From a virus, in IMG/VR virus record IMGVR_UViG_3300044997_001199, positions 151,331 through 215,330 of that record: a stretch of 64,000 bases of DNA. The stretch is one strand, 5' to 3'. The position numbers were made by a program, and so were the translations under genes. Shown here piece after piece: positions 1 through 64,000 of the stretch. How positions within the stretch are numbered: the first letter of the stretch is position 1; each line of letters begins with the position of its first letter. Below the pieces are notes generated by a model. That model saw nothing but the letters and a program-made list of their open reading frames with translations. It had not been told where the DNA came from and searched no databases.

Positions 1-147
<147 letters not shown>

Positions 148-154
148 CTAGTGC

Positions 155-162
155 TATTTATA
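155..162 (-). promoter_or_regulatory. T4-like late promoter TATAAATA upstream of dnaK
   Basis: The minus strand reads TATAAATA, an exact match to the T4 late promoter, 61 bases before the dnaK ATG and in the gap after bS21. In T4 this element is read by the gp55 sigma factor with the sliding clamp. No gp55 homologue is visible in this window, so use by a phage sigma factor is inferred. Confidence 0.65.
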
Positions 163-187
163 GACAAAATCTCAAATCAAGTCAAGC

Positions 188-412
188 TCAATACAGGGTT
201 TTAGGCAATTCTTGGCTAGCCAAATATCTACGCCAACGAGATTTGGCCGCGGATTTTTTGCGTTTTCTCACCGAAGTGGGTTTTTCGTAGAACTCATATT
301 TCCTGAGATCCATGAGTATGCCCGAAGTCTGGACCTTTTTTTTGAATTTACGCAGTGCTTTTTCAACGTTTCCGTCGTTGACAAACACTCTGCGACCATT
401 TAATTCACTCAT
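188..412 (-). CDS. rpsU: Ribosomal protein bS21
   Basis: A 74-residue basic protein matching bS21: start [20 protein letters not shown], then KFKKKVQTSGIL, and the typical YEFYEKPTSVRKRKKSAA stretch. bS21 sits on the 30S platform near the anti-Shine-Dalgarno site and affects initiation. Its start overlaps the clpX stop by 8 bases, suggesting coupled translation. Phage-borne bS21 is known from large environmental phages and is thought to replace host bS21 and bias ribosomes to phage messages; that role is inferred here. The length is normal for the family and the protein looks intact. Confidence 0.93.
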   Translation of the reverse strand: MSELNGRRVFVNDGNVEKALRKFKKKVQTSGILMDLRKYEFYEKPTSVRKRKKSAAKSRWRRYLASQELPKTLY

Positions 413-1613
413 TTACTTTTTTTAACTCCTTGGGTTCATACACCATGTCGGCGTCAATAACGACTTCGGTAATACCTTGCCGCACGTATTCTCGCAGTCG
501 ATACATGTGCGGTATTAGCACTCGCTCGAGTTCTCCGTGCAAGCCACGTGCTCCTGTTTTGTTTTTCATGGCATGCTCTACCACGAGATCCAGTGCCGCG
601 GATGTGAATTCTAACTTGATCTGGTCTTGGTCAAACAGCCATTGATACTGTTCTATATAGTTATTTTTGATGTTGAGCAGTATGGCCAAAAGATCCTGTT
701 TGGTTAGTTCTCTCAAAGACACCCAGGTGGGGAATCTGCCTACAAATTCGGGGATCATGCCAAACTTTACAATGTCATCAGGAGTGGTACTGTCAAGATA
801 CACACTGGGATCCTGTTCCACTGGAACGCTGAATCCAATACTGGTTCCCTTGATTCGAGATTTCACGAGATTTTCGATGCCTACAAACGCACCGCCGGCG
901 ATAAACAAGATATCAGTGGTGTCGATTTCCACGGTGTCGTTCTGAGGATTCTTGCGACCCCCGTGAGGTACGATTCTGCACTTGGTACCCTCCACCAATT
1001 TGAGAAGGCTTTGCTGTACACCCTCACCTGACACATCGCGAGTGATACTGATATTCTCCCCTCTGCGGGCTATTTTGTCTATTTCGTCAATAAAAACGAT
1101 TCCGGTCTGGCAGCGCTCGATGTCATAATCGGCTGCTGCGTACAACCGCGAAATCACGCTTTCTACGTCATCGCCTACATAACCGGCTTCGGTCAGACTG
1201 GTGGCATCTGCGATCACAAAAGGCACACCCAGGTACCGAGCCACTGTGCGCGCCAGCAGGGTTTTGCCCGATCCCGTGGGTCCCAGCATCAGTATGTTGA
1301 CTTTTTCAATTTCCGTGTTTTTTTCTTGATTGCGTATGCGCTTGTAGTGATTGGCAATGGCCACACTGAGAACGATTTTTGCGTCTTGCTGACCAATCAC
1401 ATACTGGTCGAGAAACTGTTTGATCTCCATTGGGTCCACATGCGATTCAATCATGGTCTGGCCCTGGGCTTGGTTAGATAACAGCAGTGTGTCACACAGA
1501 GTCACGCACTCGTTGCATATGGCAACCTTGTCTCCCACAATGAGTTTTCCGACTGCGTCCTTGTGCTTGCCACAAAAACTACAGTCGTTGGGTGTGAGAT
1601 CAGTATCTGTCAT
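405..1613 (-). CDS. clpX: ATP-dependent protease unfoldase ClpX
   Basis: A 402-residue AAA+ unfoldase close to full bacterial length. It has the N-terminal zinc-binding domain (C11, C14, C33, C36), Walker A GPTGSGKT at about 111-118, the pore loop GYVGDD, Walker B IVFIDEID, and the sensor-2 motif [10 protein letters not shown] near the end. An IGF tripeptide (TSIGFSV) sits where ClpX has its ClpP-docking loop, so the protein may dock to host ClpP; no clpP is seen here. It probably redirects host proteolysis or remodels complexes, which is inference. It overlaps the membrane-protein gene upstream by 4 bases (ATGA) and bS21 downstream by 8. Confidence 0.95.
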
Positions 1614-3091
1614 TGATTGTGCTTGCCAAGTCGATTGGAAATTTGTTCGGTTTCCGCTGCAGTGAGGAAGTCAGGATCATACTGACCCTGTTCCAACTGT
1701 TGGATAAGATGGTCGATATAGGCATCGTTGTATGTATAACTATCGGCGATCTGCTTGCTGATTTCGATCCAGTCGTTTTCATTGTATCGATAGAGAACGT
1801 GCGGGATCCGATCGGTACGTATCCATAGATCGCCCTTGACTGCATGTTCGGGGAATCGGTTTCCGAATCCAGTGCCAAGAGTCGGTTCCGGCAAGTCATC
1901 AGTGACCAGCGACATCCATGGCAGTTGATCGATTAGACCTTGTTCATATCGATGGCGTTGGTCCTTGAGAGTTCTTCCGGGATTGGCCTGTTTCCAGAGA
2001 CGCATGGCTTCTTTGACTTTGTTGTCGTGGTGACCGAACTCGTCGTCGGCAGACTCAGCATCGTCCAGTAAACGATCCATTGGGTGTTCGTGCTCCACAA
2101 TAACCAATGTTTCCTGGGTCTGGTTCTCTGTGTCCGCCGTGGTCTCAGGAACATAGACTATCGGGCCCACTGGATCAACTCCGGGTACATGATGTTTCCA
2201 TTCTTTTTGGAGGTAATCATGCGTGACTGTTTGTTCGATCGATGAATCTTGAGCAGTTTCTTGTGGGCTCGGGTCTGCAGACTCTGCTAGGTCCGACACA
2301 GCGGCGTCGAGAGACTGCGATTGAGTCAGTTGTCGTTCACGTTCCCATCCATGGCTTTCGGTGAACGCCAACAACATCATTATGGCCAGGGGATCAAATA
2401 CCATAACCAAGACTATGATCACCCATCGCACTGCTTTTTCCAGGACATTCACTTCAGGGTTGTCACCATAGACCAGAGCAGCAATATATTTGATTGGGCC
2501 GACTTCGGCTTCTACTTTTCTCAATTCACTGGCTATGGGAGCACGCTGTTCATTGAGGTCAGCGATTATCGACTGTGCCTGGGCAATTTCTCGTTGCAGT
2601 CTTACACGCTCGGCTTGTTGTTGTCTGCGTATCTGCACTGCACGTTCTGCACCGCGATCATCATTGCTGCGACTCAGACGTTCGTTGACCTGGCTGTCCA
2701 TCTGTTGAACAGAGGTCTTGGCCGCAGCAATGTTATCCTGTTGGGTGCGTATTTTTTCGTCAATCAGATCGACCTGGGCAGCAACGTCGCCGGTGGGTAC
2801 TGCCTGGTCCAGATGTGCCTTTGACAAAAATCCAAAAATACCCATGGATGTTATGATCATGAGTAGGATCACTGCTGGTACTAGATAGGCTTTCATGGTC
2901 CATCGCACACGATGCCAGTACTCATGTAGCCAGACCGTGATTGCGAGTTTGGCTATTTCTAAAATGGTGCCCATGACCGCTATGGGCACTGTGGCCGCGG
3001 CAAATATAGCCGTGAGACCGGCTATGGAGTAAAAGGCTGCGATACCGCTGAGGCTCAGGGCCACGGCCAGGACAATATATGTTAGAAACAT
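1610..3091 (-). CDS. Membrane protein with coiled coil, unknown function
   Basis: 493 residues. The first 110 or so form several hydrophobic segments (for example MFLTYIVLAVALSLSGIAAF, then a stretch around 65-90). A long charged, glutamine-rich coiled-coil region with QRQQ- and QQQAERVRLQREI-like patterns follows. Another hydrophobic helix lies near residue 220-245 (VIIVLVMVFDPLAIMMLLAF), and the C-terminus is acidic and soluble with short tryptophan and aspartate patches. I do not recognise the family. Position next to clpX with a 4-base overlap suggests co-expression. A late-type promoter lies only 7 bases before the ATG. Confidence 0.8.
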   Translation of the reverse strand: MFLTYIVLAVALSLSGIAAFYSIAGLTAIFAAATVPIAVMGTILEIAKLAITVWLHEYWHRVRWTMKAYLVPAVILLMIITSMGIFGFLSKAHLDQAVPTGDVAAQVDLIDEKIRTQQDNIAAAKTSVQQMDSQVNERLSRSNDDRGAERAVQIRRQQQAERVRLQREIAQAQSIIADLNEQRAPIASELRKVEAEVGPIKYIAALVYGDNPEVNVLEKAVRWVIIVLVMVFDPLAIMMLLAFTESHGWERERQLTQSQSLDAAVSDLAESADPSPQETAQDSSIEQTVTHDYLQKEWKHHVPGVDPVGPIVYVPETTADTENQTQETLVIVEHEHPMDRLLDDAESADDEFGHHDNKVKEAMRLWKQANPGRTLKDQRHRYEQGLIDQLPWMSLVTDDLPEPTLGTGFGNRFPEHAVKGDLWIRTDRIPHVLYRYNENDWIEISKQIADSYTYNDAYIDHLIQQLEQGQYDPDFLTAAETEQISNRLGKHNQ

Positions 3092-3098
3092 AGTACTC

Positions 3099-3106
3099 TA
3101 TTTATT
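3099..3106 (-). promoter_or_regulatory. Late promoter AATAAATA immediately before the membrane-protein gene
   Basis: The minus strand reads AATAAATA, then 7 bases, then the ATG at 3091. With T4-type spacing, transcription would start within a few bases of the start codon, giving an almost leaderless message. No ribosome site is seen in the gap. Confidence 0.5.
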
Positions 3107-3129
3107 GCTCGTCCTTGAGCATCCATGTT

Positions 3130-3342
3130 TCAATCTCTGCTGTTCAGTACCCAACCCAACTGCCATGGATCTTGGACAATGTTGTCTGTGACAGGTCCTT
3201 CGGTCACGTAGCTTGATATCTGGGAATCTGGTGTATTGTCGATCTTTTCTATTGAGTCTGTGCCCGAGCAATACTAATCAATATAGTCGCCTTCGAGCCT
3301 TATGTCGTATACAATACCACCCGCATAGTGCCAGGAACACGA
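3130..3342 (-). pseudogene. Possible remnant of a small gene, interrupted by TAG
   Basis: The 361-base gap 3092-3452 has no intact gene. On the minus strand one frame reads protein-like text over about 70 codons (..YAGGIVYDIRLEGDYID, stop, YCSGTDSIEKIDNTPDSQ.., ending LGWVLNSRD) with a single TAG at 3274-3276 and no clear start codon. It could be a decayed gene or chance; I see no family match. The rest of the gap shows nothing definite apart from the promoter near 3100. Confidence 0.25.
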
Positions 3343-3452
3343 TCAACGCCGATTACAGTTATAGCAGGAAATACAGATCAGTGCAACCGTTGGCTGTGTG
3401 TGGTTGACTGTTTTGTGTCTGAGTCAGTTGACTCAGCGTTCATACCGTGGAT

Positions 3453-4871
3453 TCACAGTTTTTCCTCCGCATCGAACCCACGGAATCTAACAAACCGAGG
3501 GAATCGGAGACTGCAGGTACCATCTTGATTTTGCGTGACTGCATCGGCCTGGATCTCGACCACATGTCCTTGCAATGTAGCTCGGTTGTTCCAGTAGGCA
3601 TCGCGGTCCTGATCGGTCAATCCCGAACCCACATTTACCCGGATCTGTTTTTCGGCATCCTGCCCCTCGCAGATCATGGCACCCAGACGTCCTACATTGC
3701 GACCCGTGCCTTCTTCAAATCCCACAATGGTCAGGTCCACGGTGATAGTGGGCTTCCACTTCATCCAGAAACTGCTGCGACGACATTCATACGGCGCATG
3801 AAGATCTTTGATCATGATGCCCTCGTAGCCCTGTGCCACTGCATCCGCAGCGAATCGGTGCATGATGTCGCGTCCCTGGGAAGTGTCAAGATTCACAGTG
3901 ATACCGGGCATGACACGCAGGCAAGTGGTTTGTGCTTCAATAACAGTGCGGGCCCGGTCTAACATGCCCACGCGCCGGTACTGCTGTGCGTTCCAATGCC
4001 CGCGTTCAAAGTCGTCCAATGGAATTATGTCAAAGATATGGTAGACCATGCCCGTGGTCTTGGCATCTTTCTTGCGACGCGCCTGGCGCATCAGGGTCTG
4101 GAAACTTTCGCCCACGATCTCGCCGTCTAAAACAAATCGTCCGCCACTGGTGTGCGCCTGTTGAAAGTAACGACGATTGTCGGCAATGGCATCAGCGATT
4201 TGCGGAAAATTGGTCAATTCCTTGCCATTGCGACTATACAGTGTGACCCCCAGCCCGTTGACCACGGACAGCACACGCACACCATCCAGTTTGCATTCCA
4301 GACGTTTTTCTCCCTGCATCTTGGCCGGGTGATCTGTGGAATCCTGTGCGAGCTGGCAGGAAAACACCGGTATGCGCCAGTCTGTCTTGCCCAGGACCTT
4401 GTTGAGAGTTTTGTCCGAAATTCCGCAGCGGAGATCCTTGATCAGCACTCGCCGGGCCAGGCTATTCCACTCTACGGAATCAAACTGCATCATGACTTCT
4501 TCGATCGCAGTGCGAGCCTGATTGCCAGTTACTCCGCGTGTGCGAAGATTCTCACACAAGGCCCAGAACCGTGGCCATGAATTGGGCCGATCTGTTAGAT
4601 CGTGAGATTCTGGAACCTGTTGCACATGATACACAAAAAAGGGATTGTAGGCAAGATAACAATTGAACAAAAAACATTGTGCATTGGCACTGCCCAATTT
4701 AGAGGCCATGAGAGCCTTTTCAATCACACGCTCTTTGTGGATTCTGCTGTCGCTTGACTCAAGATCACGAATCCAGTCTGCGGCCAATTTGATTCCTTCG
4801 AATTCTGACTGACCAAAGTCAATGTCTCGCATGTACTTAACCCCAGAAAGATACCGTAATAGTTGGAACAT
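3453..4871 (-). CDS. ATP-dependent DNA ligase
   Basis: 472 residues, similar in plan to T4 gp30. An N-terminal helical domain is followed by the nucleotidyltransferase core: motif I CKLDGVR with the adenylated lysine at about K194, motif Ia-like YSRNGKE, motif III FVLDGEIVG, motif IV YEGIMIKD and motif V WMKWKP. A C-terminal OB-type domain with NVGSGLTDQDRD and EIQADAVT follows. It seals nicks during phage DNA replication and repair. The start is supported by AAAGGAGGG 8 bases before the ATG. That ribosome site lies in a 19-base sequence repeated upstream at 5158-5176. Confidence 0.95.
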   Translation of the reverse strand: MFQLLRYLSGVKYMRDIDFGQSEFEGIKLAADWIRDLESSDSRIHKERVIEKALMASKLGSANAQCFLFNCYLAYNPFFVYHVQQVPESHDLTDRPNSWPRFWALCENLRTRGVTGNQARTAIEEVMMQFDSVEWNSLARRVLIKDLRCGISDKTLNKVLGKTDWRIPVFSCQLAQDSTDHPAKMQGEKRLECKLDGVRVLSVVNGLGVTLYSRNGKELTNFPQIADAIADNRRYFQQAHTSGGRFVLDGEIVGESFQTLMRQARRKKDAKTTGMVYHIFDIIPLDDFERGHWNAQQYRRVGMLDRARTVIEAQTTCLRVMPGITVNLDTSQGRDIMHRFAADAVAQGYEGIMIKDLHAPYECRRSSFWMKWKPTITVDLTIVGFEEGTGRNVGRLGAMICEGQDAEKQIRVNVGSGLTDQDRDAYWNNRATLQGHVVEIQADAVTQNQDGTCSLRFPRFVRFRGFDAEEKL

Positions 4872-4878
4872 TTGCCCA

Positions 4879-5176
4879 GCCCTCCTTTGTGACTACTATT
4901 CAAACCCTTCAGCAACTCGGGGTCTGTCACTCCTCCTTTCGTACACTGTCAGAAAGAATCGACAAACACCGTGGGGAGGTAAATGCACTACCCGTCTTGG
5001 ATACATCAAACAAAAACGTATCGGGTACTTTGTACTCAAGCATTATATTTAGAGTCTTCTTACTCACAGCATCGAACGATGCACGGCCCGCTGGAGTGCG
5101 AGAGTATTGCTTTCACCACACCTTAATTTCTTCAGGCATCATGTTGTCCGTCTCAACGCCCTCCTTTGTGACTACT
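4879..5176 (-). repeat. 19-base direct repeat carrying a strong ribosome site (4879-4897 and 5158-5176)
   Basis: The minus strand reads AGTAGTCACAAAGGAGGGC at both places. The copy at 4879-4897 serves the ligase start. The copy at 5158-5176 lies 15 bases before the ATG of the interrupted small frame at 4927-5142. This suggests a duplicated leader, or insertion of the small gene into the ligase leader. Confidence 0.7.
4927..5142 (-). pseudogene. Small gene interrupted by an in-frame TGA
   Basis: The 355-base gap before the ligase holds a frame starting MMPEEIKVW at 5142, then TGA at 5113-5115, then 61 sense codons in the same frame (KQYSRTPAGRASFDAV.., LNIMLEYKVPDTFLFD.., ending SDSVRKEE) and a final TGA. 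Changing that TGA to TGG would give a continuous protein of about 71 residues. It is either a recent nonsense mutation, a readthrough product or a base-call error. TGA is used as a normal stop elsewhere here (clpX, nrdA), so genome-wide recoding is unlikely. No family is recognised. Confidence 0.5.
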
Positions 5177-5226
5177 GTTAAGGTTGTTTAACTGTCAAGA
5201 AATTTTACACTGCGGTGAATTTCTGG

Positions 5227-6093
5227 TCAACTGAGATTCTGGCGACGCAGATTGGCCTGCACTATGGTTCGTGCCTCGGCCACTGTGTGAGAAGCGTCGG
5301 CAAGATTGGCCCGAGGCGGCGGAGTGGTAGGCTGGTCAGGCACTTCGTTGAATCTATTGAGGTCCAGCGAGTCGATACTGTCCTCATTGCGACCTTCGAT
5401 CAAACAGCCCTGTGTGGCCTGGCCTGTAAATGTTGAGGTGGCAATACTTTGCAGATATTCGCCACTCTGACCTGCTTCGGTGTTTTGTCCATATCGGTCC
5501 AGAGACAGTACAAAACTGGTCACTGCGGCCTGCGACGGAGTCGGGATGTCTGCAAAATCAATTTCGGCAGTGGCCTGGTTGGTTGGTTCATACACCAAGG
5601 CATGAAAATTCATGATTTCCCAGTATTGGTCCAGAGTGGTCATCTGTTGTGCAGGTATGGCCGCTGCGGTAGACATGACCTGAGATTCAGCGGCCGCGAC
5701 CAGAGCCAACAATGCATCGTTATAGGACGCATAGGTTCCAGCGGCCGGCTGATCCGACGGGATCACTATGGCAAGGGATGGCATGGTCTGCGTGTACACA
5801 CCATTGACCACATTCAACATGGTGTTGTAGATCAATGACAACGATTCTAGATTGCCATTGGCGATGTTGGTCTGTATCAGCTGATTGACTGTGGGAAAGT
5901 AATCATTGTGCGGATCGCCCGCGGTGGTGCCAAAAAAATCAGTGATCAAAAATGTACCATTGGGTCCTTTGCCGTTGGCAAAATCATTTTGCCCAGGTGG
6001 GTTAGCAGTGCCAAAAAACGAAGAAGTATTTGCTGACACAGGCTGATTTAGATCATTGATCAGAGGCAATCCTACCAAAGTACGAACAGTCAT
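5227..6093 (-). CDS. Probable virion (baseplate-associated) protein
   Basis: 288 residues, rich in Asn, Thr, Ala and Gln, without membrane segments or a known enzyme motif. It starts MTVRTLVGLPLINDLNQPVS and overlaps its upstream neighbour (6090-7271) by 4 bases. The pair follows a PAAR tail-tip gene on the same strand, so tail or baseplate structure is the likely role. The assignment rests on composition and context only. Confidence 0.7.
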   Translation of the reverse strand: MTVRTLVGLPLINDLNQPVSANTSSFFGTANPPGQNDFANGKGPNGTFLITDFFGTTAGDPHNDYFPTVNQLIQTNIANGNLESLSLIYNTMLNVVNGVYTQTMPSLAIVIPSDQPAAGTYASYNDALLALVAAAESQVMSTAAAIPAQQMTTLDQYWEIMNFHALVYEPTNQATAEIDFADIPTPSQAAVTSFVLSLDRYGQNTEAGQSGEYLQSIATSTFTGQATQGCLIEGRNEDSIDSLDLNRFNEVPDQPTTPPPRANLADASHTVAEARTIVQANLRRQNLS

Positions 6094-7271
6094 TGCAGCA
6101 CCCTCGCAAGCTCGGGCAGAGTGATTTTCCCGATCGACGACAGCTGACCAAATGCAATCTGCAGGGCCTGATTGGCACGGGCCTGGTCAGGCGGAATGAT
6201 CTTGGCTAGTTGATCACAGCCCGATGGTATGAATTCTGCGCCCGATGGTATGAATTCTGCGCCCGATGGTATGAATTCTGCGCCCGATGGTATGAATGCT
6301 GCGTCAGGAAATACCAGAGGAAACACCAGATCTAGATCGGAGTTGATAGTGCCATCAAGATTGTAGATAAGCACCGCACCAACCGGTGACGGAAATGTCA
6401 GGCTGGCAAAACTCTGCGGAAATGTTTTGACTGGGTTCAGTAGATCGGCCAGACTATCGAGATTGGGCGTGGTCACTTCTAATATTTCCAATGCATCCTG
6501 CAGATTGGCACCGGTGATGTCTGTCAGTGCATTGAAAATATCTTTTTCAGTCTGGGCTGGAACAGTCTGGGCACCATCTGTGCCGTCGATCTCCAGATCA
6601 ACTTCAACTCCGTTTTCGTCCAAGGCACGTTCTATGGCCGGAGTCAGTCCGCCGGCTATACGTACGATCTGCGTCAATACACTGGAGGGAAAACCAATGG
6701 TATTTGGTTGTATGGGGTCGATTGCTTGACCTAGATTGCCAAGATCTTGACCAAATGCATCCAGCGCCAGATTGATGCTAGACAGTGCTCCAGTCACAAG
6801 ATCGTCCATGTTGGTAAAAGTAGGTCCAAGATATTCATTGGCATTGACCGCACTTTCGATCACTTTGTTTGTGACATTGATATATCCGTCGGCTGCAGCA
6901 AAGGCCTGCACGAATTTGTTGAGATCACTGACATAGAATTCTCCCAGCCGTCTGAGCTCAATGGTGGCAAACAAAGGTCTAGGGCCAGTCACCGGAGACG
7001 CCGTCAAGACATCTTCAGGTATGCTGTTCGCCAAAACAGGATGCGTGGAACTTCCTATGCTGCGCATGGCATCAATGGTTGAATTGGCCACTCTCAGTGA
7101 AACATTGCCGATGGCCGAGGTCACTGCGTCCATCAGTGGACTTATCAAGGTAGACGACTGATAGGTAGTCAGTTGTGTGGAAAATGCCGCGTTGATAGCC
7201 ACAGCACCTCCCTGATACCATCCAGGTGCGGCATTGAGCTGCAACGGAGACATTGTGGTTTGATAGTTCAT
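6090..7271 (-). CDS. Probable virion protein with FIPSGAE repeats
   Basis: 393 residues, low in charge, many Ala, Ser, Thr and Leu, and a mainly helical look (for example LMDAVTSAIGNVSLRVANST). A perfect heptad-length tandem repeat FIPSGAE occurs about three and a half times near residues 323-350, encoded by a 21-base unit. It overlaps the PAAR gene upstream by 4 bases and the 288-residue gene downstream by 4. It is likely a tail or baseplate component; no family is identified. Confidence 0.7.
   Translation of the reverse strand: MNYQTTMSPLQLNAAPGWYQGGAVAINAAFSTQLTTYQSSTLISPLMDAVTSAIGNVSLRVANSTIDAMRSIGSSTHPVLANSIPEDVLTASPVTGPRPLFATIELRRLGEFYVSDLNKFVQAFAAADGYINVTNKVIESAVNANEYLGPTFTNMDDLVTGALSSINLALDAFGQDLGNLGQAIDPIQPNTIGFPSSVLTQIVRIAGGLTPAIERALDENGVEVDLEIDGTDGAQTVPAQTEKDIFNALTDITGANLQDALEILEVTTPNLDSLADLLNPVKTFPQSFASLTFPSPVGAVLIYNLDGTINSDLDLVFPLVFPDAAFIPSGAEFIPSGAEFIPSGAEFIPSGCDQLAKIIPPDQARANQALQIAFGQLSSIGKITLPELARVLQ
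6220..6303 (-). repeat. Four tandem 21-base repeats inside a virion gene
   Basis: Units at 6220-6240, 6241-6261, 6262-6282 and 6283-6303 read cccgatggtatgaattctgc plus g on the plus strand. Only the last differs (gaatgctgcg). In-frame units of seven codons encode FIPSGAE, so copy number can change without breaking the protein. Confidence 0.95.
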
Positions 7272-7558
7272 GTCAGTCTAACATTGTTGCTGCCGCCAGC
7301 ACGCGGATGACCGCAAGTGTCCGAGTCTGCACCGGTGCGTATAACCGGCCGACCACCGGCCCGCACAGTGGCGCTGCCGCCACGAGTTTTGGCACTGCAA
7401 TGTTTGGCACACCCGGAGCGACCACAGCAGGGGTGCGGAGTGACCGTCTGTGCAGGTATCACTATGGGTCTACCGTTGACCCGCACCGAAGGCACACCCG
7501 ATGTTACCACTCCACCTGCTGTGTTGGGGTCCCCCCGGCGCTGACAACGATATGGCAT
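7268..7558 (-). CDS. PAAR-domain tail spike tip protein
   Basis: 96 residues built of the glycine-rich beta hairpins seen in PAAR proteins: RGDPNTAGGVVTSGVPSVRV, then VNGRPIVIPAQTVTPHPCC, then TRGGSATVRAGGRPVIRTGA. Cys and His residues (PHPCCG, CAKHC, DTCGHP) are placed to hold a metal ion at the apex. PAAR proteins sharpen the gp5-type spike that pierces the cell envelope (T4 gp5.4 is the counterpart). The downstream genes are probable structural partners. Confidence 0.9.
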   Translation of the reverse strand: MPYRCQRRGDPNTAGGVVTSGVPSVRVNGRPIVIPAQTVTPHPCCGRSGCAKHCSAKTRGGSATVRAGGRPVIRTGADSDTCGHPRAGGSNNVRLT

Positions 7559-7559
7559 G

Positions 7560-7877
7560 TTATTCCATTACAATTTTCTTTACTGAAATCTGTATTCCAG
7601 TGGTGGCTTCGATGTAACGACCACGTACCGATCCATCGGTTGCGGCATACATTGTCACATTAGAAATATTTATTTGCGTGACTGACTCTGTATCAGCCGT
7701 GAGCATGGCAGGCACCAATCCCAGTAGTATACGACTGCCCTGCGGACCGGGTGCGATCGATACCGGATTGGTTACTGTGATCCATTCGTGATCCACGGCA
7801 GTGACTTTGCCCACCAGTTCTTCACCGCTGGTAAGTTTGAATGTGTATACTTCGTCGGGTTTGACTGACAGATTCAT
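7560..7877 (-). CDS. Small beta-rich protein, Sm-like look, unknown function
   Basis: 105 residues beginning MNLSVKPDEVYTFKLTSGEE, followed by LVGKVTAVDHEWITVTNPVS, an alternating strand pattern like LSm or other small beta-barrel proteins. The C-terminus ends in a basic strand (ISVKKIVME). It overlaps the glutaredoxin gene by 4 bases. From memory, similar proteins are common in T4-like marine phages without known function. Confidence 0.7.
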   Translation of the reverse strand: MNLSVKPDEVYTFKLTSGEELVGKVTAVDHEWITVTNPVSIAPGPQGSRILLGLVPAMLTADTESVTQINISNVTMYAATDGSVRGRYIEATTGIQISVKKIVME

Positions 7878-8110
7878 TGGGTTCCTTGATCGAAAAGTTT
7901 TTTGAGTTCAGTGAATCCACCCACATAGGTGCCATCCAAGAAAATTTGCGGCACCGTGCGTGCTGTGGGCACTGATTCCAGCAGTTGTTCGCGTGACCAT
8001 CCTCGGCCGATTTGTCGTTCTTCGTACTCAATGTTACTGAGTCGTAACAGTTGTTTGGCTTGGTTGCAGTACGGACAAGCAGGTTTGCTCCAGATTATAG
8101 CAGCAGCCAT
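7874..8110 (-). CDS. Glutaredoxin
   Basis: 78 residues from the ATG at 8110 (MAAAIIWSKPACPYC); an upstream TTG start at 8122 is less likely. It has the CPYC redox site, the TVPQIF cis-proline motif and the GG glutathione-binding turn (VGGFTELKKL). It probably re-reduces the NrdA active site, whose gene lies two genes upstream in the same grx-nrdB-nrdA unit. It may also take part in Fe-S handling, which is inference. Confidence 0.93.
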   Translation of the reverse strand: MAAAIIWSKPACPYCNQAKQLLRLSNIEYEERQIGRGWSREQLLESVPTARTVPQIFLDGTYVGGFTELKKLFDQGTQ

Positions 8111-8118
8111 GATTACTC

Positions 8119-9219
8119 TCAAACGTTGGGCAAGGCGTCATAGTCAATGGTGTCAGACATGACTCCTATAACATAGTTAGTTGACTCTGACTCCTGGAGC
8201 GCAGTTTGTTTCTTGTGAGTTTCCACGTGTTTGTTGAACCACGGTATGGGCGTTGACCGTGGTGCTGGTTCGTGATACTTGATTCCGATTTCTTTCAGCG
8301 CCAGAGAAGCAGTGTAATCAACAAAATCTTTGAGGATTGCAGCGTTGAGACCAATCACCGGTCCTTTGCTGAACAGATAGTCGGCCCAGACCTTTTCTTC
8401 GCGTATCACATCCAAATACATTTGATATACCTCGGATTCACACTCAACTCGTGCCTGAGCGAATCGAGGATCTTCCTTAACTGTTTGATTGATTATCCAG
8501 GCAGTCCAGTCTCGATGCAGTATTTCATCCTGCAGGATGAGACTGATGATATTGCCATTGCCGATGAAAATACGATTTTCTACCATGGCCAGACTGGTAG
8601 CAAATGATACCATGAAGCGGAATGCTTCTAGCCCATACGAAGCATTAAGAGCCAACCATATGGCCCGGATATGTTCTTTTTCTGTGACTGGTTCACCGAC
8701 CTCGCGGCGGCAGTTGATGACGTGCAGTCGGTCATAGTATTCACCGATGTTTGATGCCATGTTGACGATCTCTGCGGTGTCATGGATGGTATTGAACACA
8801 TCCCTGGGCACATTGTAGATGTTGCGGATGATGTGGCTGTAGCTACGACTGTGAATATTGGTTTCAAAAAATGTCCAATTGTAGACCAAACTTTCCAGTT
8901 CGGGAAGGCTCACAACCGGAGTGAAGATCTGGCTGGGTCCGCGACCTTGCAGACTGTCCAGTGCGGTCTGACGCAGGAGGTTGGAAGTAAAGATGTGTCG
9001 AACTGTGTCAGATGCATCCTTGAAATCTTGCCCGTCCTTGGTCAGAGAAATTTCCTCGGGTACCCAAAAGAATCCTCGTGCTTCCTGTTCAAACTTTTGC
9101 AGTTTATTGTACTTAACTTCTTCGACCCGCTGGATGGTTACTGGACCCTCCGGATCCAAGAACATCTTCCGATTTAGATAGTCAGTGCGTGTTTTTAAAT
9201 TGTATTGTTGTTGGCTCAT
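8119..9219 (-). CDS. nrdB: Ribonucleotide reductase class Ia beta subunit
   Basis: 366 residues, normal for NrdB. Di-iron and radical features can be followed: the LDSLQGR aspartate, the HSRSYSHI segment with the radical tyrosine, MVENRIFI, and QDEILHRDW. Compared with the E. coli protein, which has ExxH here, this one reads ETNIH, so one residue is inserted between the glutamate and histidine ligands. The ATG overlaps the nrdA stop (ATGA). It makes dNTPs with NrdA for phage replication. Confidence 0.95.
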   Translation of the reverse strand: MSQQQYNLKTRTDYLNRKMFLDPEGPVTIQRVEEVKYNKLQKFEQEARGFFWVPEEISLTKDGQDFKDASDTVRHIFTSNLLRQTALDSLQGRGPSQIFTPVVSLPELESLVYNWTFFETNIHSRSYSHIIRNIYNVPRDVFNTIHDTAEIVNMASNIGEYYDRLHVINCRREVGEPVTEKEHIRAIWLALNASYGLEAFRFMVSFATSLAMVENRIFIGNGNIISLILQDEILHRDWTAWIINQTVKEDPRFAQARVECESEVYQMYLDVIREEKVWADYLFSKGPVIGLNAAILKDFVDYTASLALKEIGIKYHEPAPRSTPIPWFNKHVETHKKQTALQESESTNYVIGVMSDTIDYDALPNV

Positions 9220-11537
9220 AATTTACAGGATTCGCATCCTTCCTCGTCGATATATTCGTTTGATACCGGCAGCAACGATACGTCATTGTCTGCGGCCTTG
9301 GCACCTTGTTTGTTAACTAGACTGTAATAAAACGTCTTGAGACCCCAGCGATGTGCCTGCATGAGATTGCTAGCGATCAAGGTCGTGGGCACTTTTCTTT
9401 CAGAAAACCAAGCCGGGTTGTAAAATGTATTGGTCGAAATCGATTGGTCCACGTAGGCAGCAAGCACCGCAGCAGTTTTGATATACCCGATACAATCTGT
9501 TTGTTCCCACATCAGTTGATAGCGATTTTTTAGCTTGTGATACTCAGGAACCACCTGGGTAAATGATCCTGCCTTACTTTCCTTGGTAGAAATCAGGCTC
9601 ATGGGCAGTTCGATACCGTTGGTGCTATTGATTACCACTGATGATGACTCCACTGGAGCAATGGCCATCAAAGTGGCATTTCTCACTCCGTGTTGCTTCA
9701 TCAGATCGCGCAAGGGTTCCCAATCCAACTCAGGTGCAAAATCGGTCAATTCGTTGACCGCTTTGGCTCGTAGTTCCCAGGGGAATTTGCCTTGCCCGTA
9801 GCGAGTGCGATCGCTGTGCCGGCAAGCGCCGCGTTCCCGGGCCAATTCCACTGTGGACTCAGTGAGATAGTATGCCTGATGCTCCATCCAGGTCTTGACC
9901 TCTTGAAGGGCATCACTTTCGCCGTAGCGCAGGTTTCGCTTGGCATGCCAGTAGGCCAAGTTGGTTATGCCGATGCCCAGCGGCTGGATTTCTTCGTTGC
10001 TGAGCTTGCTCTGAATGCTGAGAAAATCTTGATAATCTAAAATATTGCACAGACTGCGCTGTAGTATACGACAGGCCCGACGCATGTCTTCGGGGTTGCG
10101 AAATGCTCCCCAATTGATAGAGCCCAATGTACACAGGGCGATACGGCCTTCGGGGTCGTCCAGTCGTTTGAACGGCCGGGTGGGCAGCAGGATTTCGCAG
10201 CAGAGGTTGCTCTGATAAATGGTGTGGTATCCCGGATCAAACGGTCCTTGATTCATGACATTGTCAATGAATACCAGATAGATACGTCCAGTGTCAGTGC
10301 GTTCTTTGAGTATGCCGCCCTTGAAAACTTCCTCTGCACTCATGACCTTTTTTCTCAATTCTGGCCTGCGTTCGTATTGTTGATAGAGTTCTTCAAACAA
10401 CACAGTGTCGCGATAGAATGCTTCGTAGAGATCAGGTACTTCGTTGGGATCAAAGAATGTGATGTTTCCGCGATTGCGAAATCTACGCCAGAACATGGCA
10501 TTGAGTACCACTCCATAGTCCATGTGCCGCACACGGGTCTCCTCGGTTCCCTGGTTGTTCTTCAACACAATGAGATCATCAAACTGATAGTGCCAGATTG
10601 GGTAGAACACCGTGGCCGATGCATTACGGATACCGCCCTGGCTACAACTGCGTAGATCGCCGAACCATTTCTTTAAAAATGGAATCATGCCAGTGTGCAT
10701 GATTTCGCCGCCGCGAATGGGTGCGCCCAGTGGACGCAGGCGACCAATTTCCAGACCAATGCCAGCACGTTTGCTAGCATACTTGGCCATCATCTCGCCG
10801 CTGGCAAATATACTGTCAAGATCGTCGTCGCTGCGGATGAGCACACACGAACTGAACTGCTTGGTGGGGGTGCCCAGGCCGGCCAACACCGGGGTAGCAA
10901 GAGTAAACAGCCCATCACTGGCACAGTTATAGTATTCCTTGATGTATCGCATGCGCGACGAATTGGGTTCTTCTCGGTGAAACACTGTTGCTGCAGCGAT
11001 CATGTATCTGACTTGAGGAGTCTCGTAGATTTCTTTGGTGGCTCGATTGCGCACCAGATATTTTTCTATCAACTGCTCGATAGCAGCGTATGAGTACTGC
11101 TCGTCCTTGCTGTGATCAATCATGGTGTCCATGCGATCCCAGTCGTCTTCGTTGTACCATTCCACCAGGTCGGGAGTATAGAAACCCACTGCGATGTTGC
11201 GTTTTACGATTTCGTAGAGACGAGTCGGAGCATAGGTGCCATAGACATCTTTGCGCAGCATGGAAACTCTCTGTTTGCCTGCTACATATTGATAATTGGT
11301 ATGTCCAACATCGGGATTGGCTTCCACATCAATAAGATCCACGATGGCTCGTAGCGTGATTCCGTCGATTTCGCGTGTAGAAATGCCATCATAGAAGTGC
11401 AACTGTGCCTTGATTTCGATCATTGACTGACTGACATCTGCTGTTCCTGCACAGACCTTGGCAATCTGTGCCTGCCACTTTTCCAGTGCCAAGGGTTCAC
11501 GTTGCCCGCTGCGTTTGACAACAGTTATGTTTTTCAT
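9216..11537 (-). CDS. nrdA: Ribonucleotide reductase class Ia alpha subunit
   Basis: 773 residues from the ATG at 11537, chosen because AAGGAAAAA precedes it; the frame is open further upstream to 11582. An ATP-cone lies at the N-terminus (KRSGQREPLALEKWQAQIAK). Catalytic parts are visible: FSSCVLI, NLCCEILLPTR (the Asn-Cys-Glu triad), ALCTLGSIN, and the C-terminal redox pair CESC (GCESCKL). It reduces ribonucleoside diphosphates together with NrdB. The tail cysteines are served by a glutaredoxin encoded in the same unit. Confidence 0.96.
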   Translation of the reverse strand: MKNITVVKRSGQREPLALEKWQAQIAKVCAGTADVSQSMIEIKAQLHFYDGISTREIDGITLRAIVDLIDVEANPDVGHTNYQYVAGKQRVSMLRKDVYGTYAPTRLYEIVKRNIAVGFYTPDLVEWYNEDDWDRMDTMIDHSKDEQYSYAAIEQLIEKYLVRNRATKEIYETPQVRYMIAAATVFHREEPNSSRMRYIKEYYNCASDGLFTLATPVLAGLGTPTKQFSSCVLIRSDDDLDSIFASGEMMAKYASKRAGIGLEIGRLRPLGAPIRGGEIMHTGMIPFLKKWFGDLRSCSQGGIRNASATVFYPIWHYQFDDLIVLKNNQGTEETRVRHMDYGVVLNAMFWRRFRNRGNITFFDPNEVPDLYEAFYRDTVLFEELYQQYERRPELRKKVMSAEEVFKGGILKERTDTGRIYLVFIDNVMNQGPFDPGYHTIYQSNLCCEILLPTRPFKRLDDPEGRIALCTLGSINWGAFRNPEDMRRACRILQRSLCNILDYQDFLSIQSKLSNEEIQPLGIGITNLAYWHAKRNLRYGESDALQEVKTWMEHQAYYLTESTVELARERGACRHSDRTRYGQGKFPWELRAKAVNELTDFAPELDWEPLRDLMKQHGVRNATLMAIAPVESSSVVINSTNGIELPMSLISTKESKAGSFTQVVPEYHKLKNRYQLMWEQTDCIGYIKTAAVLAAYVDQSISTNTFYNPAWFSERKVPTTLIASNLMQAHRWGLKTFYYSLVNKQGAKAADNDVSLLPVSNEYIDEEGCESCKL

Positions 11538-11544
11538 TTTTTCC

Positions 11545-11970
11545 TTAGGTAATGCGTTTGACAATATCTTGTTGGGTGACACTGCGTTTAGTGGTCGGAC
11601 GATCTGGGCAGATATTTACGATGGTATCTGCTTCCCAATTAAGTGCATATTTTTCTTTATGCAGCAGGACTAAATTGTCCGCACCCACTTCAACCAATTT
11701 CGCATCCACGATGTCATTTCTTTCTAACATTGCTAGAGTATACATGATTCCCAAGCCTCTAGCAACATTGCAATATATGTTGTCCTGCAATAGTTGCCAG
11801 GGATTTGGCCATTCCCGCCGATCGTCCCAGTGTAGGTAGTAGGTGGTCCACGGGGCCCGGAACCACCAGTGATTCACACGGGCGAGACAGGATTCTAACT
11901 CAAGATCTAAGACCGTGGCACGTAGTTGTGCCCAGTCCGTGAGTCTGGACGTGAAATCAGTGTGCCACAT
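11545..11970 (-). CDS. Conserved phage protein, unknown function
   Basis: 141 residues rich in Trp and Arg in the first half (NHWWFRAPWTTYYLHWDDRR), then helical (NIYCNVARGLGIMYTLAML). No enzyme motif is recognised. It sits between the tail spike gene and nrdA, with TGATG overlap to the spike gene, so it may be a chaperone or partner for tail assembly; this is only context. Confidence 0.7.
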   Translation of the reverse strand: MWHTDFTSRLTDWAQLRATVLDLELESCLARVNHWWFRAPWTTYYLHWDDRREWPNPWQLLQDNIYCNVARGLGIMYTLAMLERNDIVDAKLVEVGADNLVLLHKEKYALNWEADTIVNICPDRPTTKRSVTQQDIVKRIT

Positions 11971-13778
11971 CAGGCCAGATGGTTTAAACTGTAGTAGATA
12001 ATACCACTGGTTCCAGTCGACGATGCACTGTAGAAAACTGTTGTCACATTTCCTGCGATCGGATCATATGATTCAGAAACTGATAGTTGTACCTGTGGGT
12101 CCAAATTCTCAACATAATCGTCGCTGTAGGTTGCCACCGCCAGAGAACTGTCATCTGCACTGCCGCCCACTGATGTGAGTGTTCCGGTGCGTACGCAGCC
12201 TAGCTCTCCAATGGTTCGAGTTATGGTATAATCCATACGGAAAGCCAGGAACCCACCATTGGCCACTGATCTGTCCAATGATACTGCAAACAGTGTCTGA
12301 TCCGTGGCTCCATCTGTTATTGTTGCTTGCTGTCCGGATTCTCGTACATAGGACCCCATCTGTATGTACTGCCCGCCCGATGTAACGATGCTGGTAGGAA
12401 TCGTCACATCAAACAGATAGATCCTGGGGTATCCTGGACTTATCTGTGTTTGTGCGACTGTGCGCTGGAAAGTGTCGCCCAGGCTGATGTTGTCATTGGC
12501 ATTGATAGAGATTATCGGTGTGGCAGGATTGGCATTGCCAAAGAAATGGTTGCCCACATCGTAAAATGTGTTGTAGGCCGTGGCATTGAACGAACAATTT
12601 TCAATAATCACGCCTTCCTCATAGATGTTGTCAAAAATGTTTTGTACGATCCGGAATCCAGTGGGGCCGCCGTTGACCGGAGCCGCGTCACCCAGCACTA
12701 TGCCCTGGTATAGAGTATCAAACTGACCGTTGCTCACTGTGACACCGTGTGTGGCCTGATCGGTGTTGATCGCATAAGTGACTCCGACAAATCGACACTT
12801 GTCAAGAATGACCTGTCGGCAAGTACGAGCAGATGTGCTCGAAAAACGCACCGCAGCTAGATCTTCGGTAGCAGTGCCAAGCGATGACTGATCCAGCGGG
12901 CCTTGAAAATCCACACTGTCCAGATAAATCTGATCGATCTGTTCCAGCAAACATATGTTATGAGAAACCGACGAGTCGTTTCCACTGGTCGCAGTGCGCA
13001 GTGCCATGCTAGAAATTTCCACATTGGTAGGATAAGTGGCACCGGCCAGACCGATGTTGACCCCGGTCTGTTGTTTGCTGTCTGTGGTGCGAACCACATA
13101 TTCCGGCAATGAAACCGGCGACCAGTACTCTGTATCGTTGAGCAAGATTCCAGTGGCCGGGACCGGCGACGTGCTACGATAATAGTTGTCCAGCTCGTCA
13201 GCTACCAGCACACCTCCTGCGTAGGCAGTGTTGGCAGCCCAAAGAACGACTTCAAAACTGATGATAGAACTGCTAGCGCCTTCGCCGTAGAGTTTGGCAT
13301 AGGGCGGAATCAACAGAGTATTGGAAATCTTGTAGGTTCCGGCCGGAAAAAACAAACTGCGACGAATCTGAGTGTTGGATTGCACACAGTATAACTGGAA
13401 CAGTGCGCGATTAATGGCTGCGGTGTCATCTGTAGCCCCATCGCCGCGCGCACCAAAATCGGTCACGATGGCATAACTATCCAGCCGACTCTGTAGACTC
13501 TGGCTGATTGGCGTGCCCGGGGTGGGTCCAGTTTGCGCTGTGTACCCTGCTGCATCGCCTCGGTAGGTATAGGCCGTGGTAAATGCCAACAGGTCAGAAA
13601 ATTCCGTGAGAATTTCGGTATTTCCGACCACCGGGGCACCTTCGGCCAGAGTACCGTTGCCGATGTAGAGACGGCGCTGATCCACAGCCCAGCCAAGCTC
13701 TGCGCCGGCCAACGGTTGTGGAAGGTCTTCCTCTAGACCTTTGCGTTGGGTGATTCTACTTACTTGTACTATTGCCAC
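11970..13778 (-). CDS. Tail spike/fibre with pectate-lyase-type beta helix
   Basis: 602 residues starting at GTG (13778), with AAGGA 8 bases before it. The N-terminus (LAGAELGWAVDQRRLYIGNG) is of the kind that attaches phage fibre proteins to the particle. Residues from about 105 onward carry the entry motif of the pectate-lyase-3 family, VTDFGARGDGATDDTAAIN, followed by FFPAGTYKIS and right-handed beta-helix repeats. Such proteins bind or cleave surface polysaccharide and set host range. Enzymatic activity cannot be judged from the sequence alone. Confidence 0.85.
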   Translation of the reverse strand: MAIVQVSRITQRKGLEEDLPQPLAGAELGWAVDQRRLYIGNGTLAEGAPVVGNTEILTEFSDLLAFTTAYTYRGDAAGYTAQTGPTPGTPISQSLQSRLDSYAIVTDFGARGDGATDDTAAINRALFQLYCVQSNTQIRRSLFFPAGTYKISNTLLIPPYAKLYGEGASSSIISFEVVLWAANTAYAGGVLVADELDNYYRSTSPVPATGILLNDTEYWSPVSLPEYVVRTTDSKQQTGVNIGLAGATYPTNVEISSMALRTATSGNDSSVSHNICLLEQIDQIYLDSVDFQGPLDQSSLGTATEDLAAVRFSSTSARTCRQVILDKCRFVGVTYAINTDQATHGVTVSNGQFDTLYQGIVLGDAAPVNGGPTGFRIVQNIFDNIYEEGVIIENCSFNATAYNTFYDVGNHFFGNANPATPIISINANDNISLGDTFQRTVAQTQISPGYPRIYLFDVTIPTSIVTSGGQYIQMGSYVRESGQQATITDGATDQTLFAVSLDRSVANGGFLAFRMDYTITRTIGELGCVRTGTLTSVGGSADDSSLAVATYSDDYVENLDPQVQLSVSESYDPIAGNVTTVFYSASSTGTSGIIYYSLNHLA

Positions 13779-13797
13779 AATGGTGTTCCTTGAACGA

Positions 13798-14541
13798 TCA
13801 CATATTTAGTATGTAGTATTGTTCGACTCTTTTCCACCAGGCCCGAGTCCAGTGTTGAAATTCGGCACCTTCAATTACCCACTGCTGATACTGAGGCGGG
13901 GTGCTGTAAACTCCTGATTGAGTTTCTGTGGGCTTTACACACATCAGGATCACTCCGCGTTGTATGTGTGTGCCATGGATTTCGTTGTGCGCTTCGGCAT
14001 AGGCCGCCAGTTGCAGTTTGTAATCGTCGATCCATTCCTCGCGCTTGGGACGATTGCTTTGTTTAAAATCCATGATGGCCGGTGTGCCTTGGTGCAGACC
14101 CACGCAATCAGTGGTACCTGCGTAAACCCGAGGAAAATACAAAGGAACTTCTATGCCCCAATATTCTGTGACTTGACTGAGTCCGTGTTCTATCACGGTC
14201 TGTGCCATGTCGTGGCTGGGCCACGAAAACGGATTTGGTCCTCGCTCTTTCATGGCACCGTTGCGAACATAGTGCTCGAGATAGGTGTGCATGCGAGTGC
14301 CGCGATTGGCTGCTTCTGTGGTTATGGCCTGTGCCTGTGCATGACCCACGCGATCGCGCCAGGCTTGCAAGGCTTGGCGTTTTTTCTCGGGTTGTGTGCG
14401 ATCAAGAATGGTAGTGACCGAGGGCAATCGATCGCCAGTGGGAGTAGCGTATAGGCGCTGCCCGTTGACTGTTTCTCGAGTTAGTGCCTGATAATCAAAT
14501 TTTGTGGCGATCAAACGGAAAAACTTTCTCCACAGCCACAT
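13798..14541 (-). CDS. PD-(D/E)XK superfamily nuclease
   Basis: Up to 247 residues; a TTG at 14514 that overlaps the iscA stop is an alternative start. The C-terminal half has the RecB/Cas4-type core: AGTTDCVGL, then PAIMDFKQSNRPK (the D..ExK-like strand, here DFK) and YKLQLAAYAEAHNE with the QxxxY helix. Similar proteins in T4-like marine phages are thought to process DNA ends or degrade host DNA. Role inferred from family. Confidence 0.8.
   Translation of the reverse strand: MWLWRKFFRLIATKFDYQALTRETVNGQRLYATPTGDRLPSVTTILDRTQPEKKRQALQAWRDRVGHAQAQAITTEAANRGTRMHTYLEHYVRNGAMKERGPNPFSWPSHDMAQTVIEHGLSQVTEYWGIEVPLYFPRVYAGTTDCVGLHQGTPAIMDFKQSNRPKREEWIDDYKLQLAAYAEAHNEIHGTHIQRGVILMCVKPTETQSGVYSTPPQYQQWVIEGAEFQHWTRAWWKRVEQYYILNM
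13803..13809 (-). promoter_or_regulatory. Late promoter-like CTAAATA before the tail spike gene
   Basis: The minus strand reads ACTAAATATG about 24 bases before the GTG at 13778, inside the 3' end of the nuclease gene. It matches the CTAAATA variant found before several other genes here. Confidence 0.45.
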
Positions 14542-14837
14542 CTGGCACTTTCATTGGGGTTAATAAACTCAAACCCTTCATTTAATCCCTTTTTAGTCCA
14601 GTCCATGGTCAGGCCCTGGAGGTACACCAGGCTTTTACCATCGGCCCAGACTGAAACTCCATGACTTTCATAATGAAAATGGTCACAGGTGGTGGGTGAG
14701 TGGTCCACATACTCCAGAGTGTATGCCAGGCCAGAGCAGCCAGTGGTTCTTACTCCAACCAAGATACCTAGACCTTTACCTCTTTTATCCAGGGATTCTC
14801 TGACCTTTGCAGCGGCTGTTTCAGTTAAAGAAATCAT
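14511..14837 (-). CDS. iscA: A-type Fe-S carrier protein (IscA/ErpA family)
   Basis: 108 residues. The three cluster-binding cysteines are present: C34 in TTGCSGLAY and C100/C102 in CGCGESF at the C-terminus. A-type carriers accept Fe-S clusters from IscU and pass them on to apo-enzymes. The start at 14837 overlaps the iscU stop by one base (TAATG), so the two are co-translated. The frame is open upstream, but IscA homology starts at MISLTETAA. Confidence 0.94.
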   Translation of the reverse strand: MISLTETAAAKVRESLDKRGKGLGILVGVRTTGCSGLAYTLEYVDHSPTTCDHFHYESHGVSVWADGKSLVYLQGLTMDWTKKGLNEGFEFINPNESARCGCGESFSV

Positions 14838-15211
14838 TAATGTTTTTTTCGATAATCGGTTATAGCAGCTCGGATCGCGTCTTCGGCAAGAATCGAGCAA
14901 TGTATTTTAACTGGAGGGAGTGCAAGATGTTCGGCGATTTCAGTATTCTTGATAGTTGCTGCTTGGTCCAGAGTCTTACCTTTGACCCACTCCGTAACGA
15001 GTGATGAACTTGCGATAGCCGAGCCGCAGCCATAGGTCTTGAATTTCGCATCAGTGATTACTCCATCCTCTACTTTGATCTGCAGTTTCATGACATCGCC
15101 GCAGGCCGGCGCACCTACCATGCCGGTTCCTACTCCTGCTTCGTCCGTGTCAAACGTGCCCACGTTTCGGGGATTCTCATAATGATCAATGACTTTTTCT
15201 GAATATGCCAT
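14837..15211 (-). CDS. iscU: Fe-S cluster scaffold protein IscU
   Basis: 124 residues with all key residues: C37 (GAPACGDV) with D39, C62 (TYGCGSAIA) and C105 (KIHCSILAEDA), plus the LPPVK chaperone-recognition motif at about 98-102. In bacteria IscU assembles 2Fe-2S clusters and HscA (Hsp70) binds LPPVK. No cysteine desulfurase is visible here, so the phage protein probably works with host IscS. A late promoter lies about 65 bases upstream. Fe-S scaffolds are known as auxiliary genes in marine phages. Confidence 0.95.
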   Translation of the reverse strand: MAYSEKVIDHYENPRNVGTFDTDEAGVGTGMVGAPACGDVMKLQIKVEDGVITDAKFKTYGCGSAIASSSLVTEWVKGKTLDQAATIKNTEIAEHLALPPVKIHCSILAEDAIRAAITDYRKKH

Positions 15212-15275
15212 CGTATTCTCCTATACCAAATAGTAAACAACTTGTCATGAGTTGTCAAGGGGATTTGAGCATGGA

Positions 15276-15283
15276 TATTTATG
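15276..15283 (-). promoter_or_regulatory. Late promoter CATAAATA upstream of iscU-iscA
   Basis: The minus strand reads ATCATAAATATCC in the gap between iscU and the small membrane-protein gene, 65 bases before the iscU ATG. A ribosome site (AGGAGAATACG) precedes the ATG itself. Confidence 0.6.
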
Positions 15284-15337
15284 ATGCCCATGCTCTGTGT
15301 GTTGAGCATCAAAACCCGACTCGGAATCGTGTTTGTT

Positions 15338-15448
15338 TTATTTTTGCCAGAGCGTCTTGAGACGATCAGTCCAGGGCCTGGCCCAGGGAGGTTGTGGCCA
15401 ATGCCATCCTGCAACGATACCAACGATCAACCAAAATAACCACGACAT
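15338..15448 (-). CDS. 36-residue membrane peptide
   Basis: A short gene starting MSWLFWLIVGIVAGWHW, which is one transmembrane helix followed by a proline- and basic-rich tail (ARPWTDRLKTLWQK). AAAAAGGAG 7 bases before the ATG is one of the stronger ribosome sites in the area and supports translation. It begins 2 bases after the end of the gene upstream. Possible roles include lysis or membrane targeting; nothing decides between them. Confidence 0.65.
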   Translation of the reverse strand: MSWLFWLIVGIVAGWHWPQPPWARPWTDRLKTLWQK

Positions 15449-15449
15449 A

Positions 15450-15794
15450 TCAATCTCCTTTTTTAGAGGCCCGCTTGGCCATGCGTGACACAATATCCCG
15501 GGCCTTGTCCACCGGCATTTTGACATCGGTGGATTCGCCGCCTTTGAATACCACGACTCCTGACGCAGGATTCAACGGTTCCAACACATTGCTGAGAGGT
15601 GGCCGAGATATCATGTCACCAAGATTCGAGGCAGTGACGTTGATACCCAGCTGCCGAGCCATGTTTATAAACGCTATCTGACTTATGTGTTTTTTGGTTG
15701 CAGTATCTTGGGCACGCCCTGCCAAAAATTCAACCAGACCCAGTAACTTGGCCGTTTCGGGATCCATGCCGAAATCGACTTCCAGTATGAGCAT
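15450..15794 (-). CDS. Conserved phage protein, unknown function
   Basis: 114 residues, helical N-terminus (DPETAKLLGLVEFLAGRAQD), then KKHISQIAFINMARQLGINV and a basic C-terminus (RMAKRASKKGD). The gene lies between a repeat-containing virion-like protein and the membrane peptide, with 2-base gaps on both sides, so the three are probably one transcript. I do not recognise the family. Confidence 0.7.
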   Translation of the reverse strand: MLILEVDFGMDPETAKLLGLVEFLAGRAQDTATKKHISQIAFINMARQLGINVTASNLGDMISRPPLSNVLEPLNPASGVVVFKGGESTDVKMPVDKARDIVSRMAKRASKKGD

Positions 15795-15796
15795 GT

Positions 15797-16909
15797 TTAT
15801 CTGCGAGCTCGACCCAGCGTGCCTTTGGTGCCCATGGACTTTCCGTCAGCAGGCTCTTCCGTGTCCAGATCAGTGTCCACAGCAAGGTCCATGCTGTTGT
15901 CAGGAGGCATGGACATGTTGGTGTTGCCGGCGTCCATGGCTGCGTCCAAGGTCGGCGTCGCTGGCTGTTGTCCTGTGACAATCCCCAAGGCCACTTCCAA
16001 CTGTTGTTTGGCAGCCTGTAGGTTTTTTACTAGACCAGTCAGTGCCGCAGTGGCATCGGTATTGAATTGATTGGCCTGATCCATGCCGGTTTGGTTACGT
16101 ATAGAATCTACCAAGGCCGGTAATTCTTTGAACTGCATCTCAGTGGTGTCCTCCAGCATGCCTTGCATCTTGTCTACCATGTCCTGAGCGGCCAGCACTA
16201 CCTGTGCTTGCTGCACTTCGCTTTCGTTGAGAGTGCGATAGGCACTGCGCAGGCGGTTTTCTTGTTGCATCAACGCAGCACTGACCACGAGTTTTTGTTC
16301 GTCGGGGCTGAGGGTTTGACCACTCTGGCTCTTCTTGAGCGCAGCAGCCAATTTGGGATCCTTGACGTTGACCGCAGGCTTGGCAGCAGCAGGCTTGGCC
16401 GCGGCCGAACCTGATGATTGGGCAGAGGTAGCCGCACCTGTGGTAGGTACCATTTCTTCACGGATTTCTTGTTGCATCAACGCAGCACTGACCACGAGTT
16501 TTTGTTCGTCGGGGCTGAGGGTTTGACCACTCTGGCTCTTCTTGAGCGCAGCAGCCAATTTGGGATCCTTGACGTTGACCGCAGGCTTGGCAGCAGCAGG
16601 CTTGGCTGCGGCCGAACCTGATGATTGGGCAGAGGTAGCCGCACCTGTGGTAGGTACCATTTCTTCACGGACTCGACTGGCCAACGCAGTTTCCATCACT
16701 ACCAACTTGAGATATGCCGGGTCCTGCTCACGAAAATGATGAATCACAGTTTGTTTGTGTTCTTGCATGAGACCCCGCACGCGATCTAACATCTGGCAGG
16801 CCTGGCGCAGCGTCAGCTGGTCAAATGCGATACGAGTCCCAAAGTGATTTTCAAATACCTTGGTAGCATGGCACACTGGATCAGACGCAGCGAGTTCTTG
16901 CAGTTTCAT
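15797..16909 (-). CDS. Helical protein with 69-residue tandem duplication
   Basis: 370 residues, mostly helical. The middle contains two almost identical 69-residue blocks, each with an Ala/Lys/Pro linker (SGSAAAKPAAAKPAVNV) and a helical part (LKKSQSGQTLSPDEQKLVVS). The C-terminus is acidic and Met/Asp rich. A ribosome site (GAGGA) and a CTAAATA late element precede the ATG. The function is unknown; composition resembles phage scaffold or core proteins, but that is a guess. Confidence 0.75.
   Translation of the reverse strand: MKLQELAASDPVCHATKVFENHFGTRIAFDQLTLRQACQMLDRVRGLMQEHKQTVIHHFREQDPAYLKLVVMETALASRVREEMVPTTGAATSAQSSGSAAAKPAAAKPAVNVKDPKLAAALKKSQSGQTLSPDEQKLVVSAALMQQEIREEMVPTTGAATSAQSSGSAAAKPAAAKPAVNVKDPKLAAALKKSQSGQTLSPDEQKLVVSAALMQQENRLRSAYRTLNESEVQQAQVVLAAQDMVDKMQGMLEDTTEMQFKELPALVDSIRNQTGMDQANQFNTDATAALTGLVKNLQAAKQQLEVALGIVTGQQPATPTLDAAMDAGNTNMSMPPDNSMDLAVDTDLDTEEPADGKSMGTKGTLGRARR
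16258..16671 (-). repeat. 207-base tandem duplication
   Basis: Bases 16258-16464 and 16465-16671 are identical apart from one change (C at 16400, T at 16607). The unit is 69 codons, so the frame is kept. The near identity shows that the duplication is very recent or is held by ongoing recombination. Confidence 0.97.
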
Positions 16910-17357
16910 TTTGGAATCCTCTAAGTTGTAAGTATTTAGTCAGTGAGATACATTTTTCTAACTGGTTGTTGATCTGTGCACGATAAAGATTTTTGGCCTG
17001 CAGTTTGGTCAGTACTCGATCGCGAAACTGCGGTTGTGAGCTGTGCAGTGCCAATTTTTTTCTTGCTTCGCAGTCTTGTTCAACAGTCGAATGTTGCTGA
17101 TCCAGCATGGCGATGCTAGCGGCAAGATCGTGCCGTTGGAGATTTTTGGCCACGCACCAACTCAGTGCCACTCGGCGATCGCTGAAATCGCCGAGCACAT
17201 TGCTCATCGCCAACACACGACAACCATGTTTGGTAGGCCGCAGGGTGAATTTACCAAACGCTATCACGTCACGGCCGTCACCGGGCACTATGATCTGACC
17301 AAGATATCGGTTCAGTTCGCGCTCGGCCCAGTGCTGTATTCGAGAATCTACATTCAT
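16881..17357 (-). CDS. Conserved phage protein, unknown function
   Basis: 158 residues from the ATG at 17357, which overlaps the stop of the upstream gene as ATGA; AGGA lies 5 bases before it. Basic, with a mixed N-terminal part (IIVPGDGRDVIAFGKFTLRP) and a helical C-terminus. The first 30 or so bases of the next gene lie inside its end. No motif recognised. Confidence 0.7.
   Translation of the reverse strand: MNVDSRIQHWAERELNRYLGQIIVPGDGRDVIAFGKFTLRPTKHGCRVLAMSNVLGDFSDRRVALSWCVAKNLQRHDLAASIAMLDQQHSTVEQDCEARKKLALHSSQPQFRDRVLTKLQAKNLYRAQINNQLEKCISLTKYLQLRGFQNETARTRCV
16933..16939 (-). promoter_or_regulatory. Late promoter-like CTAAATA before the duplicated-repeat gene
   Basis: The minus strand reads GACTAAATACTTAC, 23 bases before the ATG at 16909 and within the end of the upstream gene. 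Confidence 0.45.
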
Positions 17358-17620
17358 AGAGTCCTGACGTACTGACTTGTCAACCAACCAATCACTGCCA
17401 GCAATACGCCGATGAGGCTGACCCCCCAGCCTATGAGTTGACTGTTGTGCTTTTCGGACATCGAGGTCACCATGTCAGCCACTTCCTTGACCAGGCGCTC
17501 CATGCTCGTGAGTTTTTCCTCCACGGTTTCCAGTTTGAGTTCCAGCATCTTGTAACGCTCGGCACAAAGTTCCACGTGTGCTTCAAGGCTCTTTTTTTCT
17601 ATGTCGCGAGTATCGCTCAT
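17354..17620 (-). CDS. Coiled-coil protein with C-terminal membrane anchor (XhlA-like)
   Basis: 88 residues: a charged heptad region (ERYKMLELKLETVEEKLTSM) followed by one hydrophobic helix (LIGWGVSLIGVLLAVIGWL) and a short basic tail. This layout is that of XhlA-type phage proteins that accompany holins, so a lysis role is possible. It overlaps the next gene by ATGA. Assignment is by architecture only. Confidence 0.65.
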   Translation of the reverse strand: MSDTRDIEKKSLEAHVELCAERYKMLELKLETVEEKLTSMERLVKEVADMVTSMSEKHNSQLIGWGVSLIGVLLAVIGWLTSQYVRTL

Positions 17621-17621
17621 G

Positions 17622-18044
17622 TCAAATCTCCGTTAACGTATTTACCGATTGGAACCAAATATTGCGGTCAGGATCCTGGATCGACACAACAGATTTTACC
17701 CCGGGCGATTCGTCCAGGTTAGTGATCATAGGAATACCCTCGCAGTCGCGATATAGATCTTCCAATTCTGAGCCACCAAACACTCCGTCATTTTCAACAG
17801 TAAATTCAAAACACCAGTGAGTGTCAATCTTGACCGGCACAGAAATGTCCTGCGGTTGGCATCTCAATCCGATGATTTGCAGCAAGGTTTCCCAGTTGCG
17901 CTGTTGATTTCGACTGCGATTCCAAGACTGCTGACCATCCACTAGGTTTCCGTTTCGATCACGGAATGGAATCTGCGCGACACGGTAGTGGCCAATCACG
18001 CCTGTGGCTGCACAGTCAAACAGAGTTTTGCATCGAAATCGCAT
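17622..18044 (-). CDS. Conserved phage protein, unknown function
   Basis: 140 residues from ATG 18044 (MRFRCKTLFDCAATGVIGHY). The frame extends upstream to 18104, but that part runs through a terminator and is unlikely to be translated. It contains RDRNGNLVDGQQSWNRSRNQ and several Trp and Asp residues; no known motif. TTAAATA lies 7 bases before the ATG and there is no ribosome site, so the message may be leaderless. Confidence 0.7.
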   Translation of the reverse strand: MRFRCKTLFDCAATGVIGHYRVAQIPFRDRNGNLVDGQQSWNRSRNQQRNWETLLQIIGLRCQPQDISVPVKIDTHWCFEFTVENDGVFGGSELEDLYRDCEGIPMITNLDESPGVKSVVSIQDPDRNIWFQSVNTLTEI

Positions 18045-18051
18045 GGCAAGA

Positions 18052-18058
18052 TATTTAA
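18052..18058 (-). promoter_or_regulatory. Late promoter-like TTAAATA next to a start codon
   Basis: The minus strand reads GTTAAATATCTTGCCATG; the element ends 7 bases before the ATG at 18044. It sits just after a terminator on the same strand, as expected for a fresh transcription start. Confidence 0.45.
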
Positions 18059-18065
18059 CGGCAAA

Positions 18066-18093
18066 CAAAAACCCCGGATTTTTATATCCGGGG
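18066..18093 (-). terminator. Rho-independent terminator after the abundant late gene
   Basis: An 8-base stem (CCCCGGAT 18072-18079, ATCCGGGG 18086-18093) with a 6-base loop is followed on the minus strand by a T-run. It closes transcription of the gene at 18118-18516. Confidence 0.9.
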
Positions 18094-18117
18094 TCATTGT
18101 GCAACTGCTGACAACTA

Positions 18118-18516
18118 TTACGATGTGGCTAACTTGAAACCAACACTGGCAGCCGAATCCAGTTGGAAGCCAGTGTAAGTCACATTGGCAGCCGACAGCA
18201 GAGTTGCGGCGTTGGCATATGCGCCGGCAGGGTAGATGCCCAGCGACAAGCGTGTTCCGTCGACTTGATAGAAAGCCAGGGTCGAAGTCTGTTGCACTGC
18301 TTGCAGAACGGCAGCAACGTAACCGTTGGCCGAACCGATCACACCCTGTTGTGTGGCCATGGTAGCATTAGCGGTAAGCGAGAAGAAGTCTAGCTTGGGA
18401 CCGGCCATGTTGACCGGAGTACCGGCAGTGGCCGTGGTAGGAGCGATATGACCGTTTTGTACGTCGATCGCAAATACTGGTTGTGCATCACCATTTACAC
18501 GAGTTAATGAAGCCAT
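18118..18516 (-). CDS. Probable abundant late virion protein
   Basis: 132 residues starting MASLTRVNGDAQPVFAIDVQ, rich in Ala, Thr, Gly and Val, with a beta-rich look and very few charges. It has its own CTAAATA late element, a strong ribosome site (AAGGAGAAACAAA before ATG) and its own terminator, the only minus-strand gene here with all three. This points to high expression, for example a capsid decoration or tail protein. No family is identified. Confidence 0.75.
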   Translation of the reverse strand: MASLTRVNGDAQPVFAIDVQNGHIAPTTATAGTPVNMAGPKLDFFSLTANATMATQQGVIGSANGYVAAVLQAVQQTSTLAFYQVDGTRLSLGIYPAGAYANAATLLSAANVTYTGFQLDSAASVGFKLATS

Positions 18517-18555
18517 TTTGTTTCTCCTTGATATATGGGGATTGACCCCTACTGT

Positions 18556-18562
18556 TATTTAG
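18556..18562 (-). promoter_or_regulatory. Late promoter CTAAATA before the abundant late gene
   Basis: The minus strand reads GCGCTAAATAACAG, 39 bases before the ATG at 18516, in a short gap after the upstream gene. Confidence 0.6.
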
Positions 18563-18584
18563 CGCCCGGACCAAAAATCAAAAC

Positions 18585-20462
18585 CTAGGGATTGTTTCTT
18601 GCACGGTTCTTGGCTGTGAAATCAAATCGGTTGACGGCCTTGGCATAGCCCGCAGGTGTGCTCATGACCCAGCCTTCGTTGCCCGGACTCTGCTGATCCA
18701 GTTGTTCAAGCACTTGCATTTTGAGATCGTGCAACATCAAAAACAGTGCAAATGCCGCGATCATGCCGTCGGTGTTGGTCGTGGGCGACCGTAGATATTC
18801 CACAATGTTTTTGAATTTGCGTTCCGTGACACGTGTAGGCAACCATTGCAAAAAGCCCGACAGCAGATCGTTGAAGTTTCCGGTTCCGATCCGATGATTG
18901 ATGTAGTCAACGCATAGTCTTGCCAGATCCGTGAGTTGCTGCCGTCTCATCTCCACCGGATTGAACAAGGTATCAATGGCTGTGCCGTGTTGTCGCAGAG
19001 TCTGGCCGATGCGCTGTACCAATTTGCTGTCCACGCCCACGTTCTTGGCACGTATGGGCTCCAGTAACAACAGTCCCGGTACCTCATTGAATTTCACTCT
19101 GGCTATAGGCTGTTTGGGTTCACCCTGATCGGCATACATGCTGTGCATGGCTATGCCTGTTGTGCTATCGCCGATGCGTTGTCCCAGGGCAGATCTGGCT
19201 GGTATGCGATATTCCACGGTGTTGGGCTGAAACACATAGTTACCGGCCTGCAGCAGCGGCGTAGAAGTATACAATAGGTCGCCCTTGACATAACCACGGA
19301 AGTTGCTGGGGAGGCTTTGTTCCAACAAGGGGAACAGACTGGCGTACAATGCCATGAGTTCCCGGCGTTCGCCCGATCGCTGTTGTTGTATGCGAACCAT
19401 CATGGCCGGCGAAGTGGCCAGACCATCGTAACCGCGAGCTTCAAATCCCGAACCATCGGTCAGCACAAACTCACCGGTGGCCGGTTTGCGTCCAAATATC
19501 ACTGCTGGTTTTCCGTCCCACTTGACCGTGGTAGTGGCTGCGGGATCGTCGACCACGTCGTGGATGATCGCCAAGGCCTGCTCGACTCCGGCTGAGGCTC
19601 GGCGGAACACCAGGTCTTCGAGGTGCTCAATGCCCTTGGCACGACCGCCCACACCGGGTTCGATTTCTTCCAATATCGCGGTGTCTTCAACCAAGGCCTG
19701 CATGCCTTGGTTGACAATGCGATCTCGCAGTCGCGCAATGAAGCTGACATCTGTTTCCTGCACTTGTTCATCAAAGGGTATGCCTTCGCGTGCAGCATAG
19801 TCGCGAAAATCACGTAGTTTTTCTTCGCGACGAGGATCAGCGGCCAGTGCACGCACGATGCGCTCCACTGACGCAAGATCTTCGGCGGCTGCTTGACTGT
19901 GCAGCAATCGCTTGGCGATTTCTGCAGGATCATCAGTGATCACACGTTCAGTGGCACGGTCAACCAGACCGTGCGTGACACTGATCTTGTATCCCAGAGA
20001 CCTAGCCACACTGCTCAACAGCACGTTGCGAGTCGCGCCCTTGTAGGCCGACCCAGGATCCGCACGCATCATGAACTTGGAGTAAGTGGGTTTGGGCACA
20101 AACATGAAATCGGTCTGCACATAGCCGCGGCGTGGCTCGCCACCAATGGGTGTGAGGAAATGCACTGCGGTGCCTGACCGCCGGACCCACTCGCGAGGAT
20201 CTTGCCCTTGCTGACGAGCCCACTGTCCAAGTTGTTCAGCAAAGGTATTTTTGTCCACAGCTGTGCTGTCTACCGCAAGATCCAGATCGCCCGATGTAGG
20301 GCGAAGCCCAGTTGACCCTAGCATGTTGTTTTCTAGTTCAAGACCAGTGATAGATTCCAGCCAACGCACTGTGGACACGACATCGGCCAGGGCAATGCGC
20401 TGAGTGCGAGGTTGCCCTTTGGCATCTTTGAATACGTTGCCACCTTCGGCCAGCTGCATCAA
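18585..20462 (-). CDS. Nucleotidyltransferase-ligase fusion protein
   Basis: 625 residues. The N-terminal domain has the polymerase-beta-type signature LGSTGLRPTSGDLDLAVD (GS, then D-x-D) at about 48-65. The middle has a covalent nucleotidyltransferase (RNA/DNA ligase) motif I, TTVKWDGKPAVIFGR, at about 300-314, with later parts that fit motifs III-V (RGYVKGDLLY, STTGIAMH, ARVKFNEVPG). From memory, T4-like marine phages carry related proteins without known function. A role in RNA or DNA end repair is plausible but inferred. Confidence 0.75.
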   Translation of the reverse strand: MMQLAEGGNVFKDAKGQPRTQRIALADVVSTVRWLESITGLELENNMLGSTGLRPTSGDLDLAVDSTAVDKNTFAEQLGQWARQQGQDPREWVRRSGTAVHFLTPIGGEPRRGYVQTDFMFVPKPTYSKFMMRADPGSAYKGATRNVLLSSVARSLGYKISVTHGLVDRATERVITDDPAEIAKRLLHSQAAAEDLASVERIVRALAADPRREEKLRDFRDYAAREGIPFDEQVQETDVSFIARLRDRIVNQGMQALVEDTAILEEIEPGVGGRAKGIEHLEDLVFRRASAGVEQALAIIHDVVDDPAATTTVKWDGKPAVIFGRKPATGEFVLTDGSGFEARGYDGLATSPAMMVRIQQQRSGERRELMALYASLFPLLEQSLPSNFRGYVKGDLLYTSTPLLQAGNYVFQPNTVEYRIPARSALGQRIGDSTTGIAMHSMYADQGEPKQPIARVKFNEVPGLLLLEPIRAKNVGVDSKLVQRIGQTLRQHGTAIDTLFNPVEMRRQQLTDLARLCVDYINHRIGTGNFNDLLSGFLQWLPTRVTERKFKNIVEYLRSPTTNTDGMIAAFALFLMLHDLKMQVLEQLDQQSPGNEGWVMSTPAGYAKAVNRFDFTAKNRARNNP

Positions 20463-21187
20463 ATCTTGCCCTGTCTACGCAACGTGGCAATAATCTGTGC
20501 GTTTTTGGGGTCAGCCGGATCCAACATTTCTCCTCCTATGGAAATCTGACCACCGGACTGTACTGTGACCCGAGGAGCTCCAGCCCGTTGGCGGCGCGGA
20601 GGCGACTGAAATGTTGCTAGGCTAGCTATGGTATAAAGTTTTTCTGCAGTGGTTTGCCACAAGCGAGAAAGTTTGGCCTGCTGAGCGTTTGAAGGTTCTG
20701 TGGCCACTGTGGCCAGTATGGTACCCATCGCGGTTTCCAGTTCTCGAACTGCATCAAGAGCTACTTTTGCTCCTTTGCCGCCATAGGCCTGAGGGTCGAC
20801 CAATTTTGAAATTTCTCGGTAATCTTGTAATTCATCGTTGGACATCTTGTTCAGCGTGGAATTAAGTTGTGACACCAGGACACGCTTCAGTTGATCTCGA
20901 GGTATGTCCTTGACGCTGGTCACTCCGCGAGAACTGTAGGCTTGTGTCATGGCCTGTTGTATGGCCTGGCTCCACCCTGCATTGAGACTCTGTGCTATCT
21001 GATTGACCAGGGGCGCACTGGCTTGTGCGGCCCGACTTTGGGGATCAATGGCGAATCCCGGTGCATTTGAAGGTTGCGTGATACCTGCGGTACCGGCCTT
21101 CTGCGCCAGACGATTGACCGCACCTTGAAGGAACGATGATTGTGCACCTGGGTTGGTAAAGACATTGACAATTTCATTGATCAGCAT
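20459..21187 (-). CDS. Conserved phage protein, unknown function
   Basis: 242 residues, helical and Gln/Ala rich (LAQKAGTAGITQPSNAPGF; ELETAMGTILATVATEPSNA). The start has a strong ribosome site (GAGGAG) and overlaps the 82-residue gene upstream by 14 bases and the fusion gene downstream by 4. No motif recognised; probably expressed with its neighbours. Confidence 0.7.
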   Translation of the reverse strand: MLINEIVNVFTNPGAQSSFLQGAVNRLAQKAGTAGITQPSNAPGFAIDPQSRAAQASAPLVNQIAQSLNAGWSQAIQQAMTQAYSSRGVTSVKDIPRDQLKRVLVSQLNSTLNKMSNDELQDYREISKLVDPQAYGGKGAKVALDAVRELETAMGTILATVATEPSNAQQAKLSRLWQTTAEKLYTIASLATFQSPPRRQRAGAPRVTVQSGGQISIGGEMLDPADPKNAQIIATLRRQGKI

Positions 21188-21422
21188 GCACTCTCCTCAC
21201 TGATCTGATGAATTTGCCTGGTTCTTTCATGCGCATGGCATTGAGAAGTTTGCGAGTGAGAATTTCTGCCTGCTCGGGAGAATATTCAGACTCGATCTGT
21301 TCGATCAAGCGTATGGCAGCATCAATGAGATTGTTGGCTCGGCTTTCGATCAAAAGCCGGCGGTCACGCTCGACGTAGAGGCTGTCCAGTTCTTCTAGTA
21401 TGCTGCGAGTCTTTTTTTGCAT
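21174..21422 (-). CDS. Small helical phage protein with truncated paralogue
   Basis: 82 residues, strongly helical and charged: MQKKTRSILEELDSLYVERD, then DRRLLIESRANNLIDAAIRL. A 40-residue relative lies on the plus strand at 24494-24616, sharing the first 33 or so residues. CTAAATA lies about 20 bases upstream. Function unknown. Confidence 0.75.
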   Translation of the reverse strand: MQKKTRSILEELDSLYVERDRRLLIESRANNLIDAAIRLIEQIESEYSPEQAEILTRKLLNAMRMKEPGKFIRSVRRVHADQ

Positions 21423-21441
21423 GTGATAGATCTTGGTGTAT

Positions 21442-21471
21442 TATTTAGCGGCATGGCTTTTTCAATAAATA
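21442..21471. promoter_or_regulatory. Divergent late promoter pair
   Basis: CTAAATA on the minus strand (21442-21448) faces the 82-residue gene, and AATAAATA on the plus strand (21464-21471) faces the fibre gene at 21497. They are 15 bases apart in a 74-base divergent gap. Confidence 0.6.
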
Positions 21472-21496
21472 TCTACTAGATGAGCAAGGATCACCA

Positions 21497-22945
21497 ATGA
21501 CCAGTCAGATCAACCCCAACAACATCGATGGTAATTATCCTGTGGCCGGTGTGTCAAACAACACCCAGGGCATGCGCGACAACTTTACCAACACCCGTAC
21601 CAACTTTCAGTATGCGGCCAACGAGATTACCGAACTGCGACAAAAGACTGTGTTGAAAACAGCCATCACTGGTAGCACGCTGGACAACAACATGAATGAC
21701 AACCTACTGTATGCCGTACAGTTGAAGGATGTCAGTTATACCCAGATCACGGTGGCCACTACCGCAGGCACAGTCAATCTAGATTATGCTGCTGGCATGT
21801 ATCAACAGGTCAATACCACAGGATCCATCAGTCTGGCCTTTGCCGGCTGGCCTGTGGCCGGAACCGTTGGCACCCTGACAGTGAGCATCAGCATTACCGA
21901 CACTGCATTCACAGTGACCTTGCCTGCTGCTGTGAGTCAGGGACTGCTGGGGCTCGAAGGTGTGACTCCCGGCGGCGCTGGGGTCACCAACACCATTACT
22001 TTTGGCCAGATTGGCAATTTTGTATTTGAATTTGTCACTGCCGATGCCGGAGAAACCATAACAATCGTCGATCAATCGCGACCGCGCACAGTGTATACCT
22101 CGCCCATAGCAATCACATCTGAAGCCGTGAGCACGTCCACTGCGACCGGTGCTCTCACCGTGGACGGCGGAGTGGGCGTGTCGGGCGACCTCTATGTGGG
22201 CGGCGACATCGTAGGAAACATCGTGGTCACTGGTATCAGTCTCACTGGCACGGTCACAGGCGGCAACGTGATTTCTCAAGGGGTCGTGACTGCAACTGGA
22301 AACATTTTGGGCGGCAACATGATTTCTCTAGGCACTGTGACTGCTGCTGGCAATGTCACTGCCACTGGTCTGCGAGCACAGACTCTGAGTCTCACCGGCA
22401 ACATACTGTCGGCTGCCAATGTCACTGGCAATGTCAACGGTGGCAATCTACGCACCGATGGCCTGATGTCCGTGGCTGGCAATGTCACTGGTGGCAATCT
22501 CCGCACCGCAGGATTGGTCACTGCCACGGGCAATGTCACTGGTGGCAACATGATCACCACCGGATTGATCTCAGCTGCCGATGCCATCACTTCGTCGGGT
22601 GCCACCGCAGGAGTGGGCTACAGAACCGGTGCTGGCGGCACAGTGTCACAGTCAACTTCCAAGAGCACCGCAGTCACGCTCAACCGTGTCTGCGGCGAAA
22701 TCACCATGAATGGTGCACAGTTGAACGGCGACAGCACAGTGAGTTTCACGCTCAACAATACTGCCGTGGCCAACACCGATGTGATCATAGTCAATCAAGT
22801 GGGCGGCGGCAACATTGGCGAATATGCATTCAATGGCAGCTGCGGCGCCGGCAGCGCAGAAATTTCAGTGCATAACATGACCGATGTCAATCGGTCCGAT
22901 GCCATCGTGTTGAGATTCGTCGTAGTCAAGGCCGCGATCAATTGA
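21497..22945 (+). CDS. Repeat-rich tail fibre or virion protein
   Basis: 482 residues. The N-terminus (MTSQINPNNIDGNYPVAGVS, then NNTQGMRDNFTNTRTNFQYA) is of a kind I recall from virion proteins of marine T4-like phages. The middle is made of repeated glycine-rich units such as VTATGNVTGGN and LRTAGLV, roughly 10 to 20 residues apart, typical of trimeric fibres. The C-terminal 100 residues are distinct and may bind the receptor. It is transcribed away from its neighbours from its own late promoter. Confidence 0.85.
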   Translation: MTSQINPNNIDGNYPVAGVSNNTQGMRDNFTNTRTNFQYAANEITELRQKTVLKTAITGSTLDNNMNDNLLYAVQLKDVSYTQITVATTAGTVNLDYAAGMYQQVNTTGSISLAFAGWPVAGTVGTLTVSISITDTAFTVTLPAAVSQGLLGLEGVTPGGAGVTNTITFGQIGNFVFEFVTADAGETITIVDQSRPRTVYTSPIAITSEAVSTSTATGALTVDGGVGVSGDLYVGGDIVGNIVVTGISLTGTVTGGNVISQGVVTATGNILGGNMISLGTVTAAGNVTATGLRAQTLSLTGNILSAANVTGNVNGGNLRTDGLMSVAGNVTGGNLRTAGLVTATGNVTGGNMITTGLISAADAITSSGATAGVGYRTGAGGTVSQSTSKSTAVTLNRVCGEITMNGAQLNGDSTVSFTLNNTAVANTDVIIVNQVGGGNIGEYAFNGSCGAGSAEISVHNMTDVNRSDAIVLRFVVVKAAIN

Positions 22946-23113
22946 TCGCGCCACTAATGTTGTATAGCCAATAGCCGCAGATGACACGGATAAAACCTCC
23001 TCCGCCCAGTGGGAACGAGCTGCAGGAACTCCGGCCTGGGAACAACCTGCCCGTGTCACAGCAGATATACAAAGCGCCAAGCTAAAACAGTTACTGGGAC
23101 AAATAAAACAATC

Positions 23114-23767
23114 ATGAATTTGATCTGTTTTCCACACTACACCTGTGGCGGCCTGTTGTGCGATGTGCTCAATGAAACCTGGAGCGATATTGCACCCAAT
23201 GGTGGGATCGACTCCATACATCACAGCCTGGGCAAAATCGGAGATGACGACACAGTTTTGACCAACTATGATCCGCAACAGCTGATCGATGGTTTGAAAA
23301 ATCTACAGTGCAGTGACCATACTTGGATAGGCACACACTGCTGGCCCGGCAAACTGGATTTTGGCCTGTTTGATCAAGTCATTGCGGTCACAACTACCAC
23401 ATTCCGCAGCAAACTTTATCGTTGGGTCAGAGCATATCATCATTATTATCATGACTCAGAACCCTGGACACAGACCCGGGCACAGGCCCGCATTGACAAA
23501 GAAAGAGAAACTGCCAAAAACTATGTCATAGCATTTGAACCGGTCAGTCATGCCTGTGTGACCAACATAGAGTTTGCAGAAATAGTGGACACCACAACTC
23601 AGTTCCGTAAACTGGTGGGCCAACATCCTGTTGACCAGCATGTTGCTCGATGGCAAAATATCAACAGTTTTTTATACCGTCCTGATCTATGGACCAGTAC
23701 AGCAGCACAGCGTTTTTACGAAGCAGAGTTAGAAATCAATCTGCGGCAACACTATGTCTACCAATAA
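23114..23767 (+). CDS. Conserved phage protein, possible transferase-like fold
   Basis: 217 residues from ATG 23114 (MNLICFPHYTCGGLLCDVLN); the upstream extension to 23009 looks non-coding. A strand followed by a Gly-rich turn and helix resembles the start of sulfotransferase-like proteins, but no full PAPS motif is visible. The C-terminal half is rich in His, Trp and Tyr. It follows the fibre gene and overlaps the next by 14 bases. Function not assigned. Confidence 0.65.
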   Translation: MNLICFPHYTCGGLLCDVLNETWSDIAPNGGIDSIHHSLGKIGDDDTVLTNYDPQQLIDGLKNLQCSDHTWIGTHCWPGKLDFGLFDQVIAVTTTTFRSKLYRWVRAYHHYYHDSEPWTQTRAQARIDKERETAKNYVIAFEPVSHACVTNIEFAEIVDTTTQFRKLVGQHPVDQHVARWQNINSFLYRPDLWTSTAAQRFYEAELEINLRQHYVYQ

Positions 23768-24449
23768 AATTTTTTGTTTCGGAGACGGGTATGCACACGG
23801 TCACATTTGGCCAGAATGGCCACAAATTTTACAGGCCTTGTTGCCCTATCATGACATAGTGACACACTCCGGAGTAGGAGCCGGCAATGAATTCCTGATA
23901 GATCGTCTGTTGACTTCACCCTGTGCCAACAGCACCGTGATTTTTCAATGGGCAAAATCACAAAGATTTGACAAGCTCATACAAGATCAACCCTGGAAAG
24001 ATCTAGCACTGCAAGACCCTGTGTATTTTTTCAACTTTGAAGAATCCCCGTCGGGCACCTGGTGGTTGTCCAGTGGCACACAAAATCGCAAAATCCGGGA
24101 ATACCATGATTTTTTTGTACAGGACCAGCAGGCCAATCTGCGCACACACAATCAAAAAATACTGCTGGAAAATTATCTACAAAATCAACGTTGCCGTTAT
24201 TGGTTTACCAGCACCCTGGAACAGGAAATATTCTCTAGAAAACATGCGTTGCGAGGTCCAGAAATCCAGCCCAGTCCTATATCTCATTTTTATTTTGTAG
24301 TAGACTGCATAAAGCCTGCTTTAGATCTGAGATTTGAACCAGGCAGACAACAAAAATTACAAACTCTGTTGCAAAACACTGTTTGGACACCCTTCGACCC
24401 AGATAGACAGTCAATTTGGCAAAAGATCTGCACACAGATTGGCCAGTGA
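23754..24449 (+). CDS. SGNH-hydrolase-like protein, catalytic serine absent
   Basis: 231 residues. The N-terminus IFCFGDGYAHGH looks like block I of GDSL/SGNH hydrolases, but the nucleophile position is Gly (GDG rather than GDS). A GVGAGNEF segment fits the Gly/Asn blocks. The last part has aromatic and basic residues. It may have kept a sugar-binding fold without esterase activity. It overlaps the gene before it by 14 bases. Confidence 0.55.
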   Translation: MSTNKIFCFGDGYAHGHIWPEWPQILQALLPYHDIVTHSGVGAGNEFLIDRLLTSPCANSTVIFQWAKSQRFDKLIQDQPWKDLALQDPVYFFNFEESPSGTWWLSSGTQNRKIREYHDFFVQDQQANLRTHNQKILLENYLQNQRCRYWFTSTLEQEIFSRKHALRGPEIQPSPISHFYFVVDCIKPALDLRFEPGRQQKLQTLLQNTVWTPFDPDRQSIWQKICTQIGQ

Positions 24450-24464
24450 TAGCAAGTCATTGTC

Positions 24465-24472
24465 CATAAATA
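24465..24472 (+). promoter_or_regulatory. Late promoter CATAAATA before a truncated gene
   Basis: CATAAATA lies 21 bases before the ATG at 24494; AAAAAGG between them could serve as a weak ribosome site. Confidence 0.55.
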
Positions 24473-24493
24473 ATAAAAAGGTACTAACCTAAC

Positions 24494-24616
24494 ATGCAGA
24501 AAAAGACTCGCAGTCTACTTGAAGAACTTGATGCCATGTACGTCCATCGCGACCGGCGCCATGTGATCGAAAGCCGCGCAGCCAATCTATTGCTATACAG
24601 TTACGTTGATGGTTAG
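24494..24616 (+). CDS. 40-residue truncated paralogue of the 82-residue protein
   Basis: The frame reads MQKKTRSLLEELDAMYVHRD, then RRHVIESRAANLLLYSYVDG and stop. The first 33 or so residues match the 82-residue protein at 21174-21422, after which the sequence diverges and ends. It keeps a late promoter, so it may still be made. Either a decaying duplicate or a short functional form. Confidence 0.65.
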   Translation: MQKKTRSLLEELDAMYVHRDRRHVIESRAANLLLYSYVDG

Positions 24617-24664
24617 CAAAATACCATCCGGCACGGTCAATACAAAAATATTTTTTATCTTTCA

Positions 24665-26071
24665 TTACGATTTAATTTGATTCAATAGTTGTTTGAGTTT
24701 GTTTGACTGTACTTCTGCTGTGATCTTGGGCGTATCTTTGGCAGTTTCTTGCATGGTGCTACGTGCCTTGATCGACTCCATTATGGCCGATGCAGGATTT
24801 CTGGCGTGGCCTTCTTGTGCTTCCTCGCCGAGATCAGTGATACGCATGGTTTCGACGTTGTATTCTAGATCGATCTTCTGGCCCACGCCGGTCGAGCTGC
24901 GCGATTTCATGCACTGAATCTGATAGCGGCCACGCTCGCGCATGGCACGACTGGTAAAGATACCAAACACATTGTCTGCGGTGTTGATCTTGCTGATACC
25001 GCCCGAAATATGACTGTGGTCAAACTCAATCTCTTCCACCGCAGATCGATTCAATTGACTGGCAGTCACAAACAACACATTGAGTTCTTTGGCCAGATTT
25101 CTCAGTTCTTCACTTACATACTTGTCTTTGACAAATAGGTCATTGGGCGATACCTTGGCTGACACCGGCATCAAGAGATCCAGATAGTCAACCATGACAA
25201 AGTCCACACGGATACCTGTCTGTATCTGCAGCTCCTTGAGATAACTGCGGATATCATTTACTGTGCTTTGTGCAGACAAGGCCTTGACTCGATATTGCCC
25301 GGCTTTTTTGGCTACCAGTCGAACTTTGAGTTCTGTGGTATCGATATCTTTGCGAATATCTTTGGTTGACATATTAGTCAGCATGGCATCGGTTCTCAGT
25401 GCACACAGTTCTTCGCTGAGTTCCAAACTTACATACACCCCCGACAGGCCCTGCTGCAACCAATTCAATGCCAGGTTCAGCATTACCAGGCTTTTGCCCG
25501 ATCCTGACCCACCTGCAAAGATATTAAGTTCTCCGCGGCTGAATCCACCATAGAGTAACCGGTCCAGTGTAGACCATCCTGTGCTGACCTGACCACCAGA
25601 ATTGAAATATCGATTGATACGATCTCGGGGATCGGCCCAGTAGTCTGTGCCCATGTCCCGCGTGAGGCTGATTTGCACTGCATCTTTGATCAGTTTTTCT
25701 ACCGGGTCATATTCACCTTTTTCTAGCAGGTCCGCTGATTTGAGAATGGCTCGTTCCAGTTCCTGTCTACGTGTAAATGATTCAAACTCAGTGAGAAACC
25801 AATCAAAATGTCCTTCATTCAGATCGGGTATAGATTCTAATTTCGTACCAGTGGCTGCCGTGATCTGAGCGCGGTCAGGCATAGTGCGGAATTCGTCGCT
25901 GTGCCGTTGAATGAATCTAGCGGTATCGCGAAGGCTACGATCAAAATTGTCCGGATTGAAGATGTTTTGTACGCGCACGTAACTCTGTGCATCCTCTAGC
26001 ATCATCTCCAAAAACAATCGCTGAACATCAACTCCGTAATCTTTGAGCAAGCTGGCGCCTCCGTAGTTCAA
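24665..26071 (-). CDS. Replicative DNA helicase (DnaB / T4 gp41 type)
   Basis: 468 residues. N-terminal helical domain, then a RecA-type ATPase: Walker A GGSGSGKS at about 187-194, Walker B-like FVMVDYLDLL, and TASQLNRSA as the sensor segment. It unwinds the fork ahead of the polymerase and works with the primase encoded immediately upstream (44-base overlap). The C-terminal tail after about residue 420 is charged and probably disordered. Confidence 0.93.
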   Translation of the reverse strand: MNYGGASLLKDYGVDVQRLFLEMMLEDAQSYVRVQNIFNPDNFDRSLRDTARFIQRHSDEFRTMPDRAQITAATGTKLESIPDLNEGHFDWFLTEFESFTRRQELERAILKSADLLEKGEYDPVEKLIKDAVQISLTRDMGTDYWADPRDRINRYFNSGGQVSTGWSTLDRLLYGGFSRGELNIFAGGSGSGKSLVMLNLALNWLQQGLSGVYVSLELSEELCALRTDAMLTNMSTKDIRKDIDTTELKVRLVAKKAGQYRVKALSAQSTVNDIRSYLKELQIQTGIRVDFVMVDYLDLLMPVSAKVSPNDLFVKDKYVSEELRNLAKELNVLFVTASQLNRSAVEEIEFDHSHISGGISKINTADNVFGIFTSRAMRERGRYQIQCMKSRSSTGVGQKIDLEYNVETMRITDLGEEAQEGHARNPASAIMESIKARSTMQETAKDTPKITAEVQSNKLKQLLNQIKS

Positions 26072-27035
26072 TTTTGATCCGGCTGGTTTCCCGGGCCTGC
26101 ATTATAGTTAGCACAGTGGCCAACTGGCCCCAACGAACCACTGCATCATTGACATCCTTGACATCGCTGGGCCAGTCAGGCATTGATACTGCCCATCCCA
26201 GTTCTATGGCCCGATCCACCAGGCGCAGGCCGGCTTCGTCCTGGTCTGGCACCACAGTGATCGCACGGTCCAGACTGCGGATCAATCGTGCCTGTGTGTC
26301 GGAAATATCAGCATGAAGCACTGCTAGCCCCGACACGCTCAAGGCATCAAACACACCCTCGGTCACGATCACATGTTTCCAGGTCGGGCGTTGTAGGTCT
26401 GTGCCAAACACATAACCAGGCTGGATGTCGTGGATGTACTTGGGTGTGCGGTCGTCCAACATGCGCGAACTGTAACCCACTATGACATTGTCATAGGTAA
26501 ATGGCACTATGACCTGGGGACGGGTCCAATGCACACCGTCGTTTTTCTTCACGTAACCAAACCGGACAGTCATGAGCGGATAATCCGCGGGCACTGCACG
26601 GCGTCTTGCATAGTGCCACTCTGCTTCGTGCTCGGGTGTCAGCAGCTCGGCACCAGGAGGCAAATCGCGTTCCTCAAAACGGATGCTTTGCGACTCGTTG
26701 GCTGTGCGTTGCCGATCGTCCAGGATGCCCTGGACATCCCGATGTCGCAGACTTTCCAGATTGGCGCGTTCAATTTCTTCCTGCGGTACTCCCAACCATG
26801 ACAGCAGCCGACGAGACTTGAAACTTAGTGTCCGACCTTGTATAAAGTTAGCGGTATATCCACAATTGAAACAATGATACCCCCACCCCCGATCGGACAC
26901 CTTGATTCCACCGCGGCTGCGCCGATCAGCCGAAGTGCCGTTGTGCACACAACAAGGAGCATCAAAACTGATCCAACCGCTGGCCGAGGCCTTGCGGCGC
27001 GCAGGAACATAGGTTAGAATATCTAACATGTCCAT
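26028..27035 (-). CDS. DNA primase (DnaG / T4 gp61 type)
   Basis: 335 residues. An N-terminal zinc-binding region (APCCVHNG, YHCFNCGY) recognises DNA. A TOPRIM-type core follows, with VIVTEGVFDALSV (the acidic E) and VVPDQDEAG (the D-x-D pair). It makes RNA primers for lagging-strand synthesis. The gene overlaps the helicase start, as expected for partners of one primosome. Confidence 0.9.
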   Translation of the reverse strand: MDMLDILTYVPARRKASASGWISFDAPCCVHNGTSADRRSRGGIKVSDRGWGYHCFNCGYTANFIQGRTLSFKSRRLLSWLGVPQEEIERANLESLRHRDVQGILDDRQRTANESQSIRFEERDLPPGAELLTPEHEAEWHYARRRAVPADYPLMTVRFGYVKKNDGVHWTRPQVIVPFTYDNVIVGYSSRMLDDRTPKYIHDIQPGYVFGTDLQRPTWKHVIVTEGVFDALSVSGLAVLHADISDTQARLIRSLDRAITVVPDQDEAGLRLVDRAIELGWAVSMPDWPSDVKDVNDAVVRWGQLATVLTIMQARETSRIKIELRRRQLAQRLRS

Positions 27036-27060
27036 ATTGTAACAGAACTCAAATCAACGA

Positions 27061-28131
27061 TCAACGGTATTGGAGATTGGTAATCGTGCCGTTGTCGATG
27101 TAGACTGTGGCCGTTTGTGTGCCTTGAAACTGTATGGGAGTGTAGCCCGATCCACCATCCGTGATAGTGATAGTGCTCACAGCGCCGTCGCTGCCGATGG
27201 TGGCTCGAGCACGAGCACCTGCCCCGTTGCCTAGAATCTGTACCCTGGGATTGGCCACATAATTTTGTCCAAGATTGCCCAGAGCAATGGAGGTCACCGC
27301 ACCGGCTGTGGTCGTGGCCGTGGCCGTGGCTCCAGACCCAATGGAATTGTTGAATGCTGCTCGAATCAAGGGATGGAATCCCTGTATGTTAAAATATTGT
27401 GTGCTGGTCTCTGCAAAGTATTCAAAACTTTCAGTAATGTCGTACCAAACAGATTCACAGTTTTCTGCGCCTTGAAATTTCACAGTACCGGTAAATGTGT
27501 CAAGATCCATCTTTACGGTGGTCAGACTCTGATGACTGGTATCTATGTAACTGCTGTAGAATTCTGTGAGTTGAGTGGTATTGACCGGGGGTGGATAGTT
27601 GGCCCAGTCTGGCCAGTTGGTGGGGCCGGGCTGCAGTTGTTGAGCCTTGTCATAGATAGTGGGAATTGTCAAGACCGCGCTGGGCACAAACTCGGGCAAC
27701 ACACTGTCCACGATGTCGCAGTAGCCTCGGGCCTGTGAATTGGCATTGACATACACTGCCTGCACATAGTTGCCGCTGGTTCGTTCAACACTGTAACTGG
27801 CCGGCTGAGCAGTGATTTCAATGGTGTCGGCGGTATCCAGTACTACCTTGACACGCCCAGTGGGTGCATTGAGTATTTCCATGGGCTTTTCTATCAAGAG
27901 GCGATCGCCGTTTTGGCTCAGTAAACGGAACACAAAAGAACTGCCGGTAATATTCACTGGCTTCTGATCTTGATTGATGAACTCAAACAACAACACATTG
28001 TCTACACCTTTGTTTACAGTCAAATATTTTGCGTACACCGGGTCATACCTCGCAGTAAAGTATCCACCGCTGGTGTCGATCAATAATACTCGAACAATTT
28101 GTTGGTATAAGTAAGCAGTGGTAGAATACAT
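27061..28131 (-). CDS. Virion structural protein
   Basis: 356 residues, beta-rich. The first 150 residues resemble baseplate or tail proteins with an immunoglobulin-like N-terminal region (VLLFEFINQDQKPVNITGSS). The C-terminus has glycine-rich repeats (NLGQNYVANPRVQILGNGAG; DGGSGYTPIQF) common in phage fibre tips. A CATAAATA late promoter lies 15 bases before the ATG, fitting late expression. Confidence 0.75.
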   Translation of the reverse strand: MYSTTAYLYQQIVRVLLIDTSGGYFTARYDPVYAKYLTVNKGVDNVLLFEFINQDQKPVNITGSSFVFRLLSQNGDRLLIEKPMEILNAPTGRVKVVLDTADTIEITAQPASYSVERTSGNYVQAVYVNANSQARGYCDIVDSVLPEFVPSAVLTIPTIYDKAQQLQPGPTNWPDWANYPPPVNTTQLTEFYSSYIDTSHQSLTTVKMDLDTFTGTVKFQGAENCESVWYDITESFEYFAETSTQYFNIQGFHPLIRAAFNNSIGSGATATATTTAGAVTSIALGNLGQNYVANPRVQILGNGAGARARATIGSDGAVSTITITDGGSGYTPIQFQGTQTATVYIDNGTITNLQYR

Positions 28132-28146
28132 AGGAACCTCAACAGA

Positions 28147-28154
28147 TATTTATG
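28147..28154 (-). promoter_or_regulatory. Late promoter CATAAATA before the virion protein gene
   Basis: The minus strand reads GCTCATAAATATCTG, 15 bases before the ATG at 28131. It overlaps the start codon of the plus-strand gene at 28152. Confidence 0.6.
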
Positions 28155-28529
28155 AGCAACACAGTGTTTGATAAGCTAGCGGAAAAGTATCCATTTATCT
28201 CACTGTGCGTCTACGCCAATGTTGAGTATGTGGGTGTGATACAGAATCGAGACGATGCTGTGACCACGATCTATGACTACGGTTCAGTGATCACAGCCCA
28301 AGACAAATTGGATTTCCTGGAACTGGCTGCAGTATGGTGGTGGGATTCCAATAGATCCATACCCATAAACATTTTTCTCAAGGGAGAATGGGATCGTTTT
28401 CGATTTACTCTCCGAACATTTAGCAACAAGGATCTTGCTATAGTCCATGGACCTGTGTGCAGCCTGGCTGATATTTCTCGCAAAAAGTCCAAACGCAAAT
28501 CAATCATGCTGGTCCGTAGAATTGAGTAG
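28152..28529 (+). CDS. Conserved phage protein, unknown function
   Basis: 125 residues with a Trp-rich centre (LELAAVWWWDSNRSIPINIF) and a basic C-terminus (RKKSKRKSIMLVRRIE). From memory, similar small proteins occur in many T4-like marine phages. It is the only plus-strand gene between 24.6 and 35.2 kb and overlaps the 3' end of the PolIII-like gene. Confidence 0.7.
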   Translation: MSNTVFDKLAEKYPFISLCVYANVEYVGVIQNRDDAVTTIYDYGSVITAQDKLDFLELAAVWWWDSNRSIPINIFLKGEWDRFRFTLRTFSNKDLAIVHGPVCSLADISRKKSKRKSIMLVRRIE

Positions 28530-29078
28530 ATTCATGTGAAGAGCGACCAACATGCTGTAACTGACCGCATGAGACTTTTTGAATACAAACCCGCGGCTAT
28601 CGTCGCCATTCCATACTTCAGCAAACACCTGGGGCCACGGTTGTCCTTGTAGATATGCCTTGCCGGGACGTATCACACTGATAAATGCAGCCATACGTTC
28701 AATGGAATCGGGGCGCATCTGGTCCAGAAGTTTGGTGTAGTTTCCGATGTGCACTAACTTTTCGGCCCAGACCGGGTCGGTCCAGAGTCGTGACCACGGC
28801 GGTATGCGTGTGAGCAATTGTTCATAGTGGTCTGTGTCACGTATCAGTTGGTAGACCGACATGTTGAGCAAATCAATTTTGAAGTAGCCTCGTTGATCGG
28901 CAGTTTCATAATCTATAGACGCACACCCCGACACTGGGTCTCGGGGAATACCAGTGACATAGATGCCCGAATTATGACGACAAGCGTCACCGAATCGGGT
29001 TTGTCGAGCCGGTATGTGTTTGATGAGTTTGAGAATTGCAGTGCGATCTGCAAGGTCAATGTCTATGTCAGCACTCAT
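28500..29078 (-). CDS. DNA polymerase III alpha-like fragment protein
   Basis: 192 residues. The opening ADIDIDLADR matches the PDIDIDF motif of bacterial DnaE; HNSGIYVTGIPRDP and RGYFKIDLLNMSVYQ resemble its later palm/finger segments (H-x-G and M/K-x-D-x-L). It is far too short to be a polymerase (DnaE is over 1,100 residues). From memory, free-standing versions occur in marine T4-like phages. It may bind host polymerase or have a regulatory role; this is not known. Confidence 0.65.
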   Translation of the reverse strand: MSADIDIDLADRTAILKLIKHIPARQTRFGDACRHNSGIYVTGIPRDPVSGCASIDYETADQRGYFKIDLLNMSVYQLIRDTDHYEQLLTRIPPWSRLWTDPVWAEKLVHIGNYTKLLDQMRPDSIERMAAFISVIRPGKAYLQGQPWPQVFAEVWNGDDSRGFVFKKSHAVSYSMLVALHMNLLNSTDQHD

Positions 29079-29112
29079 GTTGGTCTTTTGTCAAAGAAAC
29101 AGAATACCAATG

Positions 29113-30270
29113 TCATTGGCGTACAAAATTTGCAAGAATCTGATCGAATCTGATCACAGCTTGATAATCGCATTCGCAGGTCAAAAAGTTTAGTTTGTTT
29201 TGCTGAGTCATACATCGATACTGCTCACTGTCAAACACCTCCGGATTGTTGTGTAGCCAGGCAACTGCATGACTGAGTTGTTGATAGCGCACGTCGTGGT
29301 CTAGTATACCGTCAAATTTCTGCATTTCTTCAGGTAGCAAATTCCATGCAGTGTAAAAACCAATTTCATTGTATAAACGATTTATATTTGCCCCGGCCAC
29401 TGGCAGTGGTAGAGTTTCGGCATAAAAACATTTTAATGCCTTTTCTGTGATCGATAATTCATTGTTTTGCCAGCTTGTTTCGGGAAATATTACACAGGCA
29501 TGTTGAAAATACAAGGGCAAATGAAAATGACCCGGAGGTATTTTTCCAAAGCGATCGTCGATGCCCACAGAAACGGACTGGTCGTAGTAGGTGTTGGCGA
29601 AATCCTCGATCAATGAATGTGAGTATTTCTGATTGACCCATGTTCGGAATTTGGTATCTTCCGATGATTCCCAACAAGATTCTCCTATTTCACATATCTG
29701 CTCGGTCACACTGTTTTTTATAGTGATATCTAAATTCAACTGTGCTAGGTAATCCATAAACAATTGTCGCACAGTGCGATTGGCACCATTGATATAGAAC
29801 AAAGAATTTGTCTTTTCATCTGTGCGTTGTTTACACAAATCATAGTATTGTGGATAGAAATGTCTGGTCCAGTAGTCTCTGCAGGTCATTATTTCGTCAG
29901 GAAACCAGATGACTTTGTTTTTGATTTCAACCTCGTCAGACAGATAACTGTTGGCAATTAAAAATACATTGTTATGTTGTAGTAGATATTTTAGTGCCGG
30001 GCTGGACACGCTAAGTGGTTCACCTCTGTTACAGATCAATACGATATCATACTGTTGTATTTGCGCGTCCGTGATCGATAGTGTTTTACTGTTTTTTTCG
30101 AATAAAACGCTGAGATTGTAATCTTCTTTATTGAACTTAAATGCTGTGTCAGTTAAAAATGTATATTGATTGTTATTCTTGTAGCTTGCCCGAGATTGCT
30201 CATAGGCGTTCCATGCATCAAATAACTGGATTCCGATTGACGGTCGAGGATTATTAATAAGAATTTTCAC
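29113..30270 (-). CDS. Glycosyltransferase-like protein
   Basis: 385 residues. The C-terminal half has a pattern seen in phage and bacterial GT-B-type transferases: a W..NELSITEKALKCFYAETL segment (acidic E with Lys), then LPVAGANINRLYNEIGFYT. The N-terminal half starts MKILINNPRPSIG and contains several aromatic patches. It may add sugars to phage or host structures. The exact family is not identified. Base composition is more AT-rich than neighbours. Confidence 0.6.
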   Translation of the reverse strand: MKILINNPRPSIGIQLFDAWNAYEQSRASYKNNNQYTFLTDTAFKFNKEDYNLSVLFEKNSKTLSITDAQIQQYDIVLICNRGEPLSVSSPALKYLLQHNNVFLIANSYLSDEVEIKNKVIWFPDEIMTCRDYWTRHFYPQYYDLCKQRTDEKTNSLFYINGANRTVRQLFMDYLAQLNLDITIKNSVTEQICEIGESCWESSEDTKFRTWVNQKYSHSLIEDFANTYYDQSVSVGIDDRFGKIPPGHFHLPLYFQHACVIFPETSWQNNELSITEKALKCFYAETLPLPVAGANINRLYNEIGFYTAWNLLPEEMQKFDGILDHDVRYQQLSHAVAWLHNNPEVFDSEQYRCMTQQNKLNFLTCECDYQAVIRFDQILANFVRQ

Positions 30271-30271
30271 G

Positions 30272-30958
30272 TTACCATCCTGCTTTTTCTAGTAGGTCTT
30301 TGATTCTCTCTTGGTCGGATAGATAGTCGTGAAACTTTTTTTTCCAACTGTCCGATTCGATATAGGGCCATATCATGGCAAGTTGATCTGCTGTTAAATT
30401 TTCCAGAAACTGCTGACCTGACTTGCAGTTGTATATCACCCAGGGTGAAATACGACCCGAAACCACAGCATGACACAGTGTATGAACATTTCCGTATCGC
30501 AGGCAATGCTCGGCAGCGGCCTGATTTCGTTCGGCCCAATCAATGGCCCATTCCAGTGTACGTGCTAGTGCCTCCTCAGCAGATTCTTGTCGCAGATGCG
30601 TGACTAGATATTCTGTATATGCTGTATCGCTGGCCCAGCGATCGACTTTTTTGTTGTTCTTTAATAGCCAGGTCAGAAATTGTGCAGGAGCCACAGCGCG
30701 GGTATCCACACAATATCGACCCCATTTCACAAATGCTCGATAATACGGCGAATCCGCGAAATCGTCAAAGGTCCTTAGGCGATTAGATCCCTGTGACATC
30801 TGATAAAACTGCAAAAAGGCCTGGAACCCCAGCTGTACCCCGCGCTCGCCTTGTTCATGCCGCCGCCGCTTGGGCTCACACATGTGCACTGCCAGGCTGT
30901 TTTCTCGAGAGAATTCTTTACGACAATGATCACAACGAAATTTAATCGCTGTTTCCAT
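30272..30958 (-). CDS. Zinc-finger phage protein, unknown function
   Basis: 228 residues from ATG 30958. It starts METAIKFRCDHCRKEFSREN and continues SLAVHMCEPKRRR: a CxxC...HxC zinc site like a C2H2 finger. The rest is helical and Trp-rich. From memory this protein is conserved among T4-like marine phages close to replication genes. It overlaps its upstream neighbour by 17 bases. A nucleic-acid-binding role is inferred. Confidence 0.75.
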   Translation of the reverse strand: METAIKFRCDHCRKEFSRENSLAVHMCEPKRRRHEQGERGVQLGFQAFLQFYQMSQGSNRLRTFDDFADSPYYRAFVKWGRYCVDTRAVAPAQFLTWLLKNNKKVDRWASDTAYTEYLVTHLRQESAEEALARTLEWAIDWAERNQAAAEHCLRYGNVHTLCHAVVSGRISPWVIYNCKSGQQFLENLTADQLAMIWPYIESDSWKKKFHDYLSDQERIKDLLEKAGW

Positions 30959-31439
30959 GTTTTTTAACATAGTCGTTGATTTCCTGTTGTGTCACGATTT
31001 CATTCAGCAGATCAATTTCATCATCGCGACGATTGGGAAACAGTTCGCGCAGTTGTTTCCGCTTGGCAGAATCGGTGCGGTCTCGTTTTTTTGGTGCAAT
31101 CCAGGAGTGACGATGGACGCCCAGGTTTGGGCTGACCGAAGTGGCCATGAGCCACTGAAGTTTTTTGTGCCGTGCTGTGTTGACTGCAAAAAAATGTTGA
31201 TTCAATCTTTCGTTAGTGGCAATCACATAGAATTCCTGTAACTCTCGGGAACCCTCGACGGAGCTGCCCCAGCGTATCATGAGATATGGAGAAAACTTTT
31301 GACGTTCTTCATCACTAAGGCTGTCATAGAAACCACGATCTTTGAGATCAAGACAGCGCATTTCGTTGCCAATGTTGAGTTTATCGCTCGTCGGCTCACG
31401 TGGTTTTACAACGGAACTGCTTGTATTTTTTCTAGCCAT
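30942..31439 (-). CDS. Conserved phage protein, possible clamp-loader small subunit
   Basis: 165 residues: NEMRCLDLKDRGFYDSLSDE, then FSPYLMIRWGSSVEGS, ERLNQHFFAVN and basic KKRDRTDSAKRKQ. From memory, proteins of this type occur beside replication genes in marine T4-like phages and may be counterparts of T4 gp62. That is uncertain. It overlaps genes on both sides. Confidence 0.65.
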   Translation of the reverse strand: MARKNTSSSVVKPREPTSDKLNIGNEMRCLDLKDRGFYDSLSDEERQKFSPYLMIRWGSSVEGSRELQEFYVIATNERLNQHFFAVNTARHKKLQWLMATSVSPNLGVHRHSWIAPKKRDRTDSAKRKQLRELFPNRRDDEIDLLNEIVTQQEINDYVKKHGNSD

Positions 31440-32281
31440 TGCTTATGATAACATTCTATAAAGTCTTTGTCAAAATCATGCAGATCAATCCACTGATACA
31501 GAGATCGCATGGTATCTAGACATCGGTCAGCATTCAACAAACATTCTGCATCAAATTCAAACACTTCTCGATTTGTGCACACCTGGTCCAGATGCTGTTT
31601 TTCATTCTGTCGGTAACACCTGTCTGCGGCAGGATGCATGATATATCGAAATATATCACCGTGCCTCACAAATAACAGTTCTTTTTGTATGTTTGGATCT
31701 AGGTTACTAAACTCTTGCCAAGTGGTAGGGGCTGACATCGGCCAACTGGGATCGCGAACCGTTTGCCAAAATACATCGAATTCTTGCTGATTGTGTCTTA
31801 CTCCCCGAAACTCAAGGAATTGATCTGTATTGACAAATCTGACCACCCGGGCTTGATGCCAGACTCTTAGCGCAGCCTCTAGATGACCAGCATCATGAAA
31901 GTCCATGAACCAAACCAGAGTAGATCTAGACAGCTCGTGCATGCATTCGATCCAAGGCCAATATTGAGCTGTGTGTGGTCTTAGTCTTACATAGGTGTGC
32001 TCTTTTATCCCGGTTAGATTGACGGTGCCAAGGTGTAGGTCTTGCCAGCGACCATGTTCAGCTGCCAACCTTGTGAGCACTAGATTTTGTTTTTGTTGGG
32101 GCGTTAGATCATTAAAAAACTGTTGCCTTGCTAGAGAGTCATCCTGTAGCACTGCTCGTGCACTCACTGCTAGACAATTGATCACAAACTTGCCACCTGC
32201 TCCCCAGGGATACACCACAAACACAGCATGTGTGTTATCAAAGTTTATGCCGAGTCGGGGCCAATCTGAATAAACTACCAT
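31406..32281 (-). CDS. P-loop/sulfotransferase-like phage protein A
   Basis: 291 residues. The segment VYPWGAGGKFVINCLAVS has a Gly-rich loop after a strand, like nucleotide- or PAPS-binding folds. The C-terminus (MRSLYQWIDLHDFDKDFIEC) matches the end of the protein at 50339-51169 (MYDLYQWLCYNDFDPKTIGI), so the two are paralogues. Function unknown; a transferase acting on surface structures is possible. Confidence 0.65.
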   Translation of the reverse strand: MVVYSDWPRLGINFDNTHAVFVVYPWGAGGKFVINCLAVSARAVLQDDSLARQQFFNDLTPQQKQNLVLTRLAAEHGRWQDLHLGTVNLTGIKEHTYVRLRPHTAQYWPWIECMHELSRSTLVWFMDFHDAGHLEAALRVWHQARVVRFVNTDQFLEFRGVRHNQQEFDVFWQTVRDPSWPMSAPTTWQEFSNLDPNIQKELLFVRHGDIFRYIMHPAADRCYRQNEKQHLDQVCTNREVFEFDAECLLNADRCLDTMRSLYQWIDLHDFDKDFIECYHKQWLEKIQAVPL

Positions 32282-32775
32282 GCTTTACGATAGTCTACAA
32301 TTTCACAGGTGCGAGAAATATCTTTTACAAAGTAGATACATTCGGGGTTAAAGTGGTTGGTAATGGGCACTGCCAGCAGTTGACCATTTTTGAGTTTGGG
32401 CGCGTACCAATTTACTTCGTGATACACATCCACTATCTCAATGTCTAAGAAACTGGGGCGAAATGAAGTCAGCGGGTTAAACTGAAATACGTTGAAGCCA
32501 CGATCATTGATCGAGGTCAATGGCAGTGCTTCAAGGTCCCCCACATCGGCGTCGCCGATCAAGACCTGCCAATCCATGGGCATACGTACTACGGCTTCGC
32601 CTATTCTGAGAACCAATGCAGGTGCATTGAAACTCTCGAGAAAGATCAGAGGTATGAAATAATAGTCAGGTTCTGTGGGATTGGAATTGTCCAGGATCGC
32701 AAATCGCATGTCATCGATTTCATCCGGCAAGTGATCTAAATCGTAAAACTGATTTTCTAGTGTCAATATTCGCAT
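32275..32775 (-). CDS. Conserved phage protein, unknown function
   Basis: 166 residues, acidic, beta-rich: VLIGDADVGDLEALPLTSIN, FNPLTSFRPSFLDIEIVDVY and WYAPKLKNGQLLAVPI. No catalytic motif recognised. It lies between uvsW and the P-loop-like gene, overlapping the latter by 7 bases, which suggests a place in the replication or recombination operon. Confidence 0.7.
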   Translation of the reverse strand: MRILTLENQFYDLDHLPDEIDDMRFAILDNSNPTEPDYYFIPLIFLESFNAPALVLRIGEAVVRMPMDWQVLIGDADVGDLEALPLTSINDRGFNVFQFNPLTSFRPSFLDIEIVDVYHEVNWYAPKLKNGQLLAVPITNHFNPECIYFVKDISRTCEIVDYRKAW

Positions 32776-32817
32776 GTTGTTATTTTACAAGAACGTTGCC
32801 GATAACACAACAGTAGG

Positions 32818-34275
32818 TCATCTCCATTCTAGCCTTTCCTGTGAAAATGGATATTGTGCGTCGCGATAGTAGGCCTTGCGCTTGGTCAAATGTCGTTTGG
32901 CGAACCTACACGTGGAGGTTATATCCCAGATCTCCACGTGGTCCTTGTCTTCGGCTTTTCGAATACCGCGGCCAATCGACTGAATAACTCGGACAAAACT
33001 CTTGCCAGGCTCCACGAGCACAAGATTAAAAATACGAGGAATATTGATACCAACAGCAGCAACCCCATATGTAGCGACGATAATTTTGTCGCTAGCCTCT
33101 GAAACTTCGTCATAGTGATCTCGTCTTTCGGCTGATTTTGTAGACCCTGATATGAATACTGCGTTCGGTAATTTACTTACCAGAGCTTCGCCGGCGGCGA
33201 TTCGATCTACCAAGATCAGGGTATTGCCTGTGTTCTTGACCTTGTTGACCAAATCAGCAATGGCGTCGAGTCGGCCGGGTTCTTCGAGCAGATACTTGAG
33301 TTCGCTTTGATAGTTGGAAAATTCAACGGAATCCACCAGTTGCACGACATTGACATGACACTGTGCCAACACTCCGCGACCCTGCAGTTCGGCAGCGGCC
33401 AACCTGGACACCACTGGCCCCAGACTTACCAACAATGACTGACTCTCAAATGCTTCTTTGGGTATGGTGCCTGTGAGTCCCCAACGCATGGGCACTTGAC
33501 TCATCACCCCGGTGAGCAGGCTTTTGAGCGCGTCGGCCTTGGCCATGTGCACTTCGTCCACGATCACACAGATCACGTTTTCTAAAAATTCTTGTATGGT
33601 AATAAGTGCAGTCTGATTGCGTGTGTTTTTCAGCAACACATTGAGACTCTGCCAGGTGCAGATGGTATGTTGATGTCCAAACTCTTTGCGGTCACCAAAA
33701 AACACTCCTACGTCAAGGCCAAGATTACGATAATCTACCTCGGTCTGCGTGACCAGACTTTTGTTAGGAACGATCACGATGCTACGTCCGTACTGCCCTG
33801 CGGCATCACTTAGCGCAGCGGTCATGATGGTTTTGCCTGCACCTGTGGCCACTTCCTGCACACACTGCGGGTTAGCCAGAAAGTTGTTGATGATTTCAAT
33901 CTGATAATCGCGTAGTAATATGGCCTGACCTGCGGCAGGGTGTCCCTTGGGCCATGTCCGGTCTTGGTATGTGGTTTCAACTACTGAGTTAAATTCAAAA
34001 GTAGTGCGGTAGTTTCGTTGGTCGTCTAGTTCTATGTCGTACCCATCCTCTTCCAATATGGGCAGTATGTCGGGCAAGAGATTTACGTAGGTACTGCCGC
34101 CCAATTGAAAATAGGCTACCTTGCCATCCCAGCGTCCTAACCGCACTGCGGGCAAATAGCGGGCATATGGCACATCATATTTGAATCGATTGACCAACCG
34201 ACGACGCGTATCAAGGTCCAGACCTTCTAATTTGATGTTGACTTCGTCGCGGATAATCAGTTGAGCTTTTTTCAT
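32818..34275 (-). CDS. uvsW: UvsW-type superfamily 2 helicase
   Basis: 485 residues, same plan as T4 UvsW. The N-terminal domain has a typical VRLGRWDGKVAYF segment. Helicase motifs: Q/I region LRDYQIEIINNFL with ATGAGKT, II VDEVH, III LTGTIP, V VGINIPRI, VI QSIGRGIRK. UvsW remodels forks and R-loops and moves replication from origin to recombination mode. It lies in the replication gene block. Confidence 0.94.
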   Translation of the reverse strand: MKKAQLIIRDEVNIKLEGLDLDTRRRLVNRFKYDVPYARYLPAVRLGRWDGKVAYFQLGGSTYVNLLPDILPILEEDGYDIELDDQRNYRTTFEFNSVVETTYQDRTWPKGHPAAGQAILLRDYQIEIINNFLANPQCVQEVATGAGKTIMTAALSDAAGQYGRSIVIVPNKSLVTQTEVDYRNLGLDVGVFFGDRKEFGHQHTICTWQSLNVLLKNTRNQTALITIQEFLENVICVIVDEVHMAKADALKSLLTGVMSQVPMRWGLTGTIPKEAFESQSLLVSLGPVVSRLAAAELQGRGVLAQCHVNVVQLVDSVEFSNYQSELKYLLEEPGRLDAIADLVNKVKNTGNTLILVDRIAAGEALVSKLPNAVFISGSTKSAERRDHYDEVSEASDKIIVATYGVAAVGINIPRIFNLVLVEPGKSFVRVIQSIGRGIRKAEDKDHVEIWDITSTCRFAKRHLTKRKAYYRDAQYPFSQERLEWR

Positions 34276-34301
34276 GTACTGAAGCTTAACATGATTTCCT
34301 T

Positions 34302-35186
34302 TTAGGCACGATCAATTTGGATTGTTTTAAGACACTGGTGTTGAGAAATCTGCCGGAATATCTCATCTTGTTCTGCAGATTGATCAAGTTTAGCTATAGT
34401 AATTCCACCTAGACTGAGACGTTTGGTGGGTTTTTCATATCCCAGCTTGGCGAAAAACTCCCTATGTTGAGCAAAATACTTCCAGATTCTTTGTTCAACC
34501 TCGGAATGCTGTTGAAAAGACTGGTCAGTGAATCTCACCGTAAAATCAAAACAATAATGACGCTGAGGAACAAAAGCATCTTCGCTTATCCATTGGTCGT
34601 CGTCGTGCCAGAGGTCGTATAAGTTTTTTCCAATTTCACAGTAATTTAATCTAAGATCTCCCCATTCTTCGTGTAAAGAAAAATGCTGATAATCCTCTGG
34701 CAGCAGTTCATCGCGATAGGGTTTGTGTTTCCAGGTGGCTACAAATCTTGGAATCCCCCCCAGCGTTTCATACCGATGTATCCAGATGTTAAGGTCTCCC
34801 AAGGCTACTTGTACCGGCACAGGGGCATTACGAAAAAATTCATTGTTGTCTTGCTGATCATACAATCCATGATACCGTTCAAAGATATGGTGCAGGTAAT
34901 TAAGGTCATCTCGGCTGAGAGTTTCACCTATGTCGCGGTCTATGATATCGGGCGAATAATCTCGGATTGTCGCCACGAGATGTTTTAAATGCTGGATTGT
35001 TTCTTTGTGACCATAACGACCGTGCGGAAAATTGTAAAATCTTAAGGAATCATCCCATGGTTGCCCGGCATCAATAAAATATTGGAGATGTTTGAGCCAA
35101 CGGTCGGCGATGCCAATGGGCAGAAGATCAAACCGTAAATCATAATTATCTATTCCGTTGGTAAGCGTGATAAGTACCTGAGTCAT
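34302..35186 (-). CDS. Conserved phage protein, unknown function
   Basis: 294 residues with many His, Tyr, Trp and Asp (FYNFPHGRYGHKETIQHLKH; NYCEIGKNLYDLWHDDDQW). No recognised motif. Its start codon and that of the plus-strand gene at 35185 overlap back to back, so the two cannot both have normal leaders; at least one start may lie inside. Confidence 0.65.
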   Translation of the reverse strand: MTQVLITLTNGIDNYDLRFDLLPIGIADRWLKHLQYFIDAGQPWDDSLRFYNFPHGRYGHKETIQHLKHLVATIRDYSPDIIDRDIGETLSRDDLNYLHHIFERYHGLYDQQDNNEFFRNAPVPVQVALGDLNIWIHRYETLGGIPRFVATWKHKPYRDELLPEDYQHFSLHEEWGDLRLNYCEIGKNLYDLWHDDDQWISEDAFVPQRHYCFDFTVRFTDQSFQQHSEVEQRIWKYFAQHREFFAKLGYEKPTKRLSLGGITIAKLDQSAEQDEIFRQISQHQCLKTIQIDRA

Positions 35187-35781
35187 GCATACCTCTTTTG
35201 TTCAACTAAATTTGTCAGGATCATGGTGTAATGAATGGCCCACTCTCCGGGTTCGGGGCAATGAAACTATTTATTTTGACGGTAGTGTGATAGACAATAT
35301 CAGTATCGAGTTTTCAATGCCGTTGAATGCTCTGAACACGTTGGAAATTGAACATTACGGAAAGTCCTTCGGCGAAAACGGACGTTGGGATACGCTGGTC
35401 GAGGATGGTCAAATCACGCAGGACCGCGCTGTAAAAATCAATCACATCTGCCTGGACGAGGTAGATCTCATCGATTACCTATTTAAAAACTTTCCCATGA
35501 AAGTTGGTCAAGAAACCATTAGTACCGATTACATGGGCCACAACGGCGTCATTTCGATTGCATTTGAGTCTCCGGTGTACAATTGGATTATTAAAACTTT
35601 CGTGGCCCCAAAAGAAAGAAACAAACCCACTTTTGATCTGGTAGTAGAAACCAGCTTTGGCAACCTGTTTGATTATTCGCAGGACCTATTAGAGATAGAA
35701 GAAATTGAAAACATTCTGATCCAAAATGCACATCTCATTGATAAACCTTCCGCGATTCGAAATACACCGGCCGCCTCTTAG
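35185..35781 (+). CDS. Protein paired with a radical SAM enzyme, unknown function
   Basis: Up to 198 residues, acidic, beta-rich (TLRVRGNETIYFDGSVIDNI; YMGHNGVISIAFESPVYNWI). The 3' end overlaps the radical SAM gene by 56 bases, so the two are probably co-expressed. It could be a partner or substrate of that enzyme; nothing in the sequence shows it. The start at 35185 overlaps the divergent gene. Confidence 0.6.
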   Translation: MHTSFVQLNLSGSWCNEWPTLRVRGNETIYFDGSVIDNISIEFSMPLNALNTLEIEHYGKSFGENGRWDTLVEDGQITQDRAVKINHICLDEVDLIDYLFKNFPMKVGQETISTDYMGHNGVISIAFESPVYNWIIKTFVAPKERNKPTFDLVVETSFGNLFDYSQDLLEIEEIENILIQNAHLIDKPSAIRNTPAAS

Positions 35782-37207
35782 TCTCGCAATACTCAGCGAG
35801 ATATGTAATCAAGAACAGGTCAAATACCGATGCCTAGATTTCAGTTTGGTTATATGGCAGGAATTGCCTCAAGATTTTGAAAAGATCGATACTTTTTGTA
35901 TTACCGGAGAAATTGACCCCGAGTGCCTCGACCGTTTGGTTAGGCTAATTGACGCTACTGTCAGCAATATTTTGGCACAAACCCCTGACACCATCTTTTC
36001 ATTGAGTCTTTTAAGCACGTGGAGTTGCCATATCTGTGAATTGTTCTGCAGCAGCGTAAAACGTCAAAGCCAGTGCGAAGTGCTGCTGGGCGGTCAAGGG
36101 TTGGCGTCGGAATCTTGGGTACAAAAACAAGTGTCTGAAAAAAAAGCGGACCATTTTCTCATCGGCGAAGGTGAGATTACTTTTCGTCGATTCCTACAGG
36201 GTGCAAGGTCTGGACCCGGTATCAACAACTTTGATTTCCAACAAGTGGATGACCTTGACCAACACTGTGTGATACCCGACTACCGGGGTCTACCGCTTGA
36301 ACAATACCCCTACTTGACTAGCCGTCCCGATTTGTTTATCACTGCCAGCCGCGGCTGTGTTCGTAATTGCGGCTACTGTGATATCGGGTACCTATGGAAA
36401 AAATATCGATATCGTAGCGCACAACACGTGGCCGAGGAGATGATAACTCAATACCAAAGGCATGGAATACGTGACTTTTTTTTCACCGACAGTCTAATCA
36501 ATGGTAGCATGAAGATGCTCAACGAACTTTGCGACAAGCTGATAGATTACCAAAGTAGAAATCCCATGGCTGATTTCAAATGGCGTGGGCAATATATTTT
36601 TCGCCCACGTGCCACAGTCACAGAGCAACACATAGAGAAGATGGCTGCAGCCGGGGTAACCTATCTAATTGTTGGGTTAGAAACTGGCAGTGACCGAGTG
36701 CGGTTTGACATGAATAAAAAACATACTACCGAGGATGCAGAATGGTTCCTCGAAATGTTTAAAAAATACGGTATACAATGTCGCTTGCTCATGCTTACCG
36801 GTTGGGTTACAGAGACATTGGAGGATCATACCGATACCATGATGTTGTTTCAACGGTGGCAAAAATACGTAGCCAGTGGTACTATCAGCGGTATCGAACT
36901 CGGTTCAACATTGACAATATTAGAACACAGTCCAATTGGCCAGCAGGTTTCCAACTTAGGACTAACTTTTATCAATGATAAATCTTATCTATGGTACAAT
37001 CCAGGAAATCCAGATCTCACAATCGGTGAACGGATGCGGCGGCGTATCGAGTTACACAAGGAGGCCATGCGCTATAATTGGCCTATTACCCGTAGTGCGT
37101 ATCGGTTAGGCACGATCAAGCGGAGTTTGCTCGAAGCAGTTGAGGCGTTGGAGCAAGGTCCGATCCAACACCGTAACAACTCAGTTTTTTCAATCAAATC
37201 AATTTGA
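35726..37207 (+). CDS. Radical SAM enzyme with B12-binding-like N-terminus
   Basis: 493 residues. The core has the 4Fe-4S site SRGCVRNCGYCDIG (CxxxCxxC) at about 213-221 and downstream segments DFFFTDSLINGS and LIVGLETGSDRVR usual for this group. The first 180 residues fit a Rossmann-type B12-binding-like domain (CEVLLGGQGL), but the DxHxxG cobalamin motif is not obvious. The substrate is unknown. With the gene before it, it forms a plus-strand cassette among minus-strand genes, which suggests later acquisition. Confidence 0.85.
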   Translation: MHISLINLPRFEIHRPPLSLAILSEICNQEQVKYRCLDFSLVIWQELPQDFEKIDTFCITGEIDPECLDRLVRLIDATVSNILAQTPDTIFSLSLLSTWSCHICELFCSSVKRQSQCEVLLGGQGLASESWVQKQVSEKKADHFLIGEGEITFRRFLQGARSGPGINNFDFQQVDDLDQHCVIPDYRGLPLEQYPYLTSRPDLFITASRGCVRNCGYCDIGYLWKKYRYRSAQHVAEEMITQYQRHGIRDFFFTDSLINGSMKMLNELCDKLIDYQSRNPMADFKWRGQYIFRPRATVTEQHIEKMAAAGVTYLIVGLETGSDRVRFDMNKKHTTEDAEWFLEMFKKYGIQCRLLMLTGWVTETLEDHTDTMMLFQRWQKYVASGTISGIELGSTLTILEHSPIGQQVSNLGLTFINDKSYLWYNPGNPDLTIGERMRRRIELHKEAMRYNWPITRSAYRLGTIKRSLLEAVEALEQGPIQHRNNSVFSIKSI

Positions 37208-37248
37208 ACCTCTGCAGGCAAATAGACTGGTTGCCCGCGTAACTAAAA

Positions 37249-38064
37249 TCAAGTGTGTTTCATGCAGGTAGTTTCCGCCATGCGCTGCCAGTTTTGCGGG
37301 AAACTTTTTCTAAGGTCAGCGATCTTGAGTGCCATGCGCAAGCTCAATTCGCGCACACGTTCCTGATTCACTGTCATAAAGTCTATGATTTCGTTCTGGG
37401 CTGCAGTGTCAAACTCGTAGTCCTTGAACAGTTCGCCGTCCTCTGCAATCTGGCGTATACGTAGCAGTTTGTCTCGTTGACTATCAAGAGTCAAATCAAG
37501 ATAATGGCAACGGCTTTGCAGAGCATCAAGGTGATCGCGCAGTTTTTGACTGCGTACACGATCAAACTTGAGATTGGTAATGAAGATTACCGACCCTTTG
37601 AATTCGAAGCGATCCGGGATACCTTCTCGGCGTAGGGTATGGCTTTCGCCCAACCAAGAAATAGTACGTTTTTTGCCCGAGTCCAGTGCACCCTTGAGAA
37701 GGTTCAAGGCCACATCGTCCAGGAGGATAGAATCACAGTCATCAAACACCACCATGGCGTTACGGTCCGAATACTTGTAGAGAGCTTGATAGAGACCAAT
37801 GGGAGTAGCAGACCCCTTGATCACTTCGCAGCGCAGACGTTTGCCCGAAAGCTGATCAAACAAGCAGGCCTTTTCCACTTCGACCTCGACACCAAAACTT
37901 TTACCCACGCCCGGAGGCCCGGACACGATGATAGCACGAATATTGCCCGAGATCGCAGCTTTGGTCATGGAATGCAGGATTTCAAACCTCTCACGTATAC
38001 GAGCCATGGCGTGTTCGTCGGTTTCAGGAACAACGAAAGCAACAGTATTGGGTTTCTTTTTCAC
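37249..38064 (-). CDS. AAA+ ATPase, single domain
   Basis: 271 residues from a GTG at 38064. Walker A GPPGVGKS at about 49-56, Walker B MVVFDDCD at about 103-110, sensor 1 VIFITNL, and arginine-rich segments after it. From memory, AAA+ proteins of this type occur in many marine T4-like phages. Possible role in replication or particle assembly; not resolved from sequence. Confidence 0.8.
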   Translation of the reverse strand: MKKKPNTVAFVVPETDEHAMARIRERFEILHSMTKAAISGNIRAIIVSGPPGVGKSFGVEVEVEKACLFDQLSGKRLRCEVIKGSATPIGLYQALYKYSDRNAMVVFDDCDSILLDDVALNLLKGALDSGKKRTISWLGESHTLRREGIPDRFEFKGSVIFITNLKFDRVRSQKLRDHLDALQSRCHYLDLTLDSQRDKLLRIRQIAEDGELFKDYEFDTAAQNEIIDFMTVNQERVRELSLRMALKIADLRKSFPQNWQRMAETTCMKHT

Positions 38065-38119
38065 GTCAAGATTCTGTGTTAGGTAACAGTGTGTATTTTA
38101 GCGAAGCTGAGATTGTTGG

Positions 38120-38362
38120 TCAACCCAACAATCTAATCAAGGTGCCAGTCACGTATATACCCATCAATCCTAGATTGATCGTGACCAAGCTCCATTCTCG
38201 GATGCGAATACTCCAGACCACATAGATTGCACAGCCAACATTCAATAGATAGATGTTGAGCGGGTCTGCACCCAGAGACGTGGCCGTGGCACCGGCCAAT
38301 GTAATCACACAGGCTGTCCACCTTAACCACCAGTCTAAACTGGTCAAATCAGTTATATTCAA
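38120..38362 (-). CDS. Small membrane protein, three helices
   Basis: 80 residues from a TTG at 38362; no clear ribosome site, so the start is uncertain. Three hydrophobic segments (ACVITLAGATATSLGA; IYLLNVGCAIYVVWSI; LVTINLGLMGIYVTGTLI) are separated by short polar turns. Similar small proteins in phages are sometimes linked to nucleotide or vitamin transport, but no motif supports a function here. Confidence 0.6.
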   Translation of the reverse strand: MNITDLTSLDWWLRWTACVITLAGATATSLGADPLNIYLLNVGCAIYVVWSIRIREWSLVTINLGLMGIYVTGTLIRLLG

Positions 38363-38396
38363 AGTAGTTAAAGTTTACAGTATTAACTGTTGACGG

Positions 38397-39026
38397 TCAA
38401 TTGATCACTGGAGCGGTGATGACCAAATCGCAATTAAAAGTTTCACCGTCGTACAGTTTATAGGCATGATCTCCCAATAGTCCCCGCTGGGCGCGCATTG
38501 CTGCATCCAGTTGTTGCGGCACTCCGTTAATGGTCACGTTTTGTCTTCCGTCGTCATTGGCTGAATTACTAGGACCATTGGCATCATCCCACGAATCCTC
38601 CTTGGGGCTACTGGCAACAATCAAGCATTCTCTACGGCGCTGACCATACTTGGCCCGCCATTGTTCACGTGTCAACGATTCTGCATCTGCTAGAATTTCT
38701 GAATCAGACTCTGGACGACCATTTGGCCACTGAGCATCTGGGGACACCTTGACGAAGGAAATAGTAGGTACTGCGTAGTTACATCGTGTCTGAGTATATA
38801 TAATGTCGCCGCCAGACACGTGTAGAGACAAGGGCACAGTGCCGTGCGTAGTTAACGGAAAGTCAAATTGAGCTAAAAGCCAATCAGTGCCTAAGTTTTC
38901 CACGGTTCTTTCCGAAAACTCAGGCTTACTGAGAACTGTGCCGCTGAAAACCTGGATACCATCCAGGTTGATTGTAACGACTACATTGCTGCCTTGGGCT
39001 TCACCAAAAATTTTCATCGAACGCAT
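38397..39026 (-). CDS. Late phage protein, probably structural
   Basis: 209 residues from the ATG at 39026, chosen because AAGGAG lies 7 bases before it; the open frame to 39221 is not coding upstream. Beta-rich start (MKIFGEAQGSNVVVTINLDG), an acidic Ser/Asn segment, and a C-terminus ending LVITAPVIN. GATAAATA lies about 24 bases upstream, so expression is probably late. No family assigned. Confidence 0.7.
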   Translation of the reverse strand: MRSMKIFGEAQGSNVVVTINLDGIQVFSGTVLSKPEFSERTVENLGTDWLLAQFDFPLTTHGTVPLSLHVSGGDIIYTQTRCNYAVPTISFVKVSPDAQWPNGRPESDSEILADAESLTREQWRAKYGQRRRECLIVASSPKEDSWDDANGPSNSANDDGRQNVTINGVPQQLDAAMRAQRGLLGDHAYKLYDGETFNCDLVITAPVIN

Positions 39027-39049
39027 GCTCATGCTCCTTGTAATACAAG

Positions 39050-39057
39050 TATTTATC
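39050..39057 (-). promoter_or_regulatory. Late promoter GATAAATA
   Basis: The minus strand reads CAGTGATAAATACTTG, 23 bases before the ATG at 39026 and overlapping the stop region of the upstream gene. A ribosome site lies between promoter and start. Confidence 0.6.
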
Positions 39058-39835
39058 ACTGCCAATGAGTTTTTACTGTTACGTCTGCAATAGCGTGTGG
39101 TTTGGGATGACCGTGAAATACCATGACACTGGTTCCTGTGGGGATATGAGTTCCCGACCCGGGAGTCAGATGCTGTCGTTTGGCAAAATTCCACCCGCCG
39201 TCGTGACATTCCCACCGCCAACTACGCACTCGATCGCTGTCGTAATAGTGTACATCACCAAGTGCAATATTCGCTGTCAAAAAATCTTGATCTCCGGGAT
39301 ACCGAGCGATTGTTTGTTGTACCGGAATCTGACAGAACTGATTCCAAAGATAGTCAAACCGCTGAACATTCCACCACATCATGCTGGAATTGATTCCCAC
39401 ATGTGTTTTTCGCTGTAGATATCGAAAATCTCGCAGAGTGCAGAATCGATCAGTGGATTCGGATACTGCCCAGCTAAGATCAGCAACTATAACCACATCC
39501 AGGTCAAAATACAAAAGGTCCCCGGCATGATGTCGAGGATCAAACATCTGCATCTTGTACCACCAGGCACGTTTTGGTCCACTGATTTCTGCCCAAGGGT
39601 CTAAACAATGCTTGATCATGTGAGGCGGCACTGATCGATCGTGCTCGGTCCAGACATGAAAACGTATCGGTCGCGGCATGTGTCGCGTAATCATGTTGTA
39701 CAGACGTTCCACATAGATCCAGTCATAGGTGGTTCCATGTATCACACAGCCACAATCCACCACATCAGGTACGGCCCCACTATGTTTTTGCTGTCGATAC
39801 TGAGCCTTGGCTGCCCTAATGGTCTGCTTGTGCAT
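39056..39835 (-). CDS. Glycosyltransferase, GT-A fold (GT8-like)
   Basis: 259 residues. The metal-binding DxD motif is in LLYFDLDVVIVADL at about 109-111. Later HVGINSSMMWWNV and YPGDQDFLTA match the acceptor and second acidic regions of GT8-type and related enzymes. It overlaps the GT17-like gene by 20 bases. It probably transfers a sugar to a surface or virion glycan. Confidence 0.8.
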   Translation of the reverse strand: MHKQTIRAAKAQYRQQKHSGAVPDVVDCGCVIHGTTYDWIYVERLYNMITRHMPRPIRFHVWTEHDRSVPPHMIKHCLDPWAEISGPKRAWWYKMQMFDPRHHAGDLLYFDLDVVIVADLSWAVSESTDRFCTLRDFRYLQRKTHVGINSSMMWWNVQRFDYLWNQFCQIPVQQTIARYPGDQDFLTANIALGDVHYYDSDRVRSWRWECHDGGWNFAKRQHLTPGSGTHIPTGTSVMVFHGHPKPHAIADVTVKTHWQ

Positions 39836-40625
39836 GGATCGTCCAATACGGATATTGCCTGAGTATCTGCATGACTGAGTCGGGATATCCTGGATCGGTT
39901 ACATGGTATGTGCGACACTTGTAATTGATCGCGGCTGTTGTGTCCCCACGCTTGAAATCCGCTAGCATGGTGTCGGCGTCTCGAAACTGTGTTTCAATAC
40001 AACTGCGTACCTTGTTTAAAATGCGTTGGTCGTCGCCCATCCATCCCCAATGCCATCCTGCACGATGAGGGAATGCCACACAATGATCACGATTTTTGCG
40101 TTTGCGTGCCCGTCCTACCCCAGCATCAAACCCTTTGTACAGAGCAGCAGGATCTCGGAAATGACGTTTTTTGGCCACTACTGTGCCTTTCCACCCACGA
40201 TCCACTCGCTGATCAAATCTGTAGAGATAGAAGTCCAACACACAGCTCACCGGTTGGTCGTGTTGATCAAGGTATGCCAGGATTTGGGGCACCCTGTCGG
40301 GGTTGAGTATTTCATCGAGATCACTGTGCATGATCACGTCGTCGTCTGCACTGTCATGATAGGCATCACGAATTGCTGCACGCTGACCGTTTTCTATGTC
40401 CCAATTGGTCCAAGATTCGGGTATGTCTAACTTCACTATGTGCATGCGATCAATGTATCGATCATATCTTGTTAGGTTGTCCGATAGGTGATAAGGCTTG
40501 GGGTGACCGCTCAACGTGCGGTTGCCTTCGCATATGATCCAGCGATCTGCCCAGGATTCCGTGAGCGCCAGACGTATGTCCAGCATGTCAAACTCGTCGT
40601 TGAAAAGTGTGGTGTCTATGATCAT
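39816..40625 (-). CDS. Glycosyltransferase family 17-like
   Basis: 269 residues. Start IIDTTLFNDEFDMLDIRLAL, then WIICEGNRTLSGHPKP and VIMHSDLDEIL: these are the hallmark blocks of GT17 (beta-1,4-N-acetylglucosaminyltransferase family). It shares the glycan region with several other transferases. Donor and acceptor cannot be read from the sequence. Confidence 0.85.
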   Translation of the reverse strand: MIIDTTLFNDEFDMLDIRLALTESWADRWIICEGNRTLSGHPKPYHLSDNLTRYDRYIDRMHIVKLDIPESWTNWDIENGQRAAIRDAYHDSADDDVIMHSDLDEILNPDRVPQILAYLDQHDQPVSCVLDFYLYRFDQRVDRGWKGTVVAKKRHFRDPAALYKGFDAGVGRARKRKNRDHCVAFPHRAGWHWGWMGDDQRILNKVRSCIETQFRDADTMLADFKRGDTTAAINYKCRTYHVTDPGYPDSVMQILRQYPYWTIHAQADH

Positions 40626-40659
40626 GGATTTCTAAATAATTTGTCTGAACACCAGTGAC

Positions 40660-41292
40660 TCAAAACTGGTAGATGATCTGATAGGCATCATAGATGGGCA
40701 CAATGTTTTTTTGTTCAAGATATTCCACGATCATGCGACCCTTGCCAATTCTTCGTTGGTTGGAGGCAAATCTGCTGTTGTCGTCAATGGCCACCACGGT
40801 ACCGGTTGACAGATAGGGTTCGATGATCTGGAATTCTTTGAAATGGTGCTGGGCACTGGGTTGGTCGTTTTTCCATTTCACATCCCAGCTGTCGAGATAA
40901 AACAGATCTACCTGGCCCAGGTCCGTGAGACTGCTCAACCAGCTCACACTGTCACTGCAGGTTACAGACACATGACCATGGTTCAACGCTGCCTCGGCTG
41001 TGCTCACAGCCACCGGATCAATGTCTACCGATCGCACGCGACCGCCGTGGGCCAGGGTAAACTCCGCAAACAATCGAGAACTTTGCCCGTCTTTCCAGTT
41101 ACCGGGATTGCGCAGGGTTCCTGTTTCGATGATATCAAACGGCCCACTGCGTTTGGCCAACAACAACTCAAATATCAACCCAAACCCCCGAGCCCGGTGG
41201 CAGTGCCCTTCTATTAGCCCTCGCTTGATACCACTGGTCCGTATGTCTAGCAACGATGCATATTGGATTTCAAACTGCTGTTGCCAGGACAT
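40660..41292 (-). CDS. Class I SAM-dependent methyltransferase
   Basis: 210 residues from ATG 41292 (MSWQQQFEIQYASLL), which overlaps the stop of the preceding frame as TGATG. Motif I IIETGTLRN, an acidic motif II VRSVDIDPVAV, and VDLFYLDSWDVKW at the motif IV position. The group resembles methyltransferases acting on sugars in surface-polysaccharide clusters; the substrate is inferred. Confidence 0.75.
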   Translation of the reverse strand: MSWQQQFEIQYASLLDIRTSGIKRGLIEGHCHRARGFGLIFELLLAKRSGPFDIIETGTLRNPGNWKDGQSSRLFAEFTLAHGGRVRSVDIDPVAVSTAEAALNHGHVSVTCSDSVSWLSSLTDLGQVDLFYLDSWDVKWKNDQPSAQHHFKEFQIIEPYLSTGTVVAIDDNSRFASNQRRIGKGRMIVEYLEQKNIVPIYDAYQIIYQF

Positions 41293-41501
41293 CACAGACA
41301 CTCGGGTTTGACCACAATCCAGCACGGTCCCAGTTTGTTGGCACGGATCAATTCAACCGCACAATATGCGGCTGATTTGCCAGTCCACGATCCCAGTTCG
41401 ACCCAGGTACCGCCGACGGGAAAGTTTTCTATGACCAGATCGAACATCACGGTGTTGCGATGAGACATGAATCCTGTTATATTGTGAAAAAAGTGTTCCA
41501 T
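41292..41501 (-). pseudogene. N-terminal fragment of another methyltransferase
   Basis: 69 residues: MEHFFHNITGFMSHRNTVMF, then GGTWVELGSWTGKSAAY, which is a SAM-binding motif I, followed by AVELIRANKLGP and an early stop. Enzymes of this group continue for another 100 or more residues with the substrate site. The rest is missing and the intact methyltransferase starts right at its stop, so this is likely a recombination remnant. Confidence 0.6.
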
Positions 41502-41508
41502 GACTTTA

Positions 41509-41536
41509 TATTTACCATTATCTGCTCCGATAAATA
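41509..41536. promoter_or_regulatory. Divergent late promoter pair in a 40-base gap
   Basis: GTAAATA on the minus strand (41509-41515) ends 7 bases before the ATG at 41501. GATAAATA on the plus strand (41529-41536) ends 5 bases before the ATG at 41542. Both start codons lie where T4-type transcription would begin. Confidence 0.6.
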
Positions 41537-41541
41537 TTTGT

Positions 41542-42312
41542 ATGAACAAGACCATAGTTTTAATCACTGGTGGATTTGATCCTGTGCACTCAGGGCACAT
41601 CGCTTATATCAATGCAGCACGAAAACTAGGCGATGTGCTGGTAGTGGGTGTGAACTCAGACGCTTGGCTGTCTCGCAAAAAAGGCCGAGCATTCATGCCT
41701 GAATTCGAACGTTGTACTGTGGTCCGATCCATAGTAGGCGTGGACTTTGTGATTACCTTTGATGATTCCGATGGATCGGCACGCGATGCTATACGCAAGG
41801 TGCGAGACAGTTATCCAGGAGATCGCATTGTTTTCGCCAATGGCGGTGATCGAACTGCTGTGAACATACCCGAGATGGACCTGCAGGACCCTGGACTGGA
41901 ATTCCAATTTGGCGTGGGCGGAGCTCACAAAGCCAACTCATCATCCTGGATACTGGAAGAATGGAAAGCACCCAAAACTCAACGGACCTGGGGATACTAC
42001 CGTGTGCTGTACGAATATGAGGCCGAGGTCAAGCTCAAAGAATTGATAGTGGACCCCGGCCAGCGGCTCAGCATGCAACGCCATCGAGATCGCTCCGAAC
42101 ATTGGTTCGTGGCCCAGGGTACTGCCACGGTGTATACTATCAATCGGTCAACCGATGCTGAAATACTGGGGATCTACCAGGCCCACCAACACGTACACAT
42201 TTCTCGTGCCCAGTGGCACCAATTGGTCAATGAAACTGATCAACCGTTGAAACTTATTGAAATCCAGTACGGTACCAATTGTGTGGAAGAAGACATAGAG
42301 AGACGTACTTGA
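41542..42312 (+). CDS. Cytidylyltransferase-type domain fused to a cupin
   Basis: 256 residues from ATG 41542; the upstream extension runs through the promoter. Residues 1-140: nucleotidyltransferase fold with ITGGFDPVHSGHIAYI (the HxGH motif) as in the RfaE/HldE C-domain and TagD. Residues 160-256: cupin resembling the C-terminal domain of type II mannose-6-phosphate isomerase/ManC (PGQRLSMQRHRDRSEHWFVA, then WHQLVN). It may activate a sugar phosphate for the transferases that follow. The fusion is unusual to me. Confidence 0.8.
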   Translation: MNKTIVLITGGFDPVHSGHIAYINAARKLGDVLVVGVNSDAWLSRKKGRAFMPEFERCTVVRSIVGVDFVITFDDSDGSARDAIRKVRDSYPGDRIVFANGGDRTAVNIPEMDLQDPGLEFQFGVGGAHKANSSSWILEEWKAPKTQRTWGYYRVLYEYEAEVKLKELIVDPGQRLSMQRHRDRSEHWFVAQGTATVYTINRSTDAEILGIYQAHQHVHISRAQWHQLVNETDQPLKLIEIQYGTNCVEEDIERRT

Positions 42313-42995
42313 TTCCCCTACCCATATTCATTGGCTACGATCCCAGAGAAGCCATTGCCTACCATGTGTGCGCCAACTCCATCATACGCTATGCCTCGCA
42401 GCCAGTGGCCTTGATCCCAGTGGCTCTGAACCTGTTCCAAGACTACGACGAAACCCACACCGACGGGTCCAACCATTTTATCTATACACGGTTCTTGGTT
42501 CCGCATCTCATGCGCTACATCGGCTGGGCCATATTTATCGACGGCGACATGATCCTGCGCGACGACATAGTAAAACTGTGGAATCTCCGGGATGTTTCCA
42601 AGGATGTGGTAGTAGTCAAGCATGATTACAAAACACGCATGACTGAAAAATATCTCGGTAGTCGCAACGAAGATTACCCTCGTAAAAATTGGTCCAGCGT
42701 GATCTTATGGAATTGCAACAGTTTTCCCAATCGAAAACTCACACCTGAATATGTACAACAGTCCACCGGTTCTCATCTGCATCGATTTGCCTGGCTGGAT
42801 GATACCCGAATCGGTGAATTGCCCCCAGAGTGGAACTGGCTGTCCGACGAATATGGCGCCAATCCCGATGCCAAATTGCTGCACTATACCCTGGGCACTC
42901 CCAGTTTCCACGAGTTTGCAACTACTCCGCAGGGCGACGAGTGGCATCGCGAGCGTATCTTGACCGAATACTGTCAACAGCATCAATTGCCGTGA
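42309..42995 (+). CDS. Glycosyltransferase, GT8-like
   Basis: 228 residues from a TTG at 42309 that overlaps the preceding stop (TTGA). FIGYDPREAIAYHVCANSII at the start and AIFIDGDMILRDDI (DxD) identify a GT-A enzyme; LHYTLGTPSFHE fits the C-terminal His of GT8-type proteins. Tight coupling to both neighbours suggests one operon with the nucleotidyltransferase-cupin gene. Confidence 0.8.
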   Translation: MIPLPIFIGYDPREAIAYHVCANSIIRYASQPVALIPVALNLFQDYDETHTDGSNHFIYTRFLVPHLMRYIGWAIFIDGDMILRDDIVKLWNLRDVSKDVVVVKHDYKTRMTEKYLGSRNEDYPRKNWSSVILWNCNSFPNRKLTPEYVQQSTGSHLHRFAWLDDTRIGELPPEWNWLSDEYGANPDAKLLHYTLGTPSFHEFATTPQGDEWHRERILTEYCQQHQLP

Positions 42996-43792
42996 CTGAT
43001 TGGATTTTTCTCAGCAAACACAAGCAGGATCAGTATGTCAACGCATTTGCTCAAGGCAGTGGCGGTGTCATCGTCAATACCAGTGATTTTGACTACTGTG
43101 CCAGTGGTCGTCCCATAGTATTAAGAGGCATACTCAAACACAAAATCATGCAGAGGTGTTGGCAGGATGGTCGTGATTTTTACTACATGGACTCTGGATA
43201 TCTGGGCAATCTGCCCGGGCCGCGTAACCCTCAGGGCTGGAAAACATGGCACAGGATCGTGCCAAACGATCTACAACATCAGGACATCATTGATCGTCCC
43301 GCAGATCGCTGGCAGAGACTAGGCATCCAACCGCAGCCGCGTAGGTACGGTCGGCGCATTGTCCTGGCCTGTCCAGACCAAAAACCCTGTAGATTTTATG
43401 GTATCGATCAGGCAACCTGGATTCGAAACACAGTGAATCAACTGCAGAGTCTCACCGATCGTCCTGTGTTAATACGCGAACGTGCATCTAGCCGCCAACA
43501 ACGCACACAACAAGATCCGCTGAATTGTATGCTGCAGGATGATGTGCATGTCCTGGTGACCTTTAATTCCAACGCTGCCGTGGAAAGCATACTCGCAGGA
43601 GTTCCTGCCATAGTGCTGGCTCCGACGCATGCTGCCAGCCCGGTGGCTGGAACCTGTCTAGAGCAAGTTGAATCGCCACCTTGGCCCGACACAGATAAAT
43701 TATATGCATGGTTGTGTCATCTGTCCTACGGCCAATTTCACAACACCGAGCTGGCCGATGGCACTGCCTATAGGATACTGAATGAAAACTAA
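42992..43792 (+). CDS. KpsS/LipB-like capsule glycosyltransferase, copy 1
   Basis: 266 residues from GTG 42992 (GTGA overlap). The C-terminal half has the GT-B-type signature of capsule polysaccharide synthesis proteins: RPVLIRERA, then HVLVTFNSNAAVESILAG and GVPAIVLAP. It is the first of three related genes in a row. In bacteria such proteins start or extend capsule chains, often with Kdo; the sugar used here is unknown. Confidence 0.7.
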   Translation: MTDWIFLSKHKQDQYVNAFAQGSGGVIVNTSDFDYCASGRPIVLRGILKHKIMQRCWQDGRDFYYMDSGYLGNLPGPRNPQGWKTWHRIVPNDLQHQDIIDRPADRWQRLGIQPQPRRYGRRIVLACPDQKPCRFYGIDQATWIRNTVNQLQSLTDRPVLIRERASSRQQRTQQDPLNCMLQDDVHVLVTFNSNAAVESILAGVPAIVLAPTHAASPVAGTCLEQVESPPWPDTDKLYAWLCHLSYGQFHNTELADGTAYRILNEN

Positions 43793-44780
43793 AATCTACA
43801 TGTTGTCCGGATCAACTGCCGCAGAAAAAAATCTGTTGACAGCGTTCGGTCAAGGCATTCGTCTGCACTGGGAACGAGAGCACGGAAAGATCGCAGTGTT
43901 TGACCACTTTTCTCGCATTGGGCGATGGAGCCATTGTCTAGAGGACAAATCGTTGGAATATGTCTACGATGATTTTTATACTGAATGCGATGTAGCTGTT
44001 ATTTTTGGTAGTTGGAAGCCTAGAGACAAAGGATCGCATGTAACGCGAAACAGTGTGGCCACACAGGCCAAGAGATTTGTAGTCATCGAAACACCGTTGA
44101 TCAATCGGCGCACACACGGCTCAAACGATCATTGGAGAATCGGCGTCAATGGATTTCTCAATGCCGCTGCGGAATGGCCCGTGCTGACCGTTGCCGAGGC
44201 AGACCGTAGGTTGGCCAAGTGGGACGTGAAGTGGGCCGGCTGGCAACGCAACCCCGACGGGCATGTGGTATTGGTGCTGCAACTGCCCGGTGATGCCAGT
44301 CTCAGAGGTCAAGATATCAATGACTGGGCATATCACGCCGTGATAGAGATACGCCGCCACAGCCAACGTTCCATTACCATAAGAAATCATCCACTGTGTA
44401 GCAATCGTGCCTTTGCTGATCACGAAGTCGTGGCAGCAAAATTGGCACTGTCTGGGGTGAGTAATATCAAGTTCAGTGATGGATATTTTGTGCCGTGGCA
44501 GCAGGATCTCGAAGGAGCCTGGTGTACCGTGACCTATACCAGCGGGCTGGCCATTGACAGTGTGCTGGCCGGGGTTCCCACTGTGACCTGCGACCCGGGC
44601 AACTTTGCCTGGGGCATTAGTTCTCAGTCCTTGTCAGACATAGAAAAACCAGTGCGCGCCAACAATCAAACTGTACACAGTTGGCTACGACAACTGGCCG
44701 GGTGTCAATGGAGTGAAGACGAGATAAGATCCGGCCTAGCATGGCAGTACCTCAAGACCATATTGGACAGCATGCCATGA
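43782..44780 (+). CDS. KpsS/LipB-like capsule glycosyltransferase, copy 2
   Basis: 332 residues. It shares the C-terminal pattern with its neighbours: SITIRNHPL, CTVTYTSGLAIDSVLAGV and PTVTCDPGNFAWGI. The N-terminal half (FGQGIRLHWEREHGKIAVFD) resembles copy 3. It overlaps copy 1 by 11 bases and copy 3 by 4. Probably acts on the same glycan as its neighbours. Confidence 0.7.
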   Translation: MKTKIYMLSGSTAAEKNLLTAFGQGIRLHWEREHGKIAVFDHFSRIGRWSHCLEDKSLEYVYDDFYTECDVAVIFGSWKPRDKGSHVTRNSVATQAKRFVVIETPLINRRTHGSNDHWRIGVNGFLNAAAEWPVLTVAEADRRLAKWDVKWAGWQRNPDGHVVLVLQLPGDASLRGQDINDWAYHAVIEIRRHSQRSITIRNHPLCSNRAFADHEVVAAKLALSGVSNIKFSDGYFVPWQQDLEGAWCTVTYTSGLAIDSVLAGVPTVTCDPGNFAWGISSQSLSDIEKPVRANNQTVHSWLRQLAGCQWSEDEIRSGLAWQYLKTILDSMP

Positions 44781-45763
44781 TAGTCATGAGTTTTATCAGC
44801 ACCTTGCCCAGCAAGGCTCTACACAACCCCGAGAAGAAAAGTCTCAAATACCAAACCTTGATCAAATTTGCTCAAGGAGTAAATCGCTGCGGTGATCGTG
44901 GCATGATCAGCGTGTCTGCTCAATATGAACCCTGTGATGTGGCCGTGATTCTGGGCTGGGTGCACGACAGTAGCAAATCTGCTCCGCATCTTCGACTGCG
45001 TCGAGAAATCTATGAAGAACAAAAACGCCGCGGAAACCATGTCATTATCGCTGACAGCAGTTTGTTTTTGTATCGTAACCCCGATAATCCCCACTATTAT
45101 CTAAGATACAGTTTCGACGGAGTGTTTCCTGATACTGGGCAATATTGCAACGACCGTCCCAATGTCGATCGGTGGCGTCAAATCAAAGAACACATTGGAT
45201 TAGAATTGCGTGCGTGGAGAAACAGTGGTAACCATGTGTTGTTGTGCTTGCAGAGAGACGGAGGATGGAGCATGGGAGATTTCAAGGTCGTGGATTGGGT
45301 TCTAGAAACCATACGCACTGTGCGAGAATCTAGCAACAGACCCATAGTGATCCGCCCACACCCCGGAGACCGTCGAGCTCGTATTTACTGTGACACGATA
45401 CTGGACCGTGTCCGCAACAAAAGACTGAAAAACGTTACCATGAGTGCGCCGGGCAGGTTGTTGCTGGAAGACCTTGTTGACTGCTGGGCCGTGGTTAATC
45501 ACAATTCCAGCCCAGCCGTGGCCGCAGCAATCGAAGGAATTCCGGTTTTTGTGACCGACCCGCAGCGCAGCCAGGCTGCAGCAGTGTCCAATCTAGATTT
45601 TGCATGCATGGAGAATCCCAGATTGCCCGATCGAGACGAATGGGTACACGGTCTGGCACAGTGCCACTGGAGTCACGAGGATCTGATTACCGGACGCTGC
45701 TGGCAGCACATGAGAAACTACATCGAGCCCGACTCGCTGGATTGGACCGAAGATGAAGATTGA
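44777..45763 (+). CDS. KpsS/LipB-like capsule glycosyltransferase, copy 3
   Basis: 328 residues from ATG 44777, which overlaps the preceding stop as ATGA. Signature parts: RPIVIRPHPGDRRA, then CWAVVNHNSSPAVAAAIEGI and PVFVTDPQRSQAAAVSN, the clearest KpsS-type match of the three. It overlaps the next gene by 11 bases. The three copies are diverged, so they probably act on different linkages. Confidence 0.75.
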   Translation: MIVMSFISTLPSKALHNPEKKSLKYQTLIKFAQGVNRCGDRGMISVSAQYEPCDVAVILGWVHDSSKSAPHLRLRREIYEEQKRRGNHVIIADSSLFLYRNPDNPHYYLRYSFDGVFPDTGQYCNDRPNVDRWRQIKEHIGLELRAWRNSGNHVLLCLQRDGGWSMGDFKVVDWVLETIRTVRESSNRPIVIRPHPGDRRARIYCDTILDRVRNKRLKNVTMSAPGRLLLEDLVDCWAVVNHNSSPAVAAAIEGIPVFVTDPQRSQAAAVSNLDFACMENPRLPDRDEWVHGLAQCHWSHEDLITGRCWQHMRNYIEPDSLDWTEDED

Positions 45764-47096
45764 AGTTATTACCAGTTTTAACCAACACTTCTACGATGTC
45801 ATTGGCCGTGATGCTGTGCGATCCTGGCTACAACATTGGCCGCAGACACTGCGTCTTACCTGTTACGTAGAACAGTGCAAGATTCCCGCCAATGATCGCA
45901 CACCCACCGTTGACTTTGATCGGTTTGATGACCGATACTGGCAGTTCCAACAGGATCCTCTGTTGAAATCGCGTGTCAAAATCTTTGCAAAAAAGGCCTG
46001 GTCATTCATGCATGCAGCTCAAAATTCCACTGCAGATCGTGTGATCTGGATCGATGCCGATGTGATCACCACACAGACTATGTGTCTGGAATTCTTGCAA
46101 AGTATCATGCCTGATTCAGTATTGAGCACCCATCTCGGTGTGACTTACGAGACCGACGGGCGCGGCAGATCAGGACCCTGGTTGGTTCCTGAAACTGGAT
46201 TCTTTGCGATCAATCGGCGTCATGAAAAATTTCAAGAGTTTGTCGATGAGTATCAACGAAGATATCTCCATCGCGACTGCGCCGATCTACGTAGATTCTA
46301 TGACAATGATGTATATGGTGCAGCACTGACCACTGTTGCTGCAACTGTGCTGGACCTCTGCGCTGAACTAAAAAAATCTTACAAAACTCCATTGCGCCAC
46401 ACTGTGTTGGGCTCATATCTTTGTCACTATAAGTCCAAACACAACAAAGCGCAGTACATGAACACACTCGACGCTGTGCATTGCCCGGATATCAATCAAA
46501 ACTATCTCGTACTAGGACACGGACGCACCGGTAGTCTCCTGATCTTTGACATCCTCAAGCAACTGTGTCCTGGCCACCACTCATACTTTTATGCAGCCGA
46601 TAAAAAAATACATGATGGTAAAACTGATCTGCCATTGGCAGATCAGTGCCTTGAGTCTCCCTGGGTCATGCATAGTCATGAAATAAAATCCTATGTTGGT
46701 CTCACTGACCAAGAAAAAAACAACACCGTGGTGATACATTCTCAGAGACGCAACAAGTTTGATTGTGCTGTGAGTCATCTGACTGCGAGACACACCGGGG
46801 TTTTTTACCAGGACGAATACCGTGATTCTCCGGATCCAGGCAACGCATTTGATGTCCGCCCTGACGATTTTTGGGATCATATACATTTCTGCCAAGAGTG
46901 GAAAAAGCGTTTCAACCGCCGTGTTGTCAAACCAGACAAATACAAAAAGTTAGTTACAATTGATTTTGACGAATTGATTTCGTCCCCGGCAACGGTTGTC
47001 TCGGGATCACTTGATTTGCCGATGCCAGTGTCACTGTCCAAAATCAACTGGCAATCAAAAAAAAATGAAAAATCGTCCCGAGCATCTCATCCTTAA
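45753..47096 (+). CDS. Glycosyltransferase-sulfotransferase fusion, frameshifted near the end
   Basis: 447 residues as read. N-terminal GT-A domain: DRVIWIDADVITT with DxD at about 101-103. C-terminal sulfotransferase-like domain: PAPS 5'-loop YLVLGHGRTGSLLI at about 251-264 and the 3'-phosphate segment QRRNKFDCAVSHL. A run of nine A at 47057-47065 shifts the frame; with eight A the protein would end in ..KNRPEHLILNYQELIDQ.. and stop at 47172, a sensible sulfotransferase tail. It may glycosylate and sulfate a surface structure. Confidence 0.75.
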   Translation: MKIEVITSFNQHFYDVIGRDAVRSWLQHWPQTLRLTCYVEQCKIPANDRTPTVDFDRFDDRYWQFQQDPLLKSRVKIFAKKAWSFMHAAQNSTADRVIWIDADVITTQTMCLEFLQSIMPDSVLSTHLGVTYETDGRGRSGPWLVPETGFFAINRRHEKFQEFVDEYQRRYLHRDCADLRRFYDNDVYGAALTTVAATVLDLCAELKKSYKTPLRHTVLGSYLCHYKSKHNKAQYMNTLDAVHCPDINQNYLVLGHGRTGSLLIFDILKQLCPGHHSYFYAADKKIHDGKTDLPLADQCLESPWVMHSHEIKSYVGLTDQEKNNTVVIHSQRRNKFDCAVSHLTARHTGVFYQDEYRDSPDPGNAFDVRPDDFWDHIHFCQEWKKRFNRRVVKPDKYKKLVTIDFDELISSPATVVSGSLDLPMPVSLSKINWQSKKNEKSSRASHP

Positions 47097-47172
47097 CTAT
47101 CAGGAACTGATTGATCAATATCGTCATGGGCACGACCCGACAATTAAGAAATATCAACAGTTTAAAAGATAG
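47065..47172 (+). pseudogene. Displaced C-terminus of the fusion protein
   Basis: The frame after the A9 run reads MKNRPEHLILNYQELIDQYR and ends YQQFKR, stop TAG. It is +1 relative to the main gene. It is either lost, reached by slippage on the A-run, or an error in the run length. Confidence 0.6.
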
Positions 47173-47235
47173 TTTCGCGTGAGGGCATGATCTAGATCAG
47201 CGCAATGGTTTTGTAAAAAAATAGATCCAAACTCA

Positions 47236-47264
47236 TTGTTAAAACAATCAACAACCAGTATAAT
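47236..47264 (+). promoter_or_regulatory. Sigma-70-type promoter for the tRNA region
   Basis: TTGTTA (47236-47241), 17 bases, TATAAT (47259-47264). Transcription would start near 47271, a few bases before the first tRNA. This is a host-type early promoter, unlike the TAAATA elements elsewhere. Confidence 0.75.
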
Positions 47265-47277
47265 AAAAGAAAAGTCA

Positions 47278-47354
47278 GCCCAGGTGATGGAATTGGTATA
47301 CGTGTCGGATTCAAAATCCGAATTTTGTGGGTTCGAGTCCCGCCCAGGGCACCA
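47278..47354 (+). tRNA. tRNA-Leu (CAA), short variable arm
   Basis: 77 bases including CCA. Anticodon stem TCGGA/TCCGA with loop TTCAAAA gives anticodon CAA. T-arm GTGGG TTCGAGT CCCGC. The acceptor stem has one A-A mismatch. The D-arm (GGTGATGGAATTGGTA) is leucine-like and the discriminator is A. The variable region has only about 5 bases (ATTTT) where leucine tRNAs normally carry a long arm. Confidence 0.85.
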
Positions 47355-47362
47355 GATCAATC

Positions 47363-47435
47363 GCGGGTTGGGCCAGTGGTTGGCCGAAGGTCTCATAAAC
47401 CTTACAGAGTGGTTCGATTCCACTACCCGCATCCA
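47363..47435 (+). tRNA. tRNA with CAT anticodon (Met or Ile2)
   Basis: Acceptor GCGGGT/ACCCGC, anticodon stem AAGGT/ACCTT with loop CTCATAA, T-arm AGTGG TTCGATT CCACT. The sequence after the discriminator is TCCA, so CCA may be misplaced by one base or added after processing. CAT could be elongator Met or a lysidine-modified Ile. Confidence 0.8.
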
Positions 47436-47452
47436 GACCAAGGAGTAGATGC

Positions 47453-47677
47453 ATGAATTGTTATCCAGCACAAGGTGCTCGGGGCGTTCTTGTACGCACG
47501 GTTACCGACGACGTTGTGCTACCAATCTACAACGAGATTGGTGATTTTGTTGACTTTGATCTCGCACATTCCGACCTGTCTGTCACTGTGACCGATCCTG
47601 ATGCATATTTTTATCAGCATACCGACGGTAAACTTGTGCTAGATCACAGTCCTGAGATGCTGAGAATTAAATACTAG
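47453..47677 (+). CDS. Small acidic phage protein, unknown function
   Basis: 74 residues starting MNCYPAQGARGVLVRTVTDD, with PIYNEIGDFVDFDLAHSD. AAGGAG precedes the ATG. It lies among tRNA genes behind the sigma-70-type promoter, so it is likely early. No family recognised. Confidence 0.65.
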   Translation: MNCYPAQGARGVLVRTVTDDVVLPIYNEIGDFVDFDLAHSDLSVTVTDPDAYFYQHTDGKLVLDHSPEMLRIKY

Positions 47678-47694
47678 TTTACAGGAGTACACTA

Positions 47695-48003
47695 ATGTTA
47701 ATTGCAATCACTATCGTTGTTGCCGCGATAATTTTTTACGTGGCATATACCAAATCCAGACACAATAAGATTAAGGATTTTCCGGAATTGATTGACCAAG
47801 TCTCGGTCGTGGCTGATGCAACCTCACAACCGGCCATGCCGGAACCTGAGGTAGAAGTTGTAGCGGAACCTGCTGCAGAGATTTTGGCTGACGTCGGGAC
47901 TCAGACTTCCACCAACAAAAGACCCGCACGTAACAAAGCAAAGGTTCAACCCGTCGATCCCGCCGCAGCCAGTCGTCGACCCCGCGCTCGTGCCAAACAG
48001 TAA
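47695..48003 (+). CDS. Membrane-anchored protein with basic tail
   Basis: 102 residues: an N-terminal membrane helix (MLIAITIVVAAIIFYVAYTK), an acidic and proline-rich middle, and a basic tail ending SRRPRARAKQ. ACAGGAG precedes the ATG. The 3' end lies in the 65-base direct repeat, so its last 11 codons and stop also appear at 49207-49243. Confidence 0.65.
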   Translation: MLIAITIVVAAIIFYVAYTKSRHNKIKDFPELIDQVSVVADATSQPAMPEPEVEVVAEPAAEILADVGTQTSTNKRPARNKAKVQPVDPAAASRRPRARAKQ

Positions 48004-48031
48004 TCTGCCTGTAGCTCAGCCGGAAGAGCAA
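47967..48031 (+). repeat. 65-base direct repeat, left copy
   Basis: Identical to 49207-49271, exactly 1,240 bases away. It spans the end of the membrane-anchored protein gene and the 5' half of the tRNA-Arg gene. Confidence 0.97.
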
Positions 48032-48080
48032 CGGCCTTCTAAGCCGTCGGCCGGGGGTTCGAATCCCTCCAGGCAGGCCA
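48005..48080 (+). tRNA. tRNA-Arg (TCT)
   Basis: 76 bases with encoded CCA. Acceptor CTGCCTG/CAGGCAG, D-stem GCTC/GAGC, anticodon stem ACGGC/GCCGT with loop CTTCTAA (anticodon TCT), T-arm GGGGG TTCGAAT CCCTC. It reads AGA codons. A complete and well-paired tRNA. Confidence 0.93.
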
Positions 48081-48085
48081 TCGAT

Positions 48086-48119
48086 GCGCTTGTAGCTTAA
48101 GGGTTAAAGTAGCGGGCTC
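48086..48119 (+). pseudogene. 5' half of a tRNA gene
   Basis: GCGCTTGTAGCTTAAGGGTT is a tRNA acceptor and D-arm start, followed by AAAGTAGCGGGCTC up to the anticodon. There it breaks into AT-rich sequence with no 3' half. It marks the left junction of the AT-rich island. Confidence 0.7.
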
Positions 48120-48225
48120 TTTTATTTTATTTTTATAATTATTAAAAAGTGACAGATATGCCCACCCTAAAAGTTTATAATAATTTGTAAAGAAATATTA
48201 CTATACACGTAAAAATAATTTTTAT

Positions 48226-48297
48226 GAGCCTATAGCTCAACAGTAAAGCGTGCCACTCATAATGGCTTGAGTCTTAGTTCGATTCCGGGTGGGCTCA
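48226..48297 (+). tRNA. tRNA with CAT anticodon, in the AT-rich island
   Basis: Acceptor GAGCCTA/TGGGCTC, D-arm TAGCTCAACAGTAAAGC, anticodon loop CTCATAA on a GCCA/TGGC stem. The T-arm (CTTAG TTCGATT CCGGG) pairs poorly. CCA is not encoded. Base composition is lower in GC than the other CAT tRNA. Confidence 0.7.
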
Positions 48298-48337
48298 TAA
48301 AAATTACTTTCTTCAGTTAGTTGTTATAACATTGAAT

Positions 48338-48420
48338 GGGAGTGTGGTGAAATTGGTAAACACATCTGATTTAAGATCAGACGCCGCGGCTTGAGAGTTC
48401 GAATCTCTCCACTCCTACCA
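48338..48420 (+). tRNA. tRNA-Leu (TAA), normal long variable arm
   Basis: 83 bases with CCA. Acceptor GGGAGTG/CACTCCT, anticodon stem TCTGA/TCAGA with loop TTTAAGA, a variable arm of ordinary class II type (GCCGCGGC), T-arm GAGAG TTCGAAT CTCTC. It reads UUA. It lies in the AT-rich island. Confidence 0.92.
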
Positions 48421-48463
48421 AAATATATACAAGTAATATTGGAGTAACACATTAACTCAGGCA

Positions 48464-48502
48464 TGCTTGAATTTAATATTCAAGAAATTAAAGATTTTTA
48501 GT
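48464..48502 (+). pseudogene. Start of a second RNase H-like gene, truncated
   Basis: Reads MLEFNIQEIKDF then stop. It matches the start of the intact gene at 49358 (MLKLNIEEVKAF). As in the intact locus, it follows a tRNA with TAA anticodon, and the upstream bases GGAGTAA also match. It is a remnant of a related but AT-rich version of the locus. Confidence 0.6.
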
Positions 48503-48983
48503 TATCTGGGCTACACCCTGCAGATACGAAGCTTAATTCATGTATCATTCTGTGGGGTATTCCTTTGCCTCTTCTCATTAACCATTGATTTTGTACGCTG
48601 TATGCCACAAACTCTGTTCTAGCATTTTCTATACAAGTACCTTTGTTACCAGGAACTATAGTTCCGTCTAAGAATTGCAGATGGTGGACGAATTCATGCA
48701 CAAAGTAACTTGCATTAAAATCATCTTGCGCATCCCACGTGTCTCTTAAAAATATTTTACCGTTAGAGTAAAGACCTATAACATGAAAATCAGGCGGGCA
48801 ATTACCCCCGCAAACCTGAATGTTAATTTCTTTACCATTAATAAAAACTATTTCGGGCAGTTTATACTCTAAATTAGGAGAGTATATTTCTCTTGCTTCT
48901 TTTGCCAGAACCTCTAAATCATCTATGATATCAGCAAAAGCAGATTGAGATGCTATTAAAAAAAGTAAGAATAGTTTTTTCAT
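48498..48983 (-). CDS. Secreted zinc metallopeptidase-like protein
   Basis: 161 residues from ATG 48983. A signal peptide is clear (MKKLFLLFLIASQSAFA, cleavage before DIID). YFVHEFVHHLQFLDG holds an HExxH zinc site. Cys pairs (VCGGNCPP; GTCIEN; AGCSP) suggest disulfides, so it probably acts in the periplasm or outside. It is AT-rich and on the opposite strand to its neighbours, pointing to transfer. Could aid lysis or act on envelope proteins; inferred. Confidence 0.8.
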   Translation of the reverse strand: MKKLFLLFLIASQSAFADIIDDLEVLAKEAREIYSPNLEYKLPEIVFINGKEINIQVCGGNCPPDFHVIGLYSNGKIFLRDTWDAQDDFNASYFVHEFVHHLQFLDGTIVPGNKGTCIENARTEFVAYSVQNQWLMRRGKGIPHRMIHELSFVSAGCSPDN

Positions 48984-49109
48984 TTGATTTATTTTTTGAT
49001 AGATAATATCAGGTATTAAATGATACAAGTAGGCAAATTAATATGATGCAAAAATATATAGCAGAACTTGATGAGATAGCAAACATAAAACGATAAATGG
49101 ACTAGCAAA

Positions 49110-49243
49110 TTGAAAGATAGGACCATGATTACATTAAACAGTTTGTTGCGTTAACCGAAGAACAGAACGCTGGTGTCATCGCCGCGTCCGAGAACAAATC
49201 AGCCAAAGCCAGTCGTCGACCCCGCGCTCGTGCCAAACAGTAA
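49110..49243 (+). pseudogene. 3' fragment of a gene ending like the membrane-anchored protein
   Basis: After a stop at about 49107-49109 the frame reads DHDYIKQFVALTEEQNAGVI, then AASENKSAKASRRPRARAKQ and stop, with no start codon. The last 11 codons are shared with 47695-48003 through the 65-base repeat. It marks the right junction of the island. Confidence 0.55.
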
Positions 49244-49271
49244 TCTGCCTGTAGCTCAGCCGGAAGAGCAA
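49207..49271 (+). repeat. 65-base direct repeat, right copy
   Basis: Same as 47967-48031. It carries the end of a coding sequence and the 5' half of tRNA-Arg, here fused to a different tRNA 3' half. Confidence 0.97.
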
Positions 49272-49320
49272 TGGACTTAAAATCCATCCAGTACGGGCTC
49301 GAATCCCGCCACTCGCACCA
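49245..49320 (+). tRNA. Chimeric tRNA, TAA anticodon
   Basis: The 5' half (to about 49271) is that of tRNA-Arg (TCT). The 3' half has anticodon stem ATGGA/TCCAT, loop CTTAAAA (anticodon TAA), short variable loop CCAGT, and ends CACTCGCACCA. The acceptor ends CTGCCTG and CACTCGC do not pair well (3 of 7 mismatched), so it is probably not functional. Confidence 0.65.
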
Positions 49321-49323
49321 TAT

Positions 49324-49331
49324 CATAAATA
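49324..49331 (+). promoter_or_regulatory. Late promoter CATAAATA before the RNase H-like gene
   Basis: CATAAATA lies 26 bases before the ATG at 49358, with CGGAGTAAAC as ribosome site between them. Confidence 0.6.
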
Positions 49332-49357
49332 GTGTTGTAGTAACACTCGGAGTAAAC

Positions 49358-49831
49358 ATGCTTAAACTTAATATTGAAGAAGTTAAAGCATTTATAGATT
49401 CACAAAGCAAAGAAACAAGAATTTATATCGGGTGCGACTCTGAACGCTTTAGACACAATAACGTATGGTGGGCCGAGTATACTGTGGCAGTGGTGATCCA
49501 TATGGATGGGCGTCACGGCTGTAGGATTTTTGGCGAAGTTACCCGAGAAAGAGACTATGACCAACGCAGAGATCGACCCAGCATGCGTCTCATGAACGAA
49601 GTTCACAAGGCTAGCGAGATGTTTCAGCGTCTGGCGCTGGTGCTAGCGGATCGTCCAGTGGAAGTACATCTTGACATCAATCCCAACGAGATCCACGGAT
49701 CTAACTGTATAATCCAGCAGGCCATTGGCTACATACGAGGTACATGCAATGTGATTCCCATGATCAAACCTCGGGCATTTGCTGCCAGCTATGCGGCAGA
49801 TCGGCTCAAATCTCTACGTTTATCAGCTTGA
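49358..49831 (+). CDS. RNase H-like protein (DUF458/YkuK type)
   Basis: 157 residues from ATG 49358; the upstream open frame lies in tRNA sequence. RIYIGCDSERF carries the first acidic residue of an RNase H-like fold, EYTVAVVIHMDGRHG the next strand, and VEVHLDINPNE a later acidic pair. This fits the DUF458 group of predicted nucleases. It may remove RNA primers or process RNA; inferred. Confidence 0.75.
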   Translation: MLKLNIEEVKAFIDSQSKETRIYIGCDSERFRHNNVWWAEYTVAVVIHMDGRHGCRIFGEVTRERDYDQRRDRPSMRLMNEVHKASEMFQRLALVLADRPVEVHLDINPNEIHGSNCIIQQAIGYIRGTCNVIPMIKPRAFAASYAADRLKSLRLSA

Positions 49832-49867
49832 TCGTGGTTGTGTTGCATTGACCTACTGAATATTGCA

Positions 49868-50134
49868 ATGCAACAAAAAACTTTTCTCATCGTAATAAGA
49901 CGTACCGGGCGAGACGAAGTTTTCCGCCCCAGTGACTGGGCCGAACGTCTTTGCAACATGATCACAGTGTTTGACCATGGCAACAAATTGGTGGCCAGTT
50001 ACCGACGAAGAATGGGCGTATCTCAATCAACAGTCACTGCCTGTGCCAAAATCATTGACTACAAATTGTTATCAATGTACTATTTGACTTTACAACAAGC
50101 ATCAGAGGATACCAATGTCTCGTATTACCAGTGA
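49868..50134 (+). CDS. DUF3579-type protein
   Basis: 88 residues from ATG 49868 (MQQKTFLIVIRRTGRDEVFR). The stretch VFRPSDWAERLCNMI is the hallmark of DUF3579, a small family I associate with Betaproteobacteria. Function unknown. Its 3' end overlaps the omega gene by 20 bases, so the two are co-translated. A phage copy suggests capture from a betaproteobacterial host. Confidence 0.75.
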   Translation: MQQKTFLIVIRRTGRDEVFRPSDWAERLCNMITVFDHGNKLVASYRRRMGVSQSTVTACAKIIDYKLLSMYYLTLQQASEDTNVSYYQ

Positions 50135-50342
50135 ACTTGCAGTAAATGCAATAGGCAGTCGTTATGATTTGGTGCTGATCGCATCGCGCAGGGCAAGAGA
50201 ACTGCGCCGGGGCTGGACACCCAAGGTAAAAAGCCCGTATGGACCCTTGGTAGTGGCGCTGGCCGAAATTGAAAAAGGTGTAGTCGGGCGGGAGTACCTC
50301 AACAAGCCGGCCAATATCGGTCGTCACGAAACCCCTGAATGA
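50115..50342 (+). CDS. rpoZ: RNA polymerase omega subunit-like protein
   Basis: 75 residues. MSRITSELAVNAIGSRYDLV, then LIASRRARELRRG and PLVVALAEIEKGVVGREYL match bacterial omega along its whole length (N-terminal MARIT, RFDLVLVASKRARQL, then PTVVALREI). Omega clamps the beta-prime tail and aids polymerase assembly. A phage version could mark or retune host polymerase, for example towards late promoters; inferred. It overlaps the DUF3579 gene upstream and the next gene by ATGA. Confidence 0.85.
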   Translation: MSRITSELAVNAIGSRYDLVLIASRRARELRRGWTPKVKSPYGPLVVALAEIEKGVVGREYLNKPANIGRHETPE

Positions 50343-51169
50343 TCAATCAGATTCACGGTCGACCAATCGTGATGTTTTATCCACCGTTTGGAGGTGCCAA
50401 GTTCATTACCAACTGCTTGGCTTTGAGCAAATATTGTGTGCACATTGATCGCGGAGCCATGCAGCATCTCATGCAAAATCCGTCGGACTATAAGTACCGA
50501 CAGCAGCTTAGCCTGAGTACGATACCGCAGGGCTCTGAGATAGAATCCGCGAGACTCGGAGCCACATGGCGTGATCAATATGAACTCAACGACAGTTCGA
50601 TTTTTGGTCGCAGTGGGCTAGAACCAGGTAAAACATATGATTGGTGGTTGGTACAACAGGTACTCAGACAACAACTCGATTTCTTTCTGATCGCGCACTG
50701 GCTTCCGAGATTACAAGAGCTGTTGAGTTATTTTCCTCAATCACGAATCGTGAGATTGGTGAACTTTGAAAAATTCTGGAACATAGCGCAAAAATTCAAA
50801 GCCTGTGTTGAACTCAATCCACCGTGGCATGAATGCATTGTTCACAACGATCAATCTCGTGTTTACCAACAACTTCAAGGACCCGATTGGCCCAGTTGGG
50901 AACTCTTCGAATCATACGGATACGACATTGTTGAATTGTCTCGATATCACCCAGTCGACCAGCCCATTGTCGAGGAAATCAAAAGTTTTTACCCATGGTA
51001 TCAACTTGCTCAACCGTTGACTGTATTTGATGTAGATAACACTATTTTTTTCCGACAAAAATTTATATACAAAATGTACGACCTATATCAATGGCTGTGT
51101 TATAATGACTTTGATCCAAAAACCATTGGTATCATGTGGGACCGATATGCAGAGTTTCACGATTTTTAG
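50339..51169 (+). CDS. P-loop/sulfotransferase-like phage protein B
   Basis: 276 residues. Start IVMFYPPFGGAKFITNCLAL parallels FVVYPWGAGGKFVINCLAVS of the protein at 31406-32281, and both end with a YDLYQW/RSLYQW helix. So they are paralogues on opposite strands 19 kb apart. A Gly-rich loop after a strand suggests nucleotide or PAPS binding. Function unknown. Confidence 0.65.
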   Translation: MINQIHGRPIVMFYPPFGGAKFITNCLALSKYCVHIDRGAMQHLMQNPSDYKYRQQLSLSTIPQGSEIESARLGATWRDQYELNDSSIFGRSGLEPGKTYDWWLVQQVLRQQLDFFLIAHWLPRLQELLSYFPQSRIVRLVNFEKFWNIAQKFKACVELNPPWHECIVHNDQSRVYQQLQGPDWPSWELFESYGYDIVELSRYHPVDQPIVEEIKSFYPWYQLAQPLTVFDVDNTIFFRQKFIYKMYDLYQWLCYNDFDPKTIGIMWDRYAEFHDF

Positions 51170-51179
51170 AACTAGATTT

Positions 51180-51254
51180 GCGGGTATGGTGTAGTGGTTG
51201 CGCCCTGACCTTCCAAGCTAGAGAGGATGGGTTCGATTCACACTACCCGTTCCA
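51180..51254 (+). tRNA. tRNA-Gly (TCC)
   Basis: 75 bases with CCA. Acceptor GCGGGTA/TACCCGT (G-T first pair), anticodon stem CTGAC/GCTAG with one mismatch, loop CTTCCAA (anticodon TCC), T-arm ATGGG TTCGATT CACAC imperfect. It reads GGA/GGG. Discriminator T. Confidence 0.8.
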
Positions 51255-51276
51255 ACTTTTAATGTTAAGGAATACC

Positions 51277-51513
51277 ATGATCAGAACCAGTACAATTTGT
51301 TACGATCCTTCCAATTTCGATCATCGTCATGATTTTTATCGTTTACTAAAATCTGGAACATTTACTTGGTGCAAAAACCGCTATGCACTGAAAGGACAGT
51401 ATGGTGATGTACTGAACATGATGTTAGACCTCACTGTGCGATATTATGCAGAGCAAGAATTTGGTCCGCTGGAATCGGTTAACATCGATACACCAAATAA
51501 AGTAATGACATGA
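51277..51513 (+). CDS. Small phage protein, unknown function
   Basis: 78 residues: MIRTSTICYDPSNFDHRHDF, then YRLLKSGTFTWCKNRYALKG. TTAAGG precedes the ATG. It ends over the start of the adenylyltransferase gene (ATGA). No motif recognised. Confidence 0.65.
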   Translation: MIRTSTICYDPSNFDHRHDFYRLLKSGTFTWCKNRYALKGQYGDVLNMMLDLTVRYYAEQEFGPLESVNIDTPNKVMT

Positions 51514-51908
51514 CCAAGATTTTTGTCAATGGCACATTCGATGTGCTGCATCTAGGACATCTGGCTCTGTTGGAATATGCGCACAGTCTAGGCACTGTGA
51601 TGGTTGCCATTGACAGCGATGCCAGGATCAAACAATTGAAAGGTGCCCAAAGACCTGTAAATACTCTGGTAGAACGCATTACCATGCTAGAGGCCCTGCG
51701 TTGTGTAGACAGTGTGCGCGTATTTGATACCGATCAAGATCTGATCGACATAATACGTGCGTATCAACCCAACATCATGGTCAAAGGCTCTGACTATCAA
51801 GGACGTAACATCATTGGCGCCGAACACTGTGACCACATAGACTTTTTTCCGAGACTCGATGATTACTCAACCACTAAAAAAATTCAAAATATTGCTCATA
51901 GGCGATGA
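51510..51908 (+). CDS. HldE C-domain-like adenylyltransferase
   Basis: 132 residues. FVNGTFDVLHLGHLALLEYA contains the HxGH nucleotidyltransferase motif; AIDSDARIKQLKGAQRPVNT and MVKGSDYQGR match the RfaE2/HldE C-terminal domain, which makes ADP-heptose from heptose-1-phosphate. The partner kinase domain follows as a separate gene, the reverse of the usual kinase-first order in fused HldE. Confidence 0.85.
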   Translation: MTKIFVNGTFDVLHLGHLALLEYAHSLGTVMVAIDSDARIKQLKGAQRPVNTLVERITMLEALRCVDSVRVFDTDQDLIDIIRAYQPNIMVKGSDYQGRNIIGAEHCDHIDFFPRLDDYSTTKKIQNIAHRR

Positions 51909-52629
51909 TTGTGTAGACATCTATCGCTATGGTACGGTGAATCGACTGTGCCCCGAGGCTCCTGTGCCAATTTTTGAACCCAGCCACGACGAAACTCGAC
52001 CTGGCATGGCCAACAATGTGGCACAGAACTTTCTAAGCCTGGGGTGCGAGGTCACTACTATGCTGGGCGATGCCAGCACAAAGATACGCCTCATTGATAT
52101 CCGCAGCGGTCAACAGGTCTTGCGTCTAGACCAGAATGTTCAATCGTCTCCGATCAAACTGCACTGTCGTATACCTCAGACTTTTGATGCCGTGGTTATT
52201 TCAGACTACAACAAAGGCGCCGTGGATCATCGTCTCATACGAGAGATACGCAAAGAATTTGTTGGTCCGGTATTCATCGATACCAAGAAGTCCGAGTTGG
52301 CCAAATTCAACGGATGCATTTTAAAAATCAACGAACGCGAGTTCAACGATCGCAAAAGCATATGCGATCAATTGATCGTAACTCTAGGCGATCGTGGTGC
52401 AAGGTATCACGATCACGGCACCATCACTGATTTTGCTCCGCATCGAGTGGAAGTGAGCGATGTGTGCGGAGCCGGTGACACCTTCCTGGCTGCCTTGGTC
52501 TACCAATACCTTGTTACCGGAGAAATCGCCCAGGCCATTGAATTTGCGATGTCTGCTGCGGCAGTCACTGTACAACATCTAGGCGTGTATGCGCCCACAC
52601 TGGAGGAAATTAATGCGATTTCGTGGTGA
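51859..52629 (+). CDS. HldE N-domain-like heptose-7-phosphate kinase
   Basis: 256 residues, PfkB family. LLIGDDCVDIYRYGTVNRLC and PEAPVPIFEP match the RfaE1 start; RPGMANNVAQNF is the substrate-binding GG-like segment; VCGAGDTFLAAL is the catalytic GAGD motif. It is about 60 residues shorter than typical RfaE1, with a reduced middle part. It overlaps the adenylyltransferase gene by 50 bases. Confidence 0.85.
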   Translation: MITQPLKKFKILLIGDDCVDIYRYGTVNRLCPEAPVPIFEPSHDETRPGMANNVAQNFLSLGCEVTTMLGDASTKIRLIDIRSGQQVLRLDQNVQSSPIKLHCRIPQTFDAVVISDYNKGAVDHRLIREIRKEFVGPVFIDTKKSELAKFNGCILKINEREFNDRKSICDQLIVTLGDRGARYHDHGTITDFAPHRVEVSDVCGAGDTFLAALVYQYLVTGEIAQAIEFAMSAAAVTVQHLGVYAPTLEEINAISW

Positions 52630-52990
52630 AGTCATCAAAGGATGGGGGTCGGAGAAGATCTGGGTCACCAACGATCTCTACTGCGGTAAATTCATGACAT
52701 TCCACAGTGGCGCAAAATTCAGCATGCATTTTCATGCACACAAAGACGAGACATGGTATGTGATGTCTGGTAGATTCACTGTGCGCACTATCAATACCCG
52801 GGATGCTTCGCATCACACCCGGGAGCTTGGTACAGGGGATGTGTGGCACAATCCGCCCTTGTTGCCGCACCAGTTGATTTGTCACGAAGCTGGCACCATT
52901 ATCGAAGTCAGCACCGCTGATTCTGTAGAAGACAACTATCGCGTGGAGGCCGGGGACAGCCAGAAATACCACTGTAATGATTACACATGA
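52613..52990 (+). CDS. Cupin, mannose-6-phosphate isomerase-like
   Basis: 125 residues from ATG 52613, with GGAGG 7 bases before it. GKFMTFHSGAKFSMHFHAHK, DETWYVMSG and PPLLPHQLICHEAG are the two cupin motifs with metal-binding His and Glu. Such proteins often isomerise or epimerise sugar phosphates. It overlaps the kinase gene, forming a sugar-nucleotide unit with it. Confidence 0.8.
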   Translation: MRFRGEVIKGWGSEKIWVTNDLYCGKFMTFHSGAKFSMHFHAHKDETWYVMSGRFTVRTINTRDASHHTRELGTGDVWHNPPLLPHQLICHEAGTIIEVSTADSVEDNYRVEAGDSQKYHCNDYT

Positions 52991-53073
52991 AAAACCATAT
53001 CACAAAGAAATACTGGCAATGGTTGCCCGACCTTGTCTGGAGTGATTTGTTGTTGCACATTCCGCCTGCATGA
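52987..53073 (+). CDS. 28-residue coupled peptide
   Basis: MKNHITKKYWQWLPDLVWSD, then LLLHIPPA. Its ATG overlaps the cupin stop (ATGA) and its stop overlaps the next gene's start (ATGA), so it exactly bridges the gap. That arrangement supports translation. It may also simply carry ribosomes to the next gene. Confidence 0.5.
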   Translation: MKNHITKKYWQWLPDLVWSDLLLHIPPA

Positions 53074-53366
53074 AGTTGATTCCGTGGTCGCAATGGCTGG
53101 ATGAACACATACCCCACTACGAGGCAGAACGTCACAGATCGAGATTTCTGGACAATCCTCCCGCAGTGATTTTGATTGTACAGCCGCGAGACCGAGTTGC
53201 GGCTGATCGAACGCCCAGACTCCGGGGTTGGGAAGAGTATGTTACTGATGTCAAGTTCATGAATCATGGTGCAGTGCCCTTGTTTTTAGAAAATGATGCA
53301 CACCAAGAATGGTACTGGGCGTTCTGGGATGCCAACGAGGCTTTGGTTGCCGTCATGAAGTTATAG
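53070..53366 (+). CDS. Small phage protein, unknown function
   Basis: 98 residues: MKLIPWSQWLDEHIPHYEAE, PPAVILIVQPRDRVAADR, then EWYWAFWDANEALVAVMKL. Trp-rich. Coupled to the peptide before it. No family recognised. It is the last gene before the separate pqqA unit. Confidence 0.65.
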   Translation: MKLIPWSQWLDEHIPHYEAERHRSRFLDNPPAVILIVQPRDRVAADRTPRLRGWEEYVTDVKFMNHGAVPLFLENDAHQEWYWAFWDANEALVAVMKL

Positions 53367-53413
53367 GCATGTATTTCATAATTTGATGTAGTGATTTTGC
53401 GATGATTTTGCCT

Positions 53414-53428
53414 TATACTCACTATAAG
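53414..53428 (+). promoter_or_regulatory. Possible promoter -10 elements before pqqA
   Basis: TATACT (53414-53419) and TATAAG (53423-53428) are good -10 candidates. A matching -35 is weak (GTGATT at 53391-53396, 17 bases from TATACT). A promoter is expected because pqqA has its own terminator and is 121 bases from the gene before it. Confidence 0.4.
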
Positions 53429-53431
53429 TAC

Positions 53432-53462
53432 TTCAAGCAACAACTGTTGCTCGGTGCTTGAA
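53432..53462 (+). promoter_or_regulatory. Two mutually exclusive hairpins in the pqqA leader
   Basis: TTCAAGCA (53432-53439) pairs with TGCTTGAA (53455-53462). AGCAAC (53436-53441) pairs with GTTGCT (53446-53451). The two stems share AGCA, so only one can form at a time. It could control translation of the peptide gene 26 bases downstream. Confidence 0.5.
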
Positions 53463-53487
53463 ATCTTTTATCAAAGGAAACACAACC

Positions 53488-53559
53488 ATGTGGTCCAAAC
53501 CTGCTGCCGCTGATCTGCGCTTTGGTTTTGAAGTCACCATGTACATCGCTGCTCGCTGA
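53488..53559 (+). CDS. pqqA: PqqA-like precursor peptide of pyrroloquinoline quinone
   Basis: 23 residues, the usual length of PqqA. The sequence begins MWSKPAAADLR and ends FGFEVTMYIAAR. The Glu and Tyr that become the PQQ ring are at E15 and Y19 with the conserved ExxxY spacing, and the MW.KP...DLR.GFEVTMY pattern is the family signature. In bacteria PqqE cross-links Glu to Tyr with the chaperone PqqD, and PqqB, F and C finish the cofactor. None of these is in this window, so host enzymes would be needed. AAAGGA lies before the ATG, and it has its own leader and terminator. Confidence 0.93.
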   Translation: MWSKPAAADLRFGFEVTMYIAAR

Positions 53560-53584
53560 TTTTTGCCGGCAATGTATGTTCAAC

Positions 53585-53613
53585 AAAAAAGGACCCCTGC
53601 GGGGGTCCTTTTT
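53585..53613 (+). terminator. Rho-independent terminator after pqqA
   Basis: AAAAAA, then GGACCCC (53591-53597), loop TGCG, GGGGTCC (53602-53608) and TTTTT. It is a strong intrinsic terminator 26 bases after the pqqA stop, and would work in both directions. Confidence 0.95.
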
Positions 53614-53685
53614 GTGATTAAAGATTGACCACAAACCCAACCTTGCATACAATACAAACACTAACAACTAACCAGGAGCTTGTAC

Positions 53686-54780
53686 ATGAGTTATGTCAGC
53701 GAAAATCGTACTGTTACCAGTGTGCAGGCTCGCAAAAGTTTGTTGACTGCATTCCGAGTCCAACGCCCGGTGTTTCTTTGGGGCCCCCCGGGCATTGGCA
53801 AGAGCGAATTGGTCGCAGGTATTACACAGGAGCTAGGCGGGCTGATGATCGACCTGCGTCTGGGACAGATGGAACCCACAGACATCCGTGGTATTCCATT
53901 CTACAACAAAGAAACTGGTCGCATGGACTGGGCGCCGCCCGTCGATCTGCCCGATGCAGAACTGGCCAGCCAATATCCCATTGTTGTTCTGTTCATGGAC
54001 GAAATGAACTCAGCGCCGGCTTCGGTGCAGGCCTCAGCATATCAGCTGACCTTGAATCGCTGCGTGTGTCGCTATCATCTGCCACGCAATGTGGTCATCG
54101 TGGCAGCAGGCAATCGTGAGTCAGACAAAGGTGTGACCTTCCGCATGCCCACGCCATTGGCCAATCGTTTTGTGCACATCGAAATGCGTGTGGACTTTGA
54201 ATCCTGGCATGCCTGGGCTGTGACCAACAACGTGCACAAGGATGTGGTAGGCTACATTACCTTTGCCAAGCAAGATCTCTATGACTTTGATAGCAAGAGC
54301 TCCAGTCGAGCATTTGCCACTCCGCGGTCTTGGACCTTTGTGAGCCAACTGATCAGCGACGACACTGTGGATGAGGACACTGCGACCAATCTCGTGGCCG
54401 GTACCGTGGGCGAGGGCCTGGCCGTGAAGTTCATGGCTCACCGCAAAATTGCCAGCCGTATGCCGCAGCCCATTGACATTCTCCGGGGCAAGGTCAAGGA
54501 CCTCGAAGTCAAGGAAGTGTCGGCCATGTACAGCCTGGTCACGTCCATGTGTTACGAACTGCGAGACGCTGTACAAAACAAAGTGTCCGACAAGGAATTC
54601 CACGAGATGGCTGACAACTTCTTTGGCTACATGATGAAGAACTTTGAGACCGAACTGGTAGTCATGGGTGCACGTATCGCACTGACCACATTCAACCTGC
54701 CGTTCCAGCCCGCCAAGCTCAAAAATTTCGACGAGTTTCACCAACGCTATGGCAAGTACATTCTGCAGGCCAACAGCTAA
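53686..54780 (+). CDS. MoxR-family AAA+ ATPase
   Basis: 364 residues from ATG 53686, with CAGGAG 8 bases before it. Walker A GPPGIGKSELV, the RLGQMEPTDIRGIPFYN segment typical of MoxR/CobS-like proteins, Walker B VVLFMDEMNSAP, sensor 1 VVIVAAGNRESD. MoxR ATPases work with VWA proteins to insert cofactors or activate enzymes; the founding member activates methanol dehydrogenase in methylotrophs. A VWA gene follows at 55463. Similar pairs occur in phages of other hosts, so a link to PQQ enzymes is a hypothesis. Confidence 0.88.
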   Translation: MSYVSENRTVTSVQARKSLLTAFRVQRPVFLWGPPGIGKSELVAGITQELGGLMIDLRLGQMEPTDIRGIPFYNKETGRMDWAPPVDLPDAELASQYPIVVLFMDEMNSAPASVQASAYQLTLNRCVCRYHLPRNVVIVAAGNRESDKGVTFRMPTPLANRFVHIEMRVDFESWHAWAVTNNVHKDVVGYITFAKQDLYDFDSKSSSRAFATPRSWTFVSQLISDDTVDEDTATNLVAGTVGEGLAVKFMAHRKIASRMPQPIDILRGKVKDLEVKEVSAMYSLVTSMCYELRDAVQNKVSDKEFHEMADNFFGYMMKNFETELVVMGARIALTTFNLPFQPAKLKNFDEFHQRYGKYILQANS

Positions 54781-54811
54781 CTTCAACCCGGACCCTTCGG
54801 CGCCCTTTTTT

Positions 54812-55048
54812 ATGACAGAAAAACACTGGGTGCGCAAGAGCTGGAGTCATTACAACGTTGCCGAAATCCAGCAGTTGCATCGCCGTATCCAACAGGATCT
54901 GGGCTGGCTCAATCGTCACTGGGGTTTCCAGATACGGGCGCAAGATCCCATGGATCAACTGATAAATCAACTGGACAATCCTGTGATCATAGATTATTGG
55001 TTTCTAGATCCGCGCACTGCGACCTTGTTTGCTCTTAAATACCCGTGA
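54812..55048 (+). CDS. Small phage protein, unknown function
   Basis: 78 residues from ATG 54812 (MTEKHWVRKSWSHYNVAEIQ). Trp, His and Gln rich, with DNPVIIDYWFLDPRTATLFA near the end. It sits between the ATPase and VWA genes and overlaps the next gene as GTGA. It may belong to the ATPase complex by position only. Confidence 0.65.
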   Translation: MTEKHWVRKSWSHYNVAEIQQLHRRIQQDLGWLNRHWGFQIRAQDPMDQLINQLDNPVIIDYWFLDPRTATLFALKYP

Positions 55049-55434
55049 TCATGCGATACAAAATACAACGACTAGACGGGCGCTATAGCTATCGCAGATG
55101 GTTTCAATACTACATCGGCTTCCGCTCCAGCATGAATCAGGATCACGGGCCCATGCAGTTTACTCAAGCACAACAATGGTTTTCAGACACCTATGGTTGG
55201 AGCGCCGAAATACGTCAATGGGCCGACATCCATCGCTGGACTGCCATGAGACTACAGAGCTTGCATCAACCCTGGCAGACCGAAGACCGAGTGCTAGAAA
55301 ACCTTCCTGCTGTGTGCAATCGACACTGGTCCTGGACCAACAGAGCCACTGATCTTCGTATCTATGTAGCATCAGATCGCGAACTGGCGTTTTTCCAACT
55401 GGCACATTCTGTTGACCAAAAAAACCGTACCTAA
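55045..55434 (+). CDS. Small phage protein, unknown function
   Basis: 129 residues from GTG 55045 (an ATG at 55051 is an alternative). Many Trp, Arg and Gln (YSYRRWFQYYIGFRSSMNQD; DIHRWTAMRLQSLHQPWQTE). No motif recognised. It lies directly before the VWA gene. Confidence 0.65.
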   Translation: MIMRYKIQRLDGRYSYRRWFQYYIGFRSSMNQDHGPMQFTQAQQWFSDTYGWSAEIRQWADIHRWTAMRLQSLHQPWQTEDRVLENLPAVCNRHWSWTNRATDLRIYVASDRELAFFQLAHSVDQKNRT

Positions 55435-55462
55435 CACAATAGCATTGTCAACGGAGGCTCAC

Positions 55463-56731
55463 ATGACCACTGCCACAAATACCACCAACAAAGACGATGC
55501 CAAGCGATTCGCCACCCTCATCGGGCCCACCGATTCCAGGGTCGATGCTCAGGCCCGTGAGAGCTTGGTCACTGCCCGGGTAGGCATGTTGCTGCGAGCC
55601 AGTTTCTTTGGCAATCTTGCCACACGCCTGCGCCTGATCAATGCTGATGAATGGTGCGCCACTGCTGCCACCGACGGTCGCAATTTTTACTACAACAGTC
55701 GTTTCATCATGATGCTGCGCCCGCGAGAGATTGAATTCTTAGTTGGGCATGAAGTGTTGCACTGCATCTATGATCACTTTGGGCGGCGCAACGATCGCGA
55801 CCCGCAACTGTGGGGTATTGCCTGTGACTATTGTGTCAATGCTGATCTCAAAAAGCACCGTGTGGGTGAATTCATTACTTCGGTACCCTGTCTGTACGAC
55901 AGCAAGTACGAAGACATGAGTTCCGAAGAAATCTATGATCAACTCTACAAAAATGCCAACAAGATCAACATCAACGATCTTATTGACTGCATGATCGACA
56001 AACACATGGACGGCAATGACAGTGATGACGAGCAGAATGGCAAGGCGCCCAGCACCTTGACTGCCGAAGAACGTGCCAAGATCCGTGACGAAATCAAAGA
56101 AGCCATGTTGGCTGCTGCTGCCACAACCGACGGCGCCGCCGGTAACCTGCCCGCTGGTGTGCGTCGCATAATCCAGCAAATAACCGAGCCGCGTCTGAAC
56201 TGGCGAGAAATGATCCGTATGAACATCGAAAGCACGGTCAAGAGTGACTTTACCTGGCTGCGATCCAACCGTCGTGGTTGGCACATGGACGCCGTGATGC
56301 CCGGCATGAAGAATGACGAAATGGTCGACGTGGTGATCATGATCGATGCGTCTGGTTCCATGAACAATGATACCTTGCGTGACTGCCTGGGAGAAGTCCA
56401 AAACATCATGGAGTCATTTCCGTCGTTCCGCATCCACATCGCTGCTTTTGATACCCAGGTATACAATCCGGTGGACTATACATCAGACAACCTTGACAAC
56501 ATCTGCGATTACGAAATCTCGGGCGGCGGCGGCACTGACTTTGATGTCATGTACGATTATCTGCGAAAAAATGATATCCAGCCCAAACGCATGATTGTGT
56601 TCACAGACGGCTATCCCTTTGGTTCGTGGGGCGACGAAAACTATTGCGATGTGACCTGGGTGCTGCATGGAACCACCAGCATTGTTCCGCCTTGGGGCTC
56701 CTATGCCTACTTCGAGGACGAGAAAAAGTAA
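55463..56731 (+). CDS. VWA-domain protein with HExxH peptidase-like domain
   Basis: 422 residues from ATG 55463, with GGAG 6 bases before it. The N-terminal domain has EIEFLVGHEVLHCIYDHFG, an HExxH-type zinc site, as in the DUF2201 group. The C-terminal VWA domain starts VDVVIMIDASGSMNND, the DxSxS metal site, with ISGGGGTDFDVM and MIVFTDGYPFG (T and D ligands). These proteins pair with MoxR ATPases, here encoded just upstream. Substrate unknown. Confidence 0.88.
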   Translation: MTTATNTTNKDDAKRFATLIGPTDSRVDAQARESLVTARVGMLLRASFFGNLATRLRLINADEWCATAATDGRNFYYNSRFIMMLRPREIEFLVGHEVLHCIYDHFGRRNDRDPQLWGIACDYCVNADLKKHRVGEFITSVPCLYDSKYEDMSSEEIYDQLYKNANKININDLIDCMIDKHMDGNDSDDEQNGKAPSTLTAEERAKIRDEIKEAMLAAAATTDGAAGNLPAGVRRIIQQITEPRLNWREMIRMNIESTVKSDFTWLRSNRRGWHMDAVMPGMKNDEMVDVVIMIDASGSMNNDTLRDCLGEVQNIMESFPSFRIHIAAFDTQVYNPVDYTSDNLDNICDYEISGGGGTDFDVMYDYLRKNDIQPKRMIVFTDGYPFGSWGDENYCDVTWVLHGTTSIVPPWGSYAYFEDEKK

Positions 56732-56758
56732 AAAAATATCAGCCTAGGTTGGTTGTGA

Positions 56759-56765
56759 GTAAATA
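56759..56765 (+). promoter_or_regulatory. Late promoter-like GTAAATA beside a start codon
   Basis: The sequence GAGTAAATATTTTTATGG places the element 5 bases before the ATG at 56771; no ribosome site is present. Confidence 0.5.
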
Positions 56766-56770
56766 TTTTT

Positions 56771-56971
56771 ATGGAAAACACACAACTGACCGTGGCCGAT
56801 ATGGCCTCAATCAAAAATATCATCGAAGCAGCATGCACACGCGGTGCATTTCGTGCTGCCGAAATGAGCAACATCGGTGAAATCTACAACAAGGTGTCGG
56901 CATTTGTAGATCAAGCAATGTCACAGTTGCAGCAAGCTCAAGCACCGAAACAAGGAGATCAAAATGCTTAA
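56771..56971 (+). CDS. Small helical phage protein
   Basis: 66 residues: ENTQLTVADMASIKNIIEAA, then CTRGAFRAAEMSNIGEIYNK and a Gln-rich end. Helical, no motif. It overlaps the next gene by 8 bases. Confidence 0.7.
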   Translation: MENTQLTVADMASIKNIIEAACTRGAFRAAEMSNIGEIYNKVSAFVDQAMSQLQQAQAPKQGDQNA

Positions 56972-57689
56972 ACACATCGGACGCCACGGCGATCGCAAGG
57001 TCGCTATCGTGTTTCGTGAAATCCCAGGCGAAGATCATATGTGCCTGGTAATTTATCCCGAAGTATTGCCTAGTCATATTCATGATTGCATTATGAAAGT
57101 GTTGGAAAGCCCAGCCGCTCAAGCCGAAACTGTGCTGGCCAATGCGCTTCACAGAAATCTTCTGCCCGATGGTCGCGTGATACTGGAGGCATTGCACCGC
57201 GAAGGCATGCTGAAGAAAATAGCGGCCAATCAAGTGATCGTGACTCCCAATGCTACCAGCAGTGTCAAGCTGGACGAACTCAACCGACTGGTAAGGGAAA
57301 TGGAATCAGGGTCTGATGCTGCTCGCAGGCTAGCAGAACTCGACGCCAATGCTGGCATCGTGGATCCCAAGACCAAGCGCCGTGCCGAAGCCGAATTTAA
57401 ATCGAGACAGCAACAGTCCGCAGCCGTGACCGCAGATTCCAACTCGGCGCTGGATGACAAAACACTGGCAGCCAACATGCTGGCTCAGGCCAAGCGCATG
57501 GAGGTCGAAGCCAAAGGGCTCATTGCCGAGGCTGCTCGCATGAAAAAAGATGCCGAACGTATGTTCCCCGGAGTGAATGTCGATGGAGCCACAGTGGAAT
57601 CTGCTGCCACTGTAGAATCTGCTGCCACAGACACTGCACCCAAGGCACGTGGACGGAACAAAACGGTGACTTCAGATGTCGTTCAGTGA
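56964..57689 (+). CDS. Conserved phage protein, unknown function
   Basis: 241 residues. The first 100 residues are globular (DRKVAIVFREIPGEDHMCLV), then a long charged helix (MLAQAKRMEVEAKGLIAEAA) and a low-complexity tail with ATVESAATVESAAT. From memory, this layout is common in T4-like marine phages. An AAGGAG site precedes the ATG. Confidence 0.7.
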   Translation: MLKHIGRHGDRKVAIVFREIPGEDHMCLVIYPEVLPSHIHDCIMKVLESPAAQAETVLANALHRNLLPDGRVILEALHREGMLKKIAANQVIVTPNATSSVKLDELNRLVREMESGSDAARRLAELDANAGIVDPKTKRRAEAEFKSRQQQSAAVTADSNSALDDKTLAANMLAQAKRMEVEAKGLIAEAARMKKDAERMFPGVNVDGATVESAATVESAATDTAPKARGRNKTVTSDVVQ

Positions 57690-57978
57690 TGAGTTTTTGA
57701 ACAAGTGGGAACACATCATCAATGGTGTAGATGTCACTGAGGTTCCACTCGAATGCATCAAAAAAATTGTTATCGGGTTGCAGGGCGGTAGACGTCGCAC
57801 AGTGAATCTGCAACGGTTACGTGCACGAGGGCTGGACTATGATGCCATCGAAACTGTGCTGGAGCGCACCTTGTCTGAGCTGGGCGAGGACGTGCGAGGC
57901 ACGGAGTTCATAGTAGATGTGGAAGCAGTGGCTACCATTGTGCAGATCGAAACAGACAAAATTCTCAACGGTCTATGA
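57676..57978 (+). CDS. Small conserved phage protein
   Basis: 100 residues: LNKWEHIINGVDVTEVPLEC, RRRTVNLQRLRARGLD, and an acidic C-terminus. The RRRTVNLQRLR part suggests nucleic-acid contact but gives no family. It overlaps both neighbours (14 and 4 bases). Confidence 0.7.
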   Translation: MSFSDEFLNKWEHIINGVDVTEVPLECIKKIVIGLQGGRRRTVNLQRLRARGLDYDAIETVLERTLSELGEDVRGTEFIVDVEAVATIVQIETDKILNGL

Positions 57979-58646
57979 AAGTTAAACTGATCAGTTTTTC
58001 GCAACCCGATGCAGAATTCGCTTTGCAGGGTATCACGGATGCGCAAGAACTCATTGCCTTCTGTGCTCGAGTATCCAATCCTGCCAATCAGTTCAATACC
58101 GACACCAGTCAACGGTTGATTCGCTACCTGATAGATCACAAGCATTGGTCTCCCCTGGAAATGGTATCTGCTTGTCTGGAGATTACCACCACTCGAGACA
58201 TTGCGCGGCAAATCTTGCGACATCGTAGTTTTAGTTTTCAGGAGTTCAGCCAACGCTATGCAGATCCCACGCAAGATCTACAGTTTGAAATTCGCGAAGC
58301 TCGGCTACAGGATGCCACCAATCGTCAGAATTCCATAGAAACCTCCAACCATCTGTTGCAAGAAAACTGGGCCTTGCATCAGCAAGAAATCATTGATCTT
58401 GCTCTTGAAAAATATCAATGGGCTGTGCGTTCGGGCATCGCCAAGGAACAAGCACGTGCTGTGTTGCCCGAAGGACTCACTGTGAGCCGATTGTACATGA
58501 ACGGAACGCTGAGATCGTGGATACATTTTATTGAACTGCGATCGGGACATGGCACACAGAAAGAACATCAGGCCGTGGCTCTGGCCTGTGCCGATGTGAT
58601 ATCGTCGATATTTCCAATGACAAAAGATTTTGTCTTTGTATCGTGA
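57975..58646 (+). CDS. thyX: Flavin-dependent thymidylate synthase ThyX
   Basis: 223 residues. The signature RHRSFSFQEFSQRY (RHRxxSxxExSxRY) is at about 76-89, and the C-terminal half (EGLTVSRLYMNGTLRSWIHF) is typical. It makes dTMP from dUMP with folate and FAD. Together with NrdAB it supports dNTP supply. The start overlaps the gene before it by ATGA. Confidence 0.95.
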   Translation: MKVKLISFSQPDAEFALQGITDAQELIAFCARVSNPANQFNTDTSQRLIRYLIDHKHWSPLEMVSACLEITTTRDIARQILRHRSFSFQEFSQRYADPTQDLQFEIREARLQDATNRQNSIETSNHLLQENWALHQQEIIDLALEKYQWAVRSGIAKEQARAVLPEGLTVSRLYMNGTLRSWIHFIELRSGHGTQKEHQAVALACADVISSIFPMTKDFVFVS

Positions 58647-58653
58647 GATCATT

Positions 58654-58809
58654 GTGTCTGTAGAACAACTCAAAGCTGCGCTGGCAAAAAAACAACAAAA
58701 ACAGAACCCCCGCGGTTCCAGGTCTGACTCTCTTGATTCTGCTTCTGCTCCGCGCAGTCAAGTGTCAGTGAAGAAACCCTCCAAGAAATCCGCCGGCCGC
58801 GGACGATGA
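58654..58809 (+). CDS. 51-residue basic protein
   Basis: Starts at GTG 58654 (VSVEQLKAALAKKQQKQ) and ends KKPSKKSAGRGR. A short helix is followed by a Ser-, Lys- and Arg-rich disordered part, so it may bind nucleic acid. Its stop overlaps the epimerase start (ATGA), which supports translation. Confidence 0.6.
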   Translation: MSVEQLKAALAKKQQKQNPRGSRSDSLDSASAPRSQVSVKKPSKKSAGRGR

Positions 58810-59771
58810 ATGTTCTAGTCACCGGCGGCCTGGGATTCATCGGGCACCAGGTAGTAAAGCGCCTCATGCGTCGAGGTGATGACACCGTGATCATGGACAC
58901 GCAAACTGATTATGGTATCATACCCCACAGCGAACTGCAATATCTCATGGGCGAAAGATTGAAAAAAATCAACAACCATCCAGTGATTCACGCAGACATC
59001 TCTGCTGGGGGCCCAGTTGACTACGCCATTGCTCGTGATCAGCCTGAAGTCATAATACATTGCGCCAGCGTTCCAAGGCAAAAAGTAGTCAACGCCAACC
59101 CTGTCTGGGGTGCAGATGTCATGATACGGGGTTTGATCAATCTTCTTGAGAGTGCCAAAAAACATCAAGTACGCAGATTTGTGTACGTGAGTTCTAGCAT
59201 GGTTTATGGTGACTTTAAAGATCAGGTTACCGAGGAGTCTCCTTGTAACCCACAAGGCCAATATGGCATCATGAAACTTGCTGGCGAATGGTTGGTCAAA
59301 GACTATGCTTGTCGTTACGGCTTTGAATATGTTATCATTCGTCCCAGTGCGGTGTACGGTCCTTTGGATGTAGAAGATCGAGTTGTAGCCAAATTCATGA
59401 TTGCAGCCATGCATAATGGAACACTCAAGGTCAATGGTGCCGAAGAAACTTTAGATTTTACCTATGTTGATGATGCAGCCGATGGTATTGTGGCGTCTGC
59501 AACGTTACCACAGGCTGCTAATAATACTTTCAATATCACAAAAAGCCATGGTGTTACTTTACGTCGAGCAGCCATGATGATTGTAAGTATTGTAGGTTCT
59601 GGCAATGTTGAATGTCGAGATCGAGATCTCGACTTCCCTAGTAGAGGTGCATTAAATATAGACAAAGCTCGTGACCTCCTGGGTTATAATCCTAAAATTG
59701 ATGTTGAAGAAGGATTTCAGAATTATTACAAGTGGTTGAGAGAGTCAACATATTGGAATGTGCATGATTAA
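58806..59771 (+). CDS. NAD-dependent sugar-nucleotide epimerase/dehydratase
   Basis: 321 residues, extended short-chain dehydrogenase. NAD site LVTGGLGFIGHQ at the start, VYVSSSMVYGD with the catalytic Ser, and YGIMKLAGEW with the YxxxK pair, then RPSAVYGPLDV. Resembles UDP-glucose 4-epimerase and relatives; ADP-heptose 6-epimerase (HldD) activity is possible given the HldE-like genes, but not shown. It lies upstream of an aminotransferase gene. Confidence 0.88.
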   Translation: MNVLVTGGLGFIGHQVVKRLMRRGDDTVIMDTQTDYGIIPHSELQYLMGERLKKINNHPVIHADISAGGPVDYAIARDQPEVIIHCASVPRQKVVNANPVWGADVMIRGLINLLESAKKHQVRRFVYVSSSMVYGDFKDQVTEESPCNPQGQYGIMKLAGEWLVKDYACRYGFEYVIIRPSAVYGPLDVEDRVVAKFMIAAMHNGTLKVNGAEETLDFTYVDDAADGIVASATLPQAANNTFNITKSHGVTLRRAAMMIVSIVGSGNVECRDRDLDFPSRGALNIDKARDLLGYNPKIDVEEGFQNYYKWLRESTYWNVHD

Positions 59772-59874
59772 CTCAAATTTTGGATTTACTCCACTAAAAG
59801 AAGTTTGGTTAGGAGATTGTTATCCTGAATCTTTTTACAACCATCTGCCAAACAAATCTGTTAGTGCATGCTGA
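59764..59874 (+). pseudogene. N-terminal fragment of an amidinotransferase-like gene
   Basis: 36 residues: MINSNFGFTPLKEVWLGDCY, then PESFYNHLPNKSVSAC and stop. The pattern resembles the start of phage amidinotransferase-like proteins (..PLKEVWLGDCYP.. is from memory). The remaining 300 or so residues are missing, and the sequence continues into a different coding frame. Confidence 0.55.
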
Positions 59875-60535
59875 CCCCGGTGCACGTAGTGGATTCATTG
59901 CCGCATGGTTAACCAATCAGTTGACTGATTCAACAGTTGATGTTAGTAAGAAGTTGAATCCAATCTTTTGTAAAATACACAAACTGGATGATGTTAATAT
60001 TGTTAAAAACTTTTTAGGTACAAAAATAAGAATTCGTCCCGAGATAGAATCCATTGATCTACATTCGCTTTTATTTTTAAGAAAAAATGTTTACTCACAA
60101 ATTCCAAATTTTACTCGCGACGAGTATTCGCTAGAAACTTTTACAAAAATAGCATGCTTTGCTCGAGAGATATCTGAATGGGACCAGGTTCTGGACAACA
60201 ATTTATATGATTTTGTATTAAACTTTAGTGATACGTTTAATAACGACCTTATGATTGAATTATATAAAAAAGTTATAGGCATTGACCCATCTAGTTCTAT
60301 GATTGTTAATTTGATTGAAACTAACAAAATAAACAACATATCTATAAACCACAATCATGCTTGTTCAATTTTAAAATTATGTCTTTCTCAAGAAAACAAA
60401 TTAAATCTTAAAGAACAAAATAGATTCTGGAGCATAGTAGATGTATATGCTAGAACATCAGTTGATAAACTTTATGAAACAGTTTATGATTCTATCAAGC
60501 TAGAAAATTACGATCCATTGGCATGCAAGGTTTAA
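59864..60535 (+). CDS. AT-rich phage protein, possibly missing its true start
   Basis: 223 residues from GTG 59864. The beginning HADPGARSGFIAAWLTNQLT looks internal to a strand-loop-helix fold. The frame is open upstream (..FTTICQTNLLVHADPG..) without ATG, so the start is uncertain. The rest is rich in Asn, Ile and Lys and visibly AT-rich, unlike most of the window. Probably acquired from an AT-rich relative. Function unknown. Confidence 0.6.
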   Translation: MHADPGARSGFIAAWLTNQLTDSTVDVSKKLNPIFCKIHKLDDVNIVKNFLGTKIRIRPEIESIDLHSLLFLRKNVYSQIPNFTRDEYSLETFTKIACFAREISEWDQVLDNNLYDFVLNFSDTFNNDLMIELYKKVIGIDPSSSMIVNLIETNKINNISINHNHACSILKLCLSQENKLNLKEQNRFWSIVDVYARTSVDKLYETVYDSIKLENYDPLACKV

Positions 60536-61626
60536 CGATCCCATTTACCGGTCTTCGACGACAATATAATAGCCTTCGTCAGGAGATATTAGATGCCACC
60601 GACGAAGTTCTTCGTAGTGGCATACTCATGAATGGCAATAACACTGCCGAGTTTGAGCATTGGCTGAAAAAGAAAAACAATGTAAGTTATGCTGTGACCT
60701 GTCACAGTGGAACCGTGGCTTTAGAAATTATTGCAAGATATCATTACCAACAACAATTACCAAAACCACCAACTGTATTAATTCCCAGTATGACTTATGT
60801 GGCCACCGCCAATGCATTTGCCAATGCAGGTTGGGATATTCAATTTATTGATGTTGATTCTTATGGCATCCTTGATTACAAACAAATTCCCGAATTTCTC
60901 ATTTACCAAGCCGTGGTAATTATCGGGATGTATGGTGCCAGTGTTACACATTTTGGTAATACAAAATTTTGGACCCAGCGAGAAAAACAAGGAACCATTG
61001 TTATTGAAGATGCCGCACAACATTGGTTGGCTGCTGATTGTCAGAGAATTGGAAATGCAGCAGCCATTAGTTTTGATCCAATGAAGAATTTAGCCTGTTA
61101 CGGGAATGGCGGCGCGGTTTTAACCAACGATCGAAATCTCTACGAATTTGCTGTTAGTTGGAGAGATAACGGAAAGTTGTCACAGCACTTGTATAACGGA
61201 TCAAATGTCAGAATGAGTGAGTTAGATTGTGCACACATGTTGGTCAAAACAAATCATGTCAGCAAATGGCAATCTCGAAGAGAAAATATTGCAAATTTTT
61301 GGATGGAATCTCTTAAAGATTTCCCTGTTCGTTGTCTAACTGACAGGAGTAATGCTCATGATCATGCTTACCACAAGTTTGTTATTGACATTGATCAACG
61401 CGATCAAATCAAAAAAGAACTTGCTAATCGTAAAATTGAAACTCGGGTACATTATGAACGACCTTTACACGAACTTGATGGTGTGTTTAGACAATACCCC
61501 GGTCCGGGGTTGTTAGCTACATCTAGCTCGCTGAGTCGCAGAGTACTGAGTTTGCCGATCTATCCCGAACTCACTGATCTTGAAGTGGAATATATCATTG
61601 ATCGGGTACGAGATTGCGCTTCATGA
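60523..61626 (+). CDS. DegT/DnrJ/EryC1-type sugar aminotransferase
   Basis: 367 residues. PLP enzyme features: CHSGTVALEIIARY, then VIEDAAQHW, and AISFDPMKNLACYGNGGAV with the PLP lysine (MKN). The C-terminal part HYERPLHELDGVFRQYPG is normal for the family. It aminates keto-sugar nucleotides, so with the epimerase it could make an amino-sugar for surface glycans. The start overlaps the gene before it by 13 bases. Confidence 0.9.
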   Translation: MQGLTIPFTGLRRQYNSLRQEILDATDEVLRSGILMNGNNTAEFEHWLKKKNNVSYAVTCHSGTVALEIIARYHYQQQLPKPPTVLIPSMTYVATANAFANAGWDIQFIDVDSYGILDYKQIPEFLIYQAVVIIGMYGASVTHFGNTKFWTQREKQGTIVIEDAAQHWLAADCQRIGNAAAISFDPMKNLACYGNGGAVLTNDRNLYEFAVSWRDNGKLSQHLYNGSNVRMSELDCAHMLVKTNHVSKWQSRRENIANFWMESLKDFPVRCLTDRSNAHDHAYHKFVIDIDQRDQIKKELANRKIETRVHYERPLHELDGVFRQYPGPGLLATSSSLSRRVLSLPIYPELTDLEVEYIIDRVRDCAS

Positions 61627-64000
61627 AAGCATAGCTGGCCAACCATTTCCATTCGTAGCTAAGGCGCAGTTTTTCCATGTCGCCCGCCGCTGATTCATAA
61701 TATTCCACGGCATCTTCGGCGCCCCACTGGCTCCAGTCGCCATTTCTTGCCGTGCTGGGACTCAGCCACTTTTCTAGACGGTACTCATTTTCTACATCGG
61801 GCAAGCTGTCTCGCAGTTTTATTACCTCTCTGAAGGCCGTACGCCAGGCCATCCAGGGCGTGTCAGCATACAAGGCCGTGCCGCTTAGTACAGGCACTAC
61901 CTCGTGGGCATCATCCAATGTAAAGTCCAGTCCGCACCCAGAGTTAGCCAGCACCAATTTCTTGTTGTAAGCAATCATGGCCTGGTGCCCATATTCAAGA
62001 CCGTTGACAGGATTAAGGGCATGGAAAATATAGTGCTTGACCTGTTGCATGCGGTCCGGTTGCCAGTCCCAGTCAAACTGGCTGTGCACAAATAGCTTGG
62101 CAAATACTGCAAAGAACCAAGGAGTGGTGCTGGCTTCGGCCGCAGCGTGATAGGCCGCAACGCGACCGTTGATGCCGTCTATCCTATGCACACGGTTTGG
62201 ACGCCGCAATGTTGACTTTTCCAGTGCTTCAAGGGCCCCTGCTGCAGTGGACTCGCCGTTGGAGATGAACACAATGTCCAGAGGCCGAGCATTGAATCGA
62301 TTCTTGTGTGTTTTATCGATATAAGGATAGTCATAGAGCTGTGTGCGTATGTGAGGTATGGATGATTTTGGTACCAATACTGTGTTGGCCCCTGCACTCA
62401 ATGGCACGATCGTGCGCGAACGTTCGTCCCACATGCTGACAGTGGGAGCCAACAGACAATCAACAGAGCGATCGGTAAAAATCGCCAATGGTTCGGTGCG
62501 ATCATACTGCAGTACCGCATCCACATGGCTGTCCTCGTCATGCTCGACCACGGGCAAAGGCCAACGTGGTACCATTTGATCCTGACAGAAATTCACAGTT
62601 TCAAAGCAGTCAAGGCGGTCAATGTGATCGAGCTGAGTCTTTAACTGTTGTACCGGTACGTAAAACGTATCCCCAAATCGTTGTTCGTTGGAGGGGAAAA
62701 CATGCAACATGTCTTGTTGCCAGGCTTCGGGCTGCCAACTGAAGTCAAATCGAGTGTAATCACAAAGTCCGCTGACCACCCAGACATACTCGCAGTGGCA
62801 CTGCGAGACAATTCTTGACAAAGTATCAAGATAATTATCAAAATACCTCACCGAACGCACCACTCGATAGTGTTGTGCAAGATAATCCAGTGTGACAGTG
62901 TTGCCGTGATCGACCACATAGATATCCGTGGCGTCTGCTGGCGATCTCACCTGTTGGTCCGACACAAAGTTGAGATTGGAGAATTCTTCGATACCCGAGG
63001 CCCAACGACTGTGGCGTTCGAACTCCCGGCGATTGATCAGAAAAGTATCCGACCATTTGTTCCACTGAGTGCCAAAAACATGAGTCATCGAAGACTGCCA
63101 GGTCTGTGCATGCCAGGCAAAATCAAAATCAGCGTAGTCGTTACGACTGCTAATCACCCAGAATTTTGACCCTTTGCACCGTGCTACACAGCGTTTAATG
63201 GTGTCAAGCGTGGAATTGACATATCGAACCCGTTGTATGTGCGGATATCGCTGCTGTAGAGCATCAAATCTTGTGTCGCTGGATGCATTGCTGTGATCTA
63301 GATAGAAAATTTCCAGCACCGTGACCACGGACTGGGTCATACTCACACGCGGAACCTCACCGGCGAACTTTAATTCTGTGGCACCGGGCACGGCGTAGAT
63401 CAGACCCACGGTTCGCTGGTAATCAGTTCCAAAATGATAGACATATGGAGGTGACCCAGGATCTGGACACCAAGAAAAGTCAATGTTATCGACCTCTAAT
63501 TCCTCAGGCACTGTCCAACAGTCAAGAGTTTTTAGTAATTTGGCTCGAGGATACTCCATGAATTTGCGTTCAGTCGCACCAGTAACATGATATTCGATGG
63601 TTGGCATGATTTCTGCAGCGTGCCACTGATTACCAAACACATAGACATAGGGCGGGTCGCCAGGGTCCGGGAACCAGGAACGATCGAATTCAAATTTTCG
63701 ATCACACAAGTCGACCCAACAATCGCAGTTGATCGGTAATATTGCCCGAGGTTCTTCCATGAATTTGCGTTCAGTCGCACCAGGAACATGATATTCGACG
63801 GTTGGCATGACTTCCGCTGACCACCACTGATTACCAAACACATAGATATAGGGCGGGTCGCCAGGGTCCGGGCACCAGGAACGATCGAATTCAAATTTTC
63901 GATCACACAAGTCGACCCAACAATCGCAGTTGATCGGTAATATTGCCCGAGGTTCTTCCATGAATTTGCGTTCAGTCGCACCAGGAACATGATATTCGAC
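61595..64000 (-). CDS. Large repeat protein with glycosyltransferase-like C-terminus (open at right edge)
   Basis: At least 800 residues; the frame continues past the window end. The N-terminal part seen consists of 67-residue repeats with SWCPDPGDPPYIYVFGNQW and VPGATERKFMEEPRA, two nearly identical and one diverged. The middle has longer diverged units (FDFAWHAQTWQSSMTHVFGT; FDFSWQPEAWQQDMLHVFPS). The last 230 residues (LDIVFISNGESTAAGALEAL, then FFAVFAKLFVH) look like a GT-A-type domain, but no clear DxD is seen. Likely a glycan-active protein; exact role unknown. Confidence 0.7.
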   Translation of the reverse strand, partial: VEYHVPGATERKFMEEPRAILPINCDCWVDLCDRKFEFDRSWCPDPGDPPYIYVFGNQWWSAEVMPTVEYHVPGATERKFMEEPRAILPINCDCWVDLCDRKFEFDRSWFPDPGDPPYVYVFGNQWHAAEIMPTIEYHVTGATERKFMEYPRAKLLKTLDCWTVPEELEVDNIDFSWCPDPGSPPYVYHFGTDYQRTVGLIYAVPGATELKFAGEVPRVSMTQSVVTVLEIFYLDHSNASSDTRFDALQQRYPHIQRVRYVNSTLDTIKRCVARCKGSKFWVISSRNDYADFDFAWHAQTWQSSMTHVFGTQWNKWSDTFLINRREFERHSRWASGIEEFSNLNFVSDQQVRSPADATDIYVVDHGNTVTLDYLAQHYRVVRSVRYFDNYLDTLSRIVSQCHCEYVWVVSGLCDYTRFDFSWQPEAWQQDMLHVFPSNEQRFGDTFYVPVQQLKTQLDHIDRLDCFETVNFCQDQMVPRWPLPVVEHDEDSHVDAVLQYDRTEPLAIFTDRSVDCLLAPTVSMWDERSRTIVPLSAGANTVLVPKSSIPHIRTQLYDYPYIDKTHKNRFNARPLDIVFISNGESTAAGALEALEKSTLRRPNRVHRIDGINGRVAAYHAAAEASTTPWFFAVFAKLFVHSQFDWDWQPDRMQQVKHYIFHALNPVNGLEYGHQAMIAYNKKLVLANSGCGLDFTLDDAHEVVPVLSGTALYADTPWMAWRTAFREVIKLRDSLPDVENEYRLEKWLSPSTARNGDWSQWGAEDAVEYYESAAGDMEKLRLSYEWKWLASYAFMKRNLVPDQ
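63557..64000 (-). repeat. 201-base tandem repeats in the large repeat gene
   Basis: The sequence catgaatttgcgttcagtcg recurs at about 63558, 63759 and 63960, with the units between nearly identical. Each is 67 codons. The array runs beyond the right edge. Confidence 0.9.

Follow-up and report, generated by a model that had tools for sequence, protein, structure and literature searches.

In phage T6, SegB makes breaks that lead to the uvsX-dependent amplification of tRNA segments (PMC13096335), and the tRNA region of T6/T4 carries direct repeats that are unstable by homologous recombination (PMC13096335). In HEG-bounded exchange, foreign segments without discrete ends pass between phages (PMC10448857). 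Integrase-type islands are located at tRNA genes and have direct repeats. Furthermore, HNH homing-endonuclease genes are found beside tRNA genes in Escherichia phage ACG-C40 and in the related loci L005, L008, L019 and L082, where foreign AT-rich DNA cuts a tRNA gene and, in the inserts of the relatives, a complete tRNA gene of the same isoacceptor comes next. The locus described here resembles these systems in its direct repeats at tRNA genes, in its foreign AT-rich DNA that lacks discrete ends and in a broken tRNA gene for which a complete isoacceptor is present, but it is neither an integrase island, an intact endonuclease cassette nor a SegB-type amplification. It lies in the last 64 kb (hereafter the window, the whole stretch of DNA analysed) of a 215,330-base metagenomic IMG/VR phage contig; coordinates are those of the window, and features are on its plus strand unless otherwise stated. 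With moderate confidence, we read the region as a composite scar that recombination between co-infecting phages has left in a tRNA array.

Sequence comparison revealed an exact 65-base repeat at 47967-48031 and 49207-49271, with a spacing of 1240 bases, as had been proposed in a previous sequence-only reading of this DNA. No further copies exist in the whole 215-kb contig. The other direct repeats in the 40-56 kb region are short (just 20-31 nt) and imperfect (71-86% identity), so the exact 65-base repeat is far beyond chance. The left copy is composed of the last 37 nt of the upstream gene, a small membrane-protein-like ORF of 102 aa (47695-48003) whose 3′ end is inside the repeat, and the 5′ part of a tRNA-Arg gene. 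The right copy, an exact match to the left one, contains the end of a truncated reading frame (49119-49243) that spans 40 aa past its last in-frame TAG. Searches for relatives of the upstream genes, including the 102-aa ORF, and of the truncated frame found none. In contrast to SegB amplification, which yields at least two near-identical repeat units, only these 65 bases are duplicated here; the remainder differs, and the intervening unit is foreign and not a copied tRNA-endonuclease unit.

The GC content of the contig is about 0.49. Over 60-base windows, values of 0.22-0.43 were observed from 48080 to about 49130, with 0.5-0.68 leftward and 0.57 rightward, and the right AT-to-GC change, near 49,130, is within the truncated frame that ends in the repeat. 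The earlier claim that the left edge of the island cuts a tRNA near its anticodon was correct regarding the cut tRNA, whereas the AT-rich block itself starts about 55 bases to the right of the repeat, past an intact tRNA-Arg.

This intact tRNA-Arg(TCT), detected by tRNA search at 48005-48080, is 91% identical to the tRNA-Arg of L033. It is followed by a tRNA 5′ half (48086-48119) that enters AT-rich sequence at about tRNA position 33-34. The best intact match of this half is the tRNA(CAT) of L021 (82%), with Lys(CTT) as an alternative identity, and its 3′ half was sought and not found. An AT-rich spacer with a 10-codon ORF (48120-48224) separates it from a tRNA-Met/Ile(CAT) at 48225-48298 (best match L008 and L063, 81%), whose T stem is weak and which is possibly decayed. 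A complete tRNA-Leu(TAA) with a long variable arm comes next at 48338-48420 (86% to L008 and L019, 83% to Aeromonas phages), and this imported gene is the sole complete Leu(TAA) found in the contig. A long variable arm is normal for bacterial tRNA-Leu. In the arrays of related phages, 38 of the 92 tRNA-Leu genes (31 distinct sequences) are 78 nt or shorter and do not have it, and the tRNA-Leu at 47278-47354 of the window was noted among such short genes; the long arm is retained by all 64 tRNA-Ser and 23 tRNA-Tyr genes of the same arrays.

At the right edge, the proposed fusion of a tRNA-Arg 5′ part with the 3′ part of another tRNA was confirmed by Infernal and by alignment. In the resulting chimeric tRNA pseudogene (49245-49320), Arg positions 1-26 are continued by the 3′ part of a tRNA of the Leu(TAA) type (49272-49320), and Infernal aligns only the middle of the pseudogene (model positions 6-65 of 71). 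It is not predicted to fold into a cloverleaf and, by inspection, its acceptor halves CTGCCTG and CACTCGC form 4 of 7 pairs, one of them G-U, which argues that the chimera is almost certainly dead. The resident tRNA-Leu(TAA) is broken, with its 5′ part gone. The junction is located directly after CAA, present in the tRNA-Arg (GAGCAAcgg) and also in the Leu(TAA) of L011, which has the same acceptor end (GACACAAgag); a short shared sequence could therefore have guided the join.

Downstream of the imported tRNA-Leu, sequence comparison identified the start of an RNase H-like (PF04308) gene at 48464-48502, which runs from ATG 48464 over 12 codons (MLEFNIQEIKDF) to a TAG stop. The intact RNase H-like gene at 49358-49831 (PF04308 E 3e-19, residues 6-150; phrog_11311), whose profile match spans the domain, reads MLKLNIEEVKAF, and the truncated start does mirror this intact locus, as suggested before; tRNA-CAT, tRNA-Leu and the truncated start are all located between the repeats, again in agreement with that suggestion. 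Searches with the RNase H-like protein gave 62 relatives among viral contigs and 75 records among cultured phages. At most of the 62 IMG/VR loci, tRNA genes lie no more than 3 kb away, and the gene is also placed among tRNA genes in Stenotrophomonas phage DLP_6 and Xanthomonas phage X1. It is retained in the tRNA arrays of many unrelated-looking large phages (window 49358-49831; L002-L063).

The stop codon of a gene on the opposite, minus strand (48498-48983) touches this 12-codon start. The gene encodes, from ATG 48983, a protein of 162 aa with a DUF6647 profile match restricted to residues 76-160 (E 7e-6; 26.3 bits, above the curated cut-off of 24.1), a HEFVHH motif and a signal-peptide-like start. 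It was previously described as a secreted peptidase; both its peptidase activity and its secretion are putative. A search of cultured phages gave no match, and the comparison with bacterial genomes returned nothing beyond a 28-residue match; the one phage relative found was L064.

The match to L064 (IMG/VR contig 3300044957_000909, GC 0.37) covers 48679-49072 of the window, with 95.7% identity over 394 bases ending at 49072, and lies at the end of that contig, which also carries a family-B DNA polymerase, an Hsp20-like gene and a cytidylate deaminase. Neither a tRNA nor an RNase H-like gene was found in the 6.3 kb of L064 examined; since its sequence stops inside the DUF6647 gene, the arrangement on the tRNA side cannot be read from it. 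The phages with the nearest matches to the island tRNAs have GC contents of 0.37-0.39 and an RNase H-like gene within the tRNA array. These matches show that the AT-rich block is foreign phage DNA joined at tRNA genes, and to this extent the proposed uptake from a related AT-rich phage was supported. The idea of a single segment from one phage was not: the parts of the block have different nearest matches, and L064 has neither tRNA nor RNase H-like gene in the stretch examined, so the block is a mosaic of at least two phage sources. It has to be noted that tRNA similarities of 81-86% are weak evidence for the source and say little on the exact donor.

L064 also bears on a different interpretation of the truncated frame, in which the three in-frame stops ahead of it are read as Gln (recoding) to give a plausible coiled coil. 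This candidate was dropped because the sequence up to 49072 corresponds in L064 to the leader of the DUF6647 gene, where the frame is probably noncoding. A second AT-rich stretch was observed at 59864-61623 of the window (GC 0.34 at 60-61 kb), with a DegT/DnrJ aminotransferase gene beside a nucleotide-sugar epimerase, and might represent another acquisition.

The direct repeats beside tRNA genes, together with the foreign base composition, speak for a mobile island that inserts into such genes and leaves via its flanking repeats, and the earlier reading held that the repeats would permit excision. We regard such an origin as highly improbable. The recombinase search of the 215-kb contig, which covered tyrosine integrases (PF00589 profile), found none, and the genome carrying the locus is that of a lytic-type phage. 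The repeat combines a gene end with a tRNA 5′ part and, unlike att sites, does not rebuild a tRNA: tRNA-Arg is intact on the left, and the chimera stands on the right. Recombination between the repeats would strip tRNA-Arg of its 3′ part and remove the one complete tRNA-Leu(TAA), so that only the chimera remained. Given the lack of a tyrosine integrase match and this damage to the tRNA set, excision as a mobile element is unsupported, and loss between the repeats would be a damaging passive deletion.

Related loci contain tRNA genes cut in a comparable manner. L009, L063, L017 and L018 have a whole tRNA-Leu(TAA) that in L008 and L019 breaks off after GGTATACA, where an HNH gene and a complete, different tRNA-Leu(TAA) follow; the L008 and L019 inserts are almost identical, and their flanks are different. 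L082 harbors a close copy of this insert. Adjoining that copy, a tRNA(CAT) breaks off at its anticodon and is followed by a second ORF and then by a complete tRNA(CAT). The clearest case is L005, with a 5′ piece GCCCGAG..., an HNH gene, a complete tRNA-Leu(TAA) and the 3′ piece of the first tRNA (...CTCGGGCACCA), so that the acceptor halves GCCCGAG and CTCGGGC still flank the HNH gene and the complete tRNA. In L005 (5208-5819), L008 (7075-7850), L019 and L082 (2440-3207 and 3260-3931), an HNH or other ORF has the 5′ piece of a cut tRNA on one side and a complete tRNA for that isoacceptor on the other. The ends of 7 of the 10 HNH ORFs were within 10 nt of a tRNA gene or inside it, vs 58 of the 309 other array ORFs (Fisher p 0.0008, for loci that are not fully independent), and ACG-C40 has a related HNH gene (annotation: similar to T5 TflIV) whose end is 6 nt upstream of tRNA-Leu.

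Some additional features were observed in these relatives. The HNH reading frame extends into the tRNA-Leu gene in L008 and L082, and T4-late-promoter-like sequences (TATAAATA or GATAAATA) precede the ORF in the inserts of L005, L008, L019 and L082. A chimera-like tRNA with an Ile/His-like 5′ part, a Ser-like 3′ part and unmatched acceptor ends is located at 3997-4084 of L014. The anticodon loop of a tRNA in L083 (about 2050-2190) seems to contain ~60 extra nt (TTTGGG, then AAAAAATAG...), which may be an intron or the decayed remains of an insert.

With a Leu(TAA) 3′ part left in the chimera and a complete Leu(TAA) at 48338-48420, the locus works like the tRNA-replacing inserts seen in its relatives insofar as it combines a broken tRNA with an imported complete tRNA for the same isoacceptor. 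It differs from the HNH inserts in having no endonuclease gene and in carrying the 65-base repeat, a second, chimeric tRNA and the DUF6647 gene, and from the described HEG-bounded exchange (PMC10448857) in that no HEG is found at its boundaries. The left part could itself go back to a homing-endonuclease cassette that inserted into the anticodon loop of a tRNA(CAT), brought along its own complete tRNA(CAT) and later lost the endonuclease. The order of elements is that of L082, with a tRNA(CAT) 5′ half cut at U33, an AT-rich leader and a complete tRNA(CAT), and a tRNA(CAT) is the best match of the half in the window. We nevertheless consider this origin rather improbable: no endonuclease gene stands between the tRNA pieces, a profile of five HNH proteins detected neither gene nor remnant in the island, its spacer included, and the missing 3′ half of the cut tRNA also argues against it. 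Moreover, the late-promoter-like TATAATTA, one mismatch off TATAAATA, is expected by chance in AT-rich sequence. A single GIY-YIG match exists in the contig, at the distant contig positions 9272-9517; this and a weak HNH match at contig 15388-15504 were the only endonuclease hits found, both before the window.

A different kind of explanation is that the assembly fused reads from at least two strains or phages via the 65-base repeat and tRNA similarity. The contig is metagenomic, the same 65 bases are met by two flanks of unknown origin, and exact IMG/VR searches with the repeat core, the spacer downstream of tRNA-Leu and the tRNA half retrieved no other contig, although near-identical records may escape such a search. 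We judge this explanation unlikely, since four differing flanks round one looped repeat dictate the linear order, provided that all four joins are real, and since 1.2 kb of AT-rich DNA within a 215-kb contig of different composition would need at least two independent false joins at low similarity. Broken tRNAs of the same kind are, in addition, present in many independent contigs of relatives.

Recombination between co-infecting phages is the reading that we favor for the exact repeat with its chimeric tRNA, the drop in GC, the identity to L064 and the single complete Leu(TAA). It is also in line with the similarity of the island tRNAs to those of AT-rich, RNase H-carrying phages, with the place of the RNase H-like gene in the tRNA arrays of most relatives, with the tRNA genes cut and replaced likewise in L008/L019, L082 (twice) and L005, with the position of HNH ends at tRNA genes, and with the SegB precedent in T6 (PMC13096335). 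At least two phage sources provided the AT-rich DNA, one the tRNA(CAT)-tRNA-Leu-RNase H-like start part and another the DUF6647 gene, and this DNA was joined at tRNA genes into a phage of 49% GC. One resident tRNA was cut in its anticodon loop, and the 5′ part of the resident tRNA-Leu(TAA) was lost. While the mosaic and the broken tRNAs are shown by the sequence, we infer the order of events and that breaks or template switches in tRNA genes during mixed infection, the breaks perhaps made by homing endonucleases as the relatives suggest, started the process. In the course of repair or of a template switch at a later time, the 65 bases comprising the gene end and the tRNA-Arg 5′ part may have been copied again and joined to the Leu 3′ part via CAA; such a switch best accounts for the second copy, as its by-product. 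The complete tRNA-Leu(TAA) that was imported would then replace the broken resident gene, so that the phage retains this tRNA. Several observations count against this sequence of events: the island has neither an endonuclease gene nor a remnant of one, the junctions were found in no other contig, no parent is known for the right side of the join that links the DUF6647 part to the truncated frame, the tRNA half at 48086 is not firmly assignable to CAT or CTT, and the tRNA similarities are weak as pointers to the source.

We tentatively propose, as a speculative extension of these data, that phage tRNA arrays may be battlegrounds of tRNA-replacing cassettes, with the window representing a late stage in which the endonuclease is gone and the imported tRNA-Leu is needed. 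If this were true, tRNA genes would be cut by endonucleases within or close to the anticodon arm, and an intact tRNA of that type would arrive with the endonuclease as a substitute. Altogether, the locus and its relatives suggest, in a form that the HNH genes between tRNA halves of the relatives make directly testable, that part of the turnover in the large, fast-changing tRNA sets of phages comes from recombination that breaks a gene while importing a substitute, so that the tRNA content of a phage can look stable despite gene swaps.

Follow-up and report, generated by a model that had tools for sequence, protein, structure and literature searches.

PQQ is cut out of the peptide PqqA, in which a Glu and a Tyr supply the atoms that become the cofactor. 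One peptide is consumed for each PQQ while the catalysts PqqB-E are reused, so that, of the whole pathway, it is the peptide alone that is needed in amount. The pqqA gene usually lies beside pqqBCDE, although this arrangement is not required.

Phages carrying pqqA have been described. The Lake Baikal viral population VP_266, reported in 2020, encodes PqqA together with a methanol dehydrogenase and was proposed to act on methanol oxidation (PMC7678222); a 2026 reservoir study lists viral pqqA, pqqD and pqqE (PMC13188868). Given these two reports, phage pqqA is already known as a kind of gene, and the novelty claimed for the present locus by an earlier, sequence-only reading, which knew of no described phage pqqA, falls away. 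Bacteria themselves keep solo copies: in Methylophilaceae, where these are normal, 3-12 copies of pqqA accompany one set of pqqBCDE (PMC4109929). Like the phage gene described here, such copies would provide an extra, stand-alone supply for a single pqqBCDE set, but they are chromosomal. Our locus resembles that of VP_266 in that a phage carries PqqA and higher PQQ levels in a methylotrophic host are its proposed effect. Whereas VP_266 is a T4-like phage of Methylophilaceae with a methanol dehydrogenase, however, the carrier here is a PA5oct-like jumbo phage without a dehydrogenase, and its peptide is closest to that of another betaproteobacterial group. What is new is this different phage lineage and host type of peptide, together with the breadth of the gene's occurrence, its hitherto unnoticed presence in cultured phages, the evidence of selection on it and its compact transcription unit.

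Identification of a PqqA peptide in a jumbo phage contig

The gene lies in a virus contig of 215,330 bp from IMG/VR, the final 64 kb of which form the window, that is, the whole stretch of DNA analysed here and the one to which all coordinates refer (Table 1). Its predicted product, MWSKPAAADLRFGFEVTMYIAAR, scored 38.2 bits against Pfam PF08042 (E 1.3e-9; curated cut-off 21.1 bits) and 37.8 bits against the NCBIfam equivalog TIGR02107 (E 1.2e-9; curated cut-off 20 bits); among solved structures it had no match. A six-frame search of the entire 215,330-bp record returned this single pqqA site (E 2.9e-9), and the same search of 14 control genomes gave zero matches, which together rule out chance for the site. 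With the PqqA family of Proteobacteria (TIGR02107/PF08042) the peptide shares its length, an MW.KP start, an R.GFEVTMY core, and Glu15 and Tyr19 in the spacing E-x-x-x-Y. Unlike the usual members of that family, it is phage-encoded and solitary, with no adjacent pqqBCDE. Judged by both profiles and the placement of these residues, it is a complete PqqA, which is what it had looked like to the sequence-only reading from the Glu15/Tyr19 spacing and the MW.KP and GFEVTMY parts. The further claim that no PqqB-E is visible extends beyond the window: PqqB, C, D and E were all absent from the whole 215-kb record, and no PQQ alcohol dehydrogenase or methanol dehydrogenase was found in the phage.

Table 1. 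Features of the pqqA locus and its surroundings (window coordinates)
Feature	Position	Strand	Remarks
RNase H-like protein	49271..49831	+	Pfam PF04308; left anchor of variable island
98-aa ORF directly upstream of pqqA	53070..53366	+	adjoins pqqA in an independent viral contig too
31-nt block CTTATACTCACTATAAGTACTTCAAGCAACA	53412..53442	+	identical in related contig L279 (pairwise alignment)
Putative -10 box TATACT	53414-53419	+	inside the 31-nt block
Leader hairpin, predicted near transcript 5' end	53425..53460	+	RNA fold
Shine-Dalgarno-like AAAGGA	53473..53478	+	9 nt before ATG (sequence)
pqqA	53488..53559	+	23 codons, ATG at 53488, TGA at 53557-53559; translation MWSKPAAADLRFGFEVTMYIAAR; Glu15, Tyr19; PF08042 and TIGR02107 above cut-offs
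Intrinsic terminator-like hairpin AAAAAGGACCCC-TGCG-GGGGTCCTTTTT	53586..53613	+	12 bp, T-run, starts 26 nt past stop
MoxR-like AAA ATPase	53686..54780	+	right anchor of island; 50% identity to PA5oct ATPase
Metallopeptidase/VWA protein (DUF2201), MoxR partner	55412..56731	+	Pfam PF13203, PF09967

The pqqA gene is an accessory gene of the phage

The window encodes ribonucleotide reductase, DNA ligase, a DnaB helicase, a primase, a further helicase, virion structural proteins and a tail spike. Its DnaB and MoxR-like ATPase are closest, at about 50% identity, to those of the Pseudomonas jumbo phage PA5oct and its kin, and by this gene content the carrier is a PA5oct-like jumbo phage of 215 kb. 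Phage genes flank pqqA on either side: the variable island that contains it is bounded by the RNase H-like gene on the left and by a conserved MoxR/VWA pair on the right; the MoxR-like ATPase is conserved in PA5oct-like jumbo phages, with 69-81% identity in 80 viral contigs, and the metallopeptidase/VWA gene lies beside it in 70 of these 80 relatives.

Since a near-identical peptide exists in bacterial metagenome-assembled genomes (MAGs), in some of them as a solo copy, host DNA could in principle have been joined to the viral record by misassembly, the outcome that the sequence-only reading had named as its refutation. We tested this reading and reject it as extremely unlikely. The likeness to bacteria is limited to the 23 codons (60-62 of 72 nt), the flanks are unlike the host, GC content is continuous across the locus, and pqqA also occurs in isolated phages. 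Moreover, an independent viral contig of 94.5 kb (G048, locus L279) is 72% identical in nucleotide sequence over the 98-aa ORF, the intergenic region and the whole of pqqA and keeps the same order of ORF, putative promoter and pqqA, likewise between an RNase H-like gene (a 66% identical homologue) and the start of MoxR.

Related phages generally do without the gene. It was absent from the examined flanks in all 80 viral contigs with a 69-81% identical MoxR, and from 29 of 30 related records searched whole or in part, the sole exception being a 355-kb record (G038) that encodes a different PqqA, MAWTTPQATDLRYGFEISMYIANR, at another location. These distributions mark pqqA as an accessory gene of this jumbo-phage group, one that is dispensable for the lineage.

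The gene resembles a one-gene transcription unit

The 31-nt block shared with the related contig is unique in the window, where none would be expected by chance. It contains the TATACT at which we place a putative promoter; a sigma-70 consensus scan did not report this promoter upstream of pqqA, and a recurring phage promoter motif was sought and not found. The predicted RNA fold of the pqqA unit is more stable than shuffled sequences (z = -4.0), as is the leader alone (z = -4.2) and the leader of L279 (z = -4.0). The T-run of the terminator-like hairpin falls within the stem, which is why a consensus scanner missed the hairpin. Taken together, these features make pqqA look like a one-gene transcription unit that begins with a leader hairpin and ends in a terminator.

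Both elements are enriched at viral pqqA genes. Leaders with z < -2 were found at 33 of 142 viral pqqA genes compared to 13 of 150 other ORFs of the same contigs (p = 0.0005, Fisher's exact test), and a strict terminator followed within 120 nt in 47 of 139 cases compared to 4 of 1390 shuffles. Three viral pqqA leaders (L138, L279 and window 53425-53460) have in common a TAAGTACT...AGTACTTA-like hairpin, which could be a shared RNA element; in Rfam nothing reached the gathering score.

Origin of the gene and selection on the peptide

When the core of the peptide was scanned against 84,980 prokaryote genomes, eight matches were obtained, all reading MWTKPAAADLRFGFEVTMYIAAR and thus one residue off the phage peptide (22/23 identical). 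The eight sites are in MAGs of Betaproteobacteria/Rhodocyclaceae from lakes and ponds, two of them labelled Klebsiella. At one site (L167) pqqA is followed by pqqBCDE, and the others include solo copies. These candidate host MAGs are about 2 Mb in size and carry one to three full pqqA copies, among them solo copies with terminators, as well as several PQQ alcohol dehydrogenases above the TIGR03075 cut-off. The hosts of the phage are likely to be found among the freshwater Betaproteobacteria with MWTKPAAADLRFGFEVTMYIAAR or their kin; the phage tRNAs match the candidate hosts at 71-84%, which does not fix the host. The two Klebsiella-labelled sites (L169 and L171, CAMDGF010000037.1 and CAMDGF010000001.1) belong to a MAG titled Klebsiella pneumoniae that holds freshwater betaproteobacterial pqqA copies and PQQ dehydrogenases, and its label is probably wrong.

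Comparison of the phage gene with nine host pqqA genes shows 8-10 synonymous changes (pS 0.50-0.63) against one or two non-synonymous ones (pN 0.019-0.038), a ratio that indicates purifying selection on the peptide. Across 126 viral pqqA genes, mean pN was 0.10 and pS 0.60. On these comparisons the phage gene derives from a bacterial pqqA, probably that of a PQQ-making betaproteobacterial host, and is kept under selection in phages. A recently acquired host fragment without function, carried as a passive passenger, would fit the patchy distribution, with pqqA in the examined flanks of 0 of 80 MoxR-bearing relatives, but is very unlikely in view of the excess of synonymous differences from the host genes, the same junction in the 72%-identical contig, the phage-type leader and own terminator, and the independent occurrence of pqqA in many lineages of phage, the viral loci falling into at least 12 unlinked clusters by their flanks.

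Lone pqqA genes are widespread among phages

A tblastn search over 50,697 phage records recovered PqqA in nine records of Methylophilales phage isolates (Melnitz, four records; Venkman; MEP301; MEP401; MEP402; P19250A) and in one spring-water phage genome. Like the carrier studied here, these isolates encode a stand-alone PqqA, although their phage backbones are unrelated to it. The hosts of the isolates are methanol oxidisers, as are all identified hosts of pqqA phages, and every methanol-oxidiser phage isolate found carries the lone gene. None of these records, that of the spring-water phage included, annotates it as pqqA; in the isolate records, its site has no annotated gene or an opposite-strand "hypothetical protein". 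PqqA or PQQ is likewise not mentioned as belonging to the phage in the published descriptions of these isolates, and PHROGs holds no PqqA family. Two kinds of match from these searches were set aside. One, filed as "Acinetobacter phage MD-2021a" (L136, CAKLQF020000010.1), contains the whole of pqqABCDE along with ppk and fur and looks like a bacterial chromosome; the others, in E. coli and Shigella phages (E about 8), fall inside annotated endolysins and a terminase subunit and are due to chance.

Pattern scans of IMG/VR, whose counts are lower bounds, found complete PqqA at at least about 290 viral loci. As methylotroph chromosomes also carry solo pqqA, the phage nature of the loci was checked; the largest ORFs at 49 randomly chosen loci encode portal proteins, a head-tail adaptor, a clamp loader, DNA polymerase, endolysin and tail fibres. 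These results bear out the suspicion of the sequence-only reading that the gene may be widespread and unnoticed, annotation having mostly missed it, and we found no earlier report in the open-licence literature that phage pqqA is this common. PqqB-E did not occur beside pqqA at any of the approximately 290 viral loci listed. Among 34 larger pqqA records, PqqE above cut-off was found in none and a methanol dehydrogenase in one by profile search. This one is a viral contig of 72,356 bp (G005, locus L043) with a PQQ methanol/ethanol dehydrogenase and pqqA at positions 34049-35731 and 41887-41943, and it resembles Baikal VP_266 in combining the two.

Five viral loci among the matches listed are of an alphaproteobacterial type with GMEVTSY. 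Two viral contigs from one metagenome (L273, on the 265,895-bp G051, and L277) have a Methylobacterium-type PqqA, which in L273 reads MKWSAPIVQEVCVGMEVTSYDSAEIDTFN; we read L273 as a jumbo phage of an alphaproteobacterium that uses the same lone-pqqA trick.

When positions 15 and 19 were left unconstrained in a viral scan, Glu15 and Tyr19 were kept in 119 of 119 complete peptides among the matches listed, all of them 23 aa long. This bears on whether the peptide might act as a decoy or inhibitor that ties up host PqqD/PqqE and slows the making of PQQ, or might be put to some other use, as the lack of a phage PqqE to process it would allow. In a decoy, one would expect the reactive Glu or Tyr to be lost or changed, or the peptide to drift, whereas both residues are invariant and the phage peptide hardly differs from the substrate of the host; we therefore hold such a function to be highly improbable.

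A proposed role in supplying the PQQ precursor

We consider it probable that the phage brings only the stoichiometric substrate and borrows PqqB-E from its host, pqqA being a genuine auxiliary metabolic gene of betaproteobacterial origin that keeps dehydrogenases loaded. Supply of the precursor had been put forward in the sequence-only reading, and we judge it the best fit to a complete PqqA that occurs alone, without PqqB-E. During infection, a short transcript with a hairpin at its start and a terminator at its end would yield abundant PqqA, which host PqqD would bind and host PqqE, a radical SAM enzyme, would cross-link between Glu15 and Tyr19. Host proteases, PqqB and PqqC would then complete PQQ, and the extra cofactor would load XoxF/MDH-type or other PQQ dehydrogenases, so that energy flow would be maintained after host transcription drops. 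With 69 coding nucleotides, pqqA would be the cheapest part of the pathway for a phage to bring, and a substrate gene would suffice for a phage that relies on existing host enzymes while shutting host transcription off. We infer each of these steps: expression, cross-linking by host PqqE, more PQQ and a benefit via PQQ dehydrogenases.

Several observations argue for this role, besides the profile scores, the selection on the peptide, the invariant Glu15 and Tyr19, the terminators at viral copies and the pairing of pqqA with a dehydrogenase in G005 and VP_266. The phage peptide is 22/23 identical to a PqqA encoded just upstream of pqqBCDE (L167); Methylophilaceae themselves amplify pqqA alone (PMC4109929); and the occurrence of the lone gene in all methanol-oxidiser isolates found and at so many viral loci implies that phages probably top up their hosts' PQQ raw material. 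Counting against it, most close relatives of the phage lack pqqA, and raising the whole operon increased PQQ far more than did raising pqqAB alone (PMC7936290).

The PQQ made from the phage peptide might instead scavenge radicals, signal stress or be released to neighbours, rather than load dehydrogenases. PQQ is known to act as a scavenger, and the phage has no dehydrogenase of its own, in keeping with the single dehydrogenase among the 34 larger pqqA records. We nevertheless think this unlikely, given that every identified host of a pqqA phage oxidises methanol and that the genomes with the closest peptides carry PQQ dehydrogenases.

Beyond this locus, the chances seem about even that phages of PQQ users have, as a general strategy, repeatedly and independently taken the substrate gene alone and left catalysis to the host, and that pqqA is near-universal in methylotroph phages, overlooked because of its 23 codons, and may also spread solo pqqA to host chromosomes. 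If so, viruses in lakes and seas would control, via one tiny peptide, a cofactor for the oxidation of methanol and other alcohols, and pqqA, missed by standard annotation, would rank with the most frequent metabolic genes in methylotroph phages. The role is directly testable, because isolated phage-host pairs (Venkman or MEP401 with OM43 strains) carry the gene, and short-peptide genes of this kind call for profile searches without a length limit.

Other features of the carrier contig

At the end of the contig (window 63555-64000) lie 2.2 copies of a tandem repeat of 201 bp, inside a minus-strand ORF of 788 aa, and a second repeat, 207 bp in two copies, lies at 16258-16671; these repeats belong either to repetitive proteins or to an assembly that collapsed where the contig ends. 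At 51510-52990 and 58806-59768, the window also holds a split HldE-like set, in which the heptose adenylyltransferase and kinase halves are separate genes, a cupin gene and a dTDP-glucose dehydratase-like gene, which points to synthesis or modification of a nucleotide-activated sugar by the phage.
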